DNA from: a gamma proteobacterium symbiont of Stewartia floridana
Lineage (GTDB): Bacteria > Pseudomonadota > Gammaproteobacteria > Chromatiales > Chromatiaceae
Assembly: GCA_003676145.1 (NCBI GenBank)
Contig: NAUB01000021.1
Location: 62,001 to 126,000, forward strand
Direction of reading: 5' to 3'
DNA length: 64,000 bases
Within the stretch, counting starts at the first letter, position 1, and each line of letters opens with the position of its first letter. Position numbers and translations under genes: made by a program. Positions 1 through 64,000 of the stretch are shown here, piece by piece. The notes beneath the pieces are model-generated. The model had not been told where the DNA came from. It was given only the letters and a program-made list of their open reading frames with translations, and ran no database searches.

Positions 1-733
1 ACCGACTGCTGATGAAAGCGGCGCAACGCTGCACCACCATCAAGGGCTCAGATTTGCCCTCTATCCCTGTCGAGGGGGACGTCCGCCGGAACTGGATGAC
101 CCGTCACATCTGGAACAACTGGGGCGCTTCATCGGCAGGATTCATATGCTGGGTGCATCTGAATCTTTTAACCATCGTCCAGAGATCGACATCGAGCACT
201 ATCTGTTACGACCCAGCCACTACCTGCTGGAGCACGATTTTCTACCGGAGCACCTTCTGAGCGCCTATCAGACGATTATCAAAGATCTGCAACAGCGAAT
301 CGAATCCTGCTATAGCCAGGCAGGCAATTTCACCACCATAAGACTGCATGGGGATTGCCATCCCGGAAATATTCTCTGGCGGGATGACGGACCGCAGATC
401 GTCGATTTTGACGACACCAGAAGCGGGCCTGCCATGCAGGATCTGTGGATGTTTCTCTCTGGAGATCGTCGCTATATGTCCGAACGTCTGGCTGATCTAC
501 TGGATGGTTACACCCAGTTCTATGATTTCAATCCAGCCGAGCTCCATCTGTTGGAGGCGTTGCGCAGCCTGAGGCTTGTCCACTATGCGGGCTGGCTTGC
601 CAAACGCTGGGACGATCCGGCCTTTCCAGCGGCCTTTCCCTGGTTCGATTCAGTGAGATATTGGGAAGACCATATCCTCACGCTGCGTGAACAACTTGCG
701 AAGATGGATGAACCACCCCTTGTCTATAGCTGA
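1..733 (+). CDS. srkA: Stress response Ser/Thr kinase SrkA (YihE/RdoA family), 5' end missing
   Basis: Partial gene: the frame is already open at base 2 and ends with TGA at 731-733, leaving about 243 C-terminal residues of a protein usually near 325. It has an aminoglycoside-phosphotransferase-like kinase fold. The catalytic loop HGDCHPGNILW is followed by the metal-binding IVDFDD, and an upstream stretch RGGRPPELDDP is typical of SrkA. The family is a cytoplasmic protein kinase that protects cells from stress-induced death. An internal ATG at 146 gives a shorter frame, but family sequence continues upstream of it, so the gene enters from the left edge. The TetR gene that follows is on the other strand and convergent. 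Confidence 0.9.
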   Translation, partial: PTADESGATLHHHQGLRFALYPCRGGRPPELDDPSHLEQLGRFIGRIHMLGASESFNHRPEIDIEHYLLRPSHYLLEHDFLPEHLLSAYQTIIKDLQQRIESCYSQAGNFTTIRLHGDCHPGNILWRDDGPQIVDFDDTRSGPAMQDLWMFLSGDRRYMSERLADLLDGYTQFYDFNPAELHLLEALRSLRLVHYAGWLAKRWDDPAFPAAFPWFDSVRYWEDHILTLREQLAKMDEPPLVYS

Positions 734-795
734 CAGGGCAATAGGGCGGATGCTGGCAGGCTTTTCAGGCTTTGAGCGTGGAGACGAGCACTGAC

Positions 796-1413
796 TCAAG
801 CCACGCTTTCCTCTATGGAAATGGGTTCCATGCCGTGCCACATACAATCGATCAGCTCATCGTAAAGCTCCGGCAGAGGGACATTCAGCACCCCATCCAG
901 CCGCAGATGAATCAAGCGTATCGCACCGCCAAAGACACCCGAGGCGACCACCCAGGGGTCCCCATCGCGGATCTCACCGGATTCCATTCCCCGCTGTACG
1001 ATATTGCGCATCGTCTTGAACGGGGTGGAACTGCAGATCGGAGGCTCATCCGGTAGAAACTCCTGGTGTTTGGCATGCAGTACGTAGGCGACGATATTAC
1101 GCTTGCTCTCGGTATACTCAAACAGCAGTGAGATAATCCGGTTGCAGCTCTCACGAAAGCTCAGGTTTTCGTCGATCACATCGGCAACCAGCTCTTCCAT
1201 CTCTCTGATCAAGTGGTAGTAGAGGGCTTTTGCGACCCCTTCCTTTCCCCCGAAATGGTTGTAGATCGAGCCGATACTGACATTCGCCATCTTCTGGATG
1301 TCATGAATCGATACATTGTGGTAACCGCGTTCGACAAACAGATCGAGGGCTGTACTGAGGATGCGGTCGTAGACCGGTAGATCTTCCGTCGCGGTTTTTT
1401 TCAAATGGAGCAT
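796..1413 (-). CDS. TetR/AcrR family transcriptional regulator
   Basis: 205 residues, a normal TetR length. Residues about 15-60 form the TetR_N helix-turn-helix, with the recognition segment VSIGSIYNHFGGKEGVAKAL. The rest is a helical ligand/dimer domain of no recognisable subfamily. The gene is transcribed away from the mtoX cluster and separated from it by about 850 bp. An 18-bp perfect palindrome in the mtoX promoter and a related site before the thioredoxin gene make this protein the obvious candidate repressor. The ligand could be a thiol or sulfide compound, but that is inference. No copy of the palindrome was seen in front of the regulator gene itself. The start ATG at 1411-1413 gives a typical N-terminus. 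Confidence 0.88.
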   Translation of the reverse strand: MLHLKKTATEDLPVYDRILSTALDLFVERGYHNVSIHDIQKMANVSIGSIYNHFGGKEGVAKALYYHLIREMEELVADVIDENLSFRESCNRIISLLFEYTESKRNIVAYVLHAKHQEFLPDEPPICSSTPFKTMRNIVQRGMESGEIRDGDPWVVASGVFGGAIRLIHLRLDGVLNVPLPELYDELIDCMWHGMEPISIEESVA

Positions 1414-2021
1414 GTGGGTACCTGCCAGGGCCGATTAAGGCAAATTCGATCAGCCCTGATGAAACAATGGTTTCCTTCAGCAAGGCGGAGTGGGTGATGT
1501 GTCGTGACTAAATAGGATGAATAGCTGGCACCAACCTGGGAGACGATCTCTCCGCCTCCCGAAGTTAGCGGTGAGTCGCTTGAAAAAGTATTAGATTCAG
1601 GTGCTTGTCGTTCATAGGGAACAGCCAAACTTATCTCCTCACGCCTTGATTGGCGTTTTCCAGACTCAACAGGCCCAATCGGATTCGTTATCTCAGGTCC
1701 TGTCATATGCCATTTTTGATCAATTATATCCAGTGTGGCCTAAGGTACAAAGGCACCCACCGGAGGGTTTTAATCTCGATTGCTGTGAATCTCCCGCCAT
1801 GCCGCGCCCCCTATGAAACAGCTCTATTACTCAGGATTAGCTGAGTTTTGGTGTCTCACCGTTTGCTACAGGAAGGCCCTGACTACGCTGATCCGCCGTT
1901 TGAAATGGGAATGCCGTTCTTTATGCGCCAAGCCTTATTCCCCAGGGGGCATCCCTGGGCTAATGCATCATGAAGTGAATCGGCATTTCCACCCTTTCAC
2001 CACCATAGCATAGTAAAAAAT
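1414..2021. other. Intergenic region between tetR and the mtoX promoter
   Basis: About 600 bases without a supported gene. Short open frames at 1601-2013 overlap one another, have no ribosome binding sites and resemble no family. The tetR promoter must lie near 1414-1500 on the reverse strand, but no clear -35/-10 pair stands out. Confidence 0.5.
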
Positions 2022-2050
2022 TTGACAAGAATGAATATTCATTCTACCTT
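2022..2050 (+). promoter_or_regulatory. mtoX promoter with 18-bp palindromic operator in the spacer
   Basis: A perfect -35 box TTGACA (2022-2027) is followed by 17 bases and a weak -10, TACCTT (2045-2050). The spacer is filled by AGAATGAATATTCATTCT (2028-2045), a perfect 18-bp palindrome. An operator placed there would block RNA polymerase, as expected for a TetR-type repressor. The same layout recurs at 6298. Assignment to the TetR protein at 796-1413 is inference. Confidence 0.75.
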
Positions 2051-2160
2051 CAATTTAGCCGCTTACCTCACTGCCAGCTGTATCGCAGCAGGACTACGGA
2101 GGGTCGAACGGCTCCTGTGCCTAGGGATCTTTGGCAATCAAGTTTTTTGAGTAGTACCCA

Positions 2161-2189
2161 CCCGGACTGGATATTCAGATCAGTCCGGG
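2161..2189 (+). other. Hairpin in the long mtoX 5' leader
   Basis: CCCGGACTG (2161-2169) pairs perfectly with CAGTCCGGG (2181-2189) around an 11-base loop. With transcription starting just after 2050, mtoX has a leader of roughly 210 bases, and this hairpin sits about 80 bases before the start codon. No T-run follows, so it is not a terminator. It may affect mRNA stability or translation. Confidence 0.5.
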
Positions 2190-2266
2190 GTTGGCCATCT
2201 GCATTGGCAGGGCTGAGGTAAGGCTGAATAGCAGTAAAAAAATTTTACCACTAGGAGGTTTTAATC

Positions 2267-3655
2267 ATGAGGCTGTTCAAAAATAAGCCTGCCAAATCCA
2301 TTGCCCTGGCATCAGCCCTGGCTGTTGGCACCACCCTGTTCGGTGCCACGCTTCCGCTGCAGGCCGACGAGACCTGTCAGTCACCCTACATGGCCAAGAT
2401 CGTCGGCCAGGAAGATTTTGTCTATGTCTGGACCTTGGGTATTGAAGGGATGGGCGATGGTCAGGACAAACTTGTCACTGTCGATGTCAATCCCAAATCG
2501 GCCAACTACGGCAAAGTGGTCGATTCACTTTCCGTTGGCGGACGCAATGAAGCGCACCATTCAGGATTTACCGACGATCGTCGCTACCTCTGGGCGGGCG
2601 GTCTCGATACCAACAAACTTTTCATCTTCGATGTCCATACAGACCCGGCAAAACCCACGCTGTATAAAGTCGTCACCGACTTTGTCGAGAAAAGCGGCGG
2701 TGTGGTCGGTCCCCATACGACCTACGCATTGCCTGGACGTATCATGATCACAGGTCTTTCAAACAATAAGGATCATGGTGGTCGTACCGCGTTGGTTGAA
2801 TACACCAATGAAGGCGAGTATATCGCCACCCATTGGATGCCCACCGACCAGAATCTGCGCGGTGCGGAGAAAACCGGCAAGTATGCCGATGGATACAACT
2901 ACGACCTTCGTGTACTGCCTCGCCGTAACATCATGCTCACCTCCTCATTTACCGGCTGGTCCAACTACATGATGGATTTCGGTAAAATGTTGCAGGATAA
3001 AGAGGCGATGAAGCGCTTCGGTAATACGGTGGTGCTTTGGGATCTGCACACTAAAAAGCCTAAAAAGGTTTTTGATGTTCCCGGTGCGCCACTGGAGATC
3101 CGTTGTGCCTGGCAACCCAACAACAACTGGTGCGTCACCACCACCGCTTTGACCTCCAAGATCTGGCTGATCTATGAGGATCAACAGGGTGAATGGCAGG
3201 CAGAGGCGGTTGCCGATGTGGGTGATGCCTCGAAAGTGCCTCTGCCGGTGGATATCTCGATCAGCTCTGATGACAGTCGCCTCTGGGTCAACACGTTTAT
3301 GGATGGTAAGACCCGGTTGTTCGATATGAGCAATCCCCATCAACCCAAACAGGTCTATGAGAAGGTGATCGGCCGGCAGGTCAACATGGCCTCATCCAGC
3401 TGGGACAGCACCCGTATCTACTACACCTCTTCACTGTTGGCCAACTGGGACAAGAAGGGTGACGACAATGAGCAGTACTTCAAGAGCTACGTCTGGAATG
3501 GAGAGCAGCTGGTTGAGAAGTTCGCGATCGATTTCAAGGCGCTCAAGCTTGGTCGGGCACATCAGATGCGCTTCGGTGCCTACTCCCTGTACGGTCAGGT
3601 CAGACCTGAGGATAGGCAGATCTCTGTAGCCGGTCTGGATACCACAGGCAAATAG
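2267..3655 (+). CDS. mtoX: Methanethiol oxidase, periplasmic selenium-binding-protein (SBP56) family
   Basis: 462 residues, the usual SBP56/MtoX length. A Sec signal peptide (about residues 1-33, ending LPLQA before DE) places it in the periplasm. Family members oxidise methanethiol with O2 to formaldehyde, hydrogen sulfide and H2O2 and need copper. Conserved histidine stretches typical of the family are visible (EAHHSGF, GPHTTYA, KDHGG, RAHQMRFG) and are candidate metal ligands. A strong AGGAGG lies about 10 bases before the ATG. The following genes encode SCO1-type copper chaperones and a MauG-type dihaem protein, the partners known from other mtoX loci. Expression is probably controlled from the palindromic promoter at 2022. 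Function rests on family and neighbourhood, since not all SBP56 proteins have been tested as oxidases. Confidence 0.9.
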   Translation: MRLFKNKPAKSIALASALAVGTTLFGATLPLQADETCQSPYMAKIVGQEDFVYVWTLGIEGMGDGQDKLVTVDVNPKSANYGKVVDSLSVGGRNEAHHSGFTDDRRYLWAGGLDTNKLFIFDVHTDPAKPTLYKVVTDFVEKSGGVVGPHTTYALPGRIMITGLSNNKDHGGRTALVEYTNEGEYIATHWMPTDQNLRGAEKTGKYADGYNYDLRVLPRRNIMLTSSFTGWSNYMMDFGKMLQDKEAMKRFGNTVVLWDLHTKKPKKVFDVPGAPLEIRCAWQPNNNWCVTTTALTSKIWLIYEDQQGEWQAEAVADVGDASKVPLPVDISISSDDSRLWVNTFMDGKTRLFDMSNPHQPKQVYEKVIGRQVNMASSSWDSTRIYYTSSLLANWDKKGDDNEQYFKSYVWNGEQLVEKFAIDFKALKLGRAHQMRFGAYSLYGQVRPEDRQISVAGLDTTGK

Positions 3656-3666
3656 TCTCTGTCCGA

Positions 3667-3731
3667 TGCGGATCTCTGATCGGGATCCGCAAATGACAAT
3701 CCCGGCTGCAACTCTGTGGGCCGGGATTGTC
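3667..3731 (+). other. Two tandem hairpins between mtoX and the SCO1-MauG gene
   Basis: TGCGGATC (3667-3674) pairs with GATCCGCA (3684-3691). GACAATCCCGGC (3695-3706) pairs perfectly with GCCGGGATTGTC (3720-3731). Neither is followed by a T-run. Twelve perfect base pairs between cotranscribed genes could stabilise the mtoX mRNA or partly terminate transcription, giving more MtoX than maturation proteins. The second arm ends 7 bases before the ribosome binding site of the next gene. Confidence 0.6.
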
Positions 3732-3748
3732 GGCGCCTGGGAGCATTT

Positions 3749-5707
3749 ATGGTCTTTCGATTTATCCAACTTTTTCTGATTGCGACAATACTCGTATCAA
3801 CGGTCGACGCCGATTCGGTCAACCCTGCGATCATCTCGGCACCGGGCTATGGTGATTTGGCTTACGAGTTGCCGGCGATCGGCAGTTATCAGCTGCCACC
3901 CTTGGGTGAGGCATCGAATGGTGAGGTTCTGATCGCCAAGGGTCAAACACGAACCCTGTATGAGCTTTTCGATGACAAATATGTGTTGCTGGCATTTATC
4001 TACAGTACGTGCAGTGATGTTAACGGTTGTCCGCTGACATCTCATGTCTTTTACAAGATCAAATCGGCAATGAAACGGGATCAAGTACTGGCCAGCAGGC
4101 TGAAATTGATCAGTCTCAGTTTCGATCCGGAAGTCGATACCCCATCGGTGATGGAGTTGTATGGCAATAACTTTCGATATGCAGGCAGCGCCGGTGAGTG
4201 GCAGTTCGTCACCACAGCCTCACAGCAGAGCCTGGATCCGATTCTGAAATCCTATAATCAGGTGATCTTACGTGAGACCGATAGCAGTGGCAGGACCAAT
4301 GTGGGATACAGTCATGTGCTCAGAGTATTCCTCATCGATCCAGAAAGGAATATTCGTAATATCTACAGTGTCGATTTCCTGCATCACGATCTGATCATCA
4401 ATGATCTGAAAACGATTCTTCAACAAGAGCAGGCAAGCGATCAGACCATCAAGCTGGCGATGGTCTCTCAGCAAACTTCCCAGCTCTCCAAACCGGGTGA
4501 CAATAAACTGGGATATGAACTCAGCAGCTACGTCACCGATTCACAGGATTTGGAGTTGAGAAAGGGTACCAAGGCTGACCTGCTGTCGATTGCCAGCAAT
4601 CCACCATTGGGACTGCCGGCGATCCCGGTGCCGGCTGACAATCCTCTGTCCCGGGAGAAGATCGATTTGGGTCGAAAGCTGTTTTACGACCGCCGGCTTT
4701 CGCTCAACGATACCTTCTCCTGTGCCATGTGCCATGTCCCGGAACAGGGATTTACCAGCAATGAGCTGGCCATGGCAGTGGGTATCGAAGGACGCTCGGT
4801 ACGACGCAACTCTCCGTCGGTATACAACTCGGCTTACAGTAATCTGCTGTTCCATGATGGCCGGGAGGAGAATCTGGAACAACAGGCCTGGGGACCTTTG
4901 CTGGCGAACAACGAAATGGCCAATCCATCGATCGGTTATGTGCTGAACAAAGTCCGTCAGATCGAGGACTACCGCGGTCTTTTTGAAGAAGCCTTTGATG
5001 GCAGAGGCGTGTCGATGGAGACACTGGGCATGGCGCTGGCCAGTTACCAGCGGGCTCTGGTTTCCGCCGACTCCCCATTCGACCGATGGCGTTATGCGGG
5101 CGATCAGACAGCGCTCTCCGATTCGGCTAAGCGGGGGTTTGAGATCTTTACCGGTAAGGCGGGATGCGTTGCCTGCCACTCAATCGGAGAACGCAGTGCC
5201 CTGTTCATGGATGATCAACTGCACAACACCGGCATCGGTTACCGGGAGTCGATGGGGATTTTTCCGGATAAACAGCCGGTGACAGTTGCCCCGGGGATTA
5301 CCATCGATATCGATCGTGCGATTATCGATCAGGTGGGGGAGAAACAAGCCACTGACGTGGGCCGCTATGAGGTGACGCAGAATCCTCATGATCGTTGGAA
5401 GTATAAGACCCCCAGTCTACGTAACGTGGCGCTTACCGCACCCTATATGCATAACGGTTCACTCAGTACCCTGCACGAAGTGGTCGATTTCTATGATCAG
5501 GGAGGGGTGCCCAATGAACTCCTCGACCCTCTGATCCGTCCGCTCGGTCTCTCATCACAGGAGAAATCGGATCTGGTTGATTTTATGCAGTCCCTCACCG
5601 GCAGTAATGTGGATACCCTGGTTGCGGATGCATTCGACGCACCGGTAGGCGATGTTGGGGAAGGGGATCCCAGCTGGGTGCATGGCAGCGAAGTGGAGGT
5701 GCGTTAG
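3749..5707 (+). CDS. SCO1-like domain fused to MauG/cytochrome c peroxidase-type dihaem domain
   Basis: 652 residues from the ATG at 3749, chosen because GGGAG lies 5 bases upstream and a signal peptide (MVFRFIQLFLIATILVSTVDA) follows directly. An in-frame ATG at 3716 lies inside a hairpin and lacks a binding site. Residues about 40-230 form a SCO1/thioredoxin-like domain with C88 and C94 (C-x5-C instead of the usual C-x3-C) and H189. Residues about 280-630 are a dihaem peroxidase/MauG domain with two haem sites, CAMCH (325-329) and CVACH (473-477), and a late PYMHNGS motif. In other mtoX loci SCO1 and MauG are separate genes; here they form one polypeptide. The likely role is copper delivery to and oxidative maturation of MtoX in the periplasm, or electron removal from it. 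It is directly followed by a second SCO1 gene. Confidence 0.85.
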   Translation: MVFRFIQLFLIATILVSTVDADSVNPAIISAPGYGDLAYELPAIGSYQLPPLGEASNGEVLIAKGQTRTLYELFDDKYVLLAFIYSTCSDVNGCPLTSHVFYKIKSAMKRDQVLASRLKLISLSFDPEVDTPSVMELYGNNFRYAGSAGEWQFVTTASQQSLDPILKSYNQVILRETDSSGRTNVGYSHVLRVFLIDPERNIRNIYSVDFLHHDLIINDLKTILQQEQASDQTIKLAMVSQQTSQLSKPGDNKLGYELSSYVTDSQDLELRKGTKADLLSIASNPPLGLPAIPVPADNPLSREKIDLGRKLFYDRRLSLNDTFSCAMCHVPEQGFTSNELAMAVGIEGRSVRRNSPSVYNSAYSNLLFHDGREENLEQQAWGPLLANNEMANPSIGYVLNKVRQIEDYRGLFEEAFDGRGVSMETLGMALASYQRALVSADSPFDRWRYAGDQTALSDSAKRGFEIFTGKAGCVACHSIGERSALFMDDQLHNTGIGYRESMGIFPDKQPVTVAPGITIDIDRAIIDQVGEKQATDVGRYEVTQNPHDRWKYKTPSLRNVALTAPYMHNGSLSTLHEVVDFYDQGGVPNELLDPLIRPLGLSSQEKSDLVDFMQSLTGSNVDTLVADAFDAPVGDVGEGDPSWVHGSEVEVR

Positions 5708-6274
5708 ATGACGCAGTCTGACAAAAAGCTCTGGCTGGTTCTGCTGTTCACTCTTCTGTCTGTCACCATGGCATCTGCCGCGACAGACGAGATCGGTGGG
5801 GATTTCACGCTTACGGACCACAACAACGATACCTTCAGACTGAGTCAGCTGCAGGGCAAACTGGTGATGCTCTCGTTCGGCTACACCTATTGTCCGGATA
5901 TCTGCCCCACCGAACTGGCTAAGCTGGCGGTGGTTTTCGATACCTTGAAAGCGCAGTCGGATCGTCTTCAGGGACTCTTCGTCTCCCTCGACCCGGATCG
6001 GGATACCCCGGCTGTTCTGAGTGATTACGTGGGTTACTTCAACAGTGGAATTGTTGGTCTGACCGGTACTGAAACCGCGGTGGATGAAGTGGCACGACAA
6101 TACCGGGTGAAGTATCAGCGCAATCACAAGGATGGGGGAGGCTACAGTATCGATCACTCAGCCAATCTCTATCTGATCGATCGGAAGGGGGCACTGGCGG
6201 CGGTTATTCCCTATGGTATGCCGGTTGAACACATCGTTGATGTGGTACGGGGCATGTTGTCCGGGGATGGTTGA
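5708..6274 (+). CDS. SCO1/SenC family copper chaperone
   Basis: 188 residues with a signal peptide or membrane anchor (about 1-25) and a thioredoxin-like SCO domain. The copper-binding C62-P-D-I-C66 and H150 (in YSIDHS) are intact, unlike the altered spacing in the fused SCO domain just upstream. The ATG abuts the stop codon of the fusion gene, and GGAGG lies in that gene's last codons, so the two are translationally coupled. Its family assembles copper centres (CuA of cytochrome oxidase in the classic case). Here the target is most simply MtoX. Two SCO domains in one locus may split copper delivery and disulfide reduction, which is inference. Confidence 0.9.
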   Translation: MTQSDKKLWLVLLFTLLSVTMASAATDEIGGDFTLTDHNNDTFRLSQLQGKLVMLSFGYTYCPDICPTELAKLAVVFDTLKAQSDRLQGLFVSLDPDRDTPAVLSDYVGYFNSGIVGLTGTETAVDEVARQYRVKYQRNHKDGGGYSIDHSANLYLIDRKGALAAVIPYGMPVEHIVDVVRGMLSGDG

Positions 6275-6297
6275 ACAAGATGTTGCCTCCCTGCGAA

Positions 6298-6326
6298 TTG
6301 ACAGAAATGAACATTCGTTCAATTCT
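6298..6326 (+). promoter_or_regulatory. Second TTGACA-plus-palindrome promoter, before the thioredoxin gene
   Basis: TTGACA at 6298-6303 is followed by GAAATGAACATTCGTTC. This aligns base for base with the spacer of the mtoX promoter (AGAATGAATATTCATTC), with 4 differences in 17. The core TGAACATTCGTTCA is an imperfect palindrome. A -10 (AATTCT, 6321-6326) is poor. The identical placement behind a perfect -35 box argues for control by the same regulator. Confidence 0.65.
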
Positions 6327-6380
6327 CTCTGAAGGTTCGACCAGAGAGGTTGACCGGTTTTCAGACGCTGGACGTATCCG

Positions 6381-6932
6381 GTGAATCCGTTATGTCTCCT
6401 CGGCAGCGCTCTATCCGGTTTAACCTGGTCGATCCTGTTTTTTTCGCTGCTGATCTCATTCTTCCCGAATCCCCTGGGGGCCGCTGAAAATCGGCTGACA
6501 CCGGTTGCGCCGATACCGGCACTGCCGTTCAGGCTGCAGAACCTTGATGGCGACTACAAAAAGCTCCGGGACTATCGGGGAAAGGTGGTATTGGTCAACT
6601 TCTGGGCCAGCTGGTGTACCCCATGCCGGGACGAACTGCCCTCCATGAACCGGGCCTGGAATCGTCTGAAATCGAGCGGGATGGCAATGCTGGCGATCAA
6701 TCTGGGGGAGGACAGGGAGGCGGTCAGCGCTTTCCTGCGCGACTATCCCATCGATTTCGAAGTGCTGATGGACGAACGGGGACGTATCAGTCAGCGTTGG
6801 CGAATCAAAGCGCTACCCACCACATTGTTGCTCAACAAACGGGGACAGATCATCTATCAGGTGATAGGGGAACGTGAATGGGATCAGCCGGCTTTGATTG
6901 AACTCATCGAATCACTCCAGTCTGGTTACTAG
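6381..6932 (+). CDS. TlpA/ResA-like thioredoxin-fold thiol-disulfide protein, membrane-anchored or periplasmic
   Basis: 183 residues starting at GTG (the nearby ATG at 6392 is out of frame). A hydrophobic segment (about 10-34) acts as signal or anchor. The redox motif W78-C-T-P-C82 is intact, and the cis-proline loop ALPTT follows at about 140. Proteins of this type reduce disulfides in the periplasm during cytochrome c or copper-centre assembly. Its own promoter shares the palindromic site of mtoX, so it probably belongs to the same regulon and may keep the SCO cysteines or the haem-binding cysteines reduced. It could instead be a general ResA-like protein. Confidence 0.82.
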   Translation: MNPLCLLGSALSGLTWSILFFSLLISFFPNPLGAAENRLTPVAPIPALPFRLQNLDGDYKKLRDYRGKVVLVNFWASWCTPCRDELPSMNRAWNRLKSSGMAMLAINLGEDREAVSAFLRDYPIDFEVLMDERGRISQRWRIKALPTTLLLNKRGQIIYQVIGEREWDQPALIELIESLQSGY

Positions 6933-6956
6933 GTGTCGCTCAAATTGACCGCGTGT

Positions 6957-6974
6957 CTGCTGCCGCTGCAGCAG
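6957..6974 (+). terminator. Short hairpin downstream of the thioredoxin gene
   Basis: CTGCTGC (6957-6963), loop CGCT, GCAGCAG (6968-6974). A 7-bp GC-rich stem 25 bases after the stop codon, without a T-run. It is a weak candidate for transcript end processing. Confidence 0.3.
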
Positions 6975-7091
6975 GGTGGAATCACATGAAGTGACCTGAC
7001 CGAGGCTATCCGCAGCGTTTGTGAAGGTTAATAAAGATGCTGTTCTATTTCCCGGAGAACCCAGGGTTTTAGAGCAGGGTAGAATCAGGTC

Positions 7092-7595
7092 CTAGTCAGG
7101 AGTCTCATAGCGTACATCGGTGATCCAGTATCGGGTTACCCCAGCCGGTGTCTCCACAACGACCTGATCGTCTAGATTGCGTTTCAAAAGCGCTTGTGCC
7201 AGTGGCGAGTCGAGACTGATGTAACTGGGGTGACGATCGATTTCATCCGGTCCGACGATACGATACTCCTGTTCCTCGCCATCCTCGGATTCGAGCTGAA
7301 CCCAGGCGGCAAAGAAGACCTGCTCTGAATTGGTCGGTGCTTGATTGACAACTTTCAGGCTGGGCAGGCGTTTCTGCAGATAGCGGATTCTGCGGTCGAT
7401 CTCGCGAAGCTCCTTCTTACGGTAGATGTATTCTGCGTTTTCCGATCGGTCACCTTCCGCTGCCGCCGCCGCCAGGGCTTTGGTTACATCCCGACGCCGC
7501 AGCCATAATTCCTGCTGTTCAGTTTTCAGGCTTTCATATCCCCCTAGTGTGATATAGGGTGATTTCGGTGGAGCAGGTGGTCTGTATCTTCCCAT
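7092..7595 (-). CDS. greB: Transcription elongation factor GreB
   Basis: 167 residues, normal for GreB. The N-terminal coiled coil carries the acidic tip EGDRSENAEYIYRKKEL, which enters the RNA polymerase secondary channel and drives cleavage of backtracked transcripts. The C-terminal globular domain (about 85-165) has the family's IVGPDEID and SPLAQALL segments. The Y-I-Y after ENAE favours GreB over GreA. It is convergent with the thioredoxin gene and divergent from the large protease gene. Monocistronic. Confidence 0.93.
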   Translation of the reverse strand: MGRYRPPAPPKSPYITLGGYESLKTEQQELWLRRRDVTKALAAAAAEGDRSENAEYIYRKKELREIDRRIRYLQKRLPSLKVVNQAPTNSEQVFFAAWVQLESEDGEEQEYRIVGPDEIDRHPSYISLDSPLAQALLKRNLDDQVVVETPAGVTRYWITDVRYETPD

Positions 7596-7859
7596 GGCCT
7601 ATTTGAATGAGAGGGTGACGGTTAAGAATTTGTTACTGGCATCGGATTAAGAATCCAATTCTTCAAATTAATGCCATTCAGCGACTGTTAATGGAAAACC
7701 ATTCATTCTTACTTGGAATGTTGTTAACAAACACTAGTATTGCACAATCACCAATTCACAGGATCAAGGTGACATATTCACCATTGAAATGATGTTTGAA
7801 TACTCTAAAATCAGCCAGATACAAATCATAACGGATTAATAAAAAAGGGGACAATTGGC

Positions 7860-10469
7860 GTGGCAAAGATGAAACTCACAGAAAAACTGTCAAAAATAGT
7901 TCTAACCCTGCTGGTTTCCGGGATCATCGCCGCATGTGGCGGCGGTGGCGGCGGTGGTTCGGATGATGATGACGGCGGTGATGGTGGCGATGGTGGCAGC
8001 TCCAGCGGCAGTATCAGCGGTCAGATATCAGTTCCCGGCTATGTGGTTACCGACAGTGACGTCAATGATGATCAAACCACGCCGGTCGCCAATCAACCTG
8101 CAAACAATGCGCAGTCCGTACCCAACCCGGTCAACATCGGTGGTTATGTGAATGTTGCCGGGACAGGGGCCGCCGGTAACCTGAGGGCTTCCGGTGACCC
8201 GGATGATTACTACCTGGTCAATCTGACTTCGGGACAGACCCTGGTACTGAATATCGGTGATATCGATGTGGGTGGTGTCGATCTGGATCTCTACCTGTTC
8301 GATGTGAACAATCTGAGCAATCCGGTAGCCAGTTCAATCGGTACATCGAAGTTTGAAACCATCGTGGTGCCATCCGATGGACAGTACTATGTCATCGTGC
8401 ACGCCTACAGCGGCGCCTCAAACTATCTCCTGTCGATTGGTTTGACCTCCTCTTCAATCCTTCCGCAAGGTGGCATGAGCATCACCGATGATTTTGTGCC
8501 CGGTGAGGTACTGGTGAAGTTCGATAGTGCTTCCGCCCAGGCGAAAGCCCTGGATACCGGCCTGAGCCACTACAGCTTCAGCCAATCTGCCGAGAATGAG
8601 ATCGGCATCCAGCGGCTGACTCTGAATGATCAGTTCGTCAGTCGTGCAGCGGCCCGGCCTGGTATCTATGCTCAGATGGACAGCGAAGCCCAGCTGAAGC
8701 TGGATACCATCATGGCGATCAAAGAGCTCAACCAGCGCAGTGACGTGGTCTATGCTCAGCCCAACTATATCTATCACGCCTCGGCGACACCGAATGACGA
8801 GTATTACAGTCTTCAGTGGCACTACAATCAGATCAACCTGCCTCAGGCCTGGGATATCACCACCGGTGATACCAGCGTCATCGTATCGGTCATCGATACC
8901 GGTGTGTTGTTGAACCATCCTGATCTTAGCGGTCAGCTGGTGAACGGTTATGACTTCATCTCCGATGCGGGCAATGCAAACGACGGCGACGGCATCGATG
9001 CCAATCCGGATGATGCCGGTGACGAGATTCAGAATGGCGTCTCCAGTTTTCACGGTACCCACGTGGCCGGAACCGTGGCCGCCAGCAGTAACAACTCCAC
9101 TGGTGTGGCCGGTGTGGCCTGGAACGTGCGCATCATGCCGATCCGTGTGCTGGGTAAGCAGGGCGGTTTCAGTAGCGATATCATCGAGGGTATTCTCTTC
9201 TCAGCCGGCCTCTCCAATGCTTCCGGAACGACACCGAGCCAGAGAGCGGATGTCATCAACATGAGTCTGGGTGGCGCTTCTCCCGACCAGGCCAGTTTTG
9301 ATGCGATCACGGCGGCGCGCAACGCCGGGGTTATCGTGATTGCCGCAGCGGGTAATGAAAACACCTCACAACTGGCCTATCCCGCATCCTATACCGGTGT
9401 GGTCTCGGTGAGCTCGGTTGATCAAAGCCGTACCCGGGCACCCTATTCGAATTACGGTACCGAGATCGATGTGGCGGCACCTGGTGGTAACACTCAGGCT
9501 GACGTGGATGGTGACGGTCGAGCTGACGGTGTTCTCAGTACCCTGGGTGATGACTCTCAGGGTGGCACCAGCTTTACCTATAACTTCTACCAGGGCACCT
9601 CGATGGCGGCGCCTCATGTGGCGGGTGTTGCTGCATTGATGAAATCTGTCTACGCGGGTCTGACGCCGGCCGAGTTCGACAGCATGCTCTCCTCCGGGGA
9701 GCTGACGAACGATATCGGTAACAGTGGCCGGGACGATCTCTACGGGCACGGTCTGATCGATGCCTACAAAGCCGTTGTGGCCGCACAACAGCGGGGTGGT
9801 GGTAATACACCCACGGATCCCGCGCTGAGTGTCAATCCTCAGAGCCTCAACTTCTCTAACTCACTGCAGTCCACTTCACTGTTCGTGGAAGAGATCGGCG
9901 GTTCTGTCGGAACGGTCCAGATTACTGAAAACATCTCCTGGTTGTCGGTTGCGGCAAATCAGGTGAATGGTTCAGGTATCGGCAGTTACACCGTCAGTGT
10001 CGATCGTAGTGGACTCTCGCCGGCAACCTATACCGGTACGATTCAGGTGAGTGCAGGAACCTCCAGCGTCGATGTGAACGTGATCATGCAGGTACTGGAT
10101 AGTTCGATTAGCGGAGATGCCGGTCGTCACTACGTACTGCTGGTCAATAATGCAACCAGTCAGCCGGTACAGCAGGATGAGGTGAATACCAATACTGGTA
10201 GCGGCAGTTACAGCTTCAGTAATGTAAGTTCGGGTGACTACTACATCGTTGCCGGTTCAGACATGGATATGGATAACCTGATCTGTGACAACGGTGAGTC
10301 CTGTGGTGCCTATCCCACCCTCTCCCAACCCAATGTGGTTACGGTTGGGTCAGGAGCAGTCAACGGGCTGGATTTTTCAGCAACCTATGAGTATCAGACG
10401 CCAACTTCCAGCGCACTCTCTGCAGAAGAGAGCGTTCAAGAGCTGATGGTCTACCCACGTCAGGACTGA
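7860..10469 (+). CDS. Large lipoprotein subtilisin-like serine protease (S8) with PPC and Ig-like domains
   Basis: 869 residues starting at GTG, with GGGG about 9 bases upstream. A lipobox ends IIAAC (C26), followed by a Gly/Asp/Ser linker, so the protein is lipid-anchored. Residues about 85-195 resemble a pre-peptidase PPC beta domain (DPDDYYLVNL). About 215-305 resembles an inhibitor I9-like propeptide (VPGEVLVKF to YAQPNYIY). The S8 catalytic domain follows, with D346 (VIDTG), H398 (HGTHVAGT) and S581 (GTSMAAPHVAG), all intact. The C-terminal part has a BACON-like beta domain (about 655-745) and a last beta domain with paired cysteines (CDNGESC). It acts at the outer membrane or cell surface. 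The next gene, 11 bases away, encodes a PrcB-like lipoprotein, so the two probably form a complex. Confidence 0.9.
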   Translation: MAKMKLTEKLSKIVLTLLVSGIIAACGGGGGGGSDDDDGGDGGDGGSSSGSISGQISVPGYVVTDSDVNDDQTTPVANQPANNAQSVPNPVNIGGYVNVAGTGAAGNLRASGDPDDYYLVNLTSGQTLVLNIGDIDVGGVDLDLYLFDVNNLSNPVASSIGTSKFETIVVPSDGQYYVIVHAYSGASNYLLSIGLTSSSILPQGGMSITDDFVPGEVLVKFDSASAQAKALDTGLSHYSFSQSAENEIGIQRLTLNDQFVSRAAARPGIYAQMDSEAQLKLDTIMAIKELNQRSDVVYAQPNYIYHASATPNDEYYSLQWHYNQINLPQAWDITTGDTSVIVSVIDTGVLLNHPDLSGQLVNGYDFISDAGNANDGDGIDANPDDAGDEIQNGVSSFHGTHVAGTVAASSNNSTGVAGVAWNVRIMPIRVLGKQGGFSSDIIEGILFSAGLSNASGTTPSQRADVINMSLGGASPDQASFDAITAARNAGVIVIAAAGNENTSQLAYPASYTGVVSVSSVDQSRTRAPYSNYGTEIDVAAPGGNTQADVDGDGRADGVLSTLGDDSQGGTSFTYNFYQGTSMAAPHVAGVAALMKSVYAGLTPAEFDSMLSSGELTNDIGNSGRDDLYGHGLIDAYKAVVAAQQRGGGNTPTDPALSVNPQSLNFSNSLQSTSLFVEEIGGSVGTVQITENISWLSVAANQVNGSGIGSYTVSVDRSGLSPATYTGTIQVSAGTSSVDVNVIMQVLDSSISGDAGRHYVLLVNNATSQPVQQDEVNTNTGSGSYSFSNVSSGDYYIVAGSDMDMDNLICDNGESCGAYPTLSQPNVVTVGSGAVNGLDFSATYEYQTPTSSALSAEESVQELMVYPRQD

Positions 10470-10480
10470 GGGGATAACAG

Positions 10481-10975
10481 ATGAAACGATTTAACACATT
10501 GAAATGGCTGGGGCTCTCAGCCCTGATGATCACTATGACCGCTTGTAATACCCAGGATAATTCAGTTTCCGTCGTCAAAGACGGTGTTGTCTGCTCGAAT
10601 AACCAGGCAGCCGGTATGCATCTGGTTAAAGAGGGCGTCATCAAAAACGTCGGCGGCGGCGTGGTGATGAGTGACAAATCGCTCAAAGCCGGCGAGGAGG
10701 CTAAGTCTGAGGCAGATGACAGCTGGCTGGTGCGAGTCGACATGGGGCAGCAGCCGAGCGGCGGTTATGGATTGAAACTGCTCTCTGACAAGTTGGCCAT
10801 CGAGGAACAGACGGCAACATTTGCACTGCAGTGGAGTAAACCGGAGCCTGGTATGGCACAGGTGCAGATGATCACTTATCCATGTCTCTATCTGAAAGTT
10901 GCCAAAGGTGATTACACCCGTCTGGCGGTGGTTGATGAAGAGGGCAATCAGAAGCACAGCCTGGATCTGCCTTAA
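10481..10975 (+). CDS. PrcB-like lipoprotein, predicted partner of the upstream protease
   Basis: 164 residues with a lipoprotein signal (lipobox MTAC, C22). The segment GQQPSGGYGLKL followed by a beta-rich end and ITYPCLYLKV matches the PrcB C-terminal family, known from the Treponema dentilisin complex, where PrcB is a lipoprotein associated with the subtilisin-like lipoprotein PrtP. The gene starts 11 bases after the subtilase stop, so cotranscription is nearly certain. By analogy it would stabilise or localise the protease. Family identity comes from motif recognition only and remains moderate. Confidence 0.68.
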   Translation: MKRFNTLKWLGLSALMITMTACNTQDNSVSVVKDGVVCSNNQAAGMHLVKEGVIKNVGGGVVMSDKSLKAGEEAKSEADDSWLVRVDMGQQPSGGYGLKLLSDKLAIEEQTATFALQWSKPEPGMAQVQMITYPCLYLKVAKGDYTRLAVVDEEGNQKHSLDLP

Positions 10976-11022
10976 GTGATAAATTGAACTTATCAATCAG
11001 CCGCAGAGGCTGACATCGAGTT

Positions 11023-11071
11023 AAAAGCTTATCGGCCCGGTAATCTCTCTTTACCGGGTCGATAAAAGCTT
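11023..11071 (+). terminator. Long hairpin after the protease-PrcB operon
   Basis: The left arm AAGCTTATCGGCCCGGTAA (within 11025-11043) is nearly complementary to the right arm 11050-11071, which reads TTTACCGGGTCGATAAAAGCTT with a 2-base bulge and one mismatch. There is no T-run, so Rho-independent termination is uncertain. Confidence 0.5.
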
Positions 11072-11425
11072 GATGATTTCCACTCCCGTTGATCATCTAC
11101 ATTCACTGCCTCCACATTTCCCTGCAGATAGCCGAAGATTATCCTTTTTCAGTCGGATAGAAGTAAATTGTTATGCAAGTACCAGGATAATCCTTGCTTG
11201 GCTTGCGTTCACTCTCTGAAGATCTCCTATTGTGACTTTTGCTTGGATGCCGATAGGGCTTCAGGTGCACTGATGAATTCTCTTTATGATCTTTAATGAT
11301 TTCAGTGTCGCAATGTGAGGTGAATGAAGTGAGGTTTTTTCAGTGACGGATTGATGAAATCCCGCTTTATCTCATTCCAGGAATGGAATTAAATACAAAC
11401 AGTTGACACAAAAGGGGTGTGATCT
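11072..11425. other. Intergenic region before the acetyltransferase
   Basis: About 350 AT-rich bases with no supported gene. It must contain the promoter of the acetyltransferase, but no convincing -35/-10 pair was picked out. Confidence 0.4.
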
Positions 11426-11884
11426 ATGAGCAGTAACGGCAGTTATACCATCTCCTCCATGCAGAGGAGTGACATTGACAAAATGGTTGATCTGCTGCGA
11501 CAGCTGTTTTCAATTGAAGCGGATTTTAATGTAGATCCGGATAAACAGAGGCGAGGTTTGGAACTGCTACAGGAGTCTGAAGCAGCCGAGATCTTTGTTG
11601 TCAGAAGTGCTCGCCAGGAGGTTGTCGCGATGGCAACCCTGCAGTTGGTTGTCTCCACTGCAGAGGGTGGGTTGGTTGCCTGGATGGAGGATGTCGTTGT
11701 CGACGCGGACCATCGTGGTCAGGGTGTTGGAGAGTTTCTGCTATCCCACATCAACCGTTGGGTCGAGAGCCGAGGGATAAAAAGAGTCCAGCTGGTTGCT
11801 GACCGGGATAATCGATCAGCAATCGAATTCTATAAAACACAGGGATGGCAGGAGATCAATTTGAATGTGCTTCGTCATCAATAG
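11426..11884 (+). CDS. GNAT family N-acetyltransferase
   Basis: 152 residues, a single GNAT domain. Motif A is clear: VVVDADHRGQGVGEFLLSHI, with the acetyl-CoA pyrophosphate loop R-G-Q-G-V-G, followed by the late NRSAIEFYKTQGW helix typical of the fold. A GGGG lies about 10 bases before the ATG. The substrate cannot be told from sequence. The gene stands alone, with the protease operon upstream and an unknown ORF downstream. Confidence 0.88.
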   Translation: MSSNGSYTISSMQRSDIDKMVDLLRQLFSIEADFNVDPDKQRRGLELLQESEAAEIFVVRSARQEVVAMATLQLVVSTAEGGLVAWMEDVVVDADHRGQGVGEFLLSHINRWVESRGIKRVQLVADRDNRSAIEFYKTQGWQEINLNVLRHQ

Positions 11885-11905
11885 GGGTTCGCATCCTGAC
11901 CCGGT

Positions 11906-11926
11906 ATTAGTGTTAACAGGCCCTAG
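11906..11926 (+). repeat. Partial copy of the dispersed GGCCC element
   Basis: Bases 11906-11923 are ATTAGTGTTAACAGGCCC, identical over 18 bases to the right part of the full element at 15031-15059. The left part is not conserved. It lies 21 bases after the acetyltransferase stop codon. Confidence 0.6.
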
Positions 11927-12107
11927 AATAATTCACTTTTCAGCAGCGGCTCAGCTGTTGCGTAAAGCGTTTGAGTTTAGGATAATTGCAGGACAAGGAA
12001 GCACTGTGTTTGATGGGCTCATGGACCTCATGGCGACAGCCTAAGGTTGATTGAGCCAGACCATTTCGATGCAGATTACAAAGGATTTTAGGTAGACAGG
12101 TAAAACT

Positions 12108-12509
12108 ATGCTATCGAAGAGCGCTATTGCGGGCTTGGATGCCCCCCATCCAGCTGCACTGTGGGTCGAGAATGTCTCACTGGACCCGCTGCAGGTCGAT
12201 TGTGTCACCGCCCAAATGTTGGCAATCCTTGATAATCACAGTAAGTTGGGTTTGGAAGAGCAGATTACACTGATTGCGATTTATGGTGTGGTCAAGGATC
12301 GCCCAGGTCTGATCTTCGATCAGGTTGTGCACAACATCATAGACAAAGCCAGAACCCAAAGTGATGCCAGAATCATGCAGGAGTTGCATGATCTGAGATT
12401 AACCGCAGAGCAACGCATACCCAAACAGATCATGAGACATTTCAAACTGTTTCTAGCCGAATCGCTGGACGGATTTGATACCTCTCTCGATGCCAGAAAT
12501 CTTGTTTAA
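12108..12509 (+). CDS. Hypothetical protein, not recognised
   Basis: 133 residues, predicted cytoplasmic and mostly helical, with no signal peptide or membrane segment. No family motif was recognised. The ATG at 12108 has a weak AGGTA about 9 bases upstream. Codon use looks like its neighbours, and the frame is the only long one here, which supports a real gene. A hairpin at 12563-12582 separates it from the convergent DUF1521 gene. No function is proposed. Confidence 0.6.
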   Translation: MLSKSAIAGLDAPHPAALWVENVSLDPLQVDCVTAQMLAILDNHSKLGLEEQITLIAIYGVVKDRPGLIFDQVVHNIIDKARTQSDARIMQELHDLRLTAEQRIPKQIMRHFKLFLAESLDGFDTSLDARNLV

Positions 12510-12562
12510 GACCCACCTGAATAACAGGTTCTGGTCAAACGGTTGAGGACTTTACGTATACT

Positions 12563-12582
12563 CCCCCTGCCATTGCAGGGGG
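12563..12582. terminator. GC-rich hairpin between convergent genes
   Basis: CCCCCTGC (12563-12570), loop CATT, GCAGGGGG (12575-12582): a perfect 8-bp stem placed between two converging genes, where a shared terminator is expected. No T-run on either side. Confidence 0.5.
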
Positions 12583-12607
12583 GATTACATCTACAGATTA
12601 GTAGAGA

Positions 12608-13669
12608 TCAACGATCCCAATTCCAGTTCATCAGACCCGTGGTCAGAAACAGTCCCAGGGCACGACCGAACTCCTGGCAGAACTCATAGGGTTTCTCAGC
12701 ACCGGGTTTGGTGACATTGAAATCCTCTTGAGTGGCCATTTCGCCGGTCTCTGGATTGATCCATCCTTCTCCATCGGGATTCTCCTGAACCACAAAACCA
12801 TCCGTGACCAGCAGGTCCATCAACTGCCCACCCCGGTCACTCTGGTGAATCTGCATGTCACCCTTTTCATTCTGACTCAGACCGGTTACCTGGATCACCT
12901 TGTCGCCTTTGGTGATGGTAATGTCATTGGCGACATACATATCATTGTTTTTGAACTTCTCAGTGTCGATGGTGATCTTGGTTGCATCTTCCAGTTGAAA
13001 GGTGGTCTTTTCCCAGAAATTGACATCGGTCTTGCCATCGCCATTCCAATCCACATGGGGATCACCCCAGATGTTGGTCTCTTCCCCGGTCTCCTTGTTG
13101 CGAACAATGATCTGTGATTTGTTCTCATTCAGCACCAGCTCATATTGATCCCCAAGGTCGATGGTGGCCTTACCGTCACACTGCTGGGTCACCGTCCATT
13201 CCTGGTCGGCAGGGCAGGGCTCAGGAGGACAAGGCTCGGGTGGGCATGGCTCAGGACCAGGTTCCGGAGGTGCCGGTTCAGGCGGGCAGGGCGGTTCAGG
13301 TGGTGCTGGATCTATTGGGCAAGGTGCCGGTCCTGGTTCCGGTGGTGCCGGCTCAGGGGGACAGGGTCCCGGCCCTGGCTCCGGAGGAGAGGGAGGCGGC
13401 GGTGTAGGCCCAGGAGGACAGGGTATGAACGGGGGAGGTATGGGTGGTCCAGGCATTGGTGGAAAAGGCAGTTGTCCTCCGGGTGGACAGGGTAGCTTTG
13501 GCCCAGGCATGCAACCCGGCAGCTGTGGCATATGGGGCCTGGGCAGGGGGATTCTGCCGCAACGTATTTTGAATAACGAGGGTAGAGAGAAGTTCATCGG
13601 GCCCTGCTTGTCCGCTAGAGCGCTTAGCCCGGCGCTCGCGAGTCCATTCATTGGGGGTAAAGAGGACAT
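12608..13669 (-). CDS. Proline-rich protein with DUF1521 (metal-ion-inducible autocleavage) domain
   Basis: 353 residues. Residues about 35-155 are a low-complexity Pro/Cys/Gly/Glu region built on CPPEPAPPEPGP-type repeats. Residues about 158-330 form a DUF1521 domain with the signature IWGDPHVD followed by the EF-hand-like loop DWNGDGKTD. In characterised DUF1521 proteins (the rhizobial type III effector NopE1 and a Vibrio homologue) calcium triggers self-cleavage between D and P of this GD-PH motif, here D203-P204. No signal peptide is visible, consistent with a specialised secretion route, but no secretion genes lie in this window. It is divergent from an effector-like gene at 13864. Target and export route are unknown. 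Confidence 0.75.
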   Translation of the reverse strand: MSSLPPMNGLASAGLSALADKQGPMNFSLPSLFKIRCGRIPLPRPHMPQLPGCMPGPKLPCPPGGQLPFPPMPGPPIPPPFIPCPPGPTPPPPSPPEPGPGPCPPEPAPPEPGPAPCPIDPAPPEPPCPPEPAPPEPGPEPCPPEPCPPEPCPADQEWTVTQQCDGKATIDLGDQYELVLNENKSQIIVRNKETGEETNIWGDPHVDWNGDGKTDVNFWEKTTFQLEDATKITIDTEKFKNNDMYVANDITITKGDKVIQVTGLSQNEKGDMQIHQSDRGGQLMDLLVTDGFVVQENPDGEGWINPETGEMATQEDFNVTKPGAEKPYEFCQEFGRALGLFLTTGLMNWNWDR

Positions 13670-13863
13670 GCTTACACTCCTTTGTATTTGATATTAAAAA
13701 TGCACGAAGCTCATTATTCATCCAAAGCCATTCTCAACAAGCTGGGAATTTCCCTAGTACGCGTTATCCCTAGTATCGAAATTGTTTTGCAGGTGTTAGT
13801 TTTTTGTTTGACAGAGATATTGAGTGCAGTGTGTATGCATAAATCAGGGAAAGGGAAGCGATT

Positions 13864-14439
13864 ATGACTGAAGGTGTATCAGGTTCCAGCGGCGGTATCG
13901 GACAATCAGGCGAGGGAAACAGTAGTAGTGCAGAGTCGCCTCAATCCACCCAGGCAGTGGATGGTATGACGACGGAAGATCGCTTGAAATCCACGCCAAC
14001 TGAATTGGATCGGGCACTCGGAAAGCCTGCAGACAGTATGATAGCAGCGGAGGAAGCGAGTAAAGCCGCCAAACAAAATCCCAAACAGGATAATGTGCAG
14101 ATCTGTTGCCGTCCCGCTCAGATTGCCTTGGGTCTGGTGGAGCACTGCTGGGTACGTACCGATACCAAGGATGTGGGGCTTGGTGGAAATCCCGATCTGG
14201 TGCCCGGTGAGGCCTATGAGAGTCCCTACGCCACGGAGACCTATGTGATCGACCACTCGAAAGACACGCCAGAGCATTGTACGACAATGAATAATGTCAA
14301 TGAGCTCTGTGTGAACGGCATTCTCGATGATGAGCTCAACAAATCACAAGGCGGTTTCGGTTTGCACAATAATTGTCAGAGTTATGCATACAGCGTGGTC
14401 AACCGCTGTCGGACCGGTCCTCAAATACCCGTGAAGTAA
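13864..14439 (+). CDS. Hypothetical secreted-effector-like protein with conserved-looking Cys/His motifs
   Basis: 191 residues. Residues 1-75 are Ser/Gly/Gln-rich and look disordered, with no signal peptide. The C-terminal part is Cys-rich: ICCRPAQIALGLVEHCW, YVIDHSKDTPEHC, then NNCQSYAYSVVNRC. A histidine before a late NNCQ-type cysteine resembles the order in circularly permuted papain-like (NlpC/P60, LRAT-like) enzymes, so a cysteine hydrolase is possible but unproven. A strong purine-rich AAAGGGAAG precedes the ATG. A small two-helix membrane protein follows after 7 bases, the size and position seen for immunity or accessory proteins. The family was not recognised. Confidence 0.6.
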   Translation: MTEGVSGSSGGIGQSGEGNSSSAESPQSTQAVDGMTTEDRLKSTPTELDRALGKPADSMIAAEEASKAAKQNPKQDNVQICCRPAQIALGLVEHCWVRTDTKDVGLGGNPDLVPGEAYESPYATETYVIDHSKDTPEHCTTMNNVNELCVNGILDDELNKSQGGFGLHNNCQSYAYSVVNRCRTGPQIPVK

Positions 14440-14446
14440 CCGCCTT

Positions 14447-14710
14447 ATGTCTTCCGGCTCAGCTCAACATCAACGACTCTTATTAAGAGTCATCATGGCC
14501 TTGGGCTCACTTGCCCTGGGAATCTATTTTGCGCAGTTATCCCTTTTCAATGCCTGGCAGACAGCGTTTGAACAACTCGAGCCGCACCATCAACGGTTTG
14601 AGATTCAGTTCTGGCTGTACGCGGTCTTGAGTGTTGTCTGTATCGGATTTTTTATCTGGCTGACCCGGGATACCATCAAACAACTGAATGCAAATAGTTC
14701 TAAGAATTAG
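14447..14710 (+). CDS. Small two-helix membrane protein
   Basis: 87 residues with two hydrophobic segments (about 10-32 and 53-72) separated by a short polar loop containing HHQRFE. Both ends are polar and probably cytoplasmic. It starts 7 bases after the stop of the effector-like gene, so the two are cotranscribed. It may protect against, anchor or help export the upstream product; which of these cannot be read from sequence. Confidence 0.55.
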   Translation: MSSGSAQHQRLLLRVIMALGSLALGIYFAQLSLFNAWQTAFEQLEPHHQRFEIQFWLYAVLSVVCIGFFIWLTRDTIKQLNANSSKN

Positions 14711-15030
14711 CCGACCATTGGGTGTGAGCGCCTGAAATCCTGCCGGCCATCTGAGCACAGACAAAGCTGATCGAGGTGTAAGTTATCCCAAAGCTGGGTA
14801 GTGGCAAGAGTGACTCGGCAACTGTAGAGTAAATTACACTGGAATTGAGTGCGATTTGATCAATACACGATGCAACTTTGTCTTGTCCATGCCCGCTTTC
14901 AGATGAAAGGATTCACTTGTGGGCTTGGTTGCCTTGTCAATAATCGAGTCGTGCGGCTGATTATTGTTGGTGCGTAAACAATACAACCGGATGTACGGTT
15001 GCTGGGGGACGCTCAAAGTATGAGAAGTTA
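14711..15030. other. Intergenic region after the two-gene effector-like operon
   Basis: About 320 bases with no supported gene. A short reverse-strand frame at 14834-15037 shows no family resemblance and no good start site. A dispersed repeat copy follows at 15031. Confidence 0.4.
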
Positions 15031-15059
15031 GGGCCAATTGGATTAGTGTTAACAGGCCC
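15031..15059 (+). repeat. Full 29-bp dispersed element, copy A
   Basis: The element begins GGGCC and ends GGCCC (inverted ends), with the core ATTGGATTAGTGTTAACA. It matches the copy at 45121-45149 at 26 of 29 positions. Its last base is the first base of the reverse-strand stop codon (15059-15061) of the next gene. Confidence 0.7.
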
Positions 15060-15634
15060 TAAGAAGAACTGTTGGGTAGCATTGAGAAGGGTAACCACAT
15101 CAACGAGGGCTCCTCGTTTTCTGCCAGCTCCTCTTTCAGGATTACATGACCGGTATTGGTCGACCAGTGTAGTACGCTGTCAGGTCCCCTTTTGACTTGC
15201 GGTTGATCCGTGCCTTCCGGGATAGGGCTGCCCATCTGCTGCCAGAGCTGGGTCTTGAGCTGGGTGTGGTATTTTTTACGATAACCGACCTTTACACCAT
15301 TGACCCATTTATCATGGAAAAAGACCGTCACATAGTGGGCAGGAATACCGTTGAAGACACCGATCTTTGAAGCACACAGGCGATTGCCAAATGGATTTAC
15401 CTGATCCTGGCACTGCCACTCGATGTCGGGAAAGACTTTCATGAACTCCTCTTCAGTGACCTGGTTATCCAGAGCCTGAAGGTTCAGCTTGATCTCATCC
15501 TCGCCCCAAAGGGTCAACACCACCGTGTCGGTTCGGCGTTGACCGTCTTCGGTGAAAACCAACCAGAAAATCGGCCCGATCACTGCTACGAAAGCCAGCA
15601 GGCGTTTATATAGAGTCGGCACTTTAAAATTCAT
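15059..15634 (-). CDS. Hypothetical membrane-anchored protein
   Basis: 191 residues with one N-terminal hydrophobic segment (about 10-27) and a long, probably periplasmic domain containing two cysteines (WQCQDQ, RLCASK). No family was recognised. It lies downstream of acs in the same direction, behind a perfect 12-bp hairpin, so readthrough from acs is possible. The stop codon TAG is formed at the edge of a dispersed repeat element. Confidence 0.6.
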   Translation of the reverse strand: MNFKVPTLYKRLLAFVAVIGPIFWLVFTEDGQRRTDTVVLTLWGEDEIKLNLQALDNQVTEEEFMKVFPDIEWQCQDQVNPFGNRLCASKIGVFNGIPAHYVTVFFHDKWVNGVKVGYRKKYHTQLKTQLWQQMGSPIPEGTDQPQVKRGPDSVLHWSTNTGHVILKEELAENEEPSLMWLPFSMLPNSSS

Positions 15635-15675
15635 CTGGTTGCTGTTTCCGCGATCGTTGGAGCGTGATGGATGAG

Positions 15676-15700
15676 GAGGGCGGTGATTATCACCGCCCTC
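15676..15700 (-). terminator. Perfect hairpin after acs
   Basis: GAGGGCGGTGAT (15676-15687) pairs with ATCACCGCCCTC (15689-15700), nearly a continuous palindrome, 16 bases after the acs stop codon. No T-run follows on the reverse strand, so it may be a transcript-stabilising or partial terminator structure. Confidence 0.55.
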
Positions 15701-15716
15701 AGTCAGGGTTACCGGA

Positions 15717-17663
15717 CTATTTGTTCTCCCGGTTGTCGATCAGATTGTCGACCACGCTGGGATCCGCCAGGGTTGAGGTATCCCCCAGAGTATCCAGTTC
15801 GTTGGCGGCAATCTTGCGCAGAATACGACGCATGATCTTACCGGAGCGGGTCTTCGGAAGACCTGGTGACCACTGAATCAGATTGACCTTTGCGATCGGA
15901 CCGATTTCAGAACGCACCAGCTTTACCAGCTCGGTTTTCAGTTCATCTGTACCCTCTATGCCAGCCATCAGGGTGACATAGGCATAGATTCCCTGGCCAG
16001 TCAGATCATGGGGATAACCGACAACCGCAGCTTCGGCTACGGAATCATGCAACACAAGTGCAGATTCAATTTCAGCAGTACCCAGACGGTGACCGGATAC
16101 GTTGAGAACGTCATCCACACGACCGGTAATCCAGTAGTAGCCGTCTTCGTCACGACGGGCCCCGTCACCAGTGAAGTAGTAACCCGGATACATGGCAAAG
16201 TAGGTTTCGAAGAAACGTTTATGGTCACCGTAGACGGTGCGCATCATGGATGGCCATGGCTGTTTGATCGCCAGGTTGCCTTCGGCCGGATTGCCTTCGA
16301 TTTCATTACCCTGGTCATCCAGCAGTACCGGATCGACACCAAAGAATGGACGTGTGGCTGATCCAGGCTTCAGAGGTGTAGCACCAGGCAGCGGAGTCAG
16401 CATATGTGCGCCGGTTTCGGTCTGCCACCAGGTGTCGACGATCGGGCAGCGCTCATCACCGACCACGTGGTAGTACCACTCCCAGGCTTCTGGGTTGATT
16501 GGCTCACCAACGGTGCCGAGCAGACGCAGGCTTGAGCGGCTGGTCTTTTTCACCGGTTCTTCGCCCGCACCCATCAGGGAGCGGATGGCGGTCGGAGCCG
16601 TATAGAAGGTGGCAACGTTGTGCTTGTCGCAGACCTGCCAGAAACGAGAGATATCCGGATAGGTTGGGATACCTTCGAACATCAGGGTGATGGCGCCATT
16701 GGCCAGCGGTCCATAGACGATATAGGTATGCCCGGTGACCCAGCCCACATCGGCGGTACACCAGTAGACCTCGCCATCCTTGTAATCAAACACCAGTTTG
16801 TGGGTCATGGCAGCCTGCAGCAGGTAGCCACCGGTGGTGTGCAGTACACCTTTAGGCTTACCGGTAGAGCCTGAGGTGTAGAGGATGAACAACGGATCGT
16901 CCGCCTCCATCTCTTCTGCCGGGCAGTCGTCGGACGCATCGGCCATCGCTTCGTGGTACCAGACATCACGATCACTATCCCATTCCACAGGATCGCCACC
17001 ACGTTGGACAACGATACTGGTGTGGACATTGGGGCATTGAGCGATAGATTTATCTGCATTGGCCTTCAATGGTACTTTTTTACCGCCACGCATGGATTGA
17101 TCGGAAGTGATCACCACCTTACAGTCGGAGTCTAGGATCCGGTCACGCAGCGCATCTGGAGAAAAGCCACCAAATACAATCGAGTGAACGGCGCCGATGC
17201 GGGTACAGGCCAGCATGGCAACGGCCGCTTCCGGAATCATCGGCAGATAGAGGGAGACACGATCGCCCCGATTGACACCACGTGACTTCAGGACGTTGGC
17301 AAATTTACAAACTTCCTGGTGCAACTCACGGTAGGTGATGTTGCGGGACTCATCCGGGCTGTCACCCTCCCAGATAATCGCAACCTGGTCTCCCCGGCTT
17401 TCCAGATGGCGATCAAGACAGTTGTAAGAGACGTTGAGTTTTGCACCTTTGAACCACTCGATATGCAAATCGTCTTTGCCAAAGCTCCAATCCAACGCTT
17501 TATCCCACTTCTTGAACCAGCTGATGTACTGATCGGCCTGTTCAGACCAGAATCCTTCCGGGTCGCTGATGGAGCGTTGGTACATCTCTTGATACTGGGC
17601 ATCGTTAACGTTGGCCTGGGCTGCAAAATCAGCCGGGACGGGGTAGACCTTGTTTTCAGACAT
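15717..17663 (-). CDS. acs: Acetyl-coenzyme A synthetase (AMP-forming)
   Basis: 648 residues, full length. It converts acetate, ATP and CoA to acetyl-CoA through acetyl-AMP. Visible signatures are the ATP/AMP loop [14 protein letters not shown], the WWQTETG segment, [14 protein letters not shown], and the C-terminal [11 protein letters not shown], whose last lysine is the known site of inhibitory acetylation. A strong GAGGAG lies 7 bases before the ATG. Genes for an acetate symporter and a symporter-like sensor kinase lie nearby, making an acetate uptake and activation module. An FNR/CRP-type near-palindrome lies about 90 bases upstream. Confidence 0.97.
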
Positions 17664-17751
17664 TGAATTCTCCTCAATGGTGGTTTTTCGTTATCAACTG
17701 CCGGGTTAGGCTTCAGCTTGCTATTTAAACAATGCTAGCGGTTGCTCGGCA

Positions 17752-17765
17752 TTGCTCTATATCAA
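17752..17765 (-). promoter_or_regulatory. FNR/ANR-like box upstream of acs
   Basis: TTGCTCTATATCAA matches the FNR consensus TTGAT-N4-ATCAA at 9 of 10 defined positions. It lies about 90 bases before the acs start codon, a suitable distance for activation. A single near-match can occur by chance. Confidence 0.4.
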
Positions 17766-17842
17766 GCACGCTAGGGTTCAGTAATGATCGTTAAAAAACC
17801 CTAATAGTTACTTTTTTGCTCAACCCCTCATTCTATTCCTCG

Positions 17843-18535
17843 TCATTGCGTTATAAAACGTCTCAGTTGGCATTGACTGGGATTAGGAAACATATCTGTC
17901 GCCATAGCAAGAAACAGCTCTGCTGTGGCAACAGCATCACTTAAGGCATTGTGTGCCTTGTAATTGGGTAAATTGTACTGTGGTCTCAGATTGAACAGAC
18001 GAAGGTTGCCCGGTTGAAAGGTGTGGTTACGTCGTTCAAAAAGGCGTCTTGCCAGCACAAGGGTGTCGATGATCGGGATCACGAATGGGGCGCCATAGAG
18101 TTTACGGCAGGCCGCATCGAGAAAATTCTGCTCAATCGAGGCGTAGTGGACCAGCATCACTTTCCCCGCCAATTGACGGAGCAAAATCGGCATCGCCTCT
18201 TCCAAAGGGATGCCGGTGGCTGCCTGGTCATCGGTAATCTGGTGTATCACCGCCGACTCCTCAGGGATCTCCTCTTCGATGGAGATCAGCTGATGGCTTG
18301 AGTGGGCCAGTCTGACGGTCATGTGGCTGACTTCGACAAATCCATAGCTGAGGATCTTATCCTTCTTCGGGTCGAGCCCTGTGGTTTCGAGATCGAGTGA
18401 AACGATGATCAGATCTTCGCAAACCGTATTCTTGTTGACCATCGGTGTCGACAGGTAGTCATGCAATACCCCGTCTCCGACCTTTTTCAGGGCCCGCTTG
18501 CGTTGAGACTCTTTGCTGAGAAATCGATCTAACAT
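17843..18535 (-). CDS. DnaQ/PolC-type 3'-5' exonuclease
   Basis: 230 residues, DEDDh exonuclease fold. Exo I is SLDLETTGLDPKKD (D and E), Exo II is around HYASIEQNFLD, and Exo III is KAHNALSDAVATAEL with the catalytic H and D. It begins 2 bases after the stop of the DUF294 gene, so the pair is translationally linked. This pairing of a cNMP/CBS/DUF294 protein with a polymerase-epsilon-like exonuclease next to actP and acs recurs in other gammaproteobacteria. The substrate is unknown, and a role in nucleotide or small-RNA turnover is possible. Confidence 0.85.
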   Translation of the reverse strand: MLDRFLSKESQRKRALKKVGDGVLHDYLSTPMVNKNTVCEDLIIVSLDLETTGLDPKKDKILSYGFVEVSHMTVRLAHSSHQLISIEEEIPEESAVIHQITDDQAATGIPLEEAMPILLRQLAGKVMLVHYASIEQNFLDAACRKLYGAPFVIPIIDTLVLARRLFERRNHTFQPGNLRLFNLRPQYNLPNYKAHNALSDAVATAELFLAMATDMFPNPSQCQLRRFITQ

Positions 18536-18537
18536 GA

Positions 18538-20406
18538 TTATCGGAATCGACCTCCCTGGTAGCGGTTCTCCAGGGTCTCCTGCATATCCTGAATGACCCG
18601 AAAGGCGTCTCTGAGATGCCTGCGTTCCAGATCTGAAAGTTCGTCCGGAGACATGTAGTTATCCGCGTCAATCCCATTGCCGATCTGTTCCGCCTGATGG
18701 TTGATACGCATGCTGGCGATGAATTCCAGTGCATCGATCAGGTTCTCACCCATCTCCTGGCTGAGAATCGGGGTCTCCGCTGCGGCCCGCAGTCGATTGG
18801 TTGTGTTGACCTGTGTCAGTCCTCGATCAAGGGCGAAAACCCGGGCAATGTCGGTGATCGGAACGATGCCCCGGTGTTTGATATCGAAGGTATCGTCATG
18901 AGCACCGCCATGAATCAGTACAAAGGTACGGAAAAAGCCCAACGGTGGTCGATGTTGCAGGGCGTTTGCCGCCATATAGGCGGTAAAAATACCGTTGCCT
19001 CGGGTTTTACCGAGTATCTCCGTTTGCAGCTCTTCAAACAGTTCAAATTCACCATGGACCGGTCGCAGATCGAAAAAGATACTGGATAGCATCAGCGCCA
19101 TGGGTTCCGGTTTGTTGATCCAGGTATTGAAGTACTTTTTCCAGATCTGCAGTGTCTGCCGCCATTTGGGATTCATTGCCATGGCATCGCCAGGACAATA
19201 GATGTAACCGCAGGCATTCAAGCCATCGCATACCCGCTTGGCCAACTCTTCGAAGTAGGCCGCATGCTCCGGTCTCATCTCATCGGAGATTAACAGGGCG
19301 TTGTCCTGATCCGAGTGTGATGTCTGCTCCCTGCGAGCCTGAGAGCCACCGCTTAGCCAGACGTAGGGTACCGGTGCAGGTCCGAGTTCCATCTGTGCCA
19401 GTTCGATCAATCGGCTGGTTATCGAGTCGGTCAGGGAGGAGATGGCATCACCGATATGCAGCGCGGTAGCGCTGGACGAGGCCAACTGGTACTGAAGTTC
19501 AGGCAGGCGTTCACTTATGCTCGCCAGTGTATCCAGGGTTTCGGCCTTACGTATGTCTGCTGCGAAGAAGGCCGAGTTGGTCGACTGGTGTCTGGCCAGG
19601 TCTGTAGCGGTCACCATGCCCACCACCTTGTCACCGCGCATTACCGGAAGATGGTGTACCCGCAATTTGGTCATGATCATCAGCGCCTGGATAATCAGCG
19701 TGTCTTCCTGAACCGTTGTAAGATCGGCGGTCATAATCGAGCTGACTGGGGCATCAGGGGAGACGCCGGCGGCGACGCAGCGTTTGCGCAGATCCCGGTC
19801 AGTGATCATGCCGACAAGCTGTTCATCCTTCATCAGCATCATGGAGGAGATATTCTTGGCACTCATCACCAGGGCGATTTCACGAATGCTGCTCTCCACA
19901 TCGGCAGTGACCGGCGCTTTTTGAAGCAGACCCTTAATCTCACCGGTGAGTATCTCCAGGGGATTGTTGTTGTTGCTGACCTTCAGAGTTTTGACTGCCT
20001 GTTTCAGGCGGTCGCGCATCGATTCGCTGAAATGCTCGTTAAAGGATGGCTCGCTATCGCGCAGATTCTGCAAGGTTTTACAGGACATCACGTAGAGCAG
20101 GGTATCCTCGGTCGCAACACCCTGGGAGGCCCGGCTGATATCGATCAACTGGCACTGGGTGGTGTAGATGCCACCTTCCCCCAGTTTCTCAACCAGGTTC
20201 TCATCGTCATCGAGCAGTTCTACCGCACCGCTGCGCAGGATATAGAGATAGTTGCCGGTCGTGCCTTCGGGAGGAAAGGCGCTGTTGCGGCGAAGGTAAC
20301 GAATCTCGAGCTGTTTTGGCAGCAGGTCGAGCTGTTCCTCGGTGAGGGCATCGAAGGGTGGGCGTTCAGCCAGAAAGTCACGTATCTCGATCAGTTCGAT
20401 TTCCAT
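18538..20406 (-). CDS. Cyclic-nucleotide-binding, CBS-pair and DUF294 nucleotidyltransferase-like protein
   Basis: 622 residues. Domains in order: a cNMP-binding-like beta barrel (about 15-130), a CBS pair (about 170-290, with VGMITDRDLRKRC and VVGMVTATDLARH), a DUF294 nucleotidyltransferase-like domain (about 320-460, with GGSQARREQTSHSDQDNAL, the G-S and D-x-D region), and a helical DUF294 C-terminal domain. The architecture resembles a GlnD-like enzyme sensing adenine nucleotides, but its target is not known. It forms a two-gene unit with the exonuclease and lies between actP and acs, separated from actP by a strong terminator. Confidence 0.85.
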   Translation of the reverse strand: MEIELIEIRDFLAERPPFDALTEEQLDLLPKQLEIRYLRRNSAFPPEGTTGNYLYILRSGAVELLDDDENLVEKLGEGGIYTTQCQLIDISRASQGVATEDTLLYVMSCKTLQNLRDSEPSFNEHFSESMRDRLKQAVKTLKVSNNNNPLEILTGEIKGLLQKAPVTADVESSIREIALVMSAKNISSMMLMKDEQLVGMITDRDLRKRCVAAGVSPDAPVSSIMTADLTTVQEDTLIIQALMIMTKLRVHHLPVMRGDKVVGMVTATDLARHQSTNSAFFAADIRKAETLDTLASISERLPELQYQLASSSATALHIGDAISSLTDSITSRLIELAQMELGPAPVPYVWLSGGSQARREQTSHSDQDNALLISDEMRPEHAAYFEELAKRVCDGLNACGYIYCPGDAMAMNPKWRQTLQIWKKYFNTWINKPEPMALMLSSIFFDLRPVHGEFELFEELQTEILGKTRGNGIFTAYMAANALQHRPPLGFFRTFVLIHGGAHDDTFDIKHRGIVPITDIARVFALDRGLTQVNTTNRLRAAAETPILSQEMGENLIDALEFIASMRINHQAEQIGNGIDADNYMSPDELSDLERRHLRDAFRVIQDMQETLENRYQGGRFR

Positions 20407-20445
20407 GGCTTTGACTCAAATAGGTTTGTTTACATAAAAAAAATA

Positions 20446-20502
20446 TCAACGTATTGGGGCTATATTAACAGGCCCGAAGAGAATCAGAAGCCAATACGTT
20501 GA
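20446..20502. repeat. 12-bp inverted repeat enclosing a partial dispersed element
   Basis: TCAACGTATTGG (20446-20457) and CCAATACGTTGA (20491-20502) are perfect inverted copies. The 33-base loop holds TTAACAGGCCCG, the conserved right end of the dispersed 29-bp element. It lies upstream of the DUF294 gene, between its start and the actP terminator. Confidence 0.6.
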
Positions 20503-20520
20503 GATTCTTTACCTTGATGA

Positions 20521-20546
20521 TAAAAAGGCCCCGCCGAAGCGGGGCC
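20521..20546 (-). terminator. Rho-independent terminator of the actP operon
   Basis: On the reverse strand GGCCCCGC, loop TTCG, GCGGGGCC, then TTTTTA. A GC-only 8-bp stem with a UUCG tetraloop and U-run, 25 bases after the actP stop codon. It separates the symporter operon from the DUF294 gene. Confidence 0.95.
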
Positions 20547-20570
20547 GATTTGCAGACTTGGCTTTAGATC

Positions 20571-22355
20571 TTAGTGATCAGAAGCAGCGCCTGCGCCTTT
20601 AGGTACACGAATGTCCTCAACCAGATGCTGGATGTGCTCTGGTGGTGGAGCAGTGACCTTGGATACCATGGCGGCAACCGCGAAGTTGACCAAAGCACCT
20701 ACCGCACCAAAGGCGTTCGGGGAGATGCCCAGGAACCAGTTGGGACCCATGTCACCCAGGAAGGAAGTACCTGGTACGAACATGATGCCTTTGTGCTGGA
20801 ACACATACAGCATGGTTACGCCGATACCGGAGATCATGCCCCAGATTGCACCTGCGCGGTTCATCTTCTTATAGAAGATACCCATCATCAACACAGGGAA
20901 GATGGAACTGGCCGCCAGACCGAAGGCGATGGCCACGGTGCCGGCTGCGAAATCCGGTGGATGAAGACCGAAGTAACCCGCCAGACCGATGGCGCCTGCC
21001 ATAGCGATACGACCGGCCATCAGCTCATTCTTCTCTGAGATATCGGGCATGAATACACCCTTCAGAAGGTCATGAGAGATGGAGGAAGCGATCGCCAGCA
21101 ACAGACCAGCCGCGGTAGAGAGCGCAGCCGCCAGACCACCGGCAACAACCAGAGCGATTACCCAGTTAGGCAGCTTCGCGATTTCCGGGTTGGCCAGAAC
21201 CATGATGTCACGGTCAACCTTGGTCATCTCGTTGCCTTTCCAGCCCCAGGCTTCAGCCTTGGCCGCAAACTCGGCATTCTTGTCGTTGTAGTACTGGATA
21301 CGACCGTCGCCGTTCTTGTCTTCCCACTGCAGCAGACCGGTCTTCTCCCAGTTCAGCATCCACTGAGGTACATTGGCGATTTCGATGTTGCCTTCGACAG
21401 TACCGACTTCACCGACTTGAATGGTATTCATCAGGTTCAGACGAGCCATGGAACCTACTGCAGGTGCAGTGGTGTAGAGGATCGCGATGAAGACCAGTGC
21501 CCAACCGGCTGAAGAACGCGCGTCCTTAACCTTGGGTACAGTGAAGAAACGGATGATAACGTGAGGCAGACCAGCCGTACCGATCATCAGCGAGAGGGTG
21601 TAGACAAACATGTTGAGTTTGCTACCCATCACCTGGGTCGTGTACTCCTTGAAGCCAAGTTCGGTTACCACCTGGTCCAGCTTATCCAGCATGAAGGTGC
21701 CGGAGCCGTCTGCCATGGTGCTGCCGATACCCAGCTGAGGGATCGGGTTACCGGTAATGTTCAGAGAGACGAACACAGCAGGTACGGTGTAGGCGAAGAT
21801 CAGTACGCAGTACTGTGCGATCTGGGTGTAGGTGATACCTTTCATACCACCCATTACCGCATAGATGAATACGATACCCATACCGATGAACAGGCCGGTG
21901 TCGTAGTCAGTCTCCAGGAAGCGGGAGAAGGCTACACCGATACCCTTCATCTGACCGATTACGTAGGTTACCGATGCCAGAATCAGGCAGATAACCGCAA
22001 CGATACGGGCAGTACGCGAGTAGTAACGATCACCGATGAACTCAGGTACGGTGAACTTACCGAACTTGCGCAGGTAAGGTGCCAGCAGCAGAGCCAGCAG
22101 AACGTAACCACCTGTCCAACCCATCAGGAAGACGGAGGCGCCATAGCCGTTGAAGGCAATCAGTCCGGCCATGGAGATGAAAGACGCAGCGGACATCCAG
22201 TCAGCAGCGGTGGCCATACCGTTGGCAACGGGATGTACACCACGACCGGCCGCGTAGAATTCACCGGTTGATCCGGCACGTGCCCAGAAGGCGATGCCGA
22301 TGTAGAGGGCAAAGGTAAAGCCCACTACGATATAAGTTAATGTTTGCAGATCCAT
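20571..22355 (-). CDS. actP: Sodium:solute (acetate) symporter, large subunit, ActP-like
   Basis: 594 residues and about 13 membrane helices of the SSS (SLC5) family. The family signature GWTGGYVLLALLLAPYLRKFG is seen near residue 80, shown here by its middle part VLLALLLAPYLRKFG. Unlike E. coli ActP it carries a hydrophilic insert (about residues 320-400, ENKNGDGR-like loop) and pairs with a DUF4212 small subunit, marking the VC_2705 type. It imports acetate or related short acids with sodium. It is encoded 16 bases after the small subunit and followed by a strong terminator. acs lies in the next block, so uptake and activation are linked. Confidence 0.92.
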   Translation of the reverse strand: MDLQTLTYIVVGFTFALYIGIAFWARAGSTGEFYAAGRGVHPVANGMATAADWMSAASFISMAGLIAFNGYGASVFLMGWTGGYVLLALLLAPYLRKFGKFTVPEFIGDRYYSRTARIVAVICLILASVTYVIGQMKGIGVAFSRFLETDYDTGLFIGMGIVFIYAVMGGMKGITYTQIAQYCVLIFAYTVPAVFVSLNITGNPIPQLGIGSTMADGSGTFMLDKLDQVVTELGFKEYTTQVMGSKLNMFVYTLSLMIGTAGLPHVIIRFFTVPKVKDARSSAGWALVFIAILYTTAPAVGSMARLNLMNTIQVGEVGTVEGNIEIANVPQWMLNWEKTGLLQWEDKNGDGRIQYYNDKNAEFAAKAEAWGWKGNEMTKVDRDIMVLANPEIAKLPNWVIALVVAGGLAAALSTAAGLLLAIASSISHDLLKGVFMPDISEKNELMAGRIAMAGAIGLAGYFGLHPPDFAAGTVAIAFGLAASSIFPVLMMGIFYKKMNRAGAIWGMISGIGVTMLYVFQHKGIMFVPGTSFLGDMGPNWFLGISPNAFGAVGALVNFAVAAMVSKVTAPPPEHIQHLVEDIRVPKGAGAASDH

Positions 22356-22371
22356 GAATCAGTTACCCCCG

Positions 22372-22626
22372 TTAATCCTCATGGACGTCGAATTCGACAT
22401 CCAGAGCGTTCATACGCTTTGTATAGACATAGATCAGCACCAAGAAGGTATAGATAGAGCCGTTCTGGGCAAACCAGAAGCCCAACCCGACACCACCGAT
22501 TTTGATGGTATTGAGAGGCTCAACCAAGATGATGCCGAAAAGAAACGAGCAGGCAAACCAAATCACCAATAATATGGATACCAGGCGAATATTGGCTTTC
22601 CAATACTGTTCAGCAGTTTTGTTCAT
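22372..22626 (-). CDS. Symporter small subunit, DUF4212 family
   Basis: 84 residues with two membrane helices (about 15-37 and 48-68). The segment NIRLVSILLVIWFACSFLFG and the late FWFAQNGSIYTFLVLIY are characteristic of the DUF4212 small subunit always encoded just before VC_2705-type symporters. It is first in the actP operon. Multiple GTTACC motifs lie in the 300 bases upstream. Confidence 0.93.
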   Translation of the reverse strand: MNKTAEQYWKANIRLVSILLVIWFACSFLFGIILVEPLNTIKIGGVGLGFWFAQNGSIYTFLVLIYVYTKRMNALDVEFDVHED

Positions 22627-22763
22627 GTCATGATCACTCCGCCGTAATTAATCAAGTATTTGTCATTCAATGAAAGTGTCTGTGATCCCACTCGACGTCC
22701 TGTCGTACCGACATACGCTCTATCGACTACTGAAGCGAGACGGTGGGATTGACACCCACTTGT

Positions 22764-22932
22764 GTGTTACCGCAGAAAATGGGTTACACATTGCACTATT
22801 TTGTGGCGCTGGTGTCTATAAAGTCAAATAAAACAATAGCTTAACTCCTGTTCTCTTATGCTGCATGGCAGCATAAGTGTTACCTAAGGTAGCATTGTTG
22901 AGGGTGTGCGTTACCGATAGGATCGTGTTACG
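22764..22932 (-). promoter_or_regulatory. Cluster of GTTAC motifs and hairpin upstream of the DUF4212-actP operon
   Basis: GTGTTACC occurs exactly at 22764-22771 and 22877-22884, with related CGTTACC at 22909-22915 and GTGTTACG at 22925-22932. The copy at 22879-22893, GTTACCTAAGGTAGC, is a near-palindrome and matches a site before the kinase operon (29644-29658) at 13 of 15 bases. A 10-bp hairpin, CTTATGCTGC with GCAGCATAAG, lies at 22855-22877. This 520-base gap (22627-23147) has no gene and is probably the control region of the symporter operon. Confidence 0.5.
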
Positions 22933-23147
22933 TTTCCATTGGTAAGAAAATTTTTTTTTTGCCTGGATAACCCGCTTGATTTCGTGTTATTCCAATGCCG
23001 TGTTGCGAGCGGCACAGCCCGATCAAGCCCCGGACTCGAAAAAGCGCCGCTCAAAAAACAGGATGAATGAGATATCTAATTGTTCCTGCTGAGAATAATC
23101 CCATTGTCAGCAAAACCGCATCGATCGTCTGTTTCAGGTGAAAGTTT

Positions 23148-23603
23148 ATGCTGAAAAGTGTTTTAGAATATTTTAATTTACATCTTCTTCCGCAGGCGGA
23201 ATCCGCTGCCGAGGAGACTCAGTCACAACTCAGATTGGCGGTCGCGGTTTTACTGGTTGAGATTGCCGAGTCCGATTTTGAACGGGCTCCGGAAGAGAAG
23301 TCGGCCATTCTGCATAGCATCAAACATCAATTCGGGCTTGAGTCTGAAGAGGCTCAGACTCTGATGAATCTCGCTGAACAGGAGCATCGTCACTCAACGG
23401 ACTATTTTCAATTCACTACCCTGATCAACAAAAACTACAGCTATGAGCAGAAGATCCAGATCATTGAGAGCTTATGGCAGGTCGCTTTTGCAGACCGGCA
23501 GCTACACCATTATGAGGAGCATGTGATCCGCCGCCTGGCCGATTTGATCCATGTCTCACATGGAGACTTTATCTCTGCAAAACATCGGGTTATGTCTGAT
23601 TAA
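23148..23603 (+). CDS. TerB-like (COG4103) helical protein
   Basis: 151 residues, all helical, matching the TerB-like domain found alone in many proteobacteria: paired acidic stretches VEIAESDFERAPEEK and VAFADRQLHHYEEHVIRRLADL with the repeated A-D/E-x-x-x-x-x-E pattern thought to bind metal. Cytoplasmic. No tellurite genes lie nearby, so the tellurite label of the family should not be read as function. It lies between the symporter control region and a REC-PAS-GGDEF gene in the same direction. Confidence 0.8.
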   Translation: MLKSVLEYFNLHLLPQAESAAEETQSQLRLAVAVLLVEIAESDFERAPEEKSAILHSIKHQFGLESEEAQTLMNLAEQEHRHSTDYFQFTTLINKNYSYEQKIQIIESLWQVAFADRQLHHYEEHVIRRLADLIHVSHGDFISAKHRVMSD

Positions 23604-23710
23604 AGGGGGTTTTCCACAGTTCCTTGCAGTTTGGTGACTCCCTTTCCCATCAATCGTCTCAGTTCATGGTATATTCCGTATACATAAGAACACACTGAAG
23701 ATGCAAAGCT

Positions 23711-25105
23711 ATGTCTAATCTGAGTGAAACCGGCGGTCAAAAGGGGACATCCACCAAAAAAGGGTGTGTGTTGATCGTCGATGATGAAGCACGGCATGCC
23801 CAAAGCCTTGCCACCATGGTTGAAAGCTGGGGCTACGAGGTCGCTACGGCATCGGACGGAGCCAAAGCGGCCGGATTGCTGGTGACGCGTCGCTTCGATC
23901 TGGTTCTGCTCGATCTGCATATGCCGGTTGCCGATGGTTTTCGGGTGATGGAGTTTGTCCGCAAGCGCAGCCTGCATACCCGAATCATCACGATTTCCGG
24001 TGACCCCTCCCTTGATGACGCCATCAATTCCCTGAAAAAGGGTGCCGATCACTTCATCCGCAAACCGGTAACTCCGGTTGATCTGCTGAAGGCGATCGAT
24101 GAGAGTCTGCGTAAACAGGTCAAAGACGAAAAGCTGAATCGGGTGAAGAAGAAGGCCGAAATTCAGTCCACTTTACATCGCATGATGTTCGATGTTGCTC
24201 CGAACATACAGTTTCTGCTCGACACCAAGGGTAAGTTCCGTATGGTGAACAGCGTTTTCACCAAGGTTACCGGTTATCCGAAAGAGAAGATTCTCGGTCA
24301 ACACTGGAGTTCGCTGGTGGAATCGGATCAGGTGGACCGCATTCACCATGTATTCGAGGAGCGCCGCAGCAGTCCTGATCGTTTTCCCGAGGTCGAACTG
24401 AGATTACGTTGCTATGACCGACCCAACGGGCAGAATGAGGCCAAGTCAAAGAGTATTCTGGTGGCACTGCAATCGAAGCGACTCTACTCACGCAGTGGTG
24501 AGAAAAAGGTCTTCTTCGGTACCTACGGGGTCGCCAGGGATATCACTCAGTACAACAAGCTGGAAGAGCTGAACAAGTATCAGGAGTTCCATGACAACCT
24601 GACCGGTTTGCCCAACCGGGTACTGTTCGATGATTATCTCAGTTTCGCCCTGACCCAGGCCAAGCAGGAGGCAGATATGCTCTGTCTTCTGAATATCGTG
24701 GTTGTGGATTTGAAACAGGTGAATGAGGCCTATGGACACTCGGTCGGAGATGACTACCTGCAGTATTTGGCAACCAGACTGAAAAAGCTGGTTCGCAAGG
24801 GAGACATTCTGGCGCGTGTCGATGGGAGTGAATTTGCTGTGCTGCTGTCGCATATCAAGCAGGAAAAATCTGCCATCCATATCTCCGAAAAGATTCGCGC
24901 TGGTCTGAGCAAATCCCTGGTGATCAATGGCCAGTCCCTGTCACCCCAGCTCAGCATCGGATCCTCCGTATATCCCAAAGATGCTGAGGGCAGTGAGGAG
25001 CTGCTGAGATTTGCGCAGGCAAATCATGGCATCAATCTGCAGAGTAAACAGCGTCACCTGGCGCAGAGCTCGAACTGGATCAAGTTGATCAAGAACCAAT
25101 CCTGA
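23711..25105 (+). CDS. Response regulator with PAS and degenerate GGDEF domains
   Basis: 464 residues. An N-terminal receiver (about 17-135: LIVDDE, phospho-acceptor in LVLLDLHMP, KP near 118) is followed by a PAS domain (about 155-280, with TKVTGYPKEKILGQ) and a GGDEF-fold domain (about 290-450). The GGDEF signature reads VDGSEF, so the first glycine and the central acidic residue are lost, while the DLKQVNEAYGHSVGD half is kept. Diguanylate cyclase activity is therefore doubtful, and the domain may only bind nucleotide or partners. No cognate kinase is adjacent in the same direction, but a sensor kinase operon converges from the other side. Confidence 0.87.
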   Translation: MSNLSETGGQKGTSTKKGCVLIVDDEARHAQSLATMVESWGYEVATASDGAKAAGLLVTRRFDLVLLDLHMPVADGFRVMEFVRKRSLHTRIITISGDPSLDDAINSLKKGADHFIRKPVTPVDLLKAIDESLRKQVKDEKLNRVKKKAEIQSTLHRMMFDVAPNIQFLLDTKGKFRMVNSVFTKVTGYPKEKILGQHWSSLVESDQVDRIHHVFEERRSSPDRFPEVELRLRCYDRPNGQNEAKSKSILVALQSKRLYSRSGEKKVFFGTYGVARDITQYNKLEELNKYQEFHDNLTGLPNRVLFDDYLSFALTQAKQEADMLCLLNIVVVDLKQVNEAYGHSVGDDYLQYLATRLKKLVRKGDILARVDGSEFAVLLSHIKQEKSAIHISEKIRAGLSKSLVINGQSLSPQLSIGSSVYPKDAEGSEELLRFAQANHGINLQSKQRHLAQSSNWIKLIKNQS

Positions 25106-25118
25106 CCTCATGGAACGA

Positions 25119-25151
25119 CTGAGTCGGCGGCCTGCCGGCTCAGTTTTTCTT
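25119..25151 (+). terminator. Rho-independent terminator of the REC-PAS-GGDEF gene
   Basis: CTGAGTCGGC (25119-25128), loop GGCCT, GCCGGCTCAG (25134-25143), one G-T pair, followed by TTTTTCTT. The right arm and the T-run overlap the 3' end of the convergent regulator gene. Confidence 0.85.
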
Positions 25152-26477
25152 GCCTTTCTTCTCTCTGGGAATACCGAAACGCTGACGTCTCTCCCACAGG
25201 GCTTTACGGCTGATGCCCAGTTTTTTCGCCAGTTCCGTCTCTGTCATATGATCCTGGTTATCCAGCACGAAGTGTCTGAAGTACTCTTCAAGCGAGAGGT
25301 TATCGTTTACGTTTTCAAGTTTATGCTGACCACTGGTGATGTGATGATCGATTGCCAGCAGTTCCGGAGTGATACTCTCACCTTCACAGAGAATCACGGC
25401 TCTTTCGATGGTGTTGGCCAGTTCCCTGACATTACCGGGCCAGTGGTAGCGTCGAATCGCTTCCAGTGCACTGCGGCTCATGTTCAAGGCGGGACGATTC
25501 AGCTGGTTGCAGGATTTGCTCAACAGATATTTAGCCAGCGCCTTGATGTCGTTGCCCCGTTCACGAAGAGGCGGCAGGGTCATCTCCACCACCCGCAGGC
25601 GAAAATAGAGATCGCTGCGAAAACTCTGCTGCTGCACGAGTTTTCTGACATCCTGATGGGTGGCGGCAATGATGCGTATGTCCGAACTGTTCTGGTCACC
25701 CTCCTGGCGGGGTGCGTATTCGTCTCCCTGCAGTACCCTTAACAGTCTGGCCTGAGCGGCCATCGATAATTCACCAACCTGATCCATGAAGAGGGTGCCG
25801 CCCTGGGCTTTTGCCAACAGGCCACCGCGTCCGTTGTGTCGCTCGTCCTGCTGACCGAACAGCTCCGCCTCCACCTGATGTTCCGGCAAAGCGGCACAGT
25901 TGAATACCACAAACGGTGATTGGCTGCGGTGGCTGCGTTCGTGCAGTGCCCGGGCAACCAGCTCTTTGCCGGTTCCCGATTCACCGAGAATCAATACCGT
26001 GGCGTCGGTTGGTGCCACTTTATCGATGCGACGGAAGACATCGACCATCGCCGAGCACTCTCCGATCATGCCACGAACCGGATAGCTCTTCTCCACTTCC
26101 GATTTGAGTACTTCCTGTTGCCGAAGCTGGCGGTCTTGTTTTATCACCCGCTCGACCACCATCAACAGCTCATCGTGATCGAAAGGCTTGGCGATATAGT
26201 CGATGGCGCCCAGCTTCATGGCATCCACCGCTGAGCGGATACTGGCGTAACTGGTCATGATCAATACCGGCGTGGGTGTGGCGATATCGATGATTTCGGT
26301 ACCGGGTGCACCCGGTAAGCGGACATCGCTGATGATCAGGTCAAAATTCTTCAGTGGCAGTTGTCTGGCTTCCTCCACCGATCCGGCTTCGACCACCACA
26401 TAGTCGTTGCGTTCCAGCAAGCGTTTCACGGCCCGACGGATGACGGATTCATCTTCAACAATCAATATTTGGTTCAT
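25140..26477 (-). CDS. NtrC-like response regulator lacking the sigma-54 GAFTGA motif
   Basis: 445 residues: receiver (about 1-120, phospho-acceptor in LIISDVRLPG), AAA+ domain (about 135-370) and Fis-type helix-turn-helix (about 395-440, TELAKKLGISRKALWERRQR). Walker A (GESGTGKE) is intact. Where sigma-54 activators have ELFGHxxGAFTGA, this protein reads ELFGQQDERHNGRGG, so the sigma-54 contact loop is missing. Walker B is GGTLFMDQVGEL, with Q in place of the catalytic E. It should not activate sigma-54 promoters and probably acts like TyrR- or HupR-type proteins on sigma-70 promoters. It lies 18 bases after the SSS-type kinase gene, its evident partner. Its likely targets are the symporter and perhaps acs. 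Confidence 0.9.
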   Translation of the reverse strand: MNQILIVEDESVIRRAVKRLLERNDYVVVEAGSVEEARQLPLKNFDLIISDVRLPGAPGTEIIDIATPTPVLIMTSYASIRSAVDAMKLGAIDYIAKPFDHDELLMVVERVIKQDRQLRQQEVLKSEVEKSYPVRGMIGECSAMVDVFRRIDKVAPTDATVLILGESGTGKELVARALHERSHRSQSPFVVFNCAALPEHQVEAELFGQQDERHNGRGGLLAKAQGGTLFMDQVGELSMAAQARLLRVLQGDEYAPRQEGDQNSSDIRIIAATHQDVRKLVQQQSFRSDLYFRLRVVEMTLPPLRERGNDIKALAKYLLSKSCNQLNRPALNMSRSALEAIRRYHWPGNVRELANTIERAVILCEGESITPELLAIDHHITSGQHKLENVNDNLSLEEYFRHFVLDNQDHMTETELAKKLGISRKALWERRQRFGIPREKKGKKN

Positions 26478-26495
26478 GGGATTATCCGAGCAATG

Positions 26496-29444
26496 CTATA
26501 CCACTTTGTCATGAAAGGTTCTGGGCAGGTCCATAATCACCCGGGTACCCTCTCCCTGGTCTGAATCGATGGTGATTGCACCTTTATGATCAGAGACGAT
26601 TTTATAGGCGATTGCCAATCCGAGACCGGTTCCTTCTCCTGGTGCCTTGGTGGTGAAAAAGGGCTCGAACAGATAACCCAGGTTCTCCTCGGATATGCCT
26701 TCACCCTGATCGACGACCTGCAGTCTGATCAGGTCTCCGATCTCATCGGCTTTGATCTCCACCGATGATCCCGGGGTGGAGGCGTGACAGGCATTGGTCA
26801 GCAGGTTGACCAACACCTGGGAGATCGCCTGCCGGTCCCCCTCGATCGACCACGCTGAGTCGCAGTTGTTGATAAAACGGATCTGGCGGCCGTCATGGGT
26901 GAGTTTGACCAGCCTGATCGCCTCCTCGACAACATCGTGCACAATGAAGCTCTGTGTGTCCGCACCAAGCCCACCGCTGCGACTGAAGTTCATCAGGGTT
27001 TTGACGATGTCGGTGATTCGCTGGGTTTGGTTGAGAATCTCGTTGATACTCTCCTTGATCAACTCGGGATCATCTTCATGGCGTAGGTTTTGTGCCAATG
27101 AAGCGATGCCGGTTACCGGATTGCCGATCTCATGTGCCACACCGGCGGCCAGACGGCCGATGGAGGCGAGTCGTTCACTGTGTGCCAGCTCCGCTTCCAG
27201 GGTCTCCAGGTCGGTCAGATCCTCCATCAGCATGACCTGGCTGGTGCGAGCCTCTTCCACCGGATGGTCCATTGGCAGCGGTGCCGGGATGGCGGCCTTA
27301 TGCAGATTGAACCAGCGGCTCTTATTGCCATGGGTCACTTCCAGGTGGTGAATATGTTCGTCCGCCGCTGAAGCAAAACCACCCAGCAGATGACCCCAGG
27401 GTTCAGGCAGACGGTGCAGCGAGACACCGATTGCATCGCGGGCATTCACGCCAGTCATCACCTCCATCGCCAGATTCCAGATGGTAACCGTCCGCAACCT
27501 GTCGATGGTGCAGACCCCAAGCGGAAGATCGAGCAGGATCTGCCTGTGATAGCGGCGCAGGTTATCCAGATCCGCACTCAGACCGCGAAGCCGGGTGCGG
27601 GAGTGCTCCAGTTGATCCTCGATGAAGCGCATCGAATCCGCCAGTGCGGTTTGGGTATGGATATCGAGCTGCAAGCGGCGGTTGATGATCATGTGGGCCA
27701 GCTGAGGCCCCAGCAGTCCGGAGAGGTTTCGTTCGATTCGCTCGCGCAAGCGCCGCAACTGGGAAGGGCGGGTCTCCGAGCGGGTCAGACTGAGATCGCG
27801 CAGGGCCTGTTCCACCTCCCGTTGGGCCGCTTCATGGCCCAGCATCTGGGAGAGCTGCGTGGTGAATTGGGCGGTTGAACCGGCGCTCACCATACCGCCC
27901 ATGGGCACAAGGGATTCACTGCAGCAGGCGTTGGCCGCCTCTTTCTCTCCAAGCGTCTGATTACTGACCAGAGAGCCGAAGACGAACAACAGGGTATTCA
28001 GGGCCAGCGACCAGAAGGTGGCAAACTCCCACTGGTCCATCCCCGATGCGAGTCTCAATCCGGGGATATCGAATTCGGTACGCACAAAACCGGAATTTTC
28101 CAGCAGCGGGAGAAGCAGGGTGGCAGACCAGACCGCAATGCCGGCCAGCAAACCGAGGATGAAACCCAACCGGGTAGCCCGGCGCCAGTAGAGTAGACCC
28201 ACAACACCGGGCAGGAACTGGGCGACCGCAACGAAGGAGATCAGGCCGAGTTGCACCAGGCCCTGATGTTTCTCCAGCAGGATATAAAAACCGTAACCGG
28301 CCATGATGATCAGTGCGATCAACAAGCGCCGGCCGAGTAGCAGCCAGCGGTATAGATTGACCGCCGGGTCGGGAAAATTGGTCGGCAACAGAATGTGATT
28401 CAGGGTCATCGACGAGAGGGCCAGGGTGGTGATGATCATCATCGCGCTGGCTGATGAGACCCCGCCGATGAAGGCCAGCACCGGTAACCAGCTGGGCCCC
28501 TGTTCCAGGCTGATGCCAAGGGCGAAAAAGTCCGGATGAATCGGCAGTTCAATCGCTCTTCCCGCCCAGAGAATAATCGGAATCGGCAGATTGATCAGCA
28601 GCAGAAACAGGGGGAATGCCCAGCTGGCTGTGCGCAGTGCCTTGGGCTCAAGGTTTTCGGTGAACAGCATATGAAATTGACGGGGCAACAGAAACGCCGC
28701 CGCGAATGCCAGCAATATGAGGGTGGCCCAGGGCCCCTCTCGTACCGGTGCATAGAGTTTCTCCAGAGCCTCCGGGTGGTCGGCCAGCCACTGTTCCAAG
28801 CCGCCAAAACCACCGAATACGCCAAACAGGGCGGTCGCTCCAATCACCAGCATGGCAACCAGTTTGACCATCGATTCAAAGGCGATGGCCAGCACCAGTC
28901 CCCGGTGTTTCTCGCGGCTGGTGCTGTGTCTTGCACCGAACAGGATGGCAAACAGCACCAGCGTGCTGCAGAAGATCAGAGCGAGAATTCGCGGTGCCAC
29001 GGTCTGGCTGGCAACCTGAAGTGAATCGGTGACCGCACGGATCTGCAGTGCGATGTAAGGCAGGGTGCCCAACAGCATAAACAGAGTGACCAGTATACCG
29101 GCGAGCTGAGAGCGATAACGGAAAGCGAACAGGTCCGCCAGTGAGGTAAGCTGGTACTCTCGGGTCAGGCGAAGAATTGGCTGAAACAGTATCGGGGTGA
29201 AGGCGAATGCCAGAGTCACCCCGAGATAGATGGTTAAAAACAGGTAGCCCTGAGTCTCTGCGAAACTGACGCTGCCATAGTAGGTCCAGGATGTCGCATA
29301 GACACCGAGTGACAATACATAGATGCTGGGATGTCTGATAAACCTTTCAGGAATTCTGCCACTGTCCGCGGCAAACGCGATCAGAAACAGTATTGCCAGA
29401 TAGACAACGCTGATGCCGAAGAGTAACCAGAGTTCATGGTTCAT
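26496..29444 (-). CDS. SLC5/SSS transporter-like sensor histidine kinase
   Basis: 982 residues. The first about 490 residues form a sodium:solute symporter-like domain of about 12-13 helices (YVLSLGVYATSWTYYGSVS at the start). Then come a coiled linker, a PAS domain (about 620-720), a HisKA domain with the phospho-histidine in GVAHEIGNPVTGI, and a HATPase domain (LVNLLTNACHA, DQGEGI, GTGLGLAIAYKIV). Kinases of this layout (CrbS/CbrA-like) control acetate or amino acid use. Given acs and actP nearby, acetate is a reasonable ligand here. No attached receiver domain, so phosphotransfer goes to the next gene. It overlaps a small membrane-protein gene by 11 bases. Confidence 0.92.
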   Translation of the reverse strand: MNHELWLLFGISVVYLAILFLIAFAADSGRIPERFIRHPSIYVLSLGVYATSWTYYGSVSFAETQGYLFLTIYLGVTLAFAFTPILFQPILRLTREYQLTSLADLFAFRYRSQLAGILVTLFMLLGTLPYIALQIRAVTDSLQVASQTVAPRILALIFCSTLVLFAILFGARHSTSREKHRGLVLAIAFESMVKLVAMLVIGATALFGVFGGFGGLEQWLADHPEALEKLYAPVREGPWATLILLAFAAAFLLPRQFHMLFTENLEPKALRTASWAFPLFLLLINLPIPIILWAGRAIELPIHPDFFALGISLEQGPSWLPVLAFIGGVSSASAMMIITTLALSSMTLNHILLPTNFPDPAVNLYRWLLLGRRLLIALIIMAGYGFYILLEKHQGLVQLGLISFVAVAQFLPGVVGLLYWRRATRLGFILGLLAGIAVWSATLLLPLLENSGFVRTEFDIPGLRLASGMDQWEFATFWSLALNTLLFVFGSLVSNQTLGEKEAANACCSESLVPMGGMVSAGSTAQFTTQLSQMLGHEAAQREVEQALRDLSLTRSETRPSQLRRLRERIERNLSGLLGPQLAHMIINRRLQLDIHTQTALADSMRFIEDQLEHSRTRLRGLSADLDNLRRYHRQILLDLPLGVCTIDRLRTVTIWNLAMEVMTGVNARDAIGVSLHRLPEPWGHLLGGFASAADEHIHHLEVTHGNKSRWFNLHKAAIPAPLPMDHPVEEARTSQVMLMEDLTDLETLEAELAHSERLASIGRLAAGVAHEIGNPVTGIASLAQNLRHEDDPELIKESINEILNQTQRITDIVKTLMNFSRSGGLGADTQSFIVHDVVEEAIRLVKLTHDGRQIRFINNCDSAWSIEGDRQAISQVLVNLLTNACHASTPGSSVEIKADEIGDLIRLQVVDQGEGISEENLGYLFEPFFTTKAPGEGTGLGLAIAYKIVSDHKGAITIDSDQGEGTRVIMDLPRTFHDKVV

Positions 29445-29625
29445 GGCGTCGACGGTTTACCCAGGCAATAAAGAAGATGACAGCCAACCAGAGCAGGTAG
29501 GGCAGATACCAGTGACTCCCAGGAGAGGTCCACCACATCATCACTGGCGTGGAGAAGAGCAATATGATCAGCAGAACCAGCGCCAGGGTTCTGTCAATCT
29601 GTCGGTCCGGGGGCGTATCAGGCAT
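29434..29625 (-). CDS. Small membrane protein overlapping the SSS-type kinase gene
   Basis: 63 residues with two hydrophobic segments (about 13-31 and 39-55) and a basic tail (NRRRHEP). Its last 11 bases overlap the start of the kinase gene, so translation is coupled. Its position resembles the DUF4212 subunit before actP, suggesting a small partner for the transporter-like sensor domain. That parallel is inference, and the protein family was not recognised. Confidence 0.75.
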   Translation of the reverse strand: MPDTPPDRQIDRTLALVLLIILLFSTPVMMWWTSPGSHWYLPYLLWLAVIFFIAWVNRRRHEP

Positions 29626-29638
29626 TAGGGAAGCCTAG

Positions 29639-29663
29639 CAGTTGTTACTTAAGGTAACAACTG
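29639..29663 (-). promoter_or_regulatory. Palindromic site upstream of the kinase-regulator operon
   Basis: CAGTTGTTAC (29639-29648) and GTAACAACTG (29654-29663) are perfect inverted arms around TTAAG. The centre GTTACTTAAGGTAAC resembles the site at 22879-22893 upstream of the symporter operon. It lies 14 bases before the first start codon of the operon, a position suited to autoregulation, or it may form a hairpin. Confidence 0.55.
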
Positions 29664-29710
29664 TCATCTGCCGGGGAGAGGCGTCTTGAGGTTATTCAGG
29701 CAGAGCCAGA

Positions 29711-29734
29711 GGGACGCCCCATTCAAGGCGTCCC
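29711..29734 (-). terminator. Hairpin after cheV
   Basis: GGGACGCC (29711-29718) and GGCGTCCC (29727-29734) form a perfect 8-bp stem 10 bases past the cheV stop codon. No T-run on the reverse strand. Confidence 0.5.
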
Positions 29735-29743
29735 CCGTTTTGA

Positions 29744-30706
29744 CTATTTTTGGCCGTTGATGTTATCGACCATTTCGTGGAGTTTTGCGGAGAGCTCATT
29801 GGGTTCAAATTTGGGCACATAGGCATCTGCACCAACCCCTTTACCCAAGGCCATATTGGCATCGGCGGAGAGCGAGGAGTGCATGATGATCGGTATGTCG
29901 CTGAAGCGGGCATCCTCTTTGATCTTCTTGGTCAGGACGTAACCGTCCATCTCTGGCATCTCAACATCGGTAAGGATGATCTGCACAAAGTCGCTCGGTC
30001 TGTGATCCGTGGCACTGGCTCGTTCGGCAATCTCCTTGAGCTTATTCCAGGCTTCCGCGCCATTTGAGGTGCTGATGTATTTCATGCCCATATGATCGAG
30101 AGTACGCATGATCTGATCCCGGGCCACGGCTGAATCATCGGCAAACAGCAGGGTGACATCGCTGTCCTCAACCTGTTTGATGCCGTCGAAGATATCCGAG
30201 CCCTGACCAAATCCTGAGGTTTGGCTCAGTACCATCTCCACATCCATGATCATGACCAGACGACTATCCTTGAGCTCTGTCACTGCGGTAACCAGGCCGC
30301 CATGTTGCTGGGCCATCATCGGCGGGGGAACTTTTACATCCTCCCAGGCGAGACGTTCGATGGTATCCACGGCATGCACCAGAAAGCCCTGAACATTTTT
30401 GTTGTATTCAGTGACGATCAGAATGCCTGGCTTCTCTTCAGTCTGTATGCCGCAGAAGTCTGGCAGGTTGATGACCGGAATCATATTACCGCGCAAACTG
30501 ACCATGCCTTCCACCGATGCCGGCATGTCAGGTGCGTGGGTAATCTCCGGCACGAGCATCACTTCACGCACCTTGAATACATTCACACCGTAGGTCTCTT
30601 CACGACCTGTTCTGACATCCTTTCCAAGGCTGAAAAGGAGAACCTCTAAACGATTGGTACCGGCAAGGCGTGTGCGGTCGTCTACAGATTTAATAAAATT
30701 GGACAT
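29744..30706 (-). CDS. cheV: Chemotaxis coupling protein CheV (CheW-receiver)
   Basis: 320 residues. An N-terminal CheW-like domain (about 18-165: YGVNVFKVREVM, GMVSLRGNMIPVINLP) couples receptors to CheA. The C-terminal receiver (about 180-315) has LLFADDSAVARDQI, the phospho-acceptor in IILTDVEMPEMDGY, and the conserved KF near 295. Phosphorylation is thought to tune receptor-kinase coupling. No other che genes lie adjacent. An Aer-like receptor gene is 6 kb away and motY 3 kb away, so motility genes are scattered. Confidence 0.93.
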   Translation of the reverse strand: MSNFIKSVDDRTRLAGTNRLEVLLFSLGKDVRTGREETYGVNVFKVREVMLVPEITHAPDMPASVEGMVSLRGNMIPVINLPDFCGIQTEEKPGILIVTEYNKNVQGFLVHAVDTIERLAWEDVKVPPPMMAQQHGGLVTAVTELKDSRLVMIMDVEMVLSQTSGFGQGSDIFDGIKQVEDSDVTLLFADDSAVARDQIMRTLDHMGMKYISTSNGAEAWNKLKEIAERASATDHRPSDFVQIILTDVEMPEMDGYVLTKKIKEDARFSDIPIIMHSSLSADANMALGKGVGADAYVPKFEPNELSAKLHEMVDNINGQK

Positions 30707-31075
30707 TTTTAGTTACTCAGAATTTTGTCGCATTTCAGGATTGTGGGTAATTTGAGCACGACATAATGACTCTTCCCGACTGATGTTTGTAGCGGTCGAT
30801 TTGGCCAAAGCTTTAGTCGCAGCCGCTTCCTCAGGCCAATCCTGGCAAGCCGACAGTTGTCTCTGCATGAGAGAATCTCAATTTCTAATCCAAGCGGTTG
30901 GGGAATTCTTATGATTTCGGTTAATAACTGAAGATAAATTACTGGAAAAAGGCTATATTTTACCCCAAGATCAGCGAATTCAGCGGTTTTGCCGGTTTCA
31001 GATCAAATTACTTCGATGATTCCAGGGCCTGGCCCGATAGCAAAGCGGCAATCAGCTAAATAGAGGAGAATACGT
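30707..31075. other. Intergenic region between cheV and the channel operon
   Basis: About 370 bases between divergent genes. No gene or strong hairpin was seen. It must hold promoters for both directions. Confidence 0.4.
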
Positions 31076-31459
31076 GTGAATCCGGAAAAGGTACTGTTTG
31101 GTTTTTTTATTGTACTTGCCCTGACCCTCAATTTCGGTTTTTTTGTCGGCGAACTGGACAATCCGGACCATCATCATGTCTATGAGCTGTTTGCTGTGGT
31201 CGTGGTAAACCTGGTTGCCACCGTTCTCAAGTTCGGTGATCGCACCCAGATGGGTGCGGTGCTGCTGGCCACCAGTCTGGTTGCGCTGTTACAGCTTTTT
31301 GCCGCGGCTTTGGTGTGGACTGTCGCTGTGCATGTCACTGAATCCGGACTGACCACCGTCACCATGGCCAGCATCGTTTCCCTCTCCGGTGGCGCAATGC
31401 TGGCGAATGTGGTTTCCGTGGTTCTTCTGATCATCGAAACGGTGATGTTACGTCGCTGA
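31076..31459 (+). CDS. Small four-helix membrane protein (DUF6394-like)
   Basis: 127 residues starting at GTG with GAGGAG 7 bases upstream. Four hydrophobic segments (about 5-25, 36-55, 60-85, 100-123) leave almost no soluble part. A polar N-terminal loop carries DNPDHHHVYE. It resembles small membrane proteins of unknown function encoded before RCK-type potassium channels, and here too the channel gene follows 12 bases later. It may be an accessory channel subunit. Confidence 0.72.
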   Translation: MNPEKVLFGFFIVLALTLNFGFFVGELDNPDHHHVYELFAVVVVNLVATVLKFGDRTQMGAVLLATSLVALLQLFAAALVWTVAVHVTESGLTTVTMASIVSLSGGAMLANVVSVVLLIIETVMLRR

Positions 31460-31471
31460 CGCCGGCAAACG

Positions 31472-33175
31472 ATGAACAACATCATCTTTCTGATCTTTCG
31501 GCGCATGCGGGCGCCACTACTGACCCTGATACTGGCTTATTCGGTGGCGATGCTTGGTCTGGTTCTGATACCCGGCCGGGATGGTGATGGCAATGTCTAC
31601 TACATGGATTTTCTGCACGCCTTCTATTTTGTCAGCTATATGTCCAGCACCATCGGATTTGGCGAATTGCCCCATCCTTTCACTGCAGCTCAGCGCCTGT
31701 GGGTCAGTCTGTCGATCTTTTTCACGGTGGTCGTCTGGCTCTATTCCATCGGTACCGTATTGGCGCTGCTCAAGGATGAAACCTTCCAGAGGGCTTTAAC
31801 AGAACGAAGATTTGCAAGAAAAATCAGTAAATTGAGGGAGTCTTTTTATCTGGTTGCTGGTTATGGGCAAACCGGGGAGGCGCTGGTCAAGGCGTTAACC
31901 GATCGCACTCAACATGCGGTGGTGATCGATATTCTGCAGGAGAGAGTGAATCTGCTGCAGCTGGAGAACCTGCGTGAGTATGTGCCCGGTTTGTGTGCGG
32001 ATGCGCGTCTGCCGGAGCATCTGCTGGAGGCTGGTTTGAAACATCCACTGTGTGAGGGTGTGGTGGCACTGACCAACTCCAATGAAACCAATCTGAAGAT
32101 CGCGATTACCGCCAAACTGCTGCATCCCGATATCGAGGTGATCTGCCGGGCCGACTCCCACGATATTGAAAAGAATATGGCCTCATTCGGTACCGACTAC
32201 ATCATCGATCCCTTCGATGCGTTCGCCCTCTATCTGGCAACGGCTATCCAGGCACCCTGTCTCAGCCTGATGCAGGACTGGCTCTCGTTGGGATTCAACG
32301 ATCTACTCAGTGATCCGATTCATCCACCCAAGAAAGGCTTATGGGTGATTTGCGGTTATGGCCGTTTTGGTAAAGCGGTATACGATAAACTGGTCAAAGA
32401 GGATCTTGAGGTGGTGGTGATCGAGGCTGAGCCCAGTCAGACCGGCACTCCGCAGACGCAACTGGTGGTCGGCAGGGGAACGGAGGCCGATACCTTGATG
32501 GAAGCAAGTATCGAGCGAGCCGTTGGGCTGGTGGCCGGTACCGACAACGATGCCAATAATCTGTCGATCATCATGACAGCCCGGGAGTTGAATCCGGATC
32601 TGTTTGTGATCCTGCGGCAGAACCGTAAATATAATGATCCGGTGATTCAGGCGGTGGGAGCCGATATGGTGATGCTGCCGAGTGATATCATCGCCAACAG
32701 AATCCGGGTGTTGCTGGGCGTCCCGATGCAGCATCAGTTCGTCAGGCTGGCGATGCACCAGGATGACGAGTGGGCCTGTCAGCTGATCAGTCGTATCTCA
32801 GCACTGGTTACCGAGCATGCCCCGGATGTCTGGGAAGTCGCTTTCACTGAACAGGATACCCATGCGGTTTGTCAGTATGTTCGGGAGGGACGCAACCTGA
32901 CTCTGGGAGAGCTGAGCACCGACCCCCGGGATCGCACCAGTCCATTAGCCTGTATTCCGCTGATGTTATTGAGGCACAACGATTTCAGTTTGCTGCCGGG
33001 GCCGGATCTGGTGGTGCAAAAAGATGACCGTTTGCTCTTCTGCGGCAGGGTGTCGGCAAAACACAGGATGGAATGGACCCTGCAAAATGAAAACGCCTTG
33101 AACTATATTCTAACGGGTGAGACCAGACCACAGGGTTGGATCTGGCGCAGACTGCAAAAAAGAGAGGTGACATGA
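31472..33175 (+). CDS. Potassium channel protein with two TrkA-N/RCK regions
   Basis: 567 residues. Two membrane helices flank a pore loop with the selectivity filter STIGFGELP (GFG variant of TVGYG). Two Rossmann TrkA-N domains follow, beginning FYLVAGYGQTGEALVKAL (about 128) and LWVICGYGRFGKAVYDKL (about 290), and a C-terminal TrkA-C-like part. It is an inner-membrane ligand- or NAD(H)-gated K+ channel. Its stop codon overlaps the start of the hemerythrin gene (ATGA), so the two are made together. The first membrane segment begins near residue 10. Confidence 0.88.
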   Translation: MNNIIFLIFRRMRAPLLTLILAYSVAMLGLVLIPGRDGDGNVYYMDFLHAFYFVSYMSSTIGFGELPHPFTAAQRLWVSLSIFFTVVVWLYSIGTVLALLKDETFQRALTERRFARKISKLRESFYLVAGYGQTGEALVKALTDRTQHAVVIDILQERVNLLQLENLREYVPGLCADARLPEHLLEAGLKHPLCEGVVALTNSNETNLKIAITAKLLHPDIEVICRADSHDIEKNMASFGTDYIIDPFDAFALYLATAIQAPCLSLMQDWLSLGFNDLLSDPIHPPKKGLWVICGYGRFGKAVYDKLVKEDLEVVVIEAEPSQTGTPQTQLVVGRGTEADTLMEASIERAVGLVAGTDNDANNLSIIMTARELNPDLFVILRQNRKYNDPVIQAVGADMVMLPSDIIANRIRVLLGVPMQHQFVRLAMHQDDEWACQLISRISALVTEHAPDVWEVAFTEQDTHAVCQYVREGRNLTLGELSTDPRDRTSPLACIPLMLLRHNDFSLLPGPDLVVQKDDRLLFCGRVSAKHRMEWTLQNENALNYILTGETRPQGWIWRRLQKREVT

Positions 33176-33729
33176 GTCAACTACTAGAAAAACTGCATAA
33201 AGACCACATCAATCTCGCTCGTCTACTCGACCTGCTCTCTGCGGAACTGGACGCACTGGCTGCCGGTCACGAATCGAACTTCGATCTGAAGATAGAGATG
33301 TTGGATTACATCGAGCACTATGCCGAACAGTCTCATCATCCTACTGAAGATCAGATCAACGCGGTCGCCTTCAAGAAAAAATCGATGCAACCCCATGCGG
33401 CTCTCTATGAACGGATCTGTCGTGAACATGTCAGCCTGTTAGGGTTGGCCAACCGTTTCCGAACCACCCTGGAGGGGGCGATGCAGGGTGAAGTGTTGCT
33501 TCGTGATGAAGTGGAGACGCAGGGACGGGAGTTTGTCGCCTTGCAACGTCAGCATATCGATCTGGAAGAGGAGGAGGTATTCCCTCTGGTGGAGCAGGCG
33601 TTGAGTGACAAGGATTGGAAAAAACTCGAGGCAGAGATCACTCATGGCGAAGATCCGGTATTCCACCGTCAGGATTACAATCGCTTCCGCAGTCTGATCG
33701 ACTACCTGCAAGCCCATGAGGATGAGTAG
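33172..33729 (+). CDS. Hemerythrin-like HHE cation-binding protein
   Basis: 185 residues from the ATG at 33172, which overlaps the channel stop (ATGA) and has GAGAGGTGA just upstream. An in-frame ATG at 33136 would lie deep in the channel gene and is not used here. Hemerythrin ligands are visible: KDHINL, EHYAEQSHHPTE, REHVSLL and RQHIDLEEEEVFPL, forming the expected four-helix di-iron site. Members bind O2 or NO or handle iron. Coupling to a K+ channel suggests a redox or oxygen link to ion flux, which is inference. Confidence 0.88.
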   Translation: MSQLLEKLHKDHINLARLLDLLSAELDALAAGHESNFDLKIEMLDYIEHYAEQSHHPTEDQINAVAFKKKSMQPHAALYERICREHVSLLGLANRFRTTLEGAMQGEVLLRDEVETQGREFVALQRQHIDLEEEEVFPLVEQALSDKDWKKLEAEITHGEDPVFHRQDYNRFRSLIDYLQAHEDE

Positions 33730-33812
33730 GGTTCCGAATTGCTAACCAATCAGGGGTTTCAGCCGGATTATCCGGCATTGCTTCCATTGCAATGCCACTG
33801 GAGCAAGCCGAA

Positions 33813-33841
33813 GGGCTGATTGGATGAGTGTTGACAACTCC
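33813..33841 (+). repeat. Dispersed 29-bp element, copy C
   Basis: Begins GGGCTGATTGGATGAG and continues TGTTGACAACTCC. It keeps the ATTGGAT and GTGTT-ACA blocks of copy A but has a decayed right end. Intergenic, between the hemerythrin gene and motY. Confidence 0.5.
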
Positions 33842-33973
33842 TGATCGATCAGCACGACTGCAGCCGTTGCGGCTTTCCACGGTAAAGGATCAATGCAGGC
33901 TGGCCGATAGGTTATTCAAATAGCGGATTATATTGATCGGCGGTTTTCTATCCATTTCTAGGTTGGTCGGGCG

Positions 33974-34885
33974 ATGTTGGCTTCTCTGCAATCAAAAGGA
34001 CGGGGTTTTGTTTTTCTGGGTATCTTGCTGATGCTTAGCAGGCCCGATTTGGCCCTGTCTGGTGCCATGCCATTGGAATCGCAGATCTATATGGCAGGCC
34101 TGCATGAATCAGAATGGGTATTTGCCGGCTCCGATATCAGCTGCGAACTGCGACACAAAGTACCTCAGTTCGGTCAGGCCATCTTCCGGCGTATTGCCGG
34201 TGACGATTTGTTTTTTCGAATCAACAGTTTCCAGCCGATTCCCGAAAAACTGCAAGGGACCTTGAGAGAGGTCTCTCCCGCCTGGGAGCACCACTTACCG
34301 GATGATCTGCAACAGCATCTGGTGATCCACACAGGTATGCGGCCTATCCGGTTGGGACGCAAACCGGCCGGTTGGTTGTTGACCTCGCTTTCCAAGGGGC
34401 AGGTCGGCAGTTTTGATTTTCTCGATTGGGACGACAGTCGCCGGCAGGTGCATGTGCGCCTCTCACCGGTGAAATTTCAGAAACCCTATCGGGAGTTTAA
34501 GCAGTGTCTCAGCAAACTCTCGACAGAGGGCTTCGAGACGCTGAAAGAGTCAACCGTACTGTTTGCCCTGGATGTACACGATCTGGACAAAAAGGCCAAA
34601 CAGCGGTTGGATCGCCTGGTTAAATATATCCTGGCGGACGAAAAGCTGGTGGGTATCACGGTAGCCGGCCATGCAGATGATCAGGGGACTCGCCGATACA
34701 ATAAAAAACTCTCCGCAAGAAGGGCAACGACAGTCTCCAACTATCTGGTCTCAAAAGGTGTCGATGCGGGCATAATCCGCAAACGTCACTATGGTGAATC
34801 GAGGCCGGCGATCCCGAAGCGGAGTGAGCGGGCGAGGGCAGCCAACCGACGGGCAAAGATCAGTCTCAGCCGTGGTGATCGATAA
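33974..34885 (+). CDS. motY: MotY-like flagellar T-ring protein with OmpA domain
   Basis: 303 residues: signal peptide (about 1-31), N-terminal MotY domain (about 35-180, with CELRHKVPQFGQAIF typical of the family) and an OmpA/MotB peptidoglycan-binding domain (about 190-300, with VAGHADDQGTRRYNKKLSARRA). MotY is a periplasmic ring component that holds sodium-type PomAB or MotAB stators around the motor. The gene is isolated from other flagellar genes, as is common. The start ATG at 33974 has only a weak ribosome binding site. Confidence 0.87.
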   Translation: MLASLQSKGRGFVFLGILLMLSRPDLALSGAMPLESQIYMAGLHESEWVFAGSDISCELRHKVPQFGQAIFRRIAGDDLFFRINSFQPIPEKLQGTLREVSPAWEHHLPDDLQQHLVIHTGMRPIRLGRKPAGWLLTSLSKGQVGSFDFLDWDDSRRQVHVRLSPVKFQKPYREFKQCLSKLSTEGFETLKESTVLFALDVHDLDKKAKQRLDRLVKYILADEKLVGITVAGHADDQGTRRYNKKLSARRATTVSNYLVSKGVDAGIIRKRHYGESRPAIPKRSERARAANRRAKISLSRGDR

Positions 34886-34954
34886 TCCACCTAGTCTGAT
34901 CATTCAACCTTGCTTCCTTTCAGGTTAAATCAAGCCAAATCTGTGCTGCGTAGC

Positions 34955-35138
34955 TTTGGCTATGCTTCTTGACTAGAATCAGGGCTAGGGCCAGTTGATA
35001 CGAATCCAATCAGCCCTCAGGGTGGTGCCTGAAACAGCACTGCTCAGCGATGCTTACCGCACATCTTGCATAGCCAAACTTCTATCCTTGCGCACTTTCA
35101 GGGAGAGCAGGATCGATTGGATTCGTTTTGACAGTCCC
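34955..35138. repeat. Two inverted 29-bp elements (copies D and E) and an 11-bp inverted repeat
   Basis: This 376-base gap (34886-35261) has no gene. Copy D (34988-35016, reverse strand: GGGCTGATTGGATTCG then TATCAACTGGCCC) and copy E (35110-35138, forward: GGATCGATTGGATTCG then TTTTGACAGTCCC) face each other about 93 bases apart. TTTGGCTATGC (34955-34965) is repeated inverted at 35068-35078. The arrangement looks like a small composite repeat or decayed miniature element. Confidence 0.55.
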
Positions 35139-35261
35139 AAACAAGCTTGTTCAAACAATTAATAGCCTGATGAGGGGAGTATTGATACTTCCGGCACACC
35201 ATGTGCAGGGTGAGCTATATTTCTGAACAACGATAATCACAAAACTTGAGGAGACAGACTT

Positions 35262-35984
35262 ATGGCACGTGTTGCGCTCGTGACTGGTGGTACCCGGGGT
35301 ATTGGTGAGGCGATCAGCCTGGCACTGAAAGAGGCTGGTTATACGGTGGCTGCAAATTATGGGGGTAATGATCAGGCAGCAGAGGCCTTCACCCAGGAAA
35401 CCGGTATTCAGGCCTATAAGTTTGATGTCAGTGACTATGAAGCAGTTGCCGCAGGGATTCACAAGATTGAAGAAGAGCTCGGGCCAATCGATGTGCTGAT
35501 CAACAATGCGGGCATCACCCGTGATTCAACCATGCATAAAATGTCCTTTGAAAACTGGGACAGGGTGATTCAGACCAATCTGGCCTCCTGTTTCAATACC
35601 TGCCATGCGGTGATCAACGGTATGCGTGAAAGAGGCTTCGGACGTATTGTCAATGTGGGTTCGGTGAACGGACAGGCGGGACAGTACGGTCAGGTGAACT
35701 ACGCTGCAGCCAAGTCCGGTATTCATGGTTTTACCAAGGCTCTGGCCAAAGAGGGGGCTTCCAAAGGCATCACCGTCAATGCGGTGGCGCCAGGTTACGT
35801 CTCAACCGATATGGTCAGGGCTGTGCCGGAAGATGTACTGGCCAAGATCATCAAGACCATCCCGGTAGGCCGACTGGGTGAGCCGGAAGATATTGCCCGC
35901 TCGGTACTGTTTCTGGTTGCCGATGAGGCAGGCTTCATCACCGGCTCCACGTTATCGATAAACGGTGGACAACACATGTACTGA
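35262..35984 (+). CDS. phaB: Acetoacetyl-CoA reductase (PhaB/PhbB), SDR family
   Basis: 240 residues, short-chain dehydrogenase. The NADPH loop is TGGTRGIG, with NNAG near 85 and the catalytic tetrad in VNVGSVNGQAG and YAAAKSG. INNAGITRDSTMHKM and the NGGQHMY C-terminus match PhaB-type acetoacetyl-CoA reductases better than FabG. It makes (R)-3-hydroxybutyryl-CoA for polyhydroxybutyrate. No phaA or phaC lies adjacent, and it stands alone between motY and a terminator hairpin. AGGAG lies 9 bases before the ATG. Confidence 0.9.
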   Translation: MARVALVTGGTRGIGEAISLALKEAGYTVAANYGGNDQAAEAFTQETGIQAYKFDVSDYEAVAAGIHKIEEELGPIDVLINNAGITRDSTMHKMSFENWDRVIQTNLASCFNTCHAVINGMRERGFGRIVNVGSVNGQAGQYGQVNYAAAKSGIHGFTKALAKEGASKGITVNAVAPGYVSTDMVRAVPEDVLAKIIKTIPVGRLGEPEDIARSVLFLVADEAGFITGSTLSINGGQHMY

Positions 35985-36042
35985 CACCGGGCTTGTCTAT
36001 TGGTGGTTGAAAAAATTGGCCAAAGACAACACGGTAGGCGCC

Positions 36043-36075
36043 CACCCTGCATGAATTAATCGTTCATGCAGGGTG
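36043..36075 (+). terminator. Hairpin after phaB
   Basis: CACCCTGCATGAA (36043-36055), 7-base loop, TTCATGCAGGGTG (36063-36075): a perfect 13-bp stem about 60 bases past the stop codon, without a T-run. Confidence 0.6.
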
Positions 36076-36271
36076 TCAGGTTGGATAATCCTGTTGATAT
36101 CAAGCAACGGCTGATCCGCTTCGGGTCGGCAGGGAATCGGCCTGTTTCTGAACGTCATTTCATTTCTAAAAGCCTAGTTTATTTAATGTTTTTCAGGCTC
36201 TCTCAAGATTAAGTTTCTATCGTTTTTGCCGTTACGATAACGAGTAGAGCTGAAAAGATTTATTTGGGTTC

Positions 36272-36293
36272 TAGGGCCTGTTAACAGGCCCTA
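36272..36293. repeat. Perfect 22-bp palindrome built from the dispersed element's right end
   Basis: The half-site TAGGGCCTGTT (36272-36282) is followed directly by its exact reverse complement AACAGGCCCTA (36283-36293). The right half is the conserved end of the 29-bp element. It lies 27 bases before the chemoreceptor start codon, in the -10 to leader region. The rest of this 336-base gap holds only the phaB hairpin. Confidence 0.7.
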
Positions 36294-36320
36294 ATTGACA
36301 ACATCAATAACTAGCGTGCC

Positions 36321-37895
36321 ATGAAAATCAATACTCCAGTCACCAATCGAAATGTTGATGTCCGTAATGATCAAATTATTTTATCGACCACGGACCTCAA
36401 GGGCAGTATCACCTATATCAACCAGGATTTTGTTGATATCAGTGGATTTCAGAATGAAGAGCTGATTGGCAAGAATCACAACATCATACGCCATCCGGAC
36501 ATGCCGCCAGCGGCCTTTGAGGAGTTGTGGACAAAGATCAAAGCGGGCAAGCCGTGGATGGGAATCGTCAAGAACCGTTGCAAAAACGGCGATCACTACT
36601 GGATCGACGCGTTTGTTATGCCGATTCTCAAGGATGGTGCCGTGGTGGAGTATCAGTCGGTGCGTTACCGGGCCAAATCCAATTGGGTGGAGCGGGCCGA
36701 ACCAATCTACAAAGCGCTGCTCGCTGGCAAGAGCTTCAAAGCGGGTTTCCTCTCCAGTCTGTCGCTGACCAATAAACTGATCATTGGTAATCTGGTGGCT
36801 CTGCTTCCCGTGTTGCTGACTCTCTTGATACCGGCTTTGAACGCATTCAGTCCGCTGGGTCTGGTGCTGACTGCGCTACTATCGATGGGAATCAACTGGT
36901 CTCTGCTTGCTGGCTTCAGGAAACTGGTGCAGCGTAGCCAGGAGGTGGTCGATCAACCGGTAATGCGCCATATCTACACCGGATCTGACGATGAGACCGC
37001 ACAGATTGAACTGGCTCTGAAGATGTATGAATCTCAGATCAATGCCATTGTCGGACGGATGACCGATGCCACCCAGAAGATGCATGCGGTGGCCGACATC
37101 AATGTGCAGACCTCGCAACAGACCCGCCAGGGCATGGATGCTCAACAGAATGAGTTGACTCAGGTCGCTACGGCCATGACCGAGATGGCTGCCACGGTAC
37201 AGGAGATTGCCGCCAATGCCTCGGCAGCGGCGGATTCAACCCGGATCGGGCAGAAACAGGCCGGTAGCGGCAAGGATGTTGTGGAGAAGACGATCAAAGC
37301 CATCAATGTGCTGGCTGTCGACATCCAACACACCTCGGAGGTGATTCAGAAACTCTCTACCCACAGTGAAGAGATCGCCAAGATACTGGAAGTGATCAAG
37401 GGCATCGCGGAACAGACCAATCTGCTTGCCCTGAATGCCGCCATCGAAGCGGCGAGAGCCGGTGAGAACGGTCGAGGCTTTGCCGTTGTGGCCGATGAGG
37501 TCCGTACTCTGGCGAGTCGTACCACGGAATCCGCCAGAGAGATCGAGGAGATGATTGAACTGCTGCAGAATGGCAGTAAAGAGGCGGTCAGCGCGATGGA
37601 CAAGAATCGTGAAAAAGCGGAATCGAGTGTCGATCTGGCTGCCAAGGCAGGAGAGGCCCTGGAAGCGATCTCCGGGGCGATCGATACGATCACCGAGATG
37701 AACACTCAGATTGAAACCGCTTCCGAAGAGCAGAGTACAGTGGCTGAAGAGATGAACAAAAATGTGCTCAATATCAGTCAGGTAGCCGATAGCACTGCGG
37801 TTGACGCAAAGCAGGTTGATGAAAAGACCCGAGAGACTCTGGGCACCATTGAACAGCTCAGCCACCTGGTAGGGCAGTTCATGCACAAAGGCTGA
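36321..37895 (+). CDS. Aer-like methyl-accepting chemotaxis protein with N-terminal PAS domain
   Basis: 524 residues. Residues about 15-125 form a PAS domain of the Aer type ([36 protein letters not shown]), which in Aer binds FAD and senses redox or oxygen. Two close membrane helices follow (about 155-200), then a HAMP-like linker and the coiled signalling domain with the conserved hairpin [19 protein letters not shown]. No periplasmic sensor domain and no C-terminal CheR-binding pentapeptide. It probably mediates aerotaxis or energy taxis. Confidence 0.92.
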
Positions 37896-37910
37896 AAGAA
37901 AAAAAGAGAG

Positions 37911-37986
37911 TGGTGGGCGCAACAGGGATCGAACCTGTGACCTCTGCAATGTGACTGCAGCGCTCTCCCAGCTGAGCTATGCGCCC
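37911..37986 (-). tRNA. tRNA-Val (anticodon CAC)
   Basis: 76 bases on the reverse strand including an encoded CCA. The acceptor stem GGGCGCA/TGCGCCC, D arm GCTC/GAGC, anticodon stem CTGCA/TGCAG with loop GTCACAT (CAC at 34-36), and T arm ACAGG-TTCGATC-CCTGT all pair. CAC reads the valine codon GUG. It is convergent with the chemoreceptor gene. Confidence 0.95.
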
Positions 37987-38142
37987 TGAACAGTGGAAGG
38001 CGCATTCTAGTTTGCTGTCAAAGTGAGGTCAATCGGTGGTTTTTTAGACATTTTTATCATTTGAGTGGTGATACCGGCTTCAGAATCAGTGTGGGTCTGA
38101 TAGAATCCCCGATTTGCTGCAACTGGATGAATTCACCGGATC

Positions 38143-39555
38143 ATGACTGTTCGTACCCGATTTGCCCCCAGCCCAACCGGCTATCTTCATGTGGGCGGTG
38201 CTCGCACCGCACTGTTTTCCTGGCTCTATGCGCGTAAGCATGGTGGGAAATTTGTACTGCGTATTGAGGACACAGACCTTGAGCGCTCCACCGCTGAGTC
38301 GGTCAATGCCATTCTGGAGGGGATGACCTGGCTGGGGCTGGAGTATGACGAGGGGCCTTTCTATCAGACCAAACGGTTCGATCGCTATCACGAGGTGATC
38401 GAAGAGCTGCTGTCGAAGGGGCTGGCCTATCGCTGTAACTGCAGCCGTGAGCGGCTCGACGATCTGCGGGAAGCGGCGATGAATCGTAAGGAGAAGCCCA
38501 GGTACGATGGCCACTGCCGGAACCGCGATGTCAGTCCCGATGAACCCCACGTAATCCGCTTCCGCAATCCGGATACGGGGGTGGTGATTGTCGACGACCT
38601 GATCCGTGGCCGTGTCAGTTTCAACAATGAGGAGTTGGACGATCTCATTATCCGTCGCACCGATGGTTCCCCCACCTACAATCTGACGGTGGTGGTGGAT
38701 GATCTGGATATGCAGATCAGCCATGTGATCCGTGGCGACGATCACCTGAACAATACCCCCAGGCAGATCAACATCCTCAAGGCGCTGAATGCTGAGCCAC
38801 CAAAATATGGGCATGTACCGATGATCCTGGGGGATGACGGAGCGCGGCTCTCGAAACGCCATGGTGCGGTCAGTGTGATGCAGTATCGGGAGGATGGCTA
38901 CCTGCCTGAGGCTCTGCTCAACTATCTGGTGCGTCTGGGCTGGTCTCATGGGGATCAGGAGATCTTTTCCATCGATGAGATGATAGAGTTGTTCGATATC
39001 GATGGGGTCAACAAGGCGGCATCCAGTTTCAATACCGATAAGCTGCTGTGGTTGAATCAGCACTACATCAAGCAGGATGATGCGAAACGCATTGCGCATC
39101 TGTTGAGTCCCCATATGGGGGATCTGGGCATCGACCCGGCTGAGGGGCCTGACCTGACCAAGGTCGCAGAGGCGCACCAGGAGCGGGCCCGGACCCTGGT
39201 GGAGATGGCGGAGATGAGTGCCTTCTGCTATCAGGATTATGATGAGTTCGAAGAGAAGGCGGCGAAGAAACATCTGCGGGGTGTGGCCAGAGAGCCTCTG
39301 GAACGGATGCGTGATGCCCTCTCCGCATTGGAAAATTGGCAGGAAGAGGCCCTGCATGGCGTCGTGGAGCAGGTATCAGAGGCGCTGGAATTGAAGATGG
39401 GGAAGGTTGCCCAGCCACTCAGGGTGGCCGTAGTGGGCCGGGCGGCATCGCCAGGTATCGACACAACCCTCTACCTGGTTGGTAAAGAGGCCTGCCTGAG
39501 GCGTATCGATAAGGCCCTGGACTACATTACCCAGCGTGAAGCGGCTGCAGGTTAG
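38143..39555 (+). CDS. gltX: Glutamyl-tRNA synthetase
   Basis: 470 residues, class I aminoacyl-tRNA synthetase that charges tRNA-Glu. The HIGH-type motif is [16 protein letters not shown], and KMSKS appears as [10 protein letters not shown] cysteine-containing zinc-like insert CNCSRERL lies near residue 100. The C-terminal helical anticodon-binding domain runs to the end. A stretch of 85 bases separates it from glnS downstream. A 423-residue reverse frame on the opposite strand is only a shadow of this gene. Confidence 0.96.
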
Positions 39556-39645
39556 AGTGTTAACCCGAGCTGCTTGGTCGGCGGGTTGATAAGACGTCCC
39601 AAGAGCGAAATTTCGTAGAGAAACCACTTTCAAGAAGCCAGAGCA

Positions 39646-41349
39646 ATGAGCGATTTGGATCAGAGCGACAACACACCGACAAACTTCATTCGACAGATCA
39701 TCGATAAGGACCTGGAGCAGGGTAAGCACGATGGTCGGGTACACACCCGTTTTCCACCGGAGCCCAACGGCTATCTGCACATTGGCCACGCCAAGTCGAT
39801 CGTGCTCAATTTTGGTATCGCCAGGGATTACCAGGGGCTTTGCAATCTGCGCTTCGATGACACCAATCCGCACAAGGAGAACATGGAGTTTGTCGAGAGT
39901 ATTCAGCAGGATGTGCGCTGGCTGGGATACGATTGGCAGGACCGTCTTTTCTATGCCTCGGATTATTTTCAGCAACTCTACGATTTTGCCGTCGAGCTGA
40001 TCAAGGCCGGCAAGGCCTATGTCTGTGACCTGGACGGGGAGCAGATGCGTGCCTACCGGGGAACATTGAAAGAGCCAGGCCAGGAGAGCCCCTATCGCAG
40101 CCGCTCCGTGGAGGAGAACCTGGATCTGTTTGCGCGCATGAAAGCCGGTGATTTTGCTGACGGAGAGCGGGTACTTCGGGCCAAAATCGACATGGCTTCA
40201 CCGAATATGAACATGCGGGATCCGACGCTCTACCGGATCCGCCACGGGGTGATTCATCACCAGACGGGTGAAGCCTGGTGTATCTATCCCATGTATGACT
40301 ACACCCACCCGGTTTCCGATGCCCTCGAGGGGATCACCCACTCCCTTTGTACCCTGGAGTTTGAGGATCATCGCCCCCTTTACGACTGGGTGCTGGATAA
40401 CATCACCATCCCATGCCACCCTCAGCAGATCGAGTTCTCTCGACTCAACATTGAATACACGGTATTGAGCAAGCGTAAGCTCACTCAGCTGGTGGAAGAG
40501 GGCTTTGTGGAGGGCTGGGATGACCCGCGCATGCCGACAATTGCCGGCATGAAGCGACGGGGCTATAGCGCTGCCTCGATCCGGGAGTTCTGTCGACGCA
40601 TCGGCATCACCAAATCCGACGGACTGGTGGAGATCGGCATGCTGGAGACCTGTATTCGCGAGGATCTGGATGCCAATGCACCCAGACGTATGGCCGTGAT
40701 GCATCCGCTGAAACTGGTGATCGAGAACTATCCGCAAGATCAGCAGGAGATGCTGGAGGCGGCCAACCATCCCAAGGATGAGTCGATGGGGGTTCGCCAG
40801 ATCCCCTTCAGCCGGGAGATCATCATCGATCAGGCCGATTTCCGTGAACAGGCGAACAAGAAGTTCAAGCGTCTGGTAACCGGCGGCGAGGTACGGCTGA
40901 GAAATGCCTATGTGATCAAGTGCGAAGAGGTGGTGAAAAACAATCAGGGTGACATTGTTGAGCTTCGCTGCAGTTATGATCCTGATACGCTTGGAAAAAA
41001 CCCCGAAGGACGTAAGGTTCGCGGGGTCATACACTGGGTCTCCGCCAAGCATGGGGTGAAGGGTGAGGTGCGACTCTATGACCGTCTCTTCAAGCAGGCG
41101 AATGCGGATAAGGTTGCAGAGGGTGGTCGCTTTACCGATAACCTCAATCCGGACTCGTTGCGCACCCTGACAGAGTGCTATTTCGAGCCTGCACTGGCCG
41201 ATGCAGAGGTTGAACAGGCCTATCAGTTCGAGCGGGAAGGCTATTTCATTCTCGACAGTGTTGAAGCGGGTCGCCAGCCGATGGTCTTCAACCGGGTGAT
41301 CACCCTGCGGGACTCCTGGGCGAAAATTGAAAAAGGCGGCGCTAAATAG
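39646..41349 (+). CDS. glnS: Glutaminyl-tRNA synthetase
   Basis: 567 residues, class I synthetase that charges tRNA-Gln directly, so glutamine does not depend on transamidation alone. The HIGH-type motif is [15 protein letters not shown], and KMSKS is VLSKRKL. The C-terminal beta-barrel anticodon domain (about 340-550) is present, and the length matches E. coli GlnS. It is placed right after gltX, its close paralogue. The start ATG follows a purine-rich AGAGCA. Confidence 0.96.
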
Positions 41350-41570
41350 CGGCATGACCAGATCGATCCCAATTGTGGTTTCAGGTGGGTTGTGGACGAA
41401 CAGCGGCTGTAGAGGGGGTTTGCCCCGTGGCAAGGGGCTGATCGCAGCCGGAGTCGCTGCAAATTCCCCTGTCGGCTGATTGGCAGGGGTTTGTACCGAA
41501 ACATCTGCTGAAGATGTGAAAAAAATCAGTGGACAAGCGGGGGATTATCCCCTAATATGCCCGGCTTTCT

Positions 41571-41646
41571 GGGGCCATAGCTCAGCTGGGAGAGCGCAAC
41601 ACTGGCAGTGTTGAGGTCGGCGGTTCGATCCCGCCTGGCTCCACCA
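41571..41646 (+). tRNA. tRNA-Ala (anticodon GGC)
   Basis: 76 bases with encoded CCA. The acceptor stem GGGGCCA/TGGCTCC, D arm GCTC/GAGC, anticodon stem CAACA/TGTTG with loop CTGGCAG (GGC at 34-36), and T arm GGCGG-TTCGATC-CCGCC pair fully. Reads the alanine codon GCC. Confidence 0.96.
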
Positions 41647-41745
41647 AATTTGATTAAGATTGGCCCGGATTCATTCCGGGCTATCTTTTTCAGGGTTAAG
41701 CTGACCTCTCAAGGTCATCTCTCGATTGCCCGACGGGGTAGCGGT

Positions 41746-42234
41746 ATGCTCTGGATCGACATTCTGATTATCGCCATCATTGCGCTCTCGGCTATCATCA
41801 GCCTGATCAGAGGTTTTGTGCAGGAGGCGTTGTCTCTTGCCACCTGGATCGCTGCATTCACAATCGCCTGGCTCTTCTTTCGTCCCCTCGCCTTGGAACT
41901 CTCTCCCTGGATCGATGTGCCTTCGATACGGCTTGGTGTGGCCTTCGGCCTTATTCTGATCGGTATCCTGATCCTTGGTGCGATTATCAACCACTTCATG
42001 AAGGTATTGGTCGCCTCAACCGGATTGAGCGGTACGGACCGGATGATCGGGATTTTTTTCGGAGTGGCCCGTGGTGCGGTCATGGTGGCAATTCTGGTGC
42101 TATTGGCCGGTCTGACGCCGTTTCCGAATGATCCTTGGTGGAGTGAATCTCGCCTGATTCCCTATTTTCAGGAGATGGCGCTCTGGTTGAAAGGCTTTCT
42201 GCCGAGCGACATTGCTGATAACTTCCACTATTGA
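41746..42234 (+). CDS. cvpA: CvpA family membrane protein
   Basis: 162 residues from the ATG at 41746. The open frame extends to 41608, but that part overlaps tRNA-Ala, so the later start is used. Four hydrophobic segments and the family pattern SLIRGFVQEALSLATWIAAF and GTDRMIGIFFGVARGA identify CvpA. The inner-membrane protein is needed for colicin V secretion and envelope robustness in other bacteria. It is followed by purF as in E. coli, about 110 bases apart. Confidence 0.93.
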   Translation: MLWIDILIIAIIALSAIISLIRGFVQEALSLATWIAAFTIAWLFFRPLALELSPWIDVPSIRLGVAFGLILIGILILGAIINHFMKVLVASTGLSGTDRMIGIFFGVARGAVMVAILVLLAGLTPFPNDPWWSESRLIPYFQEMALWLKGFLPSDIADNFHY

Positions 42235-42342
42235 GTGACAGGGATTGGTCGAAATGAATGGTTTGGGAAATTATGCTGGCCAAGGACTCGATAAACTGTC
42301 CCGGTCATCGCCGGCTCCCTTGCAGACCCTGGAGAACTGAAC

Positions 42343-43857
42343 ATGTGCGGTATCGTGGGTATTGTCGGTAAGACACCGGTCAATCAATCCCTTTATGATG
42401 CGTTATTGGTGCTACAACATCGAGGTCAGGATGCTGCCGGTATCGTGACCTGCCATAAGGGCAAACTCTATTTGCGCAAGGCAAACGGACTCGCCCGTGA
42501 TGTGTTTCATACCCGTCATATGCTGCGGTTGAAAGGCAATATGGGACTCGGGCATGCCCGATACCCCACCGCCGGATGTGCCTCTTCAGCGGAAGCCCAG
42601 CCCTTCTATGTCAACTCACCTTATGGCATCACCCTGGCGCATAATGGCAATCTTACCAATGCCAAGGAGCTGACAAGGGATCTGTTCGTCGAGGATCTGC
42701 GTCATATCAATACCTCGTCGGATTCCGAGATCCTGCTCAACATCTTCGCTCATGAACTGCAGATGCAGAACAAACTGCGTATAGCGCCTGAAGACATCTT
42801 CAAGGCGGTTGCCGGTGTGCATCGTCGTTGTCGGGGTGGTTATGCAGCGGTTGCAATGATTCCCGGTGTCGGCCTGATCGGTTTTCGTGATCCCTACGCC
42901 ATACGACCGATTGTCTATGGTAAGCGTGAAACGGATCAGGGTACGGAGTACATGATTGCATCTGAAAGCGTTGCTCTGGATGCTTTGGGGTTTGAACGGG
43001 TACGGGATCTGGAGCCCGGTGAGGCGATCTTCATCAGCAAAGAGGGGCAGTTCTACGCCCAGCAGTGCGCCGCCAATACAGTCAAATCCCCCTGTATCTT
43101 TGAGTTCGTCTACTTTGCCCGTCCCGATTCGATCATCGACAATGTGTTTGTGCACAAAGCCCGTTCCAGAATGGGTAAAAAACTGGCCAGGAAAATTCTC
43201 AGGGAGTGGCCGGATCACGATGTGGATGTGGTGATTCCGATTCCCGATACCAGCCGAACCGCCGCGTTGACCCTGGCGAACGAGCTGAAGGTGCGCTATA
43301 CGGAGGGTTTCATAAAAAACCGCTATATCGGCCGTACCTTTATCATGCCTGGGCAGACGGTGCGCAAAAAATCGGTCAGACAGAAACTGAATGCCATCGA
43401 TTTGGAATTCAAAGGCAAGAATGTGCTGCTGGTGGATGATTCCGTGGTGCGTGGCACCACCTCTCAGCAGATTGTGCAGATGGCACGGGATGCCGGGGCC
43501 AGAAAGGTCTATTTTGCCTCTGCTGCACCACCGGTAATCTACCCCAATGTGTATGGCATCGATATGCCCTCGGCCAGTGAGCTGGTTGCACACAACCGCA
43601 CCGTTGAAGAGGTAGAGGAGATCATCGGCGCTGATCGCATGATCTATCAGGATCTACAGGATCTGATCGATGCGGTAATGAAGAAGGGCAAAACCGATAT
43701 CGATCGATTTGATACATCGGTATTCAGTGGCGACTATGTCACGGGGGATGTGAGTGATACCTATCTGGAGCAGCTGGAACTGTTGCGTAACGATGGTGCC
43801 AAGTCCCAGACTGAGATGGCGGACAGAAGTATCATCGACCTGCATAACGATAGCTAG
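42343..43857 (+). CDS. purF: Amidophosphoribosyltransferase
   Basis: 504 residues. It catalyses the first committed step of purine synthesis (PRPP plus glutamine to phosphoribosylamine). The mature N-terminal nucleophile is Cys2 in [10 protein letters not shown], with the glutaminase half (about 1-240) followed by the phosphoribosyltransferase half carrying the PRPP loop [16 protein letters not shown]. No propeptide, as in the E. coli type. It is second in the cvpA-purF unit. No purine repressor site was recognised upstream. Confidence 0.97.
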
Positions 43858-43934
43858 TCAAATCTTCAGCACGCTAATTTAAATGGAATCCAGCGTATGC
43901 CCGCTGCTATCCGGAATAAGAGAAGAAAATCAGT

Positions 43935-44164
43935 CCGCCAATGAACGCGAATAAACGCGAATGGTTTTGCTGAGTTGGGTCGCTCTGATGGCGTTCTGAG
44001 GGCGGCTCTTGGCTTGGTCGCTGCGCTCCCCATTCGGGCTGGCTTTCAGTCGTTCAACACACTTTCCGCTTTTGATCGGCATCCGCCAGTCTGACTGAGA
44101 TCGTAATTACTGGGTTCCAAGCTATTATTGGCGCGTATTTGCGGTGATTGGCGTCCATTGGCGG
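43935..44164. repeat. MITE-like element with inverted ends CCGCCAATG...CATTGGCGG
   Basis: The left end CCGCCAATGAACGCGAAT (43935-43952) continues AAACGCGAATGG. The right end (44131-44164), read on the reverse strand, begins CCGCCAATGGACGCCAAT and continues CACCGCAAATACGCGC. The ends match with few changes and bracket about 170 bases with no gene. The whole fills the gap between purF and the dioxygenase gene. Confidence 0.55.
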
Positions 44165-44172
44165 CCCGTCAT

Positions 44173-45066
44173 TCATAAGGCGCTACAGCCATGCAGACGG
44201 TCAAAATAGCGTGCCCGGTAGATCAGTCTGGGACTATCCCCATCCTCGAAACCGCTTCTGGTGTGCAGGACGTTATTGCAGATCAACCCCTGACCCGCCA
44301 TCAGTTTACCCTTGAAGTGCCACTCCGATGGGGTGTGGAGGATCGATTTCAGGAAACTGACCGCTTCACTCAAACAGGCATCCTCACGCCAGGCGATACT
44401 GCGACTCCGGTCCGTATAACGCATGTGCAGATGACCATCGGGATAGATGGCGAAGACAGGGCCGCTGCGGGCTGGCCGGATCTCATTCCCATCGACCACA
44501 TTGGCTGGAATCGTCATGGCCTGCGGATGCATCAATGCGCGGATGTAGTCCGGGTTTTCATCCATGATACGTATGAACACGATCTCATGATCCAGCAGGT
44601 CGTTTTCACCACCCTTTGCGGCAGGATTGACACAATGCAGCAGCAGTCCGTGGATCTGGTGCTGCAGGTCGTTGTAGTAGCCGTCAGTGTGCCAGGCGAT
44701 CGGTCGATCGGAGTAGGGGATGTAGCCTTTGTGAAGGGCATCGGACTGTACTGTCAATGAGCTGATGGCGTCATTGTCGGCACACATATTGTGATCCAGG
44801 CGCTGCAGACCGAAACGACTGCCCAGCTGCCGAATGATCTGTTTGTCCGCATCATGCCCTGAGAGTCCCGCCCAGATTGCCATATTCGACTTGCAGCAAA
44901 GCTGCTGGAGTCTGTCATGCTCTGCCTGGGTGATATTACGCGGGTCGCCGATCTCTACGATCAGAGCCTCCAGCGAGCTCGGGTAGTGCTTCAGTTTTGC
45001 ATCCCGCCAGGATGCATAACTGTCAGAATTATCAGGGTTAAATGGTGATAATGCTTGGCTTGGCAT
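44173..45066 (-). CDS. TauD/TfdA family Fe(II)/2-oxoglutarate-dependent dioxygenase
   Basis: 297 residues. The iron ligands appear as WHTDGYYN (H and D) and the distal histidine in NNVLHTRSGF, with the 2-oxoglutarate arginine in LIYRARYF. This is the complete facial triad of the TauD superfamily. It is distantly related to taurine dioxygenase, but the substrate is unknown and no transporter or sulfonate gene lies nearby. It is a single gene between a repeat element and a dispersed repeat copy, so recent mobility is possible. Confidence 0.82.
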   Translation of the reverse strand: MPSQALSPFNPDNSDSYASWRDAKLKHYPSSLEALIVEIGDPRNITQAEHDRLQQLCCKSNMAIWAGLSGHDADKQIIRQLGSRFGLQRLDHNMCADNDAISSLTVQSDALHKGYIPYSDRPIAWHTDGYYNDLQHQIHGLLLHCVNPAAKGGENDLLDHEIVFIRIMDENPDYIRALMHPQAMTIPANVVDGNEIRPARSGPVFAIYPDGHLHMRYTDRSRSIAWREDACLSEAVSFLKSILHTPSEWHFKGKLMAGQGLICNNVLHTRSGFEDGDSPRLIYRARYFDRLHGCSAL

Positions 45067-45120
45067 GGTCCGGATCTTCGCACATTCAATGAAGTGCTGA
45101 TATGATACTGCGGTTAGGCC

Positions 45121-45149
45121 GGGCCTGCTAACACTAATCCCAATGGCCC
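45121..45149 (-). repeat. Full 29-bp dispersed element, copy B
   Basis: Read on the reverse strand: GGGCCATTGGGATTAG then TGTTAGCAGGCCC, 26 of 29 positions equal to copy A at 15031. It lies 26 bases before the ubiT start codon, so it may sit in the ubiT leader or promoter. Confidence 0.7.
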
Positions 45150-45174
45150 GATAAACGAAAGATCAATTTTACTG

Positions 45175-45666
45175 ATGAGGCTCTTTGTCATGCACGCTGT
45201 ATCCAGACGCCCATTGATGCCAAAAGCTTTGACACTGCCGTTGAAGATTTTGCCCGTTAAAGCCCATGGTTTGATTTTGAGTGCGTTACTCAACCGGGTG
45301 TTCCGCATACAGATCGCTGAGGGTGAGCTCGATTTTCTCGATGCAAAGGTGGTGCAGATCAAGGTCAGTGATGCAGCGCTGAACTATGCCCTGACCATGC
45401 AGAATGGCAAACTCGCCGAAGCGGGAGGTCAGCCGGCCGATTTGACGATTACCGGTTCTGTTTACGACTATCTGTTGTTGATCGCTGGCCGGGAGGATCC
45501 CGATACCCTGTTTTTTCAACGTCACCTGGTGATGGATGGGGATACCGGTTTGGGCGTTCATCTCAAGAATATGCTGGCAGCAGTGGAGCCTGAAGAGCTG
45601 CCCATACCGCGGGAATTCAGAGCGATGGTGGAGCGTGGATTGAGGCTCTACGAACGGGTGCTTTGA
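45175..45666 (+). CDS. ubiT: UbiT, SCP2-domain factor of O2-independent ubiquinone synthesis
   Basis: 163 residues. An N-terminal basic, hydrophobic stretch precedes an SCP2 sterol-carrier-like domain (about 40-160: KVSDAALNYALTMQNGKL, LTITGSVYDYLLLIAGREDPDTLFFQRHL). This matches UbiT (YhbT), a lipid-binding accessory protein that works with the UbiU-UbiV hydroxylases to make ubiquinone without oxygen. UbiU and UbiV are encoded 7.3-9.7 kb away in this window instead of adjacent. A dispersed repeat lies just upstream. ATGs at residues 1, 6 and 15 are all possible starts. Confidence 0.85.
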   Translation: MRLFVMHAVSRRPLMPKALTLPLKILPVKAHGLILSALLNRVFRIQIAEGELDFLDAKVVQIKVSDAALNYALTMQNGKLAEAGGQPADLTITGSVYDYLLLIAGREDPDTLFFQRHLVMDGDTGLGVHLKNMLAAVEPEELPIPREFRAMVERGLRLYERVL

Positions 45667-45801
45667 AACCACTGCAACCTGCCTGAATGGCGGGGCATCC
45701 ACTCTTGCAGCTAGGTCTACAGCAAGTTCATTCTGCCTTGCTGTAGGCCAGCACACTCCGGCTGAATACGACATACTGAGTCGCCGGGTTGATAATAGTC
45801 G

Positions 45802-46614
45802 CTAATCCAATTCAGGCAGCAATTGTACTTCGACCGGAACTTTCAGCAGGCGCTCTATCCTGTTCCGAGTCTGCTCTGGAGGGGCGCTGCACCAGAACTC
45901 CTCACGACCCGGCTCCGCTGCTTCTGTCAACAGATCGTGTGCAGACAACTGCCGTTGAAGTTGTTTGGCAACAGCAGGCCCGGTATCGATGATCGATATG
46001 CCGGCTCCGGCTTCATCGGCAATCATCTGTTTCACGAAAGGGTAGTGGGTACAGCCCAGCACCAGGGTATCGACACCACGCTCGAGAATCGGCTGTAACT
46101 GTTGAGAGACGATCTGCCGGGTTGTCTGGTGATCGTGACCATTCCGTTCGATGGCCTCCACCCAGCCATGACAGGGGCAGATGATGATTTCCGATCCATC
46201 GGCATGCTGCTGCAGCAGGGCTTTGAACTTATGACTGCTGAGTGTGCCATGGGTGGCCAATACGCCAACCATGCCACTTTGGCTGAGCGATATCGCTGGT
46301 TTCACGCCCGGTTCCATGCCGATGATCGGCAACCTGTAAGTCTCACGTAGATCCCTGACAGCAGCAGCCGTTGCGGTATTACAGGCGATAACCACCGCTT
46401 TGACATTTTGTGAAATCAAAAATTGAGTGATTACCCGGCTTCTTTGAAGAATGAAACCCTTGTCTTTCTCGCCATAGGGCAGGTGAGCCCGATCCGAGAC
46501 ATACAGCAGATTCTCGTTCGGTAGAAGAGCGCGTACATGTTGCAGTACCGATAAACCGCCGATGCCTGAATCGAAAATCCCAATGGCTGCTTCAGACGGC
46601 ATCACCAACCTCAT
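45802..46614 (-). CDS. murI: Glutamate racemase
   Basis: 270 residues. It converts L- to D-glutamate for peptidoglycan. The two catalytic cysteines are in IACNTATAA and LGCTHYPF, and the N-terminal [14 protein letters not shown] carries the conserved D-S. Its first 23 bases overlap the end of the hybrid kinase gene, so it is the last gene of that reverse-strand operon, an unusual company for a cell-wall gene. The ATG at 46614 gives [12 protein letters not shown]; an internal ATG at residue 5 is an alternative. Confidence 0.95.
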
Positions 46615-49336
46615 ATTTCAATAGCCTCTCAATCTCATGCTCCAGCTGTATATAGCTGCTGAGGAGCTGATCTGTGTCCTCCTGTTTGCAGACCTTTTCA
46701 AACTCTTTGACTTTATAGTCAAGTGCCGGCACACCACATGAAGAGGTGGAACCATGGATTTTGTGAGCAAGCTCTTTGAGGTTGTTCCAGTCAGATTCAT
46801 CGATGAGTTTTTTGATGGTTAAAAGCTGCTGAGGCAACTCCAGGCAGAGTTGTTTGAACATCTCATCGGCAAGTTGTTGGTCACCCCCAGTGATTGCCAG
46901 CAGTTTATCCGTATCCCTGACCGGTAGTTCATTGAACGACATAACCGGCTCGGCTGCCAGCTGCTGAGAAACGATCATTGAATCGGTGGAGTCCTGTGAA
47001 AAGATGTTATTGATCACGGACCACATTTGGGGTTCATCAATCGGTTTCAGCAGATAACCATCCATGCCCGATTCCGCTATCTGGTTTCGAGTCGCAGGTA
47101 CAGCATCTGCAGTCAACGCAATGATCGGTGTGTGGCTCGAACCGTTTTCATTTCGTCGAATGATCTCTGCGGCCTCTGTGCCTTTCATCTTCGGCATATG
47201 AATATCCATCAGGATCAAATCGTAGCGATTGTTCTGGGTTTTCGATATGGCGCTTAAACCATCATAGGCCTCTGTAACGATTGCACCTTTACCTCTCATT
47301 AAAGTGCTGATCAGTTTGAGATTGATATCGTTGTCATCGACCACCAGAATATTATAGTTTTCCAGGCTTGGCTGAGTGGTGTCGGTGCTCTGTTTGGTGA
47401 GAAAGTCCGGTTGCTGCGCTTTGGTGGCGAAAATGGTCCTTAGATTCTCTTCAAGCTTACTGGTGCTAAAGGGTTTTGACAGGTAGGTGTCGTTACTCAA
47501 TGACTGAAACTGTTCGATGACGGTTCTTTCCGAAGCGCTGAGAAAAGTCAGTATCGGTATCTTGCAGCGGGATTTCAGGCGTTGAATTTCAAATTCTGCA
47601 ATACCTGAGGTGATCTCCTTATGTGAAAAGCCGAGCACGATCAGTTGAATATCAGCCGTGCAGTCTATCGGAAACTGCCCGTCGATCACCTCGATCTGAT
47701 AGGACTCCAAGGTGTGTTTCAGCGCCAGATAAGAGAGACGGTGATTATCGATCAATATGGCGCGTTTATGAAAGCCGAATGCCTGTTCGTTGTTCAGGTT
47801 GTTGTTGGTCGGTTTTGGCAAGGGGATCGATACGATGAAATTAGCACCTTTACCAAGGCTGCTGAAGAGTTCAATGTCACCATTCATCGACTGTGCCAGT
47901 TTTTTACAGATACTCAGGCCAAGTCCTGTTCCACCATACATGCGACTGGTGGATGAGTCCGCCTGCTGAAATGATTCGAACAGCATGTTTTGTGCTTTAT
48001 TATCGATGCCGATTCCGGTATCGGTAATGGAAAACTTCAAAACGCATCGGCTGTTGGTTTCAGCATCGATCATTACCCGAATGACGACCTCACCCTGATG
48101 AGTGAACTTGATTGCATTACTGATCAGGTTGACCAGGATTTGTCGTATTCTTGGTTCGTCTCCGATGAGAATTTTCGGTACGTCCGAGTAGACCAGCAAT
48201 ACCAGTTCAAGCCCTTTGTCATGAGCCGAGGGTGACAACAGAACGGTAGGATCCTCAAAGCACTCTCTTACATTGAAGGGAGCGGTTTCCGGCTCGAGCT
48301 TGCCATATTCCAGTTTTGAGTAGTCGAGGATTTCATTGATGATGTCTAGCAGGTTAATGGCGGATTTGGAAATGGTGCTGACCAGGTCGCGTTGCTGTTG
48401 GGATAAGTCGGTCTTCAGCAAAAGATTGGTAAAACCCAGTACACCATTCATCGGTGTGCGGATTTCATGACTCATGTTAGCCAGAAATTCAGATTTTGCC
48501 TTGCTGGCCGATAGGGCGCGTTTTTTTGCAAGATCCAGTTCCACATTCTGTATTTCAATCGCTTCCATGGTCTCAGTAAGCTCTGCTGTGGCCTGGTTGA
48601 TCTGTTGCTGCATGGTTTCGTGAGAGTGCAGAATCCGACTGGTCATCGCATTGAAGCCTTCCTCAAGGCTGCGGATTTCGCCTTTTGATATCTCAGGTAC
48701 ACGGGCAGACAGGTCACCGTCACGCATGCGCGAGACGGCCTGGGTCAAGCGTGCAATCGGATTGATTACCGAGCGACTGAGTGCGAGTGAGAAAAAGGCG
48801 GTAACAACCAGACCCACTACCAGCATGATAATGGTATTTCTGATGATGCTGGTCTTGTTTTGATTGAGTCTGGTTTTACTCAGGGTAAGAATCACATTAC
48901 CCATACTCTTGGTGCTTTCTGTGCTGCTCTCCTGCAGTTGGTCGGGGTAATCGGTGATTTCGATATTTTCAATGATATAGATTGCTGGTGCGCTGAACTG
49001 GGTTAGGTTGCTGCTCTTTTCAACCACCTTCTTGTTCATGTGGGAGAGCAGGGCGCCTGAGGCGTCGAATACCTTGATGCTGTGAACGTCATCCTGGAGA
49101 AATACCGGTCGCAGGCTCATCTCCAGAATGGTTTTATCACGGGTAAATATGCCATATACACTGATTGCTGCAGATTGATTGGCGATGGATTCCCCGCGTT
49201 CGTTGAAGAGTTCGTTCAACTGCTCCAACTGGGTGCTGATCAGGTATATCGTCAGCATCAGAGCCAGAATAAAGGCCGGCAATAGGCCAATCATCAATGC
49301 CTGAAATTTCAGCGATCTGAGTTTAGTCAAAATCAT
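46592..49336 (-). CDS. BarA-like hybrid sensor histidine kinase with receiver and Hpt domains
   Basis: 914 residues. Two membrane helices (about 12-32 and 163-183) flank a periplasmic sensor of about 130 residues. Then come HAMP (about 185-240), HisKA with phospho-histidine in [16 protein letters not shown], HATPase ([12 protein letters not shown]), a first receiver-like domain without a clear phospho-acceptor (LIVLGF), a full receiver ([20 protein letters not shown]) and an Hpt domain ([14 protein letters not shown]). The layout matches BarA/GacS. However, it overlaps the start region of a periplasmic binding-protein gene and follows a TonB receptor gene, so it may read a specific ligand instead of the usual Gac signal. 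Confidence 0.92.
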
Positions 49337-50384
49337 GTTGTATATAGTCCATCATGCGTGATTTCAGTTTTGATTCAGACTTGATAGGAAAACCTAGAGA
49401 GCGGGCGACATCGGTATTGAAAAGAACCGAGAAATATTTGCCCATCTGTTGTTCTAAGGGGATCTCTTCTGAGCTGAAGTGAGCGATGATATTGTCTCTT
49501 ACCTGGTAGGCGATATCTTCCGGTGAGGAGTAGACAGCAGCCAGTGCTCCCGCTTTCACATAGGCCGAGGAGAAGCCGATTAAAGGAATTCTTTTTCGAT
49601 ACGTGGACAGCAATATATTCGACACAGTGGATTTGTTATGGATATTTGTGTCCGGCGTGGTCAGAAAAATATCGATTCTTTCCAAAAGATTATTGATTGC
49701 TGTACCGACTTGGTCATTGGAGAAAATCTGCTCGATAAGTAAATTCAGTTTCAGGCGCATGGCGGCATTCTGCAGCGACTCCACGGTGGCCTGATCTTTG
49801 CTGTCCACAACGATACCAATATCCTCAAATCGGCTGGATAGAGCCTTGATCAGAGCCAGGCTGTGGCCTGCAGGCTGATCGAGGTAGAGGAAATGCTGCT
49901 TGGGATTGGTTGTGAGAGTCTCCTGGATCATGACGTTGTTTTTAGGTATCAGGGCGGAGATTATGGTGATGTCGCGGATATTTTTTCCCGAAACAATCGC
50001 AGCATGAGTGCCCAGTGTGATGATCGCTTTGTAGTTCTTGTGTATTTGTTGATCGTAGGAGGAGATGTGAACGATGTCGTAGTTGTTGTTCTGACAGCTC
50101 AATTCATGGTTGCGACAGTATTTAATGGTTGTGTTGGTTATGGTGGTGGCAACATCGAGGTAGACATCCTTGTTGTCGCTGAGAAGGATCAGAATATTGT
50201 TATAGTCGTTTTGAGATAGTGCACTACCAGGCAGCAAACTCAGCAAACTGAACAACAGGGCCAGGATCGAAAAAGTTCCGGAAAGAGGTTTGTTGTGATT
50301 CTCTTTAACCGGTCGTTTAAAAGCGCACAGGCACACGCTACCTGGGTAGAGATGCTGGGCAGAATGTGTCTCTGTGCCGGTCAT
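49323..50384 (-). CDS. Periplasmic ABC-type substrate-binding-like protein (PF04392-like)
   Basis: 353 residues. A signal sequence is seen at about 36-57 ([20 protein letters not shown]), so the true start may be downstream of the first ATG. The remainder is a two-lobed periplasmic binding fold of the ABC_sub_bind type ([54 protein letters not shown]). No permease or ATPase gene is present. It ends 14 bases inside the hybrid kinase gene and starts 11 bases after the TonB receptor. It probably passes ligand occupancy to the kinase's periplasmic domain. Confidence 0.82.
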
Positions 50385-50395
50385 ATAAAGTGAAA

Positions 50396-52597
50396 CTAGT
50401 AGTTTAATTTGGCCTGTAAATAAGCTCTTCTTTCCCAGATATTGTGTTGGTCAGCGCTGTCGCTATGGTAGAAGTCGAAATTCTCCTTATGAATGTTCTG
50501 CAGAATCAGGGCGATATCCATTTTTGCCTTTTCCAGGTTCAATCTCTTGTTGAATTTCAGGTCGAGTCGGCTGTAGTTGGGTACGGCGTCACCCTCACCA
50601 GGCCACTCCATTTCATCAGTAAAATAGTAGCCTAAACTCATTGATACACCGTCATCAAAGGTATGGCTGGCCAACAGACTGAAGGTGCGCTGGGGGATTT
50701 TCTCATCGGCATTCTCCCGATAACTGAAAACACCATCTTTGAGTCGCTTAATCTCATTGCCACTGACATTCAGATAGCTGAATCCGAGAAACACCATATC
50801 TCTGCTTGTCGGACGGAAATTCATTTCAAACTCGATACCATTGATCTCAACTGTACCAAAGTTGGTATAGGTGAAAGCACCTCGTTGATAGAATCGGTTG
50901 AATTGATAGAGAATCTCAAGATCAACAGGGTCGGTGATTCCTCTGTCGGGATCAGGCAGATCGAAATTGCCATACTGATCTATGATGTCATTGTATTCCT
51001 CGTGAAACAGACAGATATCAAAGTTTAATCCGTAATCGGTTATGTGGCCGAAATAACCTGCTTCGAAGCGATCGATTCTCTGTGGATCCAACTCCTCTGT
51101 GCTGACCACCCAGGAGTTCAGGGGGTCATCCTGATCTCCCAGGTAAACTGCCAAATTAACATTGTCTTCGTAAATGGTTGGCATCCTGTAAGCTCTTGAA
51201 CCACTTATTCTGATGGTATTGCTTGGGTTTAAATGATAATTAATTCCAAGTCTGGGAGAGAAGACCTCCTTCTTACCTTCGAATTTCTCAAGCATGGCAC
51301 CGGCATTGATCACCGTGCTGGGGGTGGCATACCATTCACTGTTCAGAAAGAGTCTGTATAGATCTCTGGAGATTGCTTTATCCTGCTGGAAAAGCCAGGG
51401 ACTCTCACCCCGGTCATGGCGTGCGCCCACTCCCCAGGCTATTCGAAGATCATCAATCGGTTCAAGCGTATTCTCAATCTCCAAATCATAACGATGTGAT
51501 TTAAGTCCGATCCAGGAGAAGACAAATGGCGAGTCGGTCATATTCAATGCTTGCAGCAGGGACTCGAAATCGTATCTTCCACCTGAAAGGTTGGCGGCAA
51601 ACAGATCAGCTCTTATGGATTCATCAAATCCCTGCAGTTCGTCGATTGCATTGATCTGTTCAGATATTGTTGGGGTGTGGTAGATGTCATCCACTTCATA
51701 ATAGTTGTGGTAGAACTGAACATTTATCTTGTTCTCAGGGGAAATAAAGTGATTCCAGGCGATGGACTGGTAGTTGTACTTGGATTCAATCTCTCTCTCT
51801 TCCTGCAGCAGATTAGCGTGTCCCTCATCATAATCACCACCCACAACAGCCAACTCAGCACTCAATGAGTTGTCCTCATCGAGCTGATAATCACTGGTGA
51901 ATTTCAGCCATTTTGAACGGCTGGCATCATCTCGATTGTCAAAGCCTTCATCCTCTTCGTAGCTGGCAGAAAGCCGATAGGCAAAATCTCCCAGTTCCGC
52001 GGAATGCGCGGCATCGATATAGCGGGTCAAACCATAACCAATGGTTGCCGATGCCATGGTGTTAGGCATGTCCTGGATTCGGTCTGTGACAATATTGATC
52101 ACCCCGGCATAGGAGTTGGAGCCATAAGCGGCCGCATTCGGTCCACGAATGACCTCAATTCTCAGGATCTCATCCAGACTCAGCGAAATCTCCGCCCAGG
52201 GTATGCCGCCATAGACCGGGTCATAGATTGATCGGCCATCGATCAGCACCTGCATGTCTCTGGCGTATTCATCCGCATGGCCATGATAGGTGACAGTCGC
52301 TCTTGATCCTGCATAGAAGCCGATGGTAAATCCAGGTACCAGTCTGAGCAGATCCGGAATGTTCAATGCAGCGCTGGCCTGAATCATCTTTCGGTCGATA
52401 ACGGTCATGGCTGTCGGCGTATCCGCCTGTGACTGACTCAATCTGGTGGCAGAGAGCACTACGGGAAGATCGTCGTAGAAGTAATCTTCTGAGAAGTTGT
52501 CCAGGTGATTATCAGCAGAGAGATTGGCTGAGCAGAGCAGTGCCCCAGTACACAACAGATTTGATATGAAATGGGGGTGGTGTTTGATTTTCAGCAT
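50396..52597 (-). CDS. TonB-dependent outer-membrane receptor
   Basis: About 733 residues from the ATG at 52597, chosen because AAGG lies 7 bases upstream and a signal peptide follows (MLKIKHHPHF through LCSANLSA). An in-frame ATG at 52633 has no ribosome binding site. The plug domain (about 45-165: MTVIDRKMIQASAALNIPDL, RIEVIRGPNAAAYGSNSYAG) precedes a 22-strand-type barrel ending in the aromatic-terminated AYLQAKLNY. The substrate is unknown; the plug resembles vitamin B12/iron-complex receptors in general. It leads the operon with a binding protein and hybrid kinase. No iron-uptake genes or Fur box were recognised. Confidence 0.9.
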   Translation of the reverse strand: MLKIKHHPHFISNLLCTGALLCSANLSADNHLDNFSEDYFYDDLPVVLSATRLSQSQADTPTAMTVIDRKMIQASAALNIPDLLRLVPGFTIGFYAGSRATVTYHGHADEYARDMQVLIDGRSIYDPVYGGIPWAEISLSLDEILRIEVIRGPNAAAYGSNSYAGVINIVTDRIQDMPNTMASATIGYGLTRYIDAAHSAELGDFAYRLSASYEEDEGFDNRDDASRSKWLKFTSDYQLDEDNSLSAELAVVGGDYDEGHANLLQEEREIESKYNYQSIAWNHFISPENKINVQFYHNYYEVDDIYHTPTISEQINAIDELQGFDESIRADLFAANLSGGRYDFESLLQALNMTDSPFVFSWIGLKSHRYDLEIENTLEPIDDLRIAWGVGARHDRGESPWLFQQDKAISRDLYRLFLNSEWYATPSTVINAGAMLEKFEGKKEVFSPRLGINYHLNPSNTIRISGSRAYRMPTIYEDNVNLAVYLGDQDDPLNSWVVSTEELDPQRIDRFEAGYFGHITDYGLNFDICLFHEEYNDIIDQYGNFDLPDPDRGITDPVDLEILYQFNRFYQRGAFTYTNFGTVEINGIEFEMNFRPTSRDMVFLGFSYLNVSGNEIKRLKDGVFSYRENADEKIPQRTFSLLASHTFDDGVSMSLGYYFTDEMEWPGEGDAVPNYSRLDLKFNKRLNLEKAKMDIALILQNIHKENFDFYHSDSADQHNIWERRAYLQAKLNY

Positions 52598-52633
52598 ACG
52601 AAGGCCTTGAATGGATTTAATTGGTAATTTCAT

Positions 52634-52956
52634 CCATGACTAACTGGTCGCTCCAACAGATGGTCGTCTGTATTGAATGTCATTGATTCATAAATAATTT
52701 TGTATACAACAACAGAACTTTTCAGCGGTCGGTCTGGAGCGGAATCACCCACAACCATAGGCTTTACCACAGAATTCACGACAGCAGTGCTGAGGTTAAG
52801 ACAATTTTACAGTGATTGGTAGGGAATTGGTCGGAATCTAAATACTACTCGAAATCGGCCATCCAATGGCCAAGCAGTCATACGGACGCCAATCAGGACC
52901 CTTGGTGTGAGATACGACGGCTCCAAGGGTTTGTGAAGCCAGGCAGGATACGTGGG
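52634..52956. other. Intergenic region upstream of the TonB receptor gene
   Basis: About 320 bases without a gene or strong hairpin. It should contain the promoter of the receptor-kinase operon. Nothing specific was identified. Confidence 0.4.
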
Positions 52957-53838
52957 CTACAGGTTGCCGCTGTTCCCATGCCAATAGCCATCGCAGCTGC
53001 CAAGCGGAATGTATGGCTGCAAATCTTCCGGCTGATCACCCGCCAGAGCCTGGGAGTAGGCTGTTACGATTTTTTCTGTGTGTCTGTATTGAGGACTGAT
53101 GCGCAGAACATCGACTTCGAGTCGTTTCAGTTCCGCCAGTTCCGGCAGCAGATTGCAGCTTTTTGCCGACACGGTCTGGATGCCGTTTATGGCCAGCAGA
53201 GCCTCGCCATCCTGGGTCGAGAGCAGTCTCCCCTCAGGGTATTCGATGCATTTGTACTGACAGTCATCCTTGGGCAGATTGTGAGAGCGGGCGGTAAAGC
53301 AGCGTGCCGAGAGCGTCAGTGGCATGCGTCCGTGGCAGAAAACTTCCGTTTCAACACCTTCCGGTCGTTGTTGTTGCATTAGCTGCAATGTCTCCCTACC
53401 CAGCTCAAGCGGCATCACCCAGCGGGTGAGACCTTTCGCAGCAAGATGTTTCAGGGTTTCCGCATTGTAGATGTTAATGCTTGGGCCGGTAACAAATGGC
53501 AATTTTCTTTGATGCAGAATCTGTACAGCGCCAATGTCGTTGGCTTCGACGGTAAAGCGGCCGTTTTCACAGATCCTTCTGAGGGTCTTCAGTTCGGATT
53601 CAGCCTCCAGCAGCGCCAGTGTGGAGAATACGATCTGCTTGTCGCTCTGTTCACTCAGTTTGACTGCGATGTCGATCCAATCCTGGGTCTTCAGGCTGCG
53701 TCGCTTGGAGCAGACGGTTTCACCCAGGTAGATGATGTCTACCGGCATTTCTGCCGCCTGCTCATAGAACTGGTAGATCTCTTCTTTCGGCCAGTAGAAC
53801 AGAATGGGTCCGAGTGACAACTTTGGATTGGTGCTCAT
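52957..53838 (-). CDS. ubiV: UbiV, peptidase U32-like Fe-S protein of O2-independent ubiquinone synthesis
   Basis: 293 residues, peptidase U32 family. The four cluster cysteines expected in UbiV are visible: one in GETVCSKRR (about 43) and three in EVFCHGRMP, ARCFTAR and the DDCQYKC stretch. UbiV and UbiU together form a 4Fe-4S hydroxylase that adds ring hydroxyls using prephenate instead of O2. It starts 3 bases after the ubiU stop codon. No conserved protease site is needed, so the U32 'peptidase' name should not be taken literally. Confidence 0.92.
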   Translation of the reverse strand: MSTNPKLSLGPILFYWPKEEIYQFYEQAAEMPVDIIYLGETVCSKRRSLKTQDWIDIAVKLSEQSDKQIVFSTLALLEAESELKTLRRICENGRFTVEANDIGAVQILHQRKLPFVTGPSINIYNAETLKHLAAKGLTRWVMPLELGRETLQLMQQQRPEGVETEVFCHGRMPLTLSARCFTARSHNLPKDDCQYKCIEYPEGRLLSTQDGEALLAINGIQTVSAKSCNLLPELAELKRLEVDVLRISPQYRHTEKIVTAYSQALAGDQPEDLQPYIPLGSCDGYWHGNSGNL

Positions 53839-53841
53839 GGA

Positions 53842-54837
53842 TTACTGCCAGGGTCTGTAGTAGGGGCCGAGGGTGGTTGAGTTGCCTTCTGAAACCTGGT
53901 CGAGGGCACTTTGCCAGGCGCTTTCTGGCTGATAGTTCTGCGGGTCACGCTGACAGGCGTCGATGGCGGCACGCCAGATTTTGGTGACCTGGGCAATATA
54001 GGCCGGCGCCCGTTGTCGACCTTCAATTTTGATCGCCCTGACGCCGGACTCATAGAGTTGTGGCAGAAGCTCCAGTGTATTCAGGGAGGTGGGCTCTTCG
54101 ATGGCGTAGTAAGTGTTGTCACCCACGGCAAAACGACCTTTGCATATGGTGGGATAACCGGCCTGCTCATCCTGGCCATAGCGGTCGGTGAGGATGCCGT
54201 TGAGGCGGGATTCCAGGCCCTCACTGGTCTCCCGGTATTCGACAAATTGAGCCGGGGAGCAGGCACCGTGGGTGTTGGGTGATTCACCGGTAACATAGGA
54301 GGAGAGTATGCAGCGTCCCTCAACCATCACACAGAGACTGCCGAAACCGAAAATCTCTATCTCGACCTGGCTGTTTTCGATCACCTGCTTGACCTGGCTG
54401 AGTGATAACACCCGCGGCAGAACGGCTCGCTTAATGCCAAACGAGTCGGCATAAAAGGCCAGTGCTTCATAGTTGGTACTCGAGGCTTGAACGGAGAGAT
54501 GCAGGTTGAGGTCGGGATGGTTGCTATGGGCATACCCCAGGATGCCGATATCGGCGCAGATCAAGGCATCAACGCCCAGTGATGCAGCGCTGTCCACTGC
54601 CTCACACCAACGCTGCCAACCTTCAGGCCTGGGATAGGTGTTGATCGCCATGAAGATCCGTTTACCCCGGGATTTGGCATAACTGATCCCTTCACGAGCC
54701 CGTTTCAGATTAAAGTTGAGCCCGGGAAAATGGCGGGCGTTGGTATCATTTTGCAGCCCAAAGTAGACCGCATCAGCGCCGTTATCGACGGCCGCTTTCA
54801 GCGAGGGCAGATTGCCGGCAGGGCAGACCAGTTCCAT
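53842..54837 (-). CDS. ubiU: UbiU, peptidase U32-like Fe-S hydroxylase subunit
   Basis: 331 residues from MELVCPAGNLPSLKAAVDNG, the usual UbiU N-terminus. Earlier in-frame ATGs at 54849 and 54870 lack support, while GAGAAG lies 5 bases before the chosen start. The cluster cysteines are in FGSLCVMVEGRC, HGACSPAQF and TICKGRF. The end TTLGPYYRPWQ is characteristic. It works with UbiV and UbiT to make ubiquinone without oxygen. Radical SAM genes lie directly upstream in the same direction, 44 bases away. Confidence 0.94.
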   Translation of the reverse strand: MELVCPAGNLPSLKAAVDNGADAVYFGLQNDTNARHFPGLNFNLKRAREGISYAKSRGKRIFMAINTYPRPEGWQRWCEAVDSAASLGVDALICADIGILGYAHSNHPDLNLHLSVQASSTNYEALAFYADSFGIKRAVLPRVLSLSQVKQVIENSQVEIEIFGFGSLCVMVEGRCILSSYVTGESPNTHGACSPAQFVEYRETSEGLESRLNGILTDRYGQDEQAGYPTICKGRFAVGDNTYYAIEEPTSLNTLELLPQLYESGVRAIKIEGRQRAPAYIAQVTKIWRAAIDACQRDPQNYQPESAWQSALDQVSEGNSTTLGPYYRPWQ

Positions 54838-54881
54838 ATTGCTTCTCATAGTTAATAATCCAGCGAGCAATTCATATAAAT

Positions 54882-55808
54882 TCAGGCAACATTTCGGCAG
54901 CTCTGGCGGCGACGCTGCAGTTCACGGGCGATTCCGTTCAACACCTGCCATTTCAATGCACACCAGGCGGGTGTCAGCAGAATTGTTTCGGCAGCGGTGC
55001 CGGTCAGTCTGTGCCAGACGATGTTGTCGGGCGCCTGTTCCACCAGATCGGCGGCGATCTGGATATAGTCGTGCATCGTCAATGGGGTGTATTCGCCACT
55101 TCGCCAGCTGTTGGCCAGTTGGGTTCCTTTCACCACATGCAGAGGATGCAGCTTGAGGCCGTCTGTACCGAGGGCGGTAACCCGCCGCAGACTCTCCCGA
55201 TTATGCTGGGCAGTTTCCCCGGGCAGACCTGCAATCAAATGGGTGCAGACCTTGATGTCGCGACCTCTTGCTCTGAGTAGCGCATCCTGGTATTCAGCGA
55301 ACCCATGTCCCCGATTGACCTGTTTCAGGGTCTCATCAAAAGCGGATTGCAGACCCAGTTCCAGCCAGATCTCATAACCCTGCGCCTGATAACCGGCGAG
55401 CAGTTCCAATACCCCGTCGGGAACGCAGTCCGGTCGGGTACCGATTGAGAGTCCGATGACATCCTGCTCGGCTAGTGCCTCTTCATAACGCTCCGCGAGT
55501 CGCTCAAGGGAGTCGTAGGTATTGGTATATGCCTGAAAATAGGCAAGATATTTTTTTGCTCCGGTACGCTTTCGAATAACCTCCCGGCCGGCCTGCAACT
55601 GCTCGCTGATCGGTTTGGGGTGGCGGCCATTGGGGCTGAACGAGACGTTGTTGCAGAAGGTGCAGCCGCCAACTCCTTTGGTGCCGTCTCTGTTGGGGCA
55701 GGTAAATGCGGTATCGAGCGCAATTTTATGCACTCTCTCCCCAAACCGATTGAGCAGATATTGCCCGAAAGTGGGGAGTTGTTCGGCCAGGGTAGTCATG
55801 TGGATCAA
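54882..55808 (-). CDS. Radical SAM protein, YhcC/YtqA (TIGR01212) family
   Basis: 308 residues. The cluster motif is spread as in this family: CPNRDGTKGVGGCTFC. The continuation SFSPNGRH and the later THLIAGLPGET and GLKLHPLHVVKGT match YhcC. The enzyme's substrate is unknown; related Elp3-like proteins act on tRNA. Its ATG overlaps the stop of the upstream radical SAM gene (4 bases), and ubiU follows closely. MTTLAEQLP at residue 4 is an alternative start. Confidence 0.88.
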   Translation of the reverse strand: MIHMTTLAEQLPTFGQYLLNRFGERVHKIALDTAFTCPNRDGTKGVGGCTFCNNVSFSPNGRHPKPISEQLQAGREVIRKRTGAKKYLAYFQAYTNTYDSLERLAERYEEALAEQDVIGLSIGTRPDCVPDGVLELLAGYQAQGYEIWLELGLQSAFDETLKQVNRGHGFAEYQDALLRARGRDIKVCTHLIAGLPGETAQHNRESLRRVTALGTDGLKLHPLHVVKGTQLANSWRSGEYTPLTMHDYIQIAADLVEQAPDNIVWHRLTGTAAETILLTPAWCALKWQVLNGIARELQRRRQSCRNVA

Positions 55809-56485
55809 CCCACGACATTGAGTTCGCGGCGACGAAATTTCACTTTCAATTGTCTTGCGATACCCTCGCAGGCTTCGATATCAACCCCATCCAGACCATC
55901 GATCGCCGTGGCGGTCACATCCGGGATATACTTCGTGGCCCGATCGAGAAATGCCAGCATCGCCTGATAGGAGCCAGGCAGGTTGGGGCGGCAGTGCAGA
56001 TCGTAAATCTCACTGTTTTGTGCATTCAACGAGACCGATAGGGCATCGACACATTCAGCCAGTTCAGGCAGGGTGTCGTGTTTGTGCACCAGGTTGCAAA
56101 GTCCATCTGTATTGACCCGCACACGACCGCCCTGCTGTTTGACATAGCGGGCGACCTCCAGCAGTACATTGAGCCTGAGTGTCGGTTCCCCATAACCACA
56201 AAAGACAACCTCATCATATTTGGAGACATCCCCAATCGATGTGATCACCTCTTCGGCAGTGGGACGGTGGTGTATCGTCAGGTCATAACCCTGTACCGTC
56301 ATGTCACCCTGGGTCTTGGGGCAGAATGCACACTCCAGGGTACAGCGGTCGGTAATGCTGAGATAGAGATTGTTGCCGATTTGGTAGCTGATCTGCTGTT
56401 GCACGGTGCTCTCATAGAGTGAGTTTGGAGAGGCTATCCTAGCGTTTGAATAGAGCGACACAATGACTTTGGTCAAGACAATCAT
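55805..56485 (-). CDS. TatD-linked radical SAM protein (TIGR04038-like)
   Basis: 226 residues. A radical SAM motif is seen as CTLECAFC (CxxxCxxC). The stretches YDEVVFCGYGEPTLRLNVL, VRVNTDGLCNLVH and VDALSVSLNAQ match the family encoded next to TatD nucleases in many bacteria. No tatD gene lies next to it here. Function is unknown. It overlaps the next radical SAM gene by 4 bases and heads a probable four-gene unit with YhcC-like, ubiU and ubiV. The first 30 residues look unlike the family, so the true start may be later. Confidence 0.82.
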   Translation of the reverse strand: MIVLTKVIVSLYSNARIASPNSLYESTVQQQISYQIGNNLYLSITDRCTLECAFCPKTQGDMTVQGYDLTIHHRPTAEEVITSIGDVSKYDEVVFCGYGEPTLRLNVLLEVARYVKQQGGRVRVNTDGLCNLVHKHDTLPELAECVDALSVSLNAQNSEIYDLHCRPNLPGSYQAMLAFLDRATKYIPDVTATAIDGLDGVDIEACEGIARQLKVKFRRRELNVVG

Positions 56486-56583
56486 TAGAGACAGAAGAGC
56501 CAGCTCAACTAGGATTTGAATTTATGAGGGCAGATGGCGGGCCGGGTTCTACAAAGTGGCGATCTGAAGTAATCGTGCAGTGC

Positions 56584-58113
56584 TTACTTACCGCCACCCA
56601 TGGTCTTCATTATTTTCTGGCAAATTACCTTGAAATTATCGAACTGCTGGCGTGTCACGCCTGGCCCGCTCAAGCCGTTATCCGCATAAAAAAGTCCCAC
56701 CGGTTTGTTACGGATGAAGATCGACATGGAGACGAATCCACTGGTGTTGATCTGTTCTTGCGCCTCTTGGGGGATCATGGGCAGGTACTTTTCCGCATTA
56801 TCCTTATTTAAGATAACAGCTTGAGGTTTGCTTAATAAAATCTTGAATAAACTTGGTTTTTTTGTATCCAGAGCAAAGCCTTTCAGGGACAGTTGCTGTT
56901 CCGACTCTATGACCAGGCGGGATCTGATCATGGTGCGGTCGGGGGTAAGCATGGCAAACATGGTACGGCTCAGGCCGAGATCCTCATGCATCTGCTGCAG
57001 TGCACTGCTGAGCATCTCCTGCAATGGGTTGCTCTTTTGTGCCGGTGGCGCTGGCGTGTCGCTGGCGGCGGTAGACTTTTGTTGTTTCGCTGCTGGCGCT
57101 TGCGTTTCAGGTGCCGATTTGTCGGCGCTGGGTTCAGCCTTACGAGCTGGCGCTGCTTGAGGTTTTTCCTCTGCAGCCTTTTTCGGCTGGGGAGGGCGCT
57201 TGGCTGGTTGTTCCGATTTTTTACTGGCTGGCTTGGTGTCGGGCTTCGGATCACCGCTGATGATATAGAAACCCGGCAGGGGCAGAGGAAGGGTGTGCAG
57301 ATCCCTTGCGGCTTCCGCCGCCAGCCGGTGCATTGTTGAGATGGCATTTTCCTGGGGAATTTCCAGGAACTCGGCCAGCAGTTCCAGATCTCCTATGGTC
57401 TTTTCCCGCTGCCAACCCAGGCTGGTCTCCCGTGCGATTGCTGAGGAGAGCATCACCGACAGGGGTTTTGGTAGAAAACTGTTGGAGATGCCCTGTGACT
57501 CGATGATCAGATCCGGTAGCTGCCAACGTTCGCTCAAGCGGATATTCAGGGTCTCGAATGTGCAGCCCAGCTCGGTTTTGGCGACGCTCTCCCGGTCATC
57601 ACCCGCGAGGATTTTACTTTGCACACGCTGCATCTCATCCGGAACCACAGACCACAGCGCCATTTCCCCGATCTCGTGCAGCAGTGCACCGGTATAGAGT
57701 CCATCCGTATCCGGCAGATTACGGATCTTCGCCAGACCACGGGCATAGCGTGCTGCATGGGCTGCCCGGCTGTAGCAATTGTAGAGACCGCGCCTTGGGG
57801 GGCCCTTCAGTTTATCCTCAAGCGATGGCAGGGTTTTGCTGGCCTGTTCGATCAGTTCCATTCCCAACATCGGGATCGCCAGAGAGATTCGGGTGATCGG
57901 CTCCTTGGGTTGAACAGGCAGCTGACTGAGCTTTTGCATCACGTAGAGGCTGAATCCCGGATCGCGGGAGATCACTTCCGAAAGTCGGTTATGATTCACG
58001 CTGGATTTATTCAGTAGGTCCCTGACCTGGGTCAGGGTGCGCTGCATGACGGGGAGGGGATCTGACGAAATCTGTCGTACCCACTCTTCAACGGTCTGGG
58101 ACATAGCCTGCAA
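56584..58113 (-). CDS. HDOD-domain signalling protein with GAF-like C-terminal domain
   Basis: 509 residues. Residues about 15-230 are an HDOD domain (LLHEIGEMALW, the H-E rather than H-D site of a non-hydrolytic domain). Residues about 305-385 are an Ala/Pro/Lys/Gln-rich linker of low complexity. The C-terminal part (about 390-505) resembles a GAF domain (SLSRTMFAMLTPDRTMIRSR, FIRNKPVGLFYADN). Such proteins regulate signalling, often together with cyclic-di-GMP or chemotaxis proteins, without being phosphodiesterases. It stands alone between the radical SAM unit and yebC, which is divergent. Confidence 0.85.
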   Translation of the reverse strand: MQAMSQTVEEWVRQISSDPLPVMQRTLTQVRDLLNKSSVNHNRLSEVISRDPGFSLYVMQKLSQLPVQPKEPITRISLAIPMLGMELIEQASKTLPSLEDKLKGPPRRGLYNCYSRAAHAARYARGLAKIRNLPDTDGLYTGALLHEIGEMALWSVVPDEMQRVQSKILAGDDRESVAKTELGCTFETLNIRLSERWQLPDLIIESQGISNSFLPKPLSVMLSSAIARETSLGWQREKTIGDLELLAEFLEIPQENAISTMHRLAAEAARDLHTLPLPLPGFYIISGDPKPDTKPASKKSEQPAKRPPQPKKAAEEKPQAAPARKAEPSADKSAPETQAPAAKQQKSTAASDTPAPPAQKSNPLQEMLSSALQQMHEDLGLSRTMFAMLTPDRTMIRSRLVIESEQQLSLKGFALDTKKPSLFKILLSKPQAVILNKDNAEKYLPMIPQEAQEQINTSGFVSMSIFIRNKPVGLFYADNGLSGPGVTRQQFDNFKVICQKIMKTMGGGK

Positions 58114-58328
58114 GTATTATGGTTGATGAGGTTTTCTGCATCCAGAAACGCCCCAATGGTTATTAGTTTATCGCTCCAAGATAAAACCTATCAGATTCGC
58201 TGGCAAGGTTTGATTGATCCGGCAAGCCGTAATCTGACTCTTCACCGGTAGGGGAAATTACTTGGTTTCTGCGGGAACGGGGGGGTGTTAAACTAACCGG
58301 TTTGAATATTCGGTATTGAGAGGTTTGT

Positions 58329-59075
58329 ATGGCAGGACACAGTAAGTGGGCCAATATCAAGCATAAGAAGGCTGCAAATGATAAGAAGCGCGGCAAGATC
58401 TGGACCAAATTGATCCGTGAGATCACCGTCGCAGCCCGCATGGGGGGCGGTGATCCCAATGCCAATCCCCGCTTGCGTCTGGCAATGGACAAGGGCCTTG
58501 GTGCCAACATGCCCAAAGATACCATTGAGCGGGCAATCAAGCGGGGTGCCGGCGGCAGCGATGGTGAGAATTACGATGAGATCCGCTATGAGGGTTATGG
58601 GCCCGGTGGCACTGCCGTGATGGTGGACTGCATGACCGACAACCGCAACCGCACAGCGTCAGAAGTGCGTCACGCCTTCAGTAAGCTGGGCGGCAACCTT
58701 GGAACCGATGGATCGGTAGCCTATCTGTTTACCAAGCAGGGCATCATCAGCTTTGCAGCCGGTTCTGATGAGGAGCAGGTGATGGATGCCGCGCTCGAGG
58801 CCGGCGCTGAGGATGTGGTCACCAATGATGACGGTTCCATCGATGTGATCGCCACACCGGAGAGTTTCTCCGAGGTCAAGGATGCCCTGGTTCAGGCCGG
58901 ATTGGTGCCGGAAAATGATGAGGTTACCTATGTGGCTTCGACCCAGGCGGAGCTGGATGAGGGGGATGCGGACAAACTGCTGCGCATGATCGATATGCTC
59001 GAGGACCTCGATGATGTGCAGAATGTCTACACCAATGCAGAGATTTCAGACGAAATTCTCGATGCAGTTGGCTGA
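58329..59075 (+). CDS. yebC: YebC/TACO1 family translation and transcription factor
   Basis: 248 residues, the usual length. The N-terminus [20 protein letters not shown] and the acidic C-terminal half are diagnostic. Recent work assigns YebC-type proteins to relief of ribosome stalling at proline-rich stretches, and older work to transcription regulation. Note the very proline-rich DUF1521 protein elsewhere in this window. GAGAGG lies 7 bases before the ATG. ruvC begins immediately after the stop, as in E. coli and many relatives. Confidence 0.96.
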
Positions 59076-59588
59076 ATGCTGAGGATAATCGGCATTGATC
59101 CGGGCTCTCGGATTACCGGATTTGGATTGATCGAATCCGATGGTGTGCATACCACCCATCTGTTCCATGGTGTGTTACGCCTCGAGGGTGAAGCCCTGGC
59201 GCCCAGACTCGGACAGATTTTTACCGGCATCAGTGAAGTGATCGACCAGTACCAGCCTGAAGTGATGGCGATAGAGCAGGTCTTTGTTTCAAAGAACGCT
59301 TCATCGGCACTCAAGCTGGGGCAGGCCAGAGGTGCGGCAATCTGCGCTGCGGTCAATCAGGGATTGTCGGTTGCGGAATACTCGCCCAGAGGGATCAAGC
59401 AGGCGGTTGTGGGTACCGGTCGGGCGGAAAAGACCCAGGTTCAGCACATGGTGCAGATGTTACTGAAGCTGCAGAAAAAACCACAGGCCGACGCAGCAGA
59501 TGCCTTGGCTGTGGCATTGAGTCATGCCCACACCAGCAGGATTGGATATGCAAAGCGTAGCAATGGTATGAGAGGTTTTCAGCCGTGA
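59076..59588 (+). CDS. ruvC: Holliday junction resolvase RuvC
   Basis: 170 residues. The acidic catalytic residues appear as [14 protein letters not shown] (D), MAIEQVF (E) and [14 protein letters not shown] (two D). It cuts Holliday junctions made or moved by RuvAB. It starts directly after yebC and overlaps ruvA by 4 bases. No LexA box was noticed upstream of ruvC, and the gene is probably read from the yebC promoter. Confidence 0.97.
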
Positions 59589-60193
59589 TTGGTCGTCTAA
59601 GAGGTGAGCTCGCCGCGAAGCAGGCGCCCCATCTGTTGGTGGATGTGGGTGGTGTAGGATATGAAATCGAAGCGCCGCTTTCGACCATATTCTCTCTCCC
59701 GGAAATTGGCCAGAAGGTTACCTTACTGACCCATTTGATTGTCCGGGAAGATGCTCATGTCCTGTATGGCTTCAGTAATGAAACTGAACGAACTTTGTTT
59801 CGCAACCTGCTGAAAGTAAACGGTGTAGGCGCCAAGATGGCGCTGACAATACTGTCGGGTATGAGTGCCGAGGAGTTTGCCCGATGCGTCGAATTCGAGG
59901 ATCTCGCAGCGCTGGTCAAACTGCCGGGTATCGGTAAAAAGACCGCCGAGCGGTTGATCATCGAAATGCGCGACCGGTTGGCAAAACTGTCCGCTTTCAG
60001 TCTCTCCGGCTCAGCGGGAGAGTCGATTGCAGCGCATCAGCCGGCGTCAGCCAATGCGGATGCTGTGGCGGCACTGGTGGCGCTCGGCTACAAACCCCAG
60101 GATGCCAGCCGTATGGTGAAAAGCGTGGAACAGCAAGAGATGGACAGTGAAGCACTTATCAGGGCCGCTCTTCAGGCTACGGCGAAAAAATGA
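59585..60193 (+). CDS. ruvA: Holliday junction helicase subunit RuvA
   Basis: 202 residues, starting at GTG with overlap on ruvC (4 bases). OB fold (1-62), two helix-hairpin-helix motifs ([12 protein letters not shown] and [13 protein letters not shown]) and the C-terminal domain that binds RuvB (about 150-202) are present. It forms the tetramer that grips the junction. The ruvB start overlaps its stop codon by 4 bases. Confidence 0.97.
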
Positions 60194-61242
60194 CAGGATC
60201 ACCGGTGAACGAAGAATCCAGACTGATCGATGGTGCGGCTACGGGGGATGATGATCTGCTGGAGCGGGCCATCCGACCCAAACAGCTGTCTGACTATGTG
60301 GGCCAGACCGCGGTGCGAGAGCAGATGGAGATCTTCATCACAGCGGCAAGAGGGCGCGAAGAGGCGCTCGATCATGTCCTGATTTTTGGCCCGCCGGGAT
60401 TGGGCAAGACCACGCTGGCGCATATCATCGCCAACGAAATGGGGGTCAATCTTCGACAGACTTCCGGGCCGGTACTTGAAAAACCCGGCGACCTGGCGGC
60501 CCTGTTGACCAATCTGGAGCCCCATGATGTGCTGTTTGTGGATGAGATTCATCGCCTCAGTCCGGTGGTGGAAGAGGTGCTCTATCCGGCGATGGAGGAT
60601 TTTCAGCTCGATATCATGATTGGTGAAGGTCCCGCCGCCCGTTCCATTAAACTCGATCTGCCTCCCTTTACCCTGGTCGGTGCAACCACCAGAGCGGGCC
60701 TGCTGACCTCACCGCTGCGGGATCGTTTCGGCATCGTGCAGCGTCTGGAGTTCTATGATGCTGAGGAGCTGGCGCGTATCGTCAGTCGTTCCGCCGGGAT
60801 CCTGAATATCGGTATCGACGTTCCAGGTTCAGGGGAAGTCGCACGGCGCTCCCGGGGAACCCCAAGAATCGCCAACCGTCTGCTGAGAAGAGTTCGTGAC
60901 TATGCCCAGGTCAAAGGGGATGGCCATATATCGGCAGAGCTTGCAGACAAGGCGTTGAAGATGCTCAAAGTGGACAGTAACGGATTCGACAGCATGGATC
61001 GCCGATTGCTGCTGGCGGTGATTGAGAAGTTTGATGGTGGACCGGTCGGGGTCGATAATCTGGCGGCGGCCATCGGCGAGGAGAAGGGCACGATCGAGGA
61101 TGTGCTGGAGCCCTATCTGATACAGCAGGGGTTTATGATGAGAACGCCAAGGGGTAGAGTCGCCACACAGGCAGCCTATCTGCATTTTGGCTTGACCCCC
61201 AGAGCCGGGGACCATCTGCCATCGGAAGATGAACTGTTTTAG
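60190..61242 (+). CDS. ruvB: Holliday junction branch-migration ATPase RuvB
   Basis: 350 residues, AAA+ motor. Walker [13 protein letters not shown], Walker [10 protein letters not shown], sensor [18 protein letters not shown] and the C-terminal winged-helix DNA-binding domain (about 270-345) are intact. It pumps DNA through the RuvA tetramer. It overlaps ruvA by 4 bases, so the three genes are cotranslated. It is followed by ybgC after 110 bases. Confidence 0.98.
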
Positions 61243-61353
61243 GGTCTGGTTGGTAATAGCGAATACGGATTATTCAGGGAACTCGGATAACATCACACAA
61301 TCATAGTAGGTTAGTTTCGCCAGCGGAATCGGTCGAATAATGGTCTTTGGGGT

Positions 61354-61776
61354 ATGAACAGCAGTCAAAATCGATTTATCTGGCCGGTCAGGGTCTACTA
61401 CGAAGATACCGACGCCGGTGGTGTGGTCTATTACGCCAACTATCTGAAATTCATGGAGCGGGCGCGGACCGAGTGGCTGCGCAGCAAAGGCTTCGAGCAA
61501 GATGAGTTGCTGCAGAAAGACGGGATCATCTTCGCAGTTCGTCATGTCGATGTGGGATACCATCATCCCGCCCGCTTCAACGATGCGTTGCAGGTGTCTG
61601 CCGCCGTGTCACAGAAGGGGCGCGCCAGCCTGACTTTCTACCAGGAGGTGGTACGCGCTGAGGATACACGCATACTCTGCCAGGGAGAGATCAAGATTGC
61701 TTGTGTGAATATGAAGACCATGCGCCCAACACCTATTCCAAAACATATTTTGCTGGAGATTGCGGATGTCGACTGA
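61354..61776 (+). CDS. ybgC: Acyl-CoA thioesterase YbgC (Tol-Pal associated)
   Basis: 140 residues, hot-dog fold thioesterase. The catalytic region is YYEDTDAGGVVYYANYLKFMERART, of which DTDAGGVVYYANYL is the conserved core with the catalytic aspartate. Members cleave short acyl-CoAs or act on acyl carrier protein and are linked to Tol-Pal function. The gene opens the tol operon, and the tolQ start lies 11 bases before its stop codon. Confidence 0.95.
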   Translation: MNSSQNRFIWPVRVYYEDTDAGGVVYYANYLKFMERARTEWLRSKGFEQDELLQKDGIIFAVRHVDVGYHHPARFNDALQVSAAVSQKGRASLTFYQEVVRAEDTRILCQGEIKIACVNMKTMRPTPIPKHILLEIADVD

Positions 61777-62440
61777 CCTCTCCATTACCCATCTTATTCT
61801 GAACGCCAGTCCGGTGGTGCAGTTCGTGATTGCCTTGCTGGTGTTTGCCTCACTCAGCTCCTGGAGCATGATCTTCGATCGCATGCGGGTGCTGAAGAGC
61901 GCCATGAGAGATGCGGACGAATTCGAAAGCCGCTTCTGGTCGGGTGGTGACCTGGCAGAACTCTACCGCCAGCTGGAACGGGAAACGGATGATGAATCGG
62001 GGATGGCCTCGGTGTTTCGCGCCGGGTTTCGTGAGTTTGCCCGATTGAGAACCAAGGGTCACAAGGATCCGATGGCGATGGTGCAGGGGGCACAACGCTC
62101 GATGCGGGTCTCTCTGAACCGGGAGGTCGATCGTCTTGAGAGTCATCTCTCAACCCTGGCAACCATCGGTTCCACCAGCCCTTATGTGGGGCTCTTCGGT
62201 ACCGTTTGGGGCATCATGAACTCGTTTACCGCGCTGGGTAATGTCAAGCAGGCCACCCTGGCGCTGGTCGCACCGGGTATCGCCGAAGCCCTGATCGCCA
62301 CGGCGATCGGGCTATTTGCGGCGATACCTGCGGTAATCGCCTACAACCGCTACTCCAACGATGTGGAACGACTGAATAACCGTTACGACGACTTCGTGGA
62401 AGAGTTTGCAACCATCCTGCAACGGCAGGCTGTATCCTGA
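61766..62440 (+). CDS. tolQ: TolQ inner-membrane protein of the Tol-Pal system
   Basis: 224 residues from the ATG at 61766, preferred over an in-frame TTG at 61760 because GGAG lies 7 bases before the ATG. It overlaps ybgC by 11 bases. Three membrane helices (about 15-35, 135-160, 170-190), with the stretch GLFGTVWGIMNSFTALG typical of TolQ/ExbB. With TolR it forms the proton-driven motor that energises TolA for outer-membrane constriction. Confidence 0.96.
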   Translation: MSTDLSITHLILNASPVVQFVIALLVFASLSSWSMIFDRMRVLKSAMRDADEFESRFWSGGDLAELYRQLERETDDESGMASVFRAGFREFARLRTKGHKDPMAMVQGAQRSMRVSLNREVDRLESHLSTLATIGSTSPYVGLFGTVWGIMNSFTALGNVKQATLALVAPGIAEALIATAIGLFAAIPAVIAYNRYSNDVERLNNRYDDFVEEFATILQRQAVS

Positions 62441-62456
62441 TCGGGTTTGAGAGCAG

Positions 62457-62882
62457 ATGAGTCGCAGCAAAAATCGTCGTCGTCCGATGTCCGAGATCAA
62501 TGTGGTCCCCTACATTGATGTTATGCTGGTGCTGCTGGTTATCTTCATGATCACGGCACCGCTGCTGACCCAGGGGGTCCAGGTGGAGCTGCCCCAGGCG
62601 GATGCGGAACCCCTCTCCAGTGAAGTAGACGAGCCCCTGGTAGTGACAGTCAATCAGGCCGGGGATCTTTTTATCGACATTGGTGAAGATAAGGATCAGC
62701 CGGTGGAAGAGGATGCCCTGGTCGAGCGGGTGCGGGCGGTACTCAAATACAAACCCAAGACTCCGATCATGGTACGTGGTGACAGAGGCGTACCCTATGG
62801 TCGAGTGGTGGAAGCGATGGTGCTGCTTCAGGCAGGGGGCGCACCGAGTGTAGGTCTGATTACTGAATCACCGGAGAAGTAG
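62457..62882 (+). CDS. tolR: TolR inner-membrane protein
   Basis: 141 residues with one membrane helix (about 18-40). The helix carries the essential aspartate, YIDVMLVLLVIFM, and the periplasmic domain (about 60-140) is typical of TolR/ExbD. It starts 16 bases after tolQ and ends 2 bases before the tolA start, so translation is coupled. Confidence 0.96.
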   Translation: MSRSKNRRRPMSEINVVPYIDVMLVLLVIFMITAPLLTQGVQVELPQADAEPLSSEVDEPLVVTVNQAGDLFIDIGEDKDQPVEEDALVERVRAVLKYKPKTPIMVRGDRGVPYGRVVEAMVLLQAGGAPSVGLITESPEK

Positions 62883-62884
62883 TC

Positions 62885-63751
62885 GTGTTAGGGGTGCTCA
62901 AACGCAATCCATTTTCGGTGATGCTGGCGCTGTTGCTGCATTTTGTGATCGTATTCTTTCTGGTGTTTGGCGTCGATTGGGAGAAGAAACCGAAACCGAT
63001 CGCCTCCCAGGCCAATGTGGTGCAGGCGCACACCATCGATCTGGACAAGATCAATGAGAAAAAGGCCGAGGAGAAAAAGGCTCAGCAGCTGAAGCAACAG
63101 CAGCTGGAGAAGAAGCGACGTCAGGCTGAAGAGAAGAAACGTCAGCAGGCGCTTGAAAAGAAGCGGGTCGCTGAGCAGAAAGCAAAACAGAAACGTGAGG
63201 CGGAAGCGAAAAAGAAAGCAGAGGCCAAGCGAAAAGCGGAAGCCAAGCGTAAGGCTGAGGCGAAGAAAAAAGCGGAAGCCAAACGCAAGGCGGAGGCGAA
63301 GCGTAAGGCGGAAGCGAAACGTAAAGCGGAGGCGAAACGCAAAGCCGAAGCTGAGGCAAAGCGTAAAGCCGAGGCCAAGCGCAAGGCGGAAGCGGAAGCA
63401 AAGCGTCGCGCGCAGGCTGAACGGGAAAGGGCGCTCCAGGCGCAGATTGAGGCTGAGCAGAACAGTCGTGAAATCGATCGTTATGGTGCGGTGATCAAGC
63501 AGCAGATTGAGCGCAACTGGTTGAAGCCGGCGCAAAACACGGAAGGACTCTCGTGTGTGGTGCAGGTCAGGCTGATACCCGGCGGGGATGTGGTTCCCGG
63601 TGGGGTCAGCATTATCCGCAGCAGCGGTAATGCGGCTTTTGATCGTTCGGTTGAAGCGGCGGTCTACAAGGCGGCACCGCTGCCGGTACCCAGTGGGGCT
63701 CTGTTTGAATCGTTCCGCTCATTAAGATTAAACTTTAAGCCGAATAAATAA
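62885..63751 (+). CDS. tolA: TolA, periplasm-spanning Tol-Pal protein
   Basis: 288 residues from GTG with GGAGAAG 5 bases upstream. One N-terminal membrane helix (about 12-32) is followed by a long charged helix (about 55-200) made mostly of a 5-residue repeat (KAEAK/KRKAE type), then a C-terminal TonB-like domain (about 200-288, SCVVQVRLIPGGDVVPG). It links the TolQR motor to TolB-Pal at the outer membrane. The domain II repeat is encoded by near-identical short DNA repeats at 63200-63400, prone to length change. Confidence 0.95.
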   Translation: MLGVLKRNPFSVMLALLLHFVIVFFLVFGVDWEKKPKPIASQANVVQAHTIDLDKINEKKAEEKKAQQLKQQQLEKKRRQAEEKKRQQALEKKRVAEQKAKQKREAEAKKKAEAKRKAEAKRKAEAKKKAEAKRKAEAKRKAEAKRKAEAKRKAEAEAKRKAEAKRKAEAEAKRRAQAERERALQAQIEAEQNSREIDRYGAVIKQQIERNWLKPAQNTEGLSCVVQVRLIPGGDVVPGGVSIIRSSGNAAFDRSVEAAVYKAAPLPVPSGALFESFRSLRLNFKPNK

Positions 63752-63763
63752 CTAATTGTTAAT

Positions 63764-64000
63764 ATGAAAAAAATAGTTTTGATGTTGCTGGTATTTTTGG
63801 CTTGTCACTCCGCAGTGAAGGCTGAACTGACCATTGAGATAACCGAAGGCGTTGAAGGTGCGCTGCCAATTGCCGTGGTACCTTTCGGTACTCCGGGCAG
63901 AGGACAGCCGGCGGTGGATCTGTCTGAGGTGATCAATGCGGATCTGCAACGTAGCGGACGTTTCAAGACCATACCACGGGCCGATATGCTCTCCCGTCCC
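63764..64000 (+). CDS. tolB: TolB translocation protein, 3' end beyond the window
   Basis: Only the first 79 codons are present; the frame is open at the right edge. The ATG at 63764 begins a signal peptide (MKKIVLMLLVFLACHSAVKA), followed by the TolB N-terminal domain start LTIEITEGVEGALPIAVVPF. TolB is a periplasmic propeller protein that binds Pal and TolA. It begins 12 bases after tolA. No strong ribosome binding site is seen, so coupling to tolA is possible. Confidence 0.95.
   Translation, partial: MKKIVLMLLVFLACHSAVKAELTIEITEGVEGALPIAVVPFGTPGRGQPAVDLSEVINADLQRSGRFKTIPRADMLSRP

Follow-up and report, generated by a model that had tools for sequence, protein, structure and literature searches.

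A TetR-family regulator divergent from a methanethiol oxidase gene probably belongs to a formaldehyde-linked regulon in sulfur-oxidizing gammaproteobacteria

In Ruegeria pomeroyi, mtoX lies in an operon with SCO1/SenC and MauG genes next to a gene encoding an IclR-family regulator, and the available sections of PMC5739008 report the induction of this operon by methanethiol, DMSP, and MMPA, and the involvement of copper and formaldehyde in methanethiol oxidation by MtoX. The locus analyzed here resembles it in gene content and in the presence of a regulator gene adjoining mtoX, but the regulator belongs to the TetR family, and those sections describe no operator that formaldehyde genes have in common with mtoX. 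The mto clusters of Methylophaga thiooxydans, like our locus, contain mtoX, a sco1/mauG fusion, and a SCO1/TlpA-like metallochaperone (the protein labeled tlpA being of the SCO1 type), but continue with pdo, sqrB, and sulP, with no separate ResA-like gene in the available part of PMC6548844; TetR is nowhere mentioned in the text of that paper.

Among formaldehyde regulators, the review table in PMC8879981, as far as available, lists FlhRS, HxlR, TtmR, AdhR, FrmR, and RamAB/GlxR. According to the same source, E. coli FrmR represses the glutathione-dependent formaldehyde oxidation genes frmAB, a role similar to that proposed below for a TetR clade. However, FrmR is a CsoR/RcnR-family protein sensing formaldehyde through Pro2-Cys35, whereas the clade consists of TetR proteins, with a proposed Pro2-Cys16 pair and another operator that also covers the formaldehyde-making xoxF and mtoX. 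Paracoccus denitrificans FlhRS, like the clade, places formaldehyde production and consumption genes under one system, but is a two-component and not a one-component regulator (PMC8879981, same part). CcrR of the methylotroph Methylobacterium extorquens is a TetR-family protein, like our regulator, but in the portion of the literature available it activates an ethylmalonyl-CoA pathway gene and not formaldehyde or methanethiol genes. No TetR regulator of mtoX or of formaldehyde genes was found in the open-licence literature, and the clade is, as far as could be found, undescribed.

The window, a stretch of 64,000 nucleotides from a gammaproteobacterial symbiont of Stewartia floridana, carries a TetR-family gene of 205 aa on the minus strand (796–1413), divergent from four plus-strand genes. 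These are, in order, mtoX, encoding a methanethiol oxidase of the SBP56 family (2267–3655), a fusion of SCO1 with a di-heme MauG/MbnH-like protein (3716–5707, starting at GTG 3716 or ATG 3749, with two CxxCH motifs), a SCO1/SenC copper chaperone gene (5708–6274), and a TlpA/ResA-like thioredoxin gene with a WCTPC motif (6381–6932). Pfam and NCBIfam profiles confirmed all five assignments of the original prediction. MtoX matched the equivalog profile NF052453 at 785.2 bits (cut-off 650). The MtoX reaction also yields sulfide and H2O2 from methanethiol, and the MtoX of the window is predicted to oxidize methanethiol to formaldehyde, sulfide, and H2O2 in a copper-dependent manner. The regulator contains the TetR_N helix-turn-helix domain (PF00440, 54.8 bits, cut-off 24) and barely passes the cut-off for the C-terminal ligand/dimer domain TetR_C_10 (PF16295, 29.7 bits, cut-off 28). 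Pfam returned only TetR families for it, with no CsoR/RcnR match (FrmR, DUF156), and its NCBIfam list contained TetR-type regulators and no FrmR.

Two promoter-like elements on the plus strand each enclose a candidate operator, one before mtoX (2022–2050; TTGACA-AGAATGAATATTCATTC-TACCTT) and one before tlpA (6298–6326; TTGACA-GAAATGAACATTCGTTC-AATTCT). The 17-nt spacer following TTGACA contains GAATGAATATTCATTC in the first, where the operator is a perfect 18-bp palindrome at 2028–2045, and AAATGAACATTCGTTC in the second, where the palindrome is imperfect. Both −10 hexamers are weak, with three of six matches, and a sigma-70 scan called neither 2022–2050 nor 6298–6326. The top three operator places in the 4.55-Mb genome were these two and a third, unremarked in the original prediction, before a DsrE-like gene outside the window. 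Also unremarked was the distance from the TetR start codon to the first operator, about 600 bp; an RNA element in this interval was dropped, as an Rfam scan of 1380–2300 gave no match at E ≤ 0.1.

Loose matching of the operator was uninformative, with 15 matches at two or fewer mismatches in the window versus 20.1 expected, and nine on each strand of the whole genome versus 7 and 6 for a reversed control. Among 40 mtoX matches in relatives, two of them cut by contig ends, the operator was present at all 22 loci where mtoX adjoins a TetR gene (and in none of 200 shuffles at each locus) versus none of the 16 others, which include second mtoX copies in four genomes whose first copy has the operator. 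At these 22 loci the palindrome appears to overlap the predicted promoter of the gene it would control, as in the TetR family. All 40 zero-mismatch promoter-operators in 190 relatives came from 22 genomes that all have a TetR match, and the 150 genomes lacking such a match had none, these counts being sums over listings; the reversed pattern gave 10 matches in this search versus 65 for the real one. The 80 named TetR loci contained 101 sites of at least 14/16 versus 0–2 in five shuffles, and 73 promoter-type sites, 68 of them before regulon genes, versus none in shuffles. Thirteen loci had no operator: all three linked to metF, three linked to frmA (L252, L265, and L283, two with Cys16), two linked to mtoX (L271 and L277), and five others. 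Chance palindromes are ruled out by the 22 mtoX loci and the 80-locus shuffle comparison; the window sites, conserved across TetR-linked loci in relatives, are therefore not fortuitous. These comparisons support the original proposal in tying the TetR gene to both sites and in indicating a regulon.

That this regulator is dedicated to methanethiol oxidase, as first proposed, was not borne out. mtoX was absent within 2.6 kb at 45 of the 80 named loci, most of which share the same operator; 28 of them carry frmA, fghA, or gfa, and three xoxF. The situation named with the original prediction as fatal to the regulon idea, TetR in the absence of mtoX, thus does occur, but the idea holds in a broader version: formaldehyde is common to the targets and methanethiol is not. 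The same TetR clade and operator were also found upstream of frmA-fghA, gfa, a gene for a XoxF-type methanol dehydrogenase, a SoxYZ-like carrier, gshA, and dsrE. FrmA, FghA, Gfa, GshA, and the SoxYZ-like carrier were named by NCBIfam equivalogs above cut-off, and "XoxF" is the name given here to a protein matching a subfamily model of PQQ methanol/ethanol dehydrogenases. In 13 whole genomes chosen from the 80 named ones, 18 of 19 sites (reversed pattern, 4 matches) preceded regulon genes, namely frmA (7), mtoX (4), xoxF (3), and tlpA, dsrE, soxYZ, and gfa (1 each). The four sites of a Methylomonas MAG all precede such genes (frmA, xoxF, soxYZ, and gfa), and gshA has an upstream operator in five congeners of the window organism. 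At 30 frmA loci (38 genomes matched), a site was found only at the two TetR-linked operon heads. Some sites lie upstream of genes without a clear C1 role, either a UbiA-family gene (L239, L241) or an arsenite-oxidase-type pair (L243, L247).

Comparison of mtoX neighborhoods, suggested with the original prediction, showed TetR at 22 of the 40 mtoX matches and tlpA as a recurrent regulon member within the window's genus, where in some congeners it heads tlpA-(membrane-like protein)-frmA-fghA-dsrE. As targets, dsrE and tlpA are compatible with sulfur as well as with formaldehyde.

Genome comparison thus links the TetR, by sequence, to the operator and the regulon genes, and shows the operator spread over formaldehyde producers (mtoX, xoxF), consumers (gfa, frmA, fghA), and gshA, which serves the supply of glutathione. 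Formaldehyde is the common factor of mtoX, xoxF, and frmA. As the relatives of this TetR are tied to genes making or destroying formaldehyde, the switch is probably part of how the cell handles formaldehyde and not specific to methanethiol. We consider it likely that the window TetR represents, at this locus, a clade of TetR-family repressors that governs a formaldehyde/C1 regulon and whose inducer is formaldehyde or the adduct of formaldehyde with glutathione, not methanethiol. The dimer would bind GAATGAAYRTTCATTC in the stretch separating the −35 from the −10 position, blocking RNA polymerase at mtoX-scoMauG-sco1, tlpA, and, elsewhere in the genome, dsrE; formaldehyde or S-hydroxymethylglutathione, the small molecule linking the major targets, would relieve this putative repression. 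The suggestion that the cell senses methanethiol "or its products" fits in its second half if the product is formaldehyde; methanethiol itself is not common to the targets.

Sensing may further involve the joining of the N-terminal Pro2 to Cys16 by a methylene bridge, like that of Pro2-Cys35 in FrmR. Most clade members start MPYL...DC (Pro2, Cys16), the start codons, and hence Pro2, being inferred from conservation, and an MP start with Cys16 was seen in 60 of 81 rows (80 named and the window protein). Regulators linked to frmA, with a median pairwise identity of 54%, have MPYL in 28 of 28 and Cys16 in 27 of 28 cases. In named genomes, Cys16 occurs in 54 of 56 with frmA versus 8 of 22 without (L259 and L287 omitted, the split gene L285 scored without Cys16, and absence from draft genomes being weak); the Fisher p of 3e-8 is not a real probability because the rows are related. 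The window TetR starts MLHL...YD, with Leu2 and Asp16 in place of a FrmR-like Pro2 and Cys pair, and still has Cys90 and Cys127.

A dedicated sensor binding methanethiol (or its disulfide) and controlling methanethiol oxidation only seems unlikely, even though mtoX is a near neighbor at 35 of the 80 named loci and in each of the 19 genomes of the window's genus that carry the TetR gene, and the altered N-terminus in a sub-clade where frmA was not found could mark a new inducer. A methanethiol-only regulon was dropped, as the clade and operator stand before frmA, gfa, and xoxF where the locus contains no mtoX; in the tree, the mtoX label has to change 12 times, with seven or more of these changes forced by starred branches, and there is no reason for methanethiol to induce xoxF or gfa. 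A sensor of sulfide, persulfide, or glutathione status is also improbable. Sulfide is among the products of MtoX, both DsrE and SoxYZ carry sulfur, and gshA makes glutathione; the operator precedes dsrE, distant TetR homologues adjoin dsrE at 9 of 12 loci, and the SoxYZ-like carrier occurs within xoxF loci. However, promoter-type sites outside mtoX and tlpA mostly precede frmA or xoxF, the SoxYZ-like family is named quinoprotein-dehydrogenase-associated (TIGR04557), and the dsrE-linked homologues form a separate tree group (100/99), several with differing palindromes. A FadR-like acyl-CoA sensor is highly improbable: the solved structures that match best by sequence include fatty acid metabolism regulator chains, and the operator of Bacillus FadR is similar, but the weak NCBIfam FadR equivalog score (44 bits) is far from the cut-off of 200, and no fatty-acid gene is among the identified targets.

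The formaldehyde reading is weakest at the window genome itself, because FrmA, Fae, and FtfL were not found there, the FtfL search having had no positive control. An operator before glutathione-dependent formaldehyde oxidation genes, present in many relatives, was not found in this genome. Its PQQ dehydrogenase, 42% identical to the XoxF query, and its gshA lie on contigs (C18 and C13) with no site among the matches listed. Fae occurs in 12 of 22 genomes of the genus with no clean split by frmA; a methanopterin route replacing lost frmA was set aside for the window genome. Its sub-clade, in which frmA was not found, would have kept the operators while Pro2/Cys16 decayed, and its repressor may therefore sense through other residues (Cys90, Cys127), respond to a changed inducer, or be a weakened relic.

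More tentatively, and as a possibility we would not favor at present, the clade may have evolved formaldehyde sensing separately from FrmR and arrived at the same chemistry, bridging of Pro2-Cys16 ahead of the DNA-binding helices causing the dimer to leave DNA. One regulator would then couple methanethiol, XoxF-type methanol, and glutathione-dependent formaldehyde oxidation in sulfur-oxidizing gammaproteobacteria, and lineages losing frmA, including that of the window, would have lost the sensing pair and kept the operators.

If the formaldehyde reading is true, sulfur-oxidizing gammaproteobacteria such as lucinid clam symbionts, Thiothrix, and Sedimenticola would handle methanethiol and methanol as formaldehyde sources under one repressor, and the TetR family would join the known formaldehyde regulators. 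The clade could also serve one-carbon engineering as a compact biosensor of formaldehyde, and would provide a natural series showing the decay of sensor residues in lineages that lack the pathway.

The window (G000:C24:62001-126000) lies in a genome of 4.55 Mb with a completeness of 97%, whose genus we take to be Thiodiazotropha, because the nearest named TetR records (96-99% identity) come from the lucinid-clam symbionts Candidatus Thiodiazotropha and from one Chromatiales MAG. The TetR gene (796-1413, minus strand) is divergent from and back to back with mtoX (2267-3655, plus strand), and the plus strand also carries a gene fusing SCO1 to a di-haem MauG/MbnH-like domain (ending at 5707), SCO1 (5708-6274) and a TlpA/ResA-like thioredoxin gene (6381-6932). 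These genes and the two sites (2022-2050 and 6298-6326) were located as the original prediction had described them. Both elements share a layout of TTGACA, a 17-nt spacer occupied by a palindrome akin to GAATGAAYRTTCATTC, and a poor -10; we can only infer their promoter function, because a sigma-70 scan called neither. The third-best site genome-wide, TTGACT-GAAATGAACATTCATTT-TATGTT, was found upstream of a gene encoding a DsrE/DsrF-family protein. The TetR start is about 600 bp from the operator in the window (1413-2022), versus roughly 30-120 bp in many relatives, and a leader-like repeat (1757-1775 and 2248-2266, 79%) lies near this gap. After a greB-like gene, 7860-10469 encodes a large protein that looks secreted and has subtilisin-like motifs, recognized by eye.

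Among 190 relatives, own genome counted, 40 MtoX matches were found, of which 22 adjoin a TetR gene and 18 do not. A site scoring at least 14/16 was present within 400 bp upstream in all 22 TetR-adjacent mtoX loci, a score that 0/200 shuffles reached at any locus. The mtoX genes lacking an adjacent TetR gene scored at most 11/16 in 16/16 loci (18 minus two cut by contig ends), and these include second copies from four genomes whose first mtoX has the site. The second, more divergent mtoX of four congeners (L111-L114; 77-81% identical) has neither TetR gene nor operator, and the regulation of the two copies may therefore differ. With at most one mismatch, TTGNNANNAAYGAAYRTTCRTT occurred at 65 sites in 33 of the 190 genomes, and the reversed pattern 10 times. 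The 40 exact sites (counts summed from listings) were distributed over 22 genomes, each of which also gave a TetR match (E <= 1e-20); no exact site was detected in the 150 relatives without a TetR match, and no site in three congeners with no mtoX or TetR match (G007, G014 and G017). Judged from these sequence comparisons, the link between TetR and the site is real. In the Thiodiazotropha MAG G011 (L109 2155-2704), the TetR match is split into two overlapping pieces with the operator kept, perhaps a pseudogene or an assembly error.

In several congeners, the second operator starts a run of tlpA, a membrane-like protein gene, frmA and fghA, with dsrE last in some. The membrane-like protein between tlpA and frmA (144 aa; L163 939-1373), present in several congeners, had no Pfam or NCBIfam match. 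In five congeners, a further operator precedes gshA, whose product NCBIfam or Pfam assigned to glutamate-cysteine ligase each time; in three of them a formate dehydrogenase alpha gene is nearby. The relatives G124 and G189, in which no mtoX match was found, carry the operator upstream of frmA-fghA, and G189 also upstream of a XoxF-type PQQ dehydrogenase gene (NCBIfam assigns it to the methanol/ethanol family only, XoxF being a label from context) adjoining a SoxYZ-like carrier and formate-tetrahydrofolate ligase. FrmA matches were found in 38 genomes, and among the 30 loci read, a 15/16 site was present only in G124 and G189, where frmA heads a TetR-linked operon; the others reached at most 12/16, one having no upstream DNA.

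A TetR-profile scan matched 89 relatives, and 80 loci were kept; these named loci span Thiodiazotropha, Sedimenticola, Thiothrix, Thiolinea, Cocleimonas, Leucothrix, Granulosicoccaceae, a Methylomonas MAG and others. Their context, from genes within 2.6 kb and with mtoX taking precedence, was mtoX (35), frmA/fghA/gfa (28), xoxF/soxYZ (3), metF (3) or other (11). Sites of at least 14/16 occurred in 67 of the 80 loci and numbered 101, versus 0-2 in five shuffles; 73 had a -35 of at least 5/6, versus 0 in shuffles. The genes downstream of these 73 encode MtoX (30), FrmA (19), TlpA (10), XoxF (4), DsrE (2), Gfa (2) and FghA (1), with five unassigned. Two of the five lie near contig starts (L242 and L266), one is upstream of a GFA-domain gene in L247 (PF04828 in its L243 counterpart), and two precede an arsenite-oxidase-type pair (L243 6733, both subunits above the NCBIfam cut-off; L247 16400, by resemblance), an unexpected target. 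In 13 whole named genomes selected from the 80, 18 of 19 sites were upstream of regulon genes, with one stray and a noise of four reversed-pattern matches; two of the 13 had no site. Sites precede xoxF and frmA in Thiothrix eikelboomii, and frmA, xoxF, soxYZ and gfa in the Methylomonas MAG. In Sedimenticola (L228, L229 and L234), a TetR homologue lacking both operator and Cys16 is found 3' of metK-ahcY-metF and has apparently been reassigned.

In a 92-row tree, mtoX-, frmA- and xoxF-linked regulators fell in a single group of 78, from which 14 homologues, nine adjoining dsrE, were set apart (100/99, midpoint root). The mtoX label required 12 changes, at least seven forced by well-supported branches; over evolution, one switch appears to have been recruited repeatedly for sources as well as sinks of formaldehyde. 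A distinct TetR group (43-49% identical) has a DsrE-like gene as neighbour at nine of its 12 loci (L097-L100, L103, L105-L108), several with a related palindrome, GAACGAACGTTCGTTC, and forms a TetR-DsrE module with it.

The frmA-linked regulators, with start codons inferred from conservation, begin with MPYL in 28/28 and carry Cys16 in 27/28, with Pro13 and Asp15 invariant; their median pairwise identity is 54%. Conservation of this degree is rarely seen in an N-terminal arm. Formaldehyde is sensed by FrmR through a Pro2-Cys35 bridge and by HxlR through a Cys-Lys bridge in helix 1 (PMC8879981). Because of this conservation and these known bridges, we propose, not as a result, that formaldehyde would bridge Pro2 to Cys16 of TetR. 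The window sub-clade (own row and L208-L211) has MLHL...D16, and its sister group (L212-L216) MPHL or MPYL with Lys, Ser or Cys; frmA was not found in any of these ten genomes. Within the genus, MPYL and Cys16 occur in all five frmA genomes, and Cys16 in 2 of 13 genomes with an intact TetR and no frmA; the split TetR of G011, the fourteenth genome without frmA, has Cys16. A search of the window genome for FrmA, Fae and FtfL found none. TetR would act as a repressor, with formaldehyde as its probable inducer and perhaps a Pro2-Cys16 bridge as its sensor; these readings are weakest for the window's own protein.

An IclR regulator accompanies mtoX-SCO1-mauG in Ruegeria (Eyice et al., PMC5739008), and Methylophaga clusters contain mtoX, sco1/mauG and a SCO1/TlpA-like gene (PMC6548844). 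The formaldehyde regulators named in a 2022 review are FlhRS, HxlR, TtmR, AdhR, FrmR and RamAB/GlxR (PMC8879981); the word TetR is absent from its text and from that of the EfgA paper. Among the matches listed, no open-licence paper joined TetR with mtoX, xoxF, frmA/fghA or formaldehyde, or mtoX/methanethiol oxidase with a TetR-type regulator, and in passages of PMC5382811, PMC12797532 and PMC3486813 TetR has no connection with formaldehyde genes. The clade seems undescribed in open-licence papers; novelty is not proven, because the comparison covers these papers only.

Comparative evidence for the link between regulator, operator and targets is strong. The original prediction of a methanethiol oxidase regulon with a dedicated TetR was half right: the TetR-site link (22/22 versus 0/16) supports the regulon, but the operator also precedes frmA, xoxF, gfa and gshA, so that it is not private to methanethiol, and the window locus would represent one branch of a regulon for formaldehyde/C1 metabolism that a TetR clade controls.
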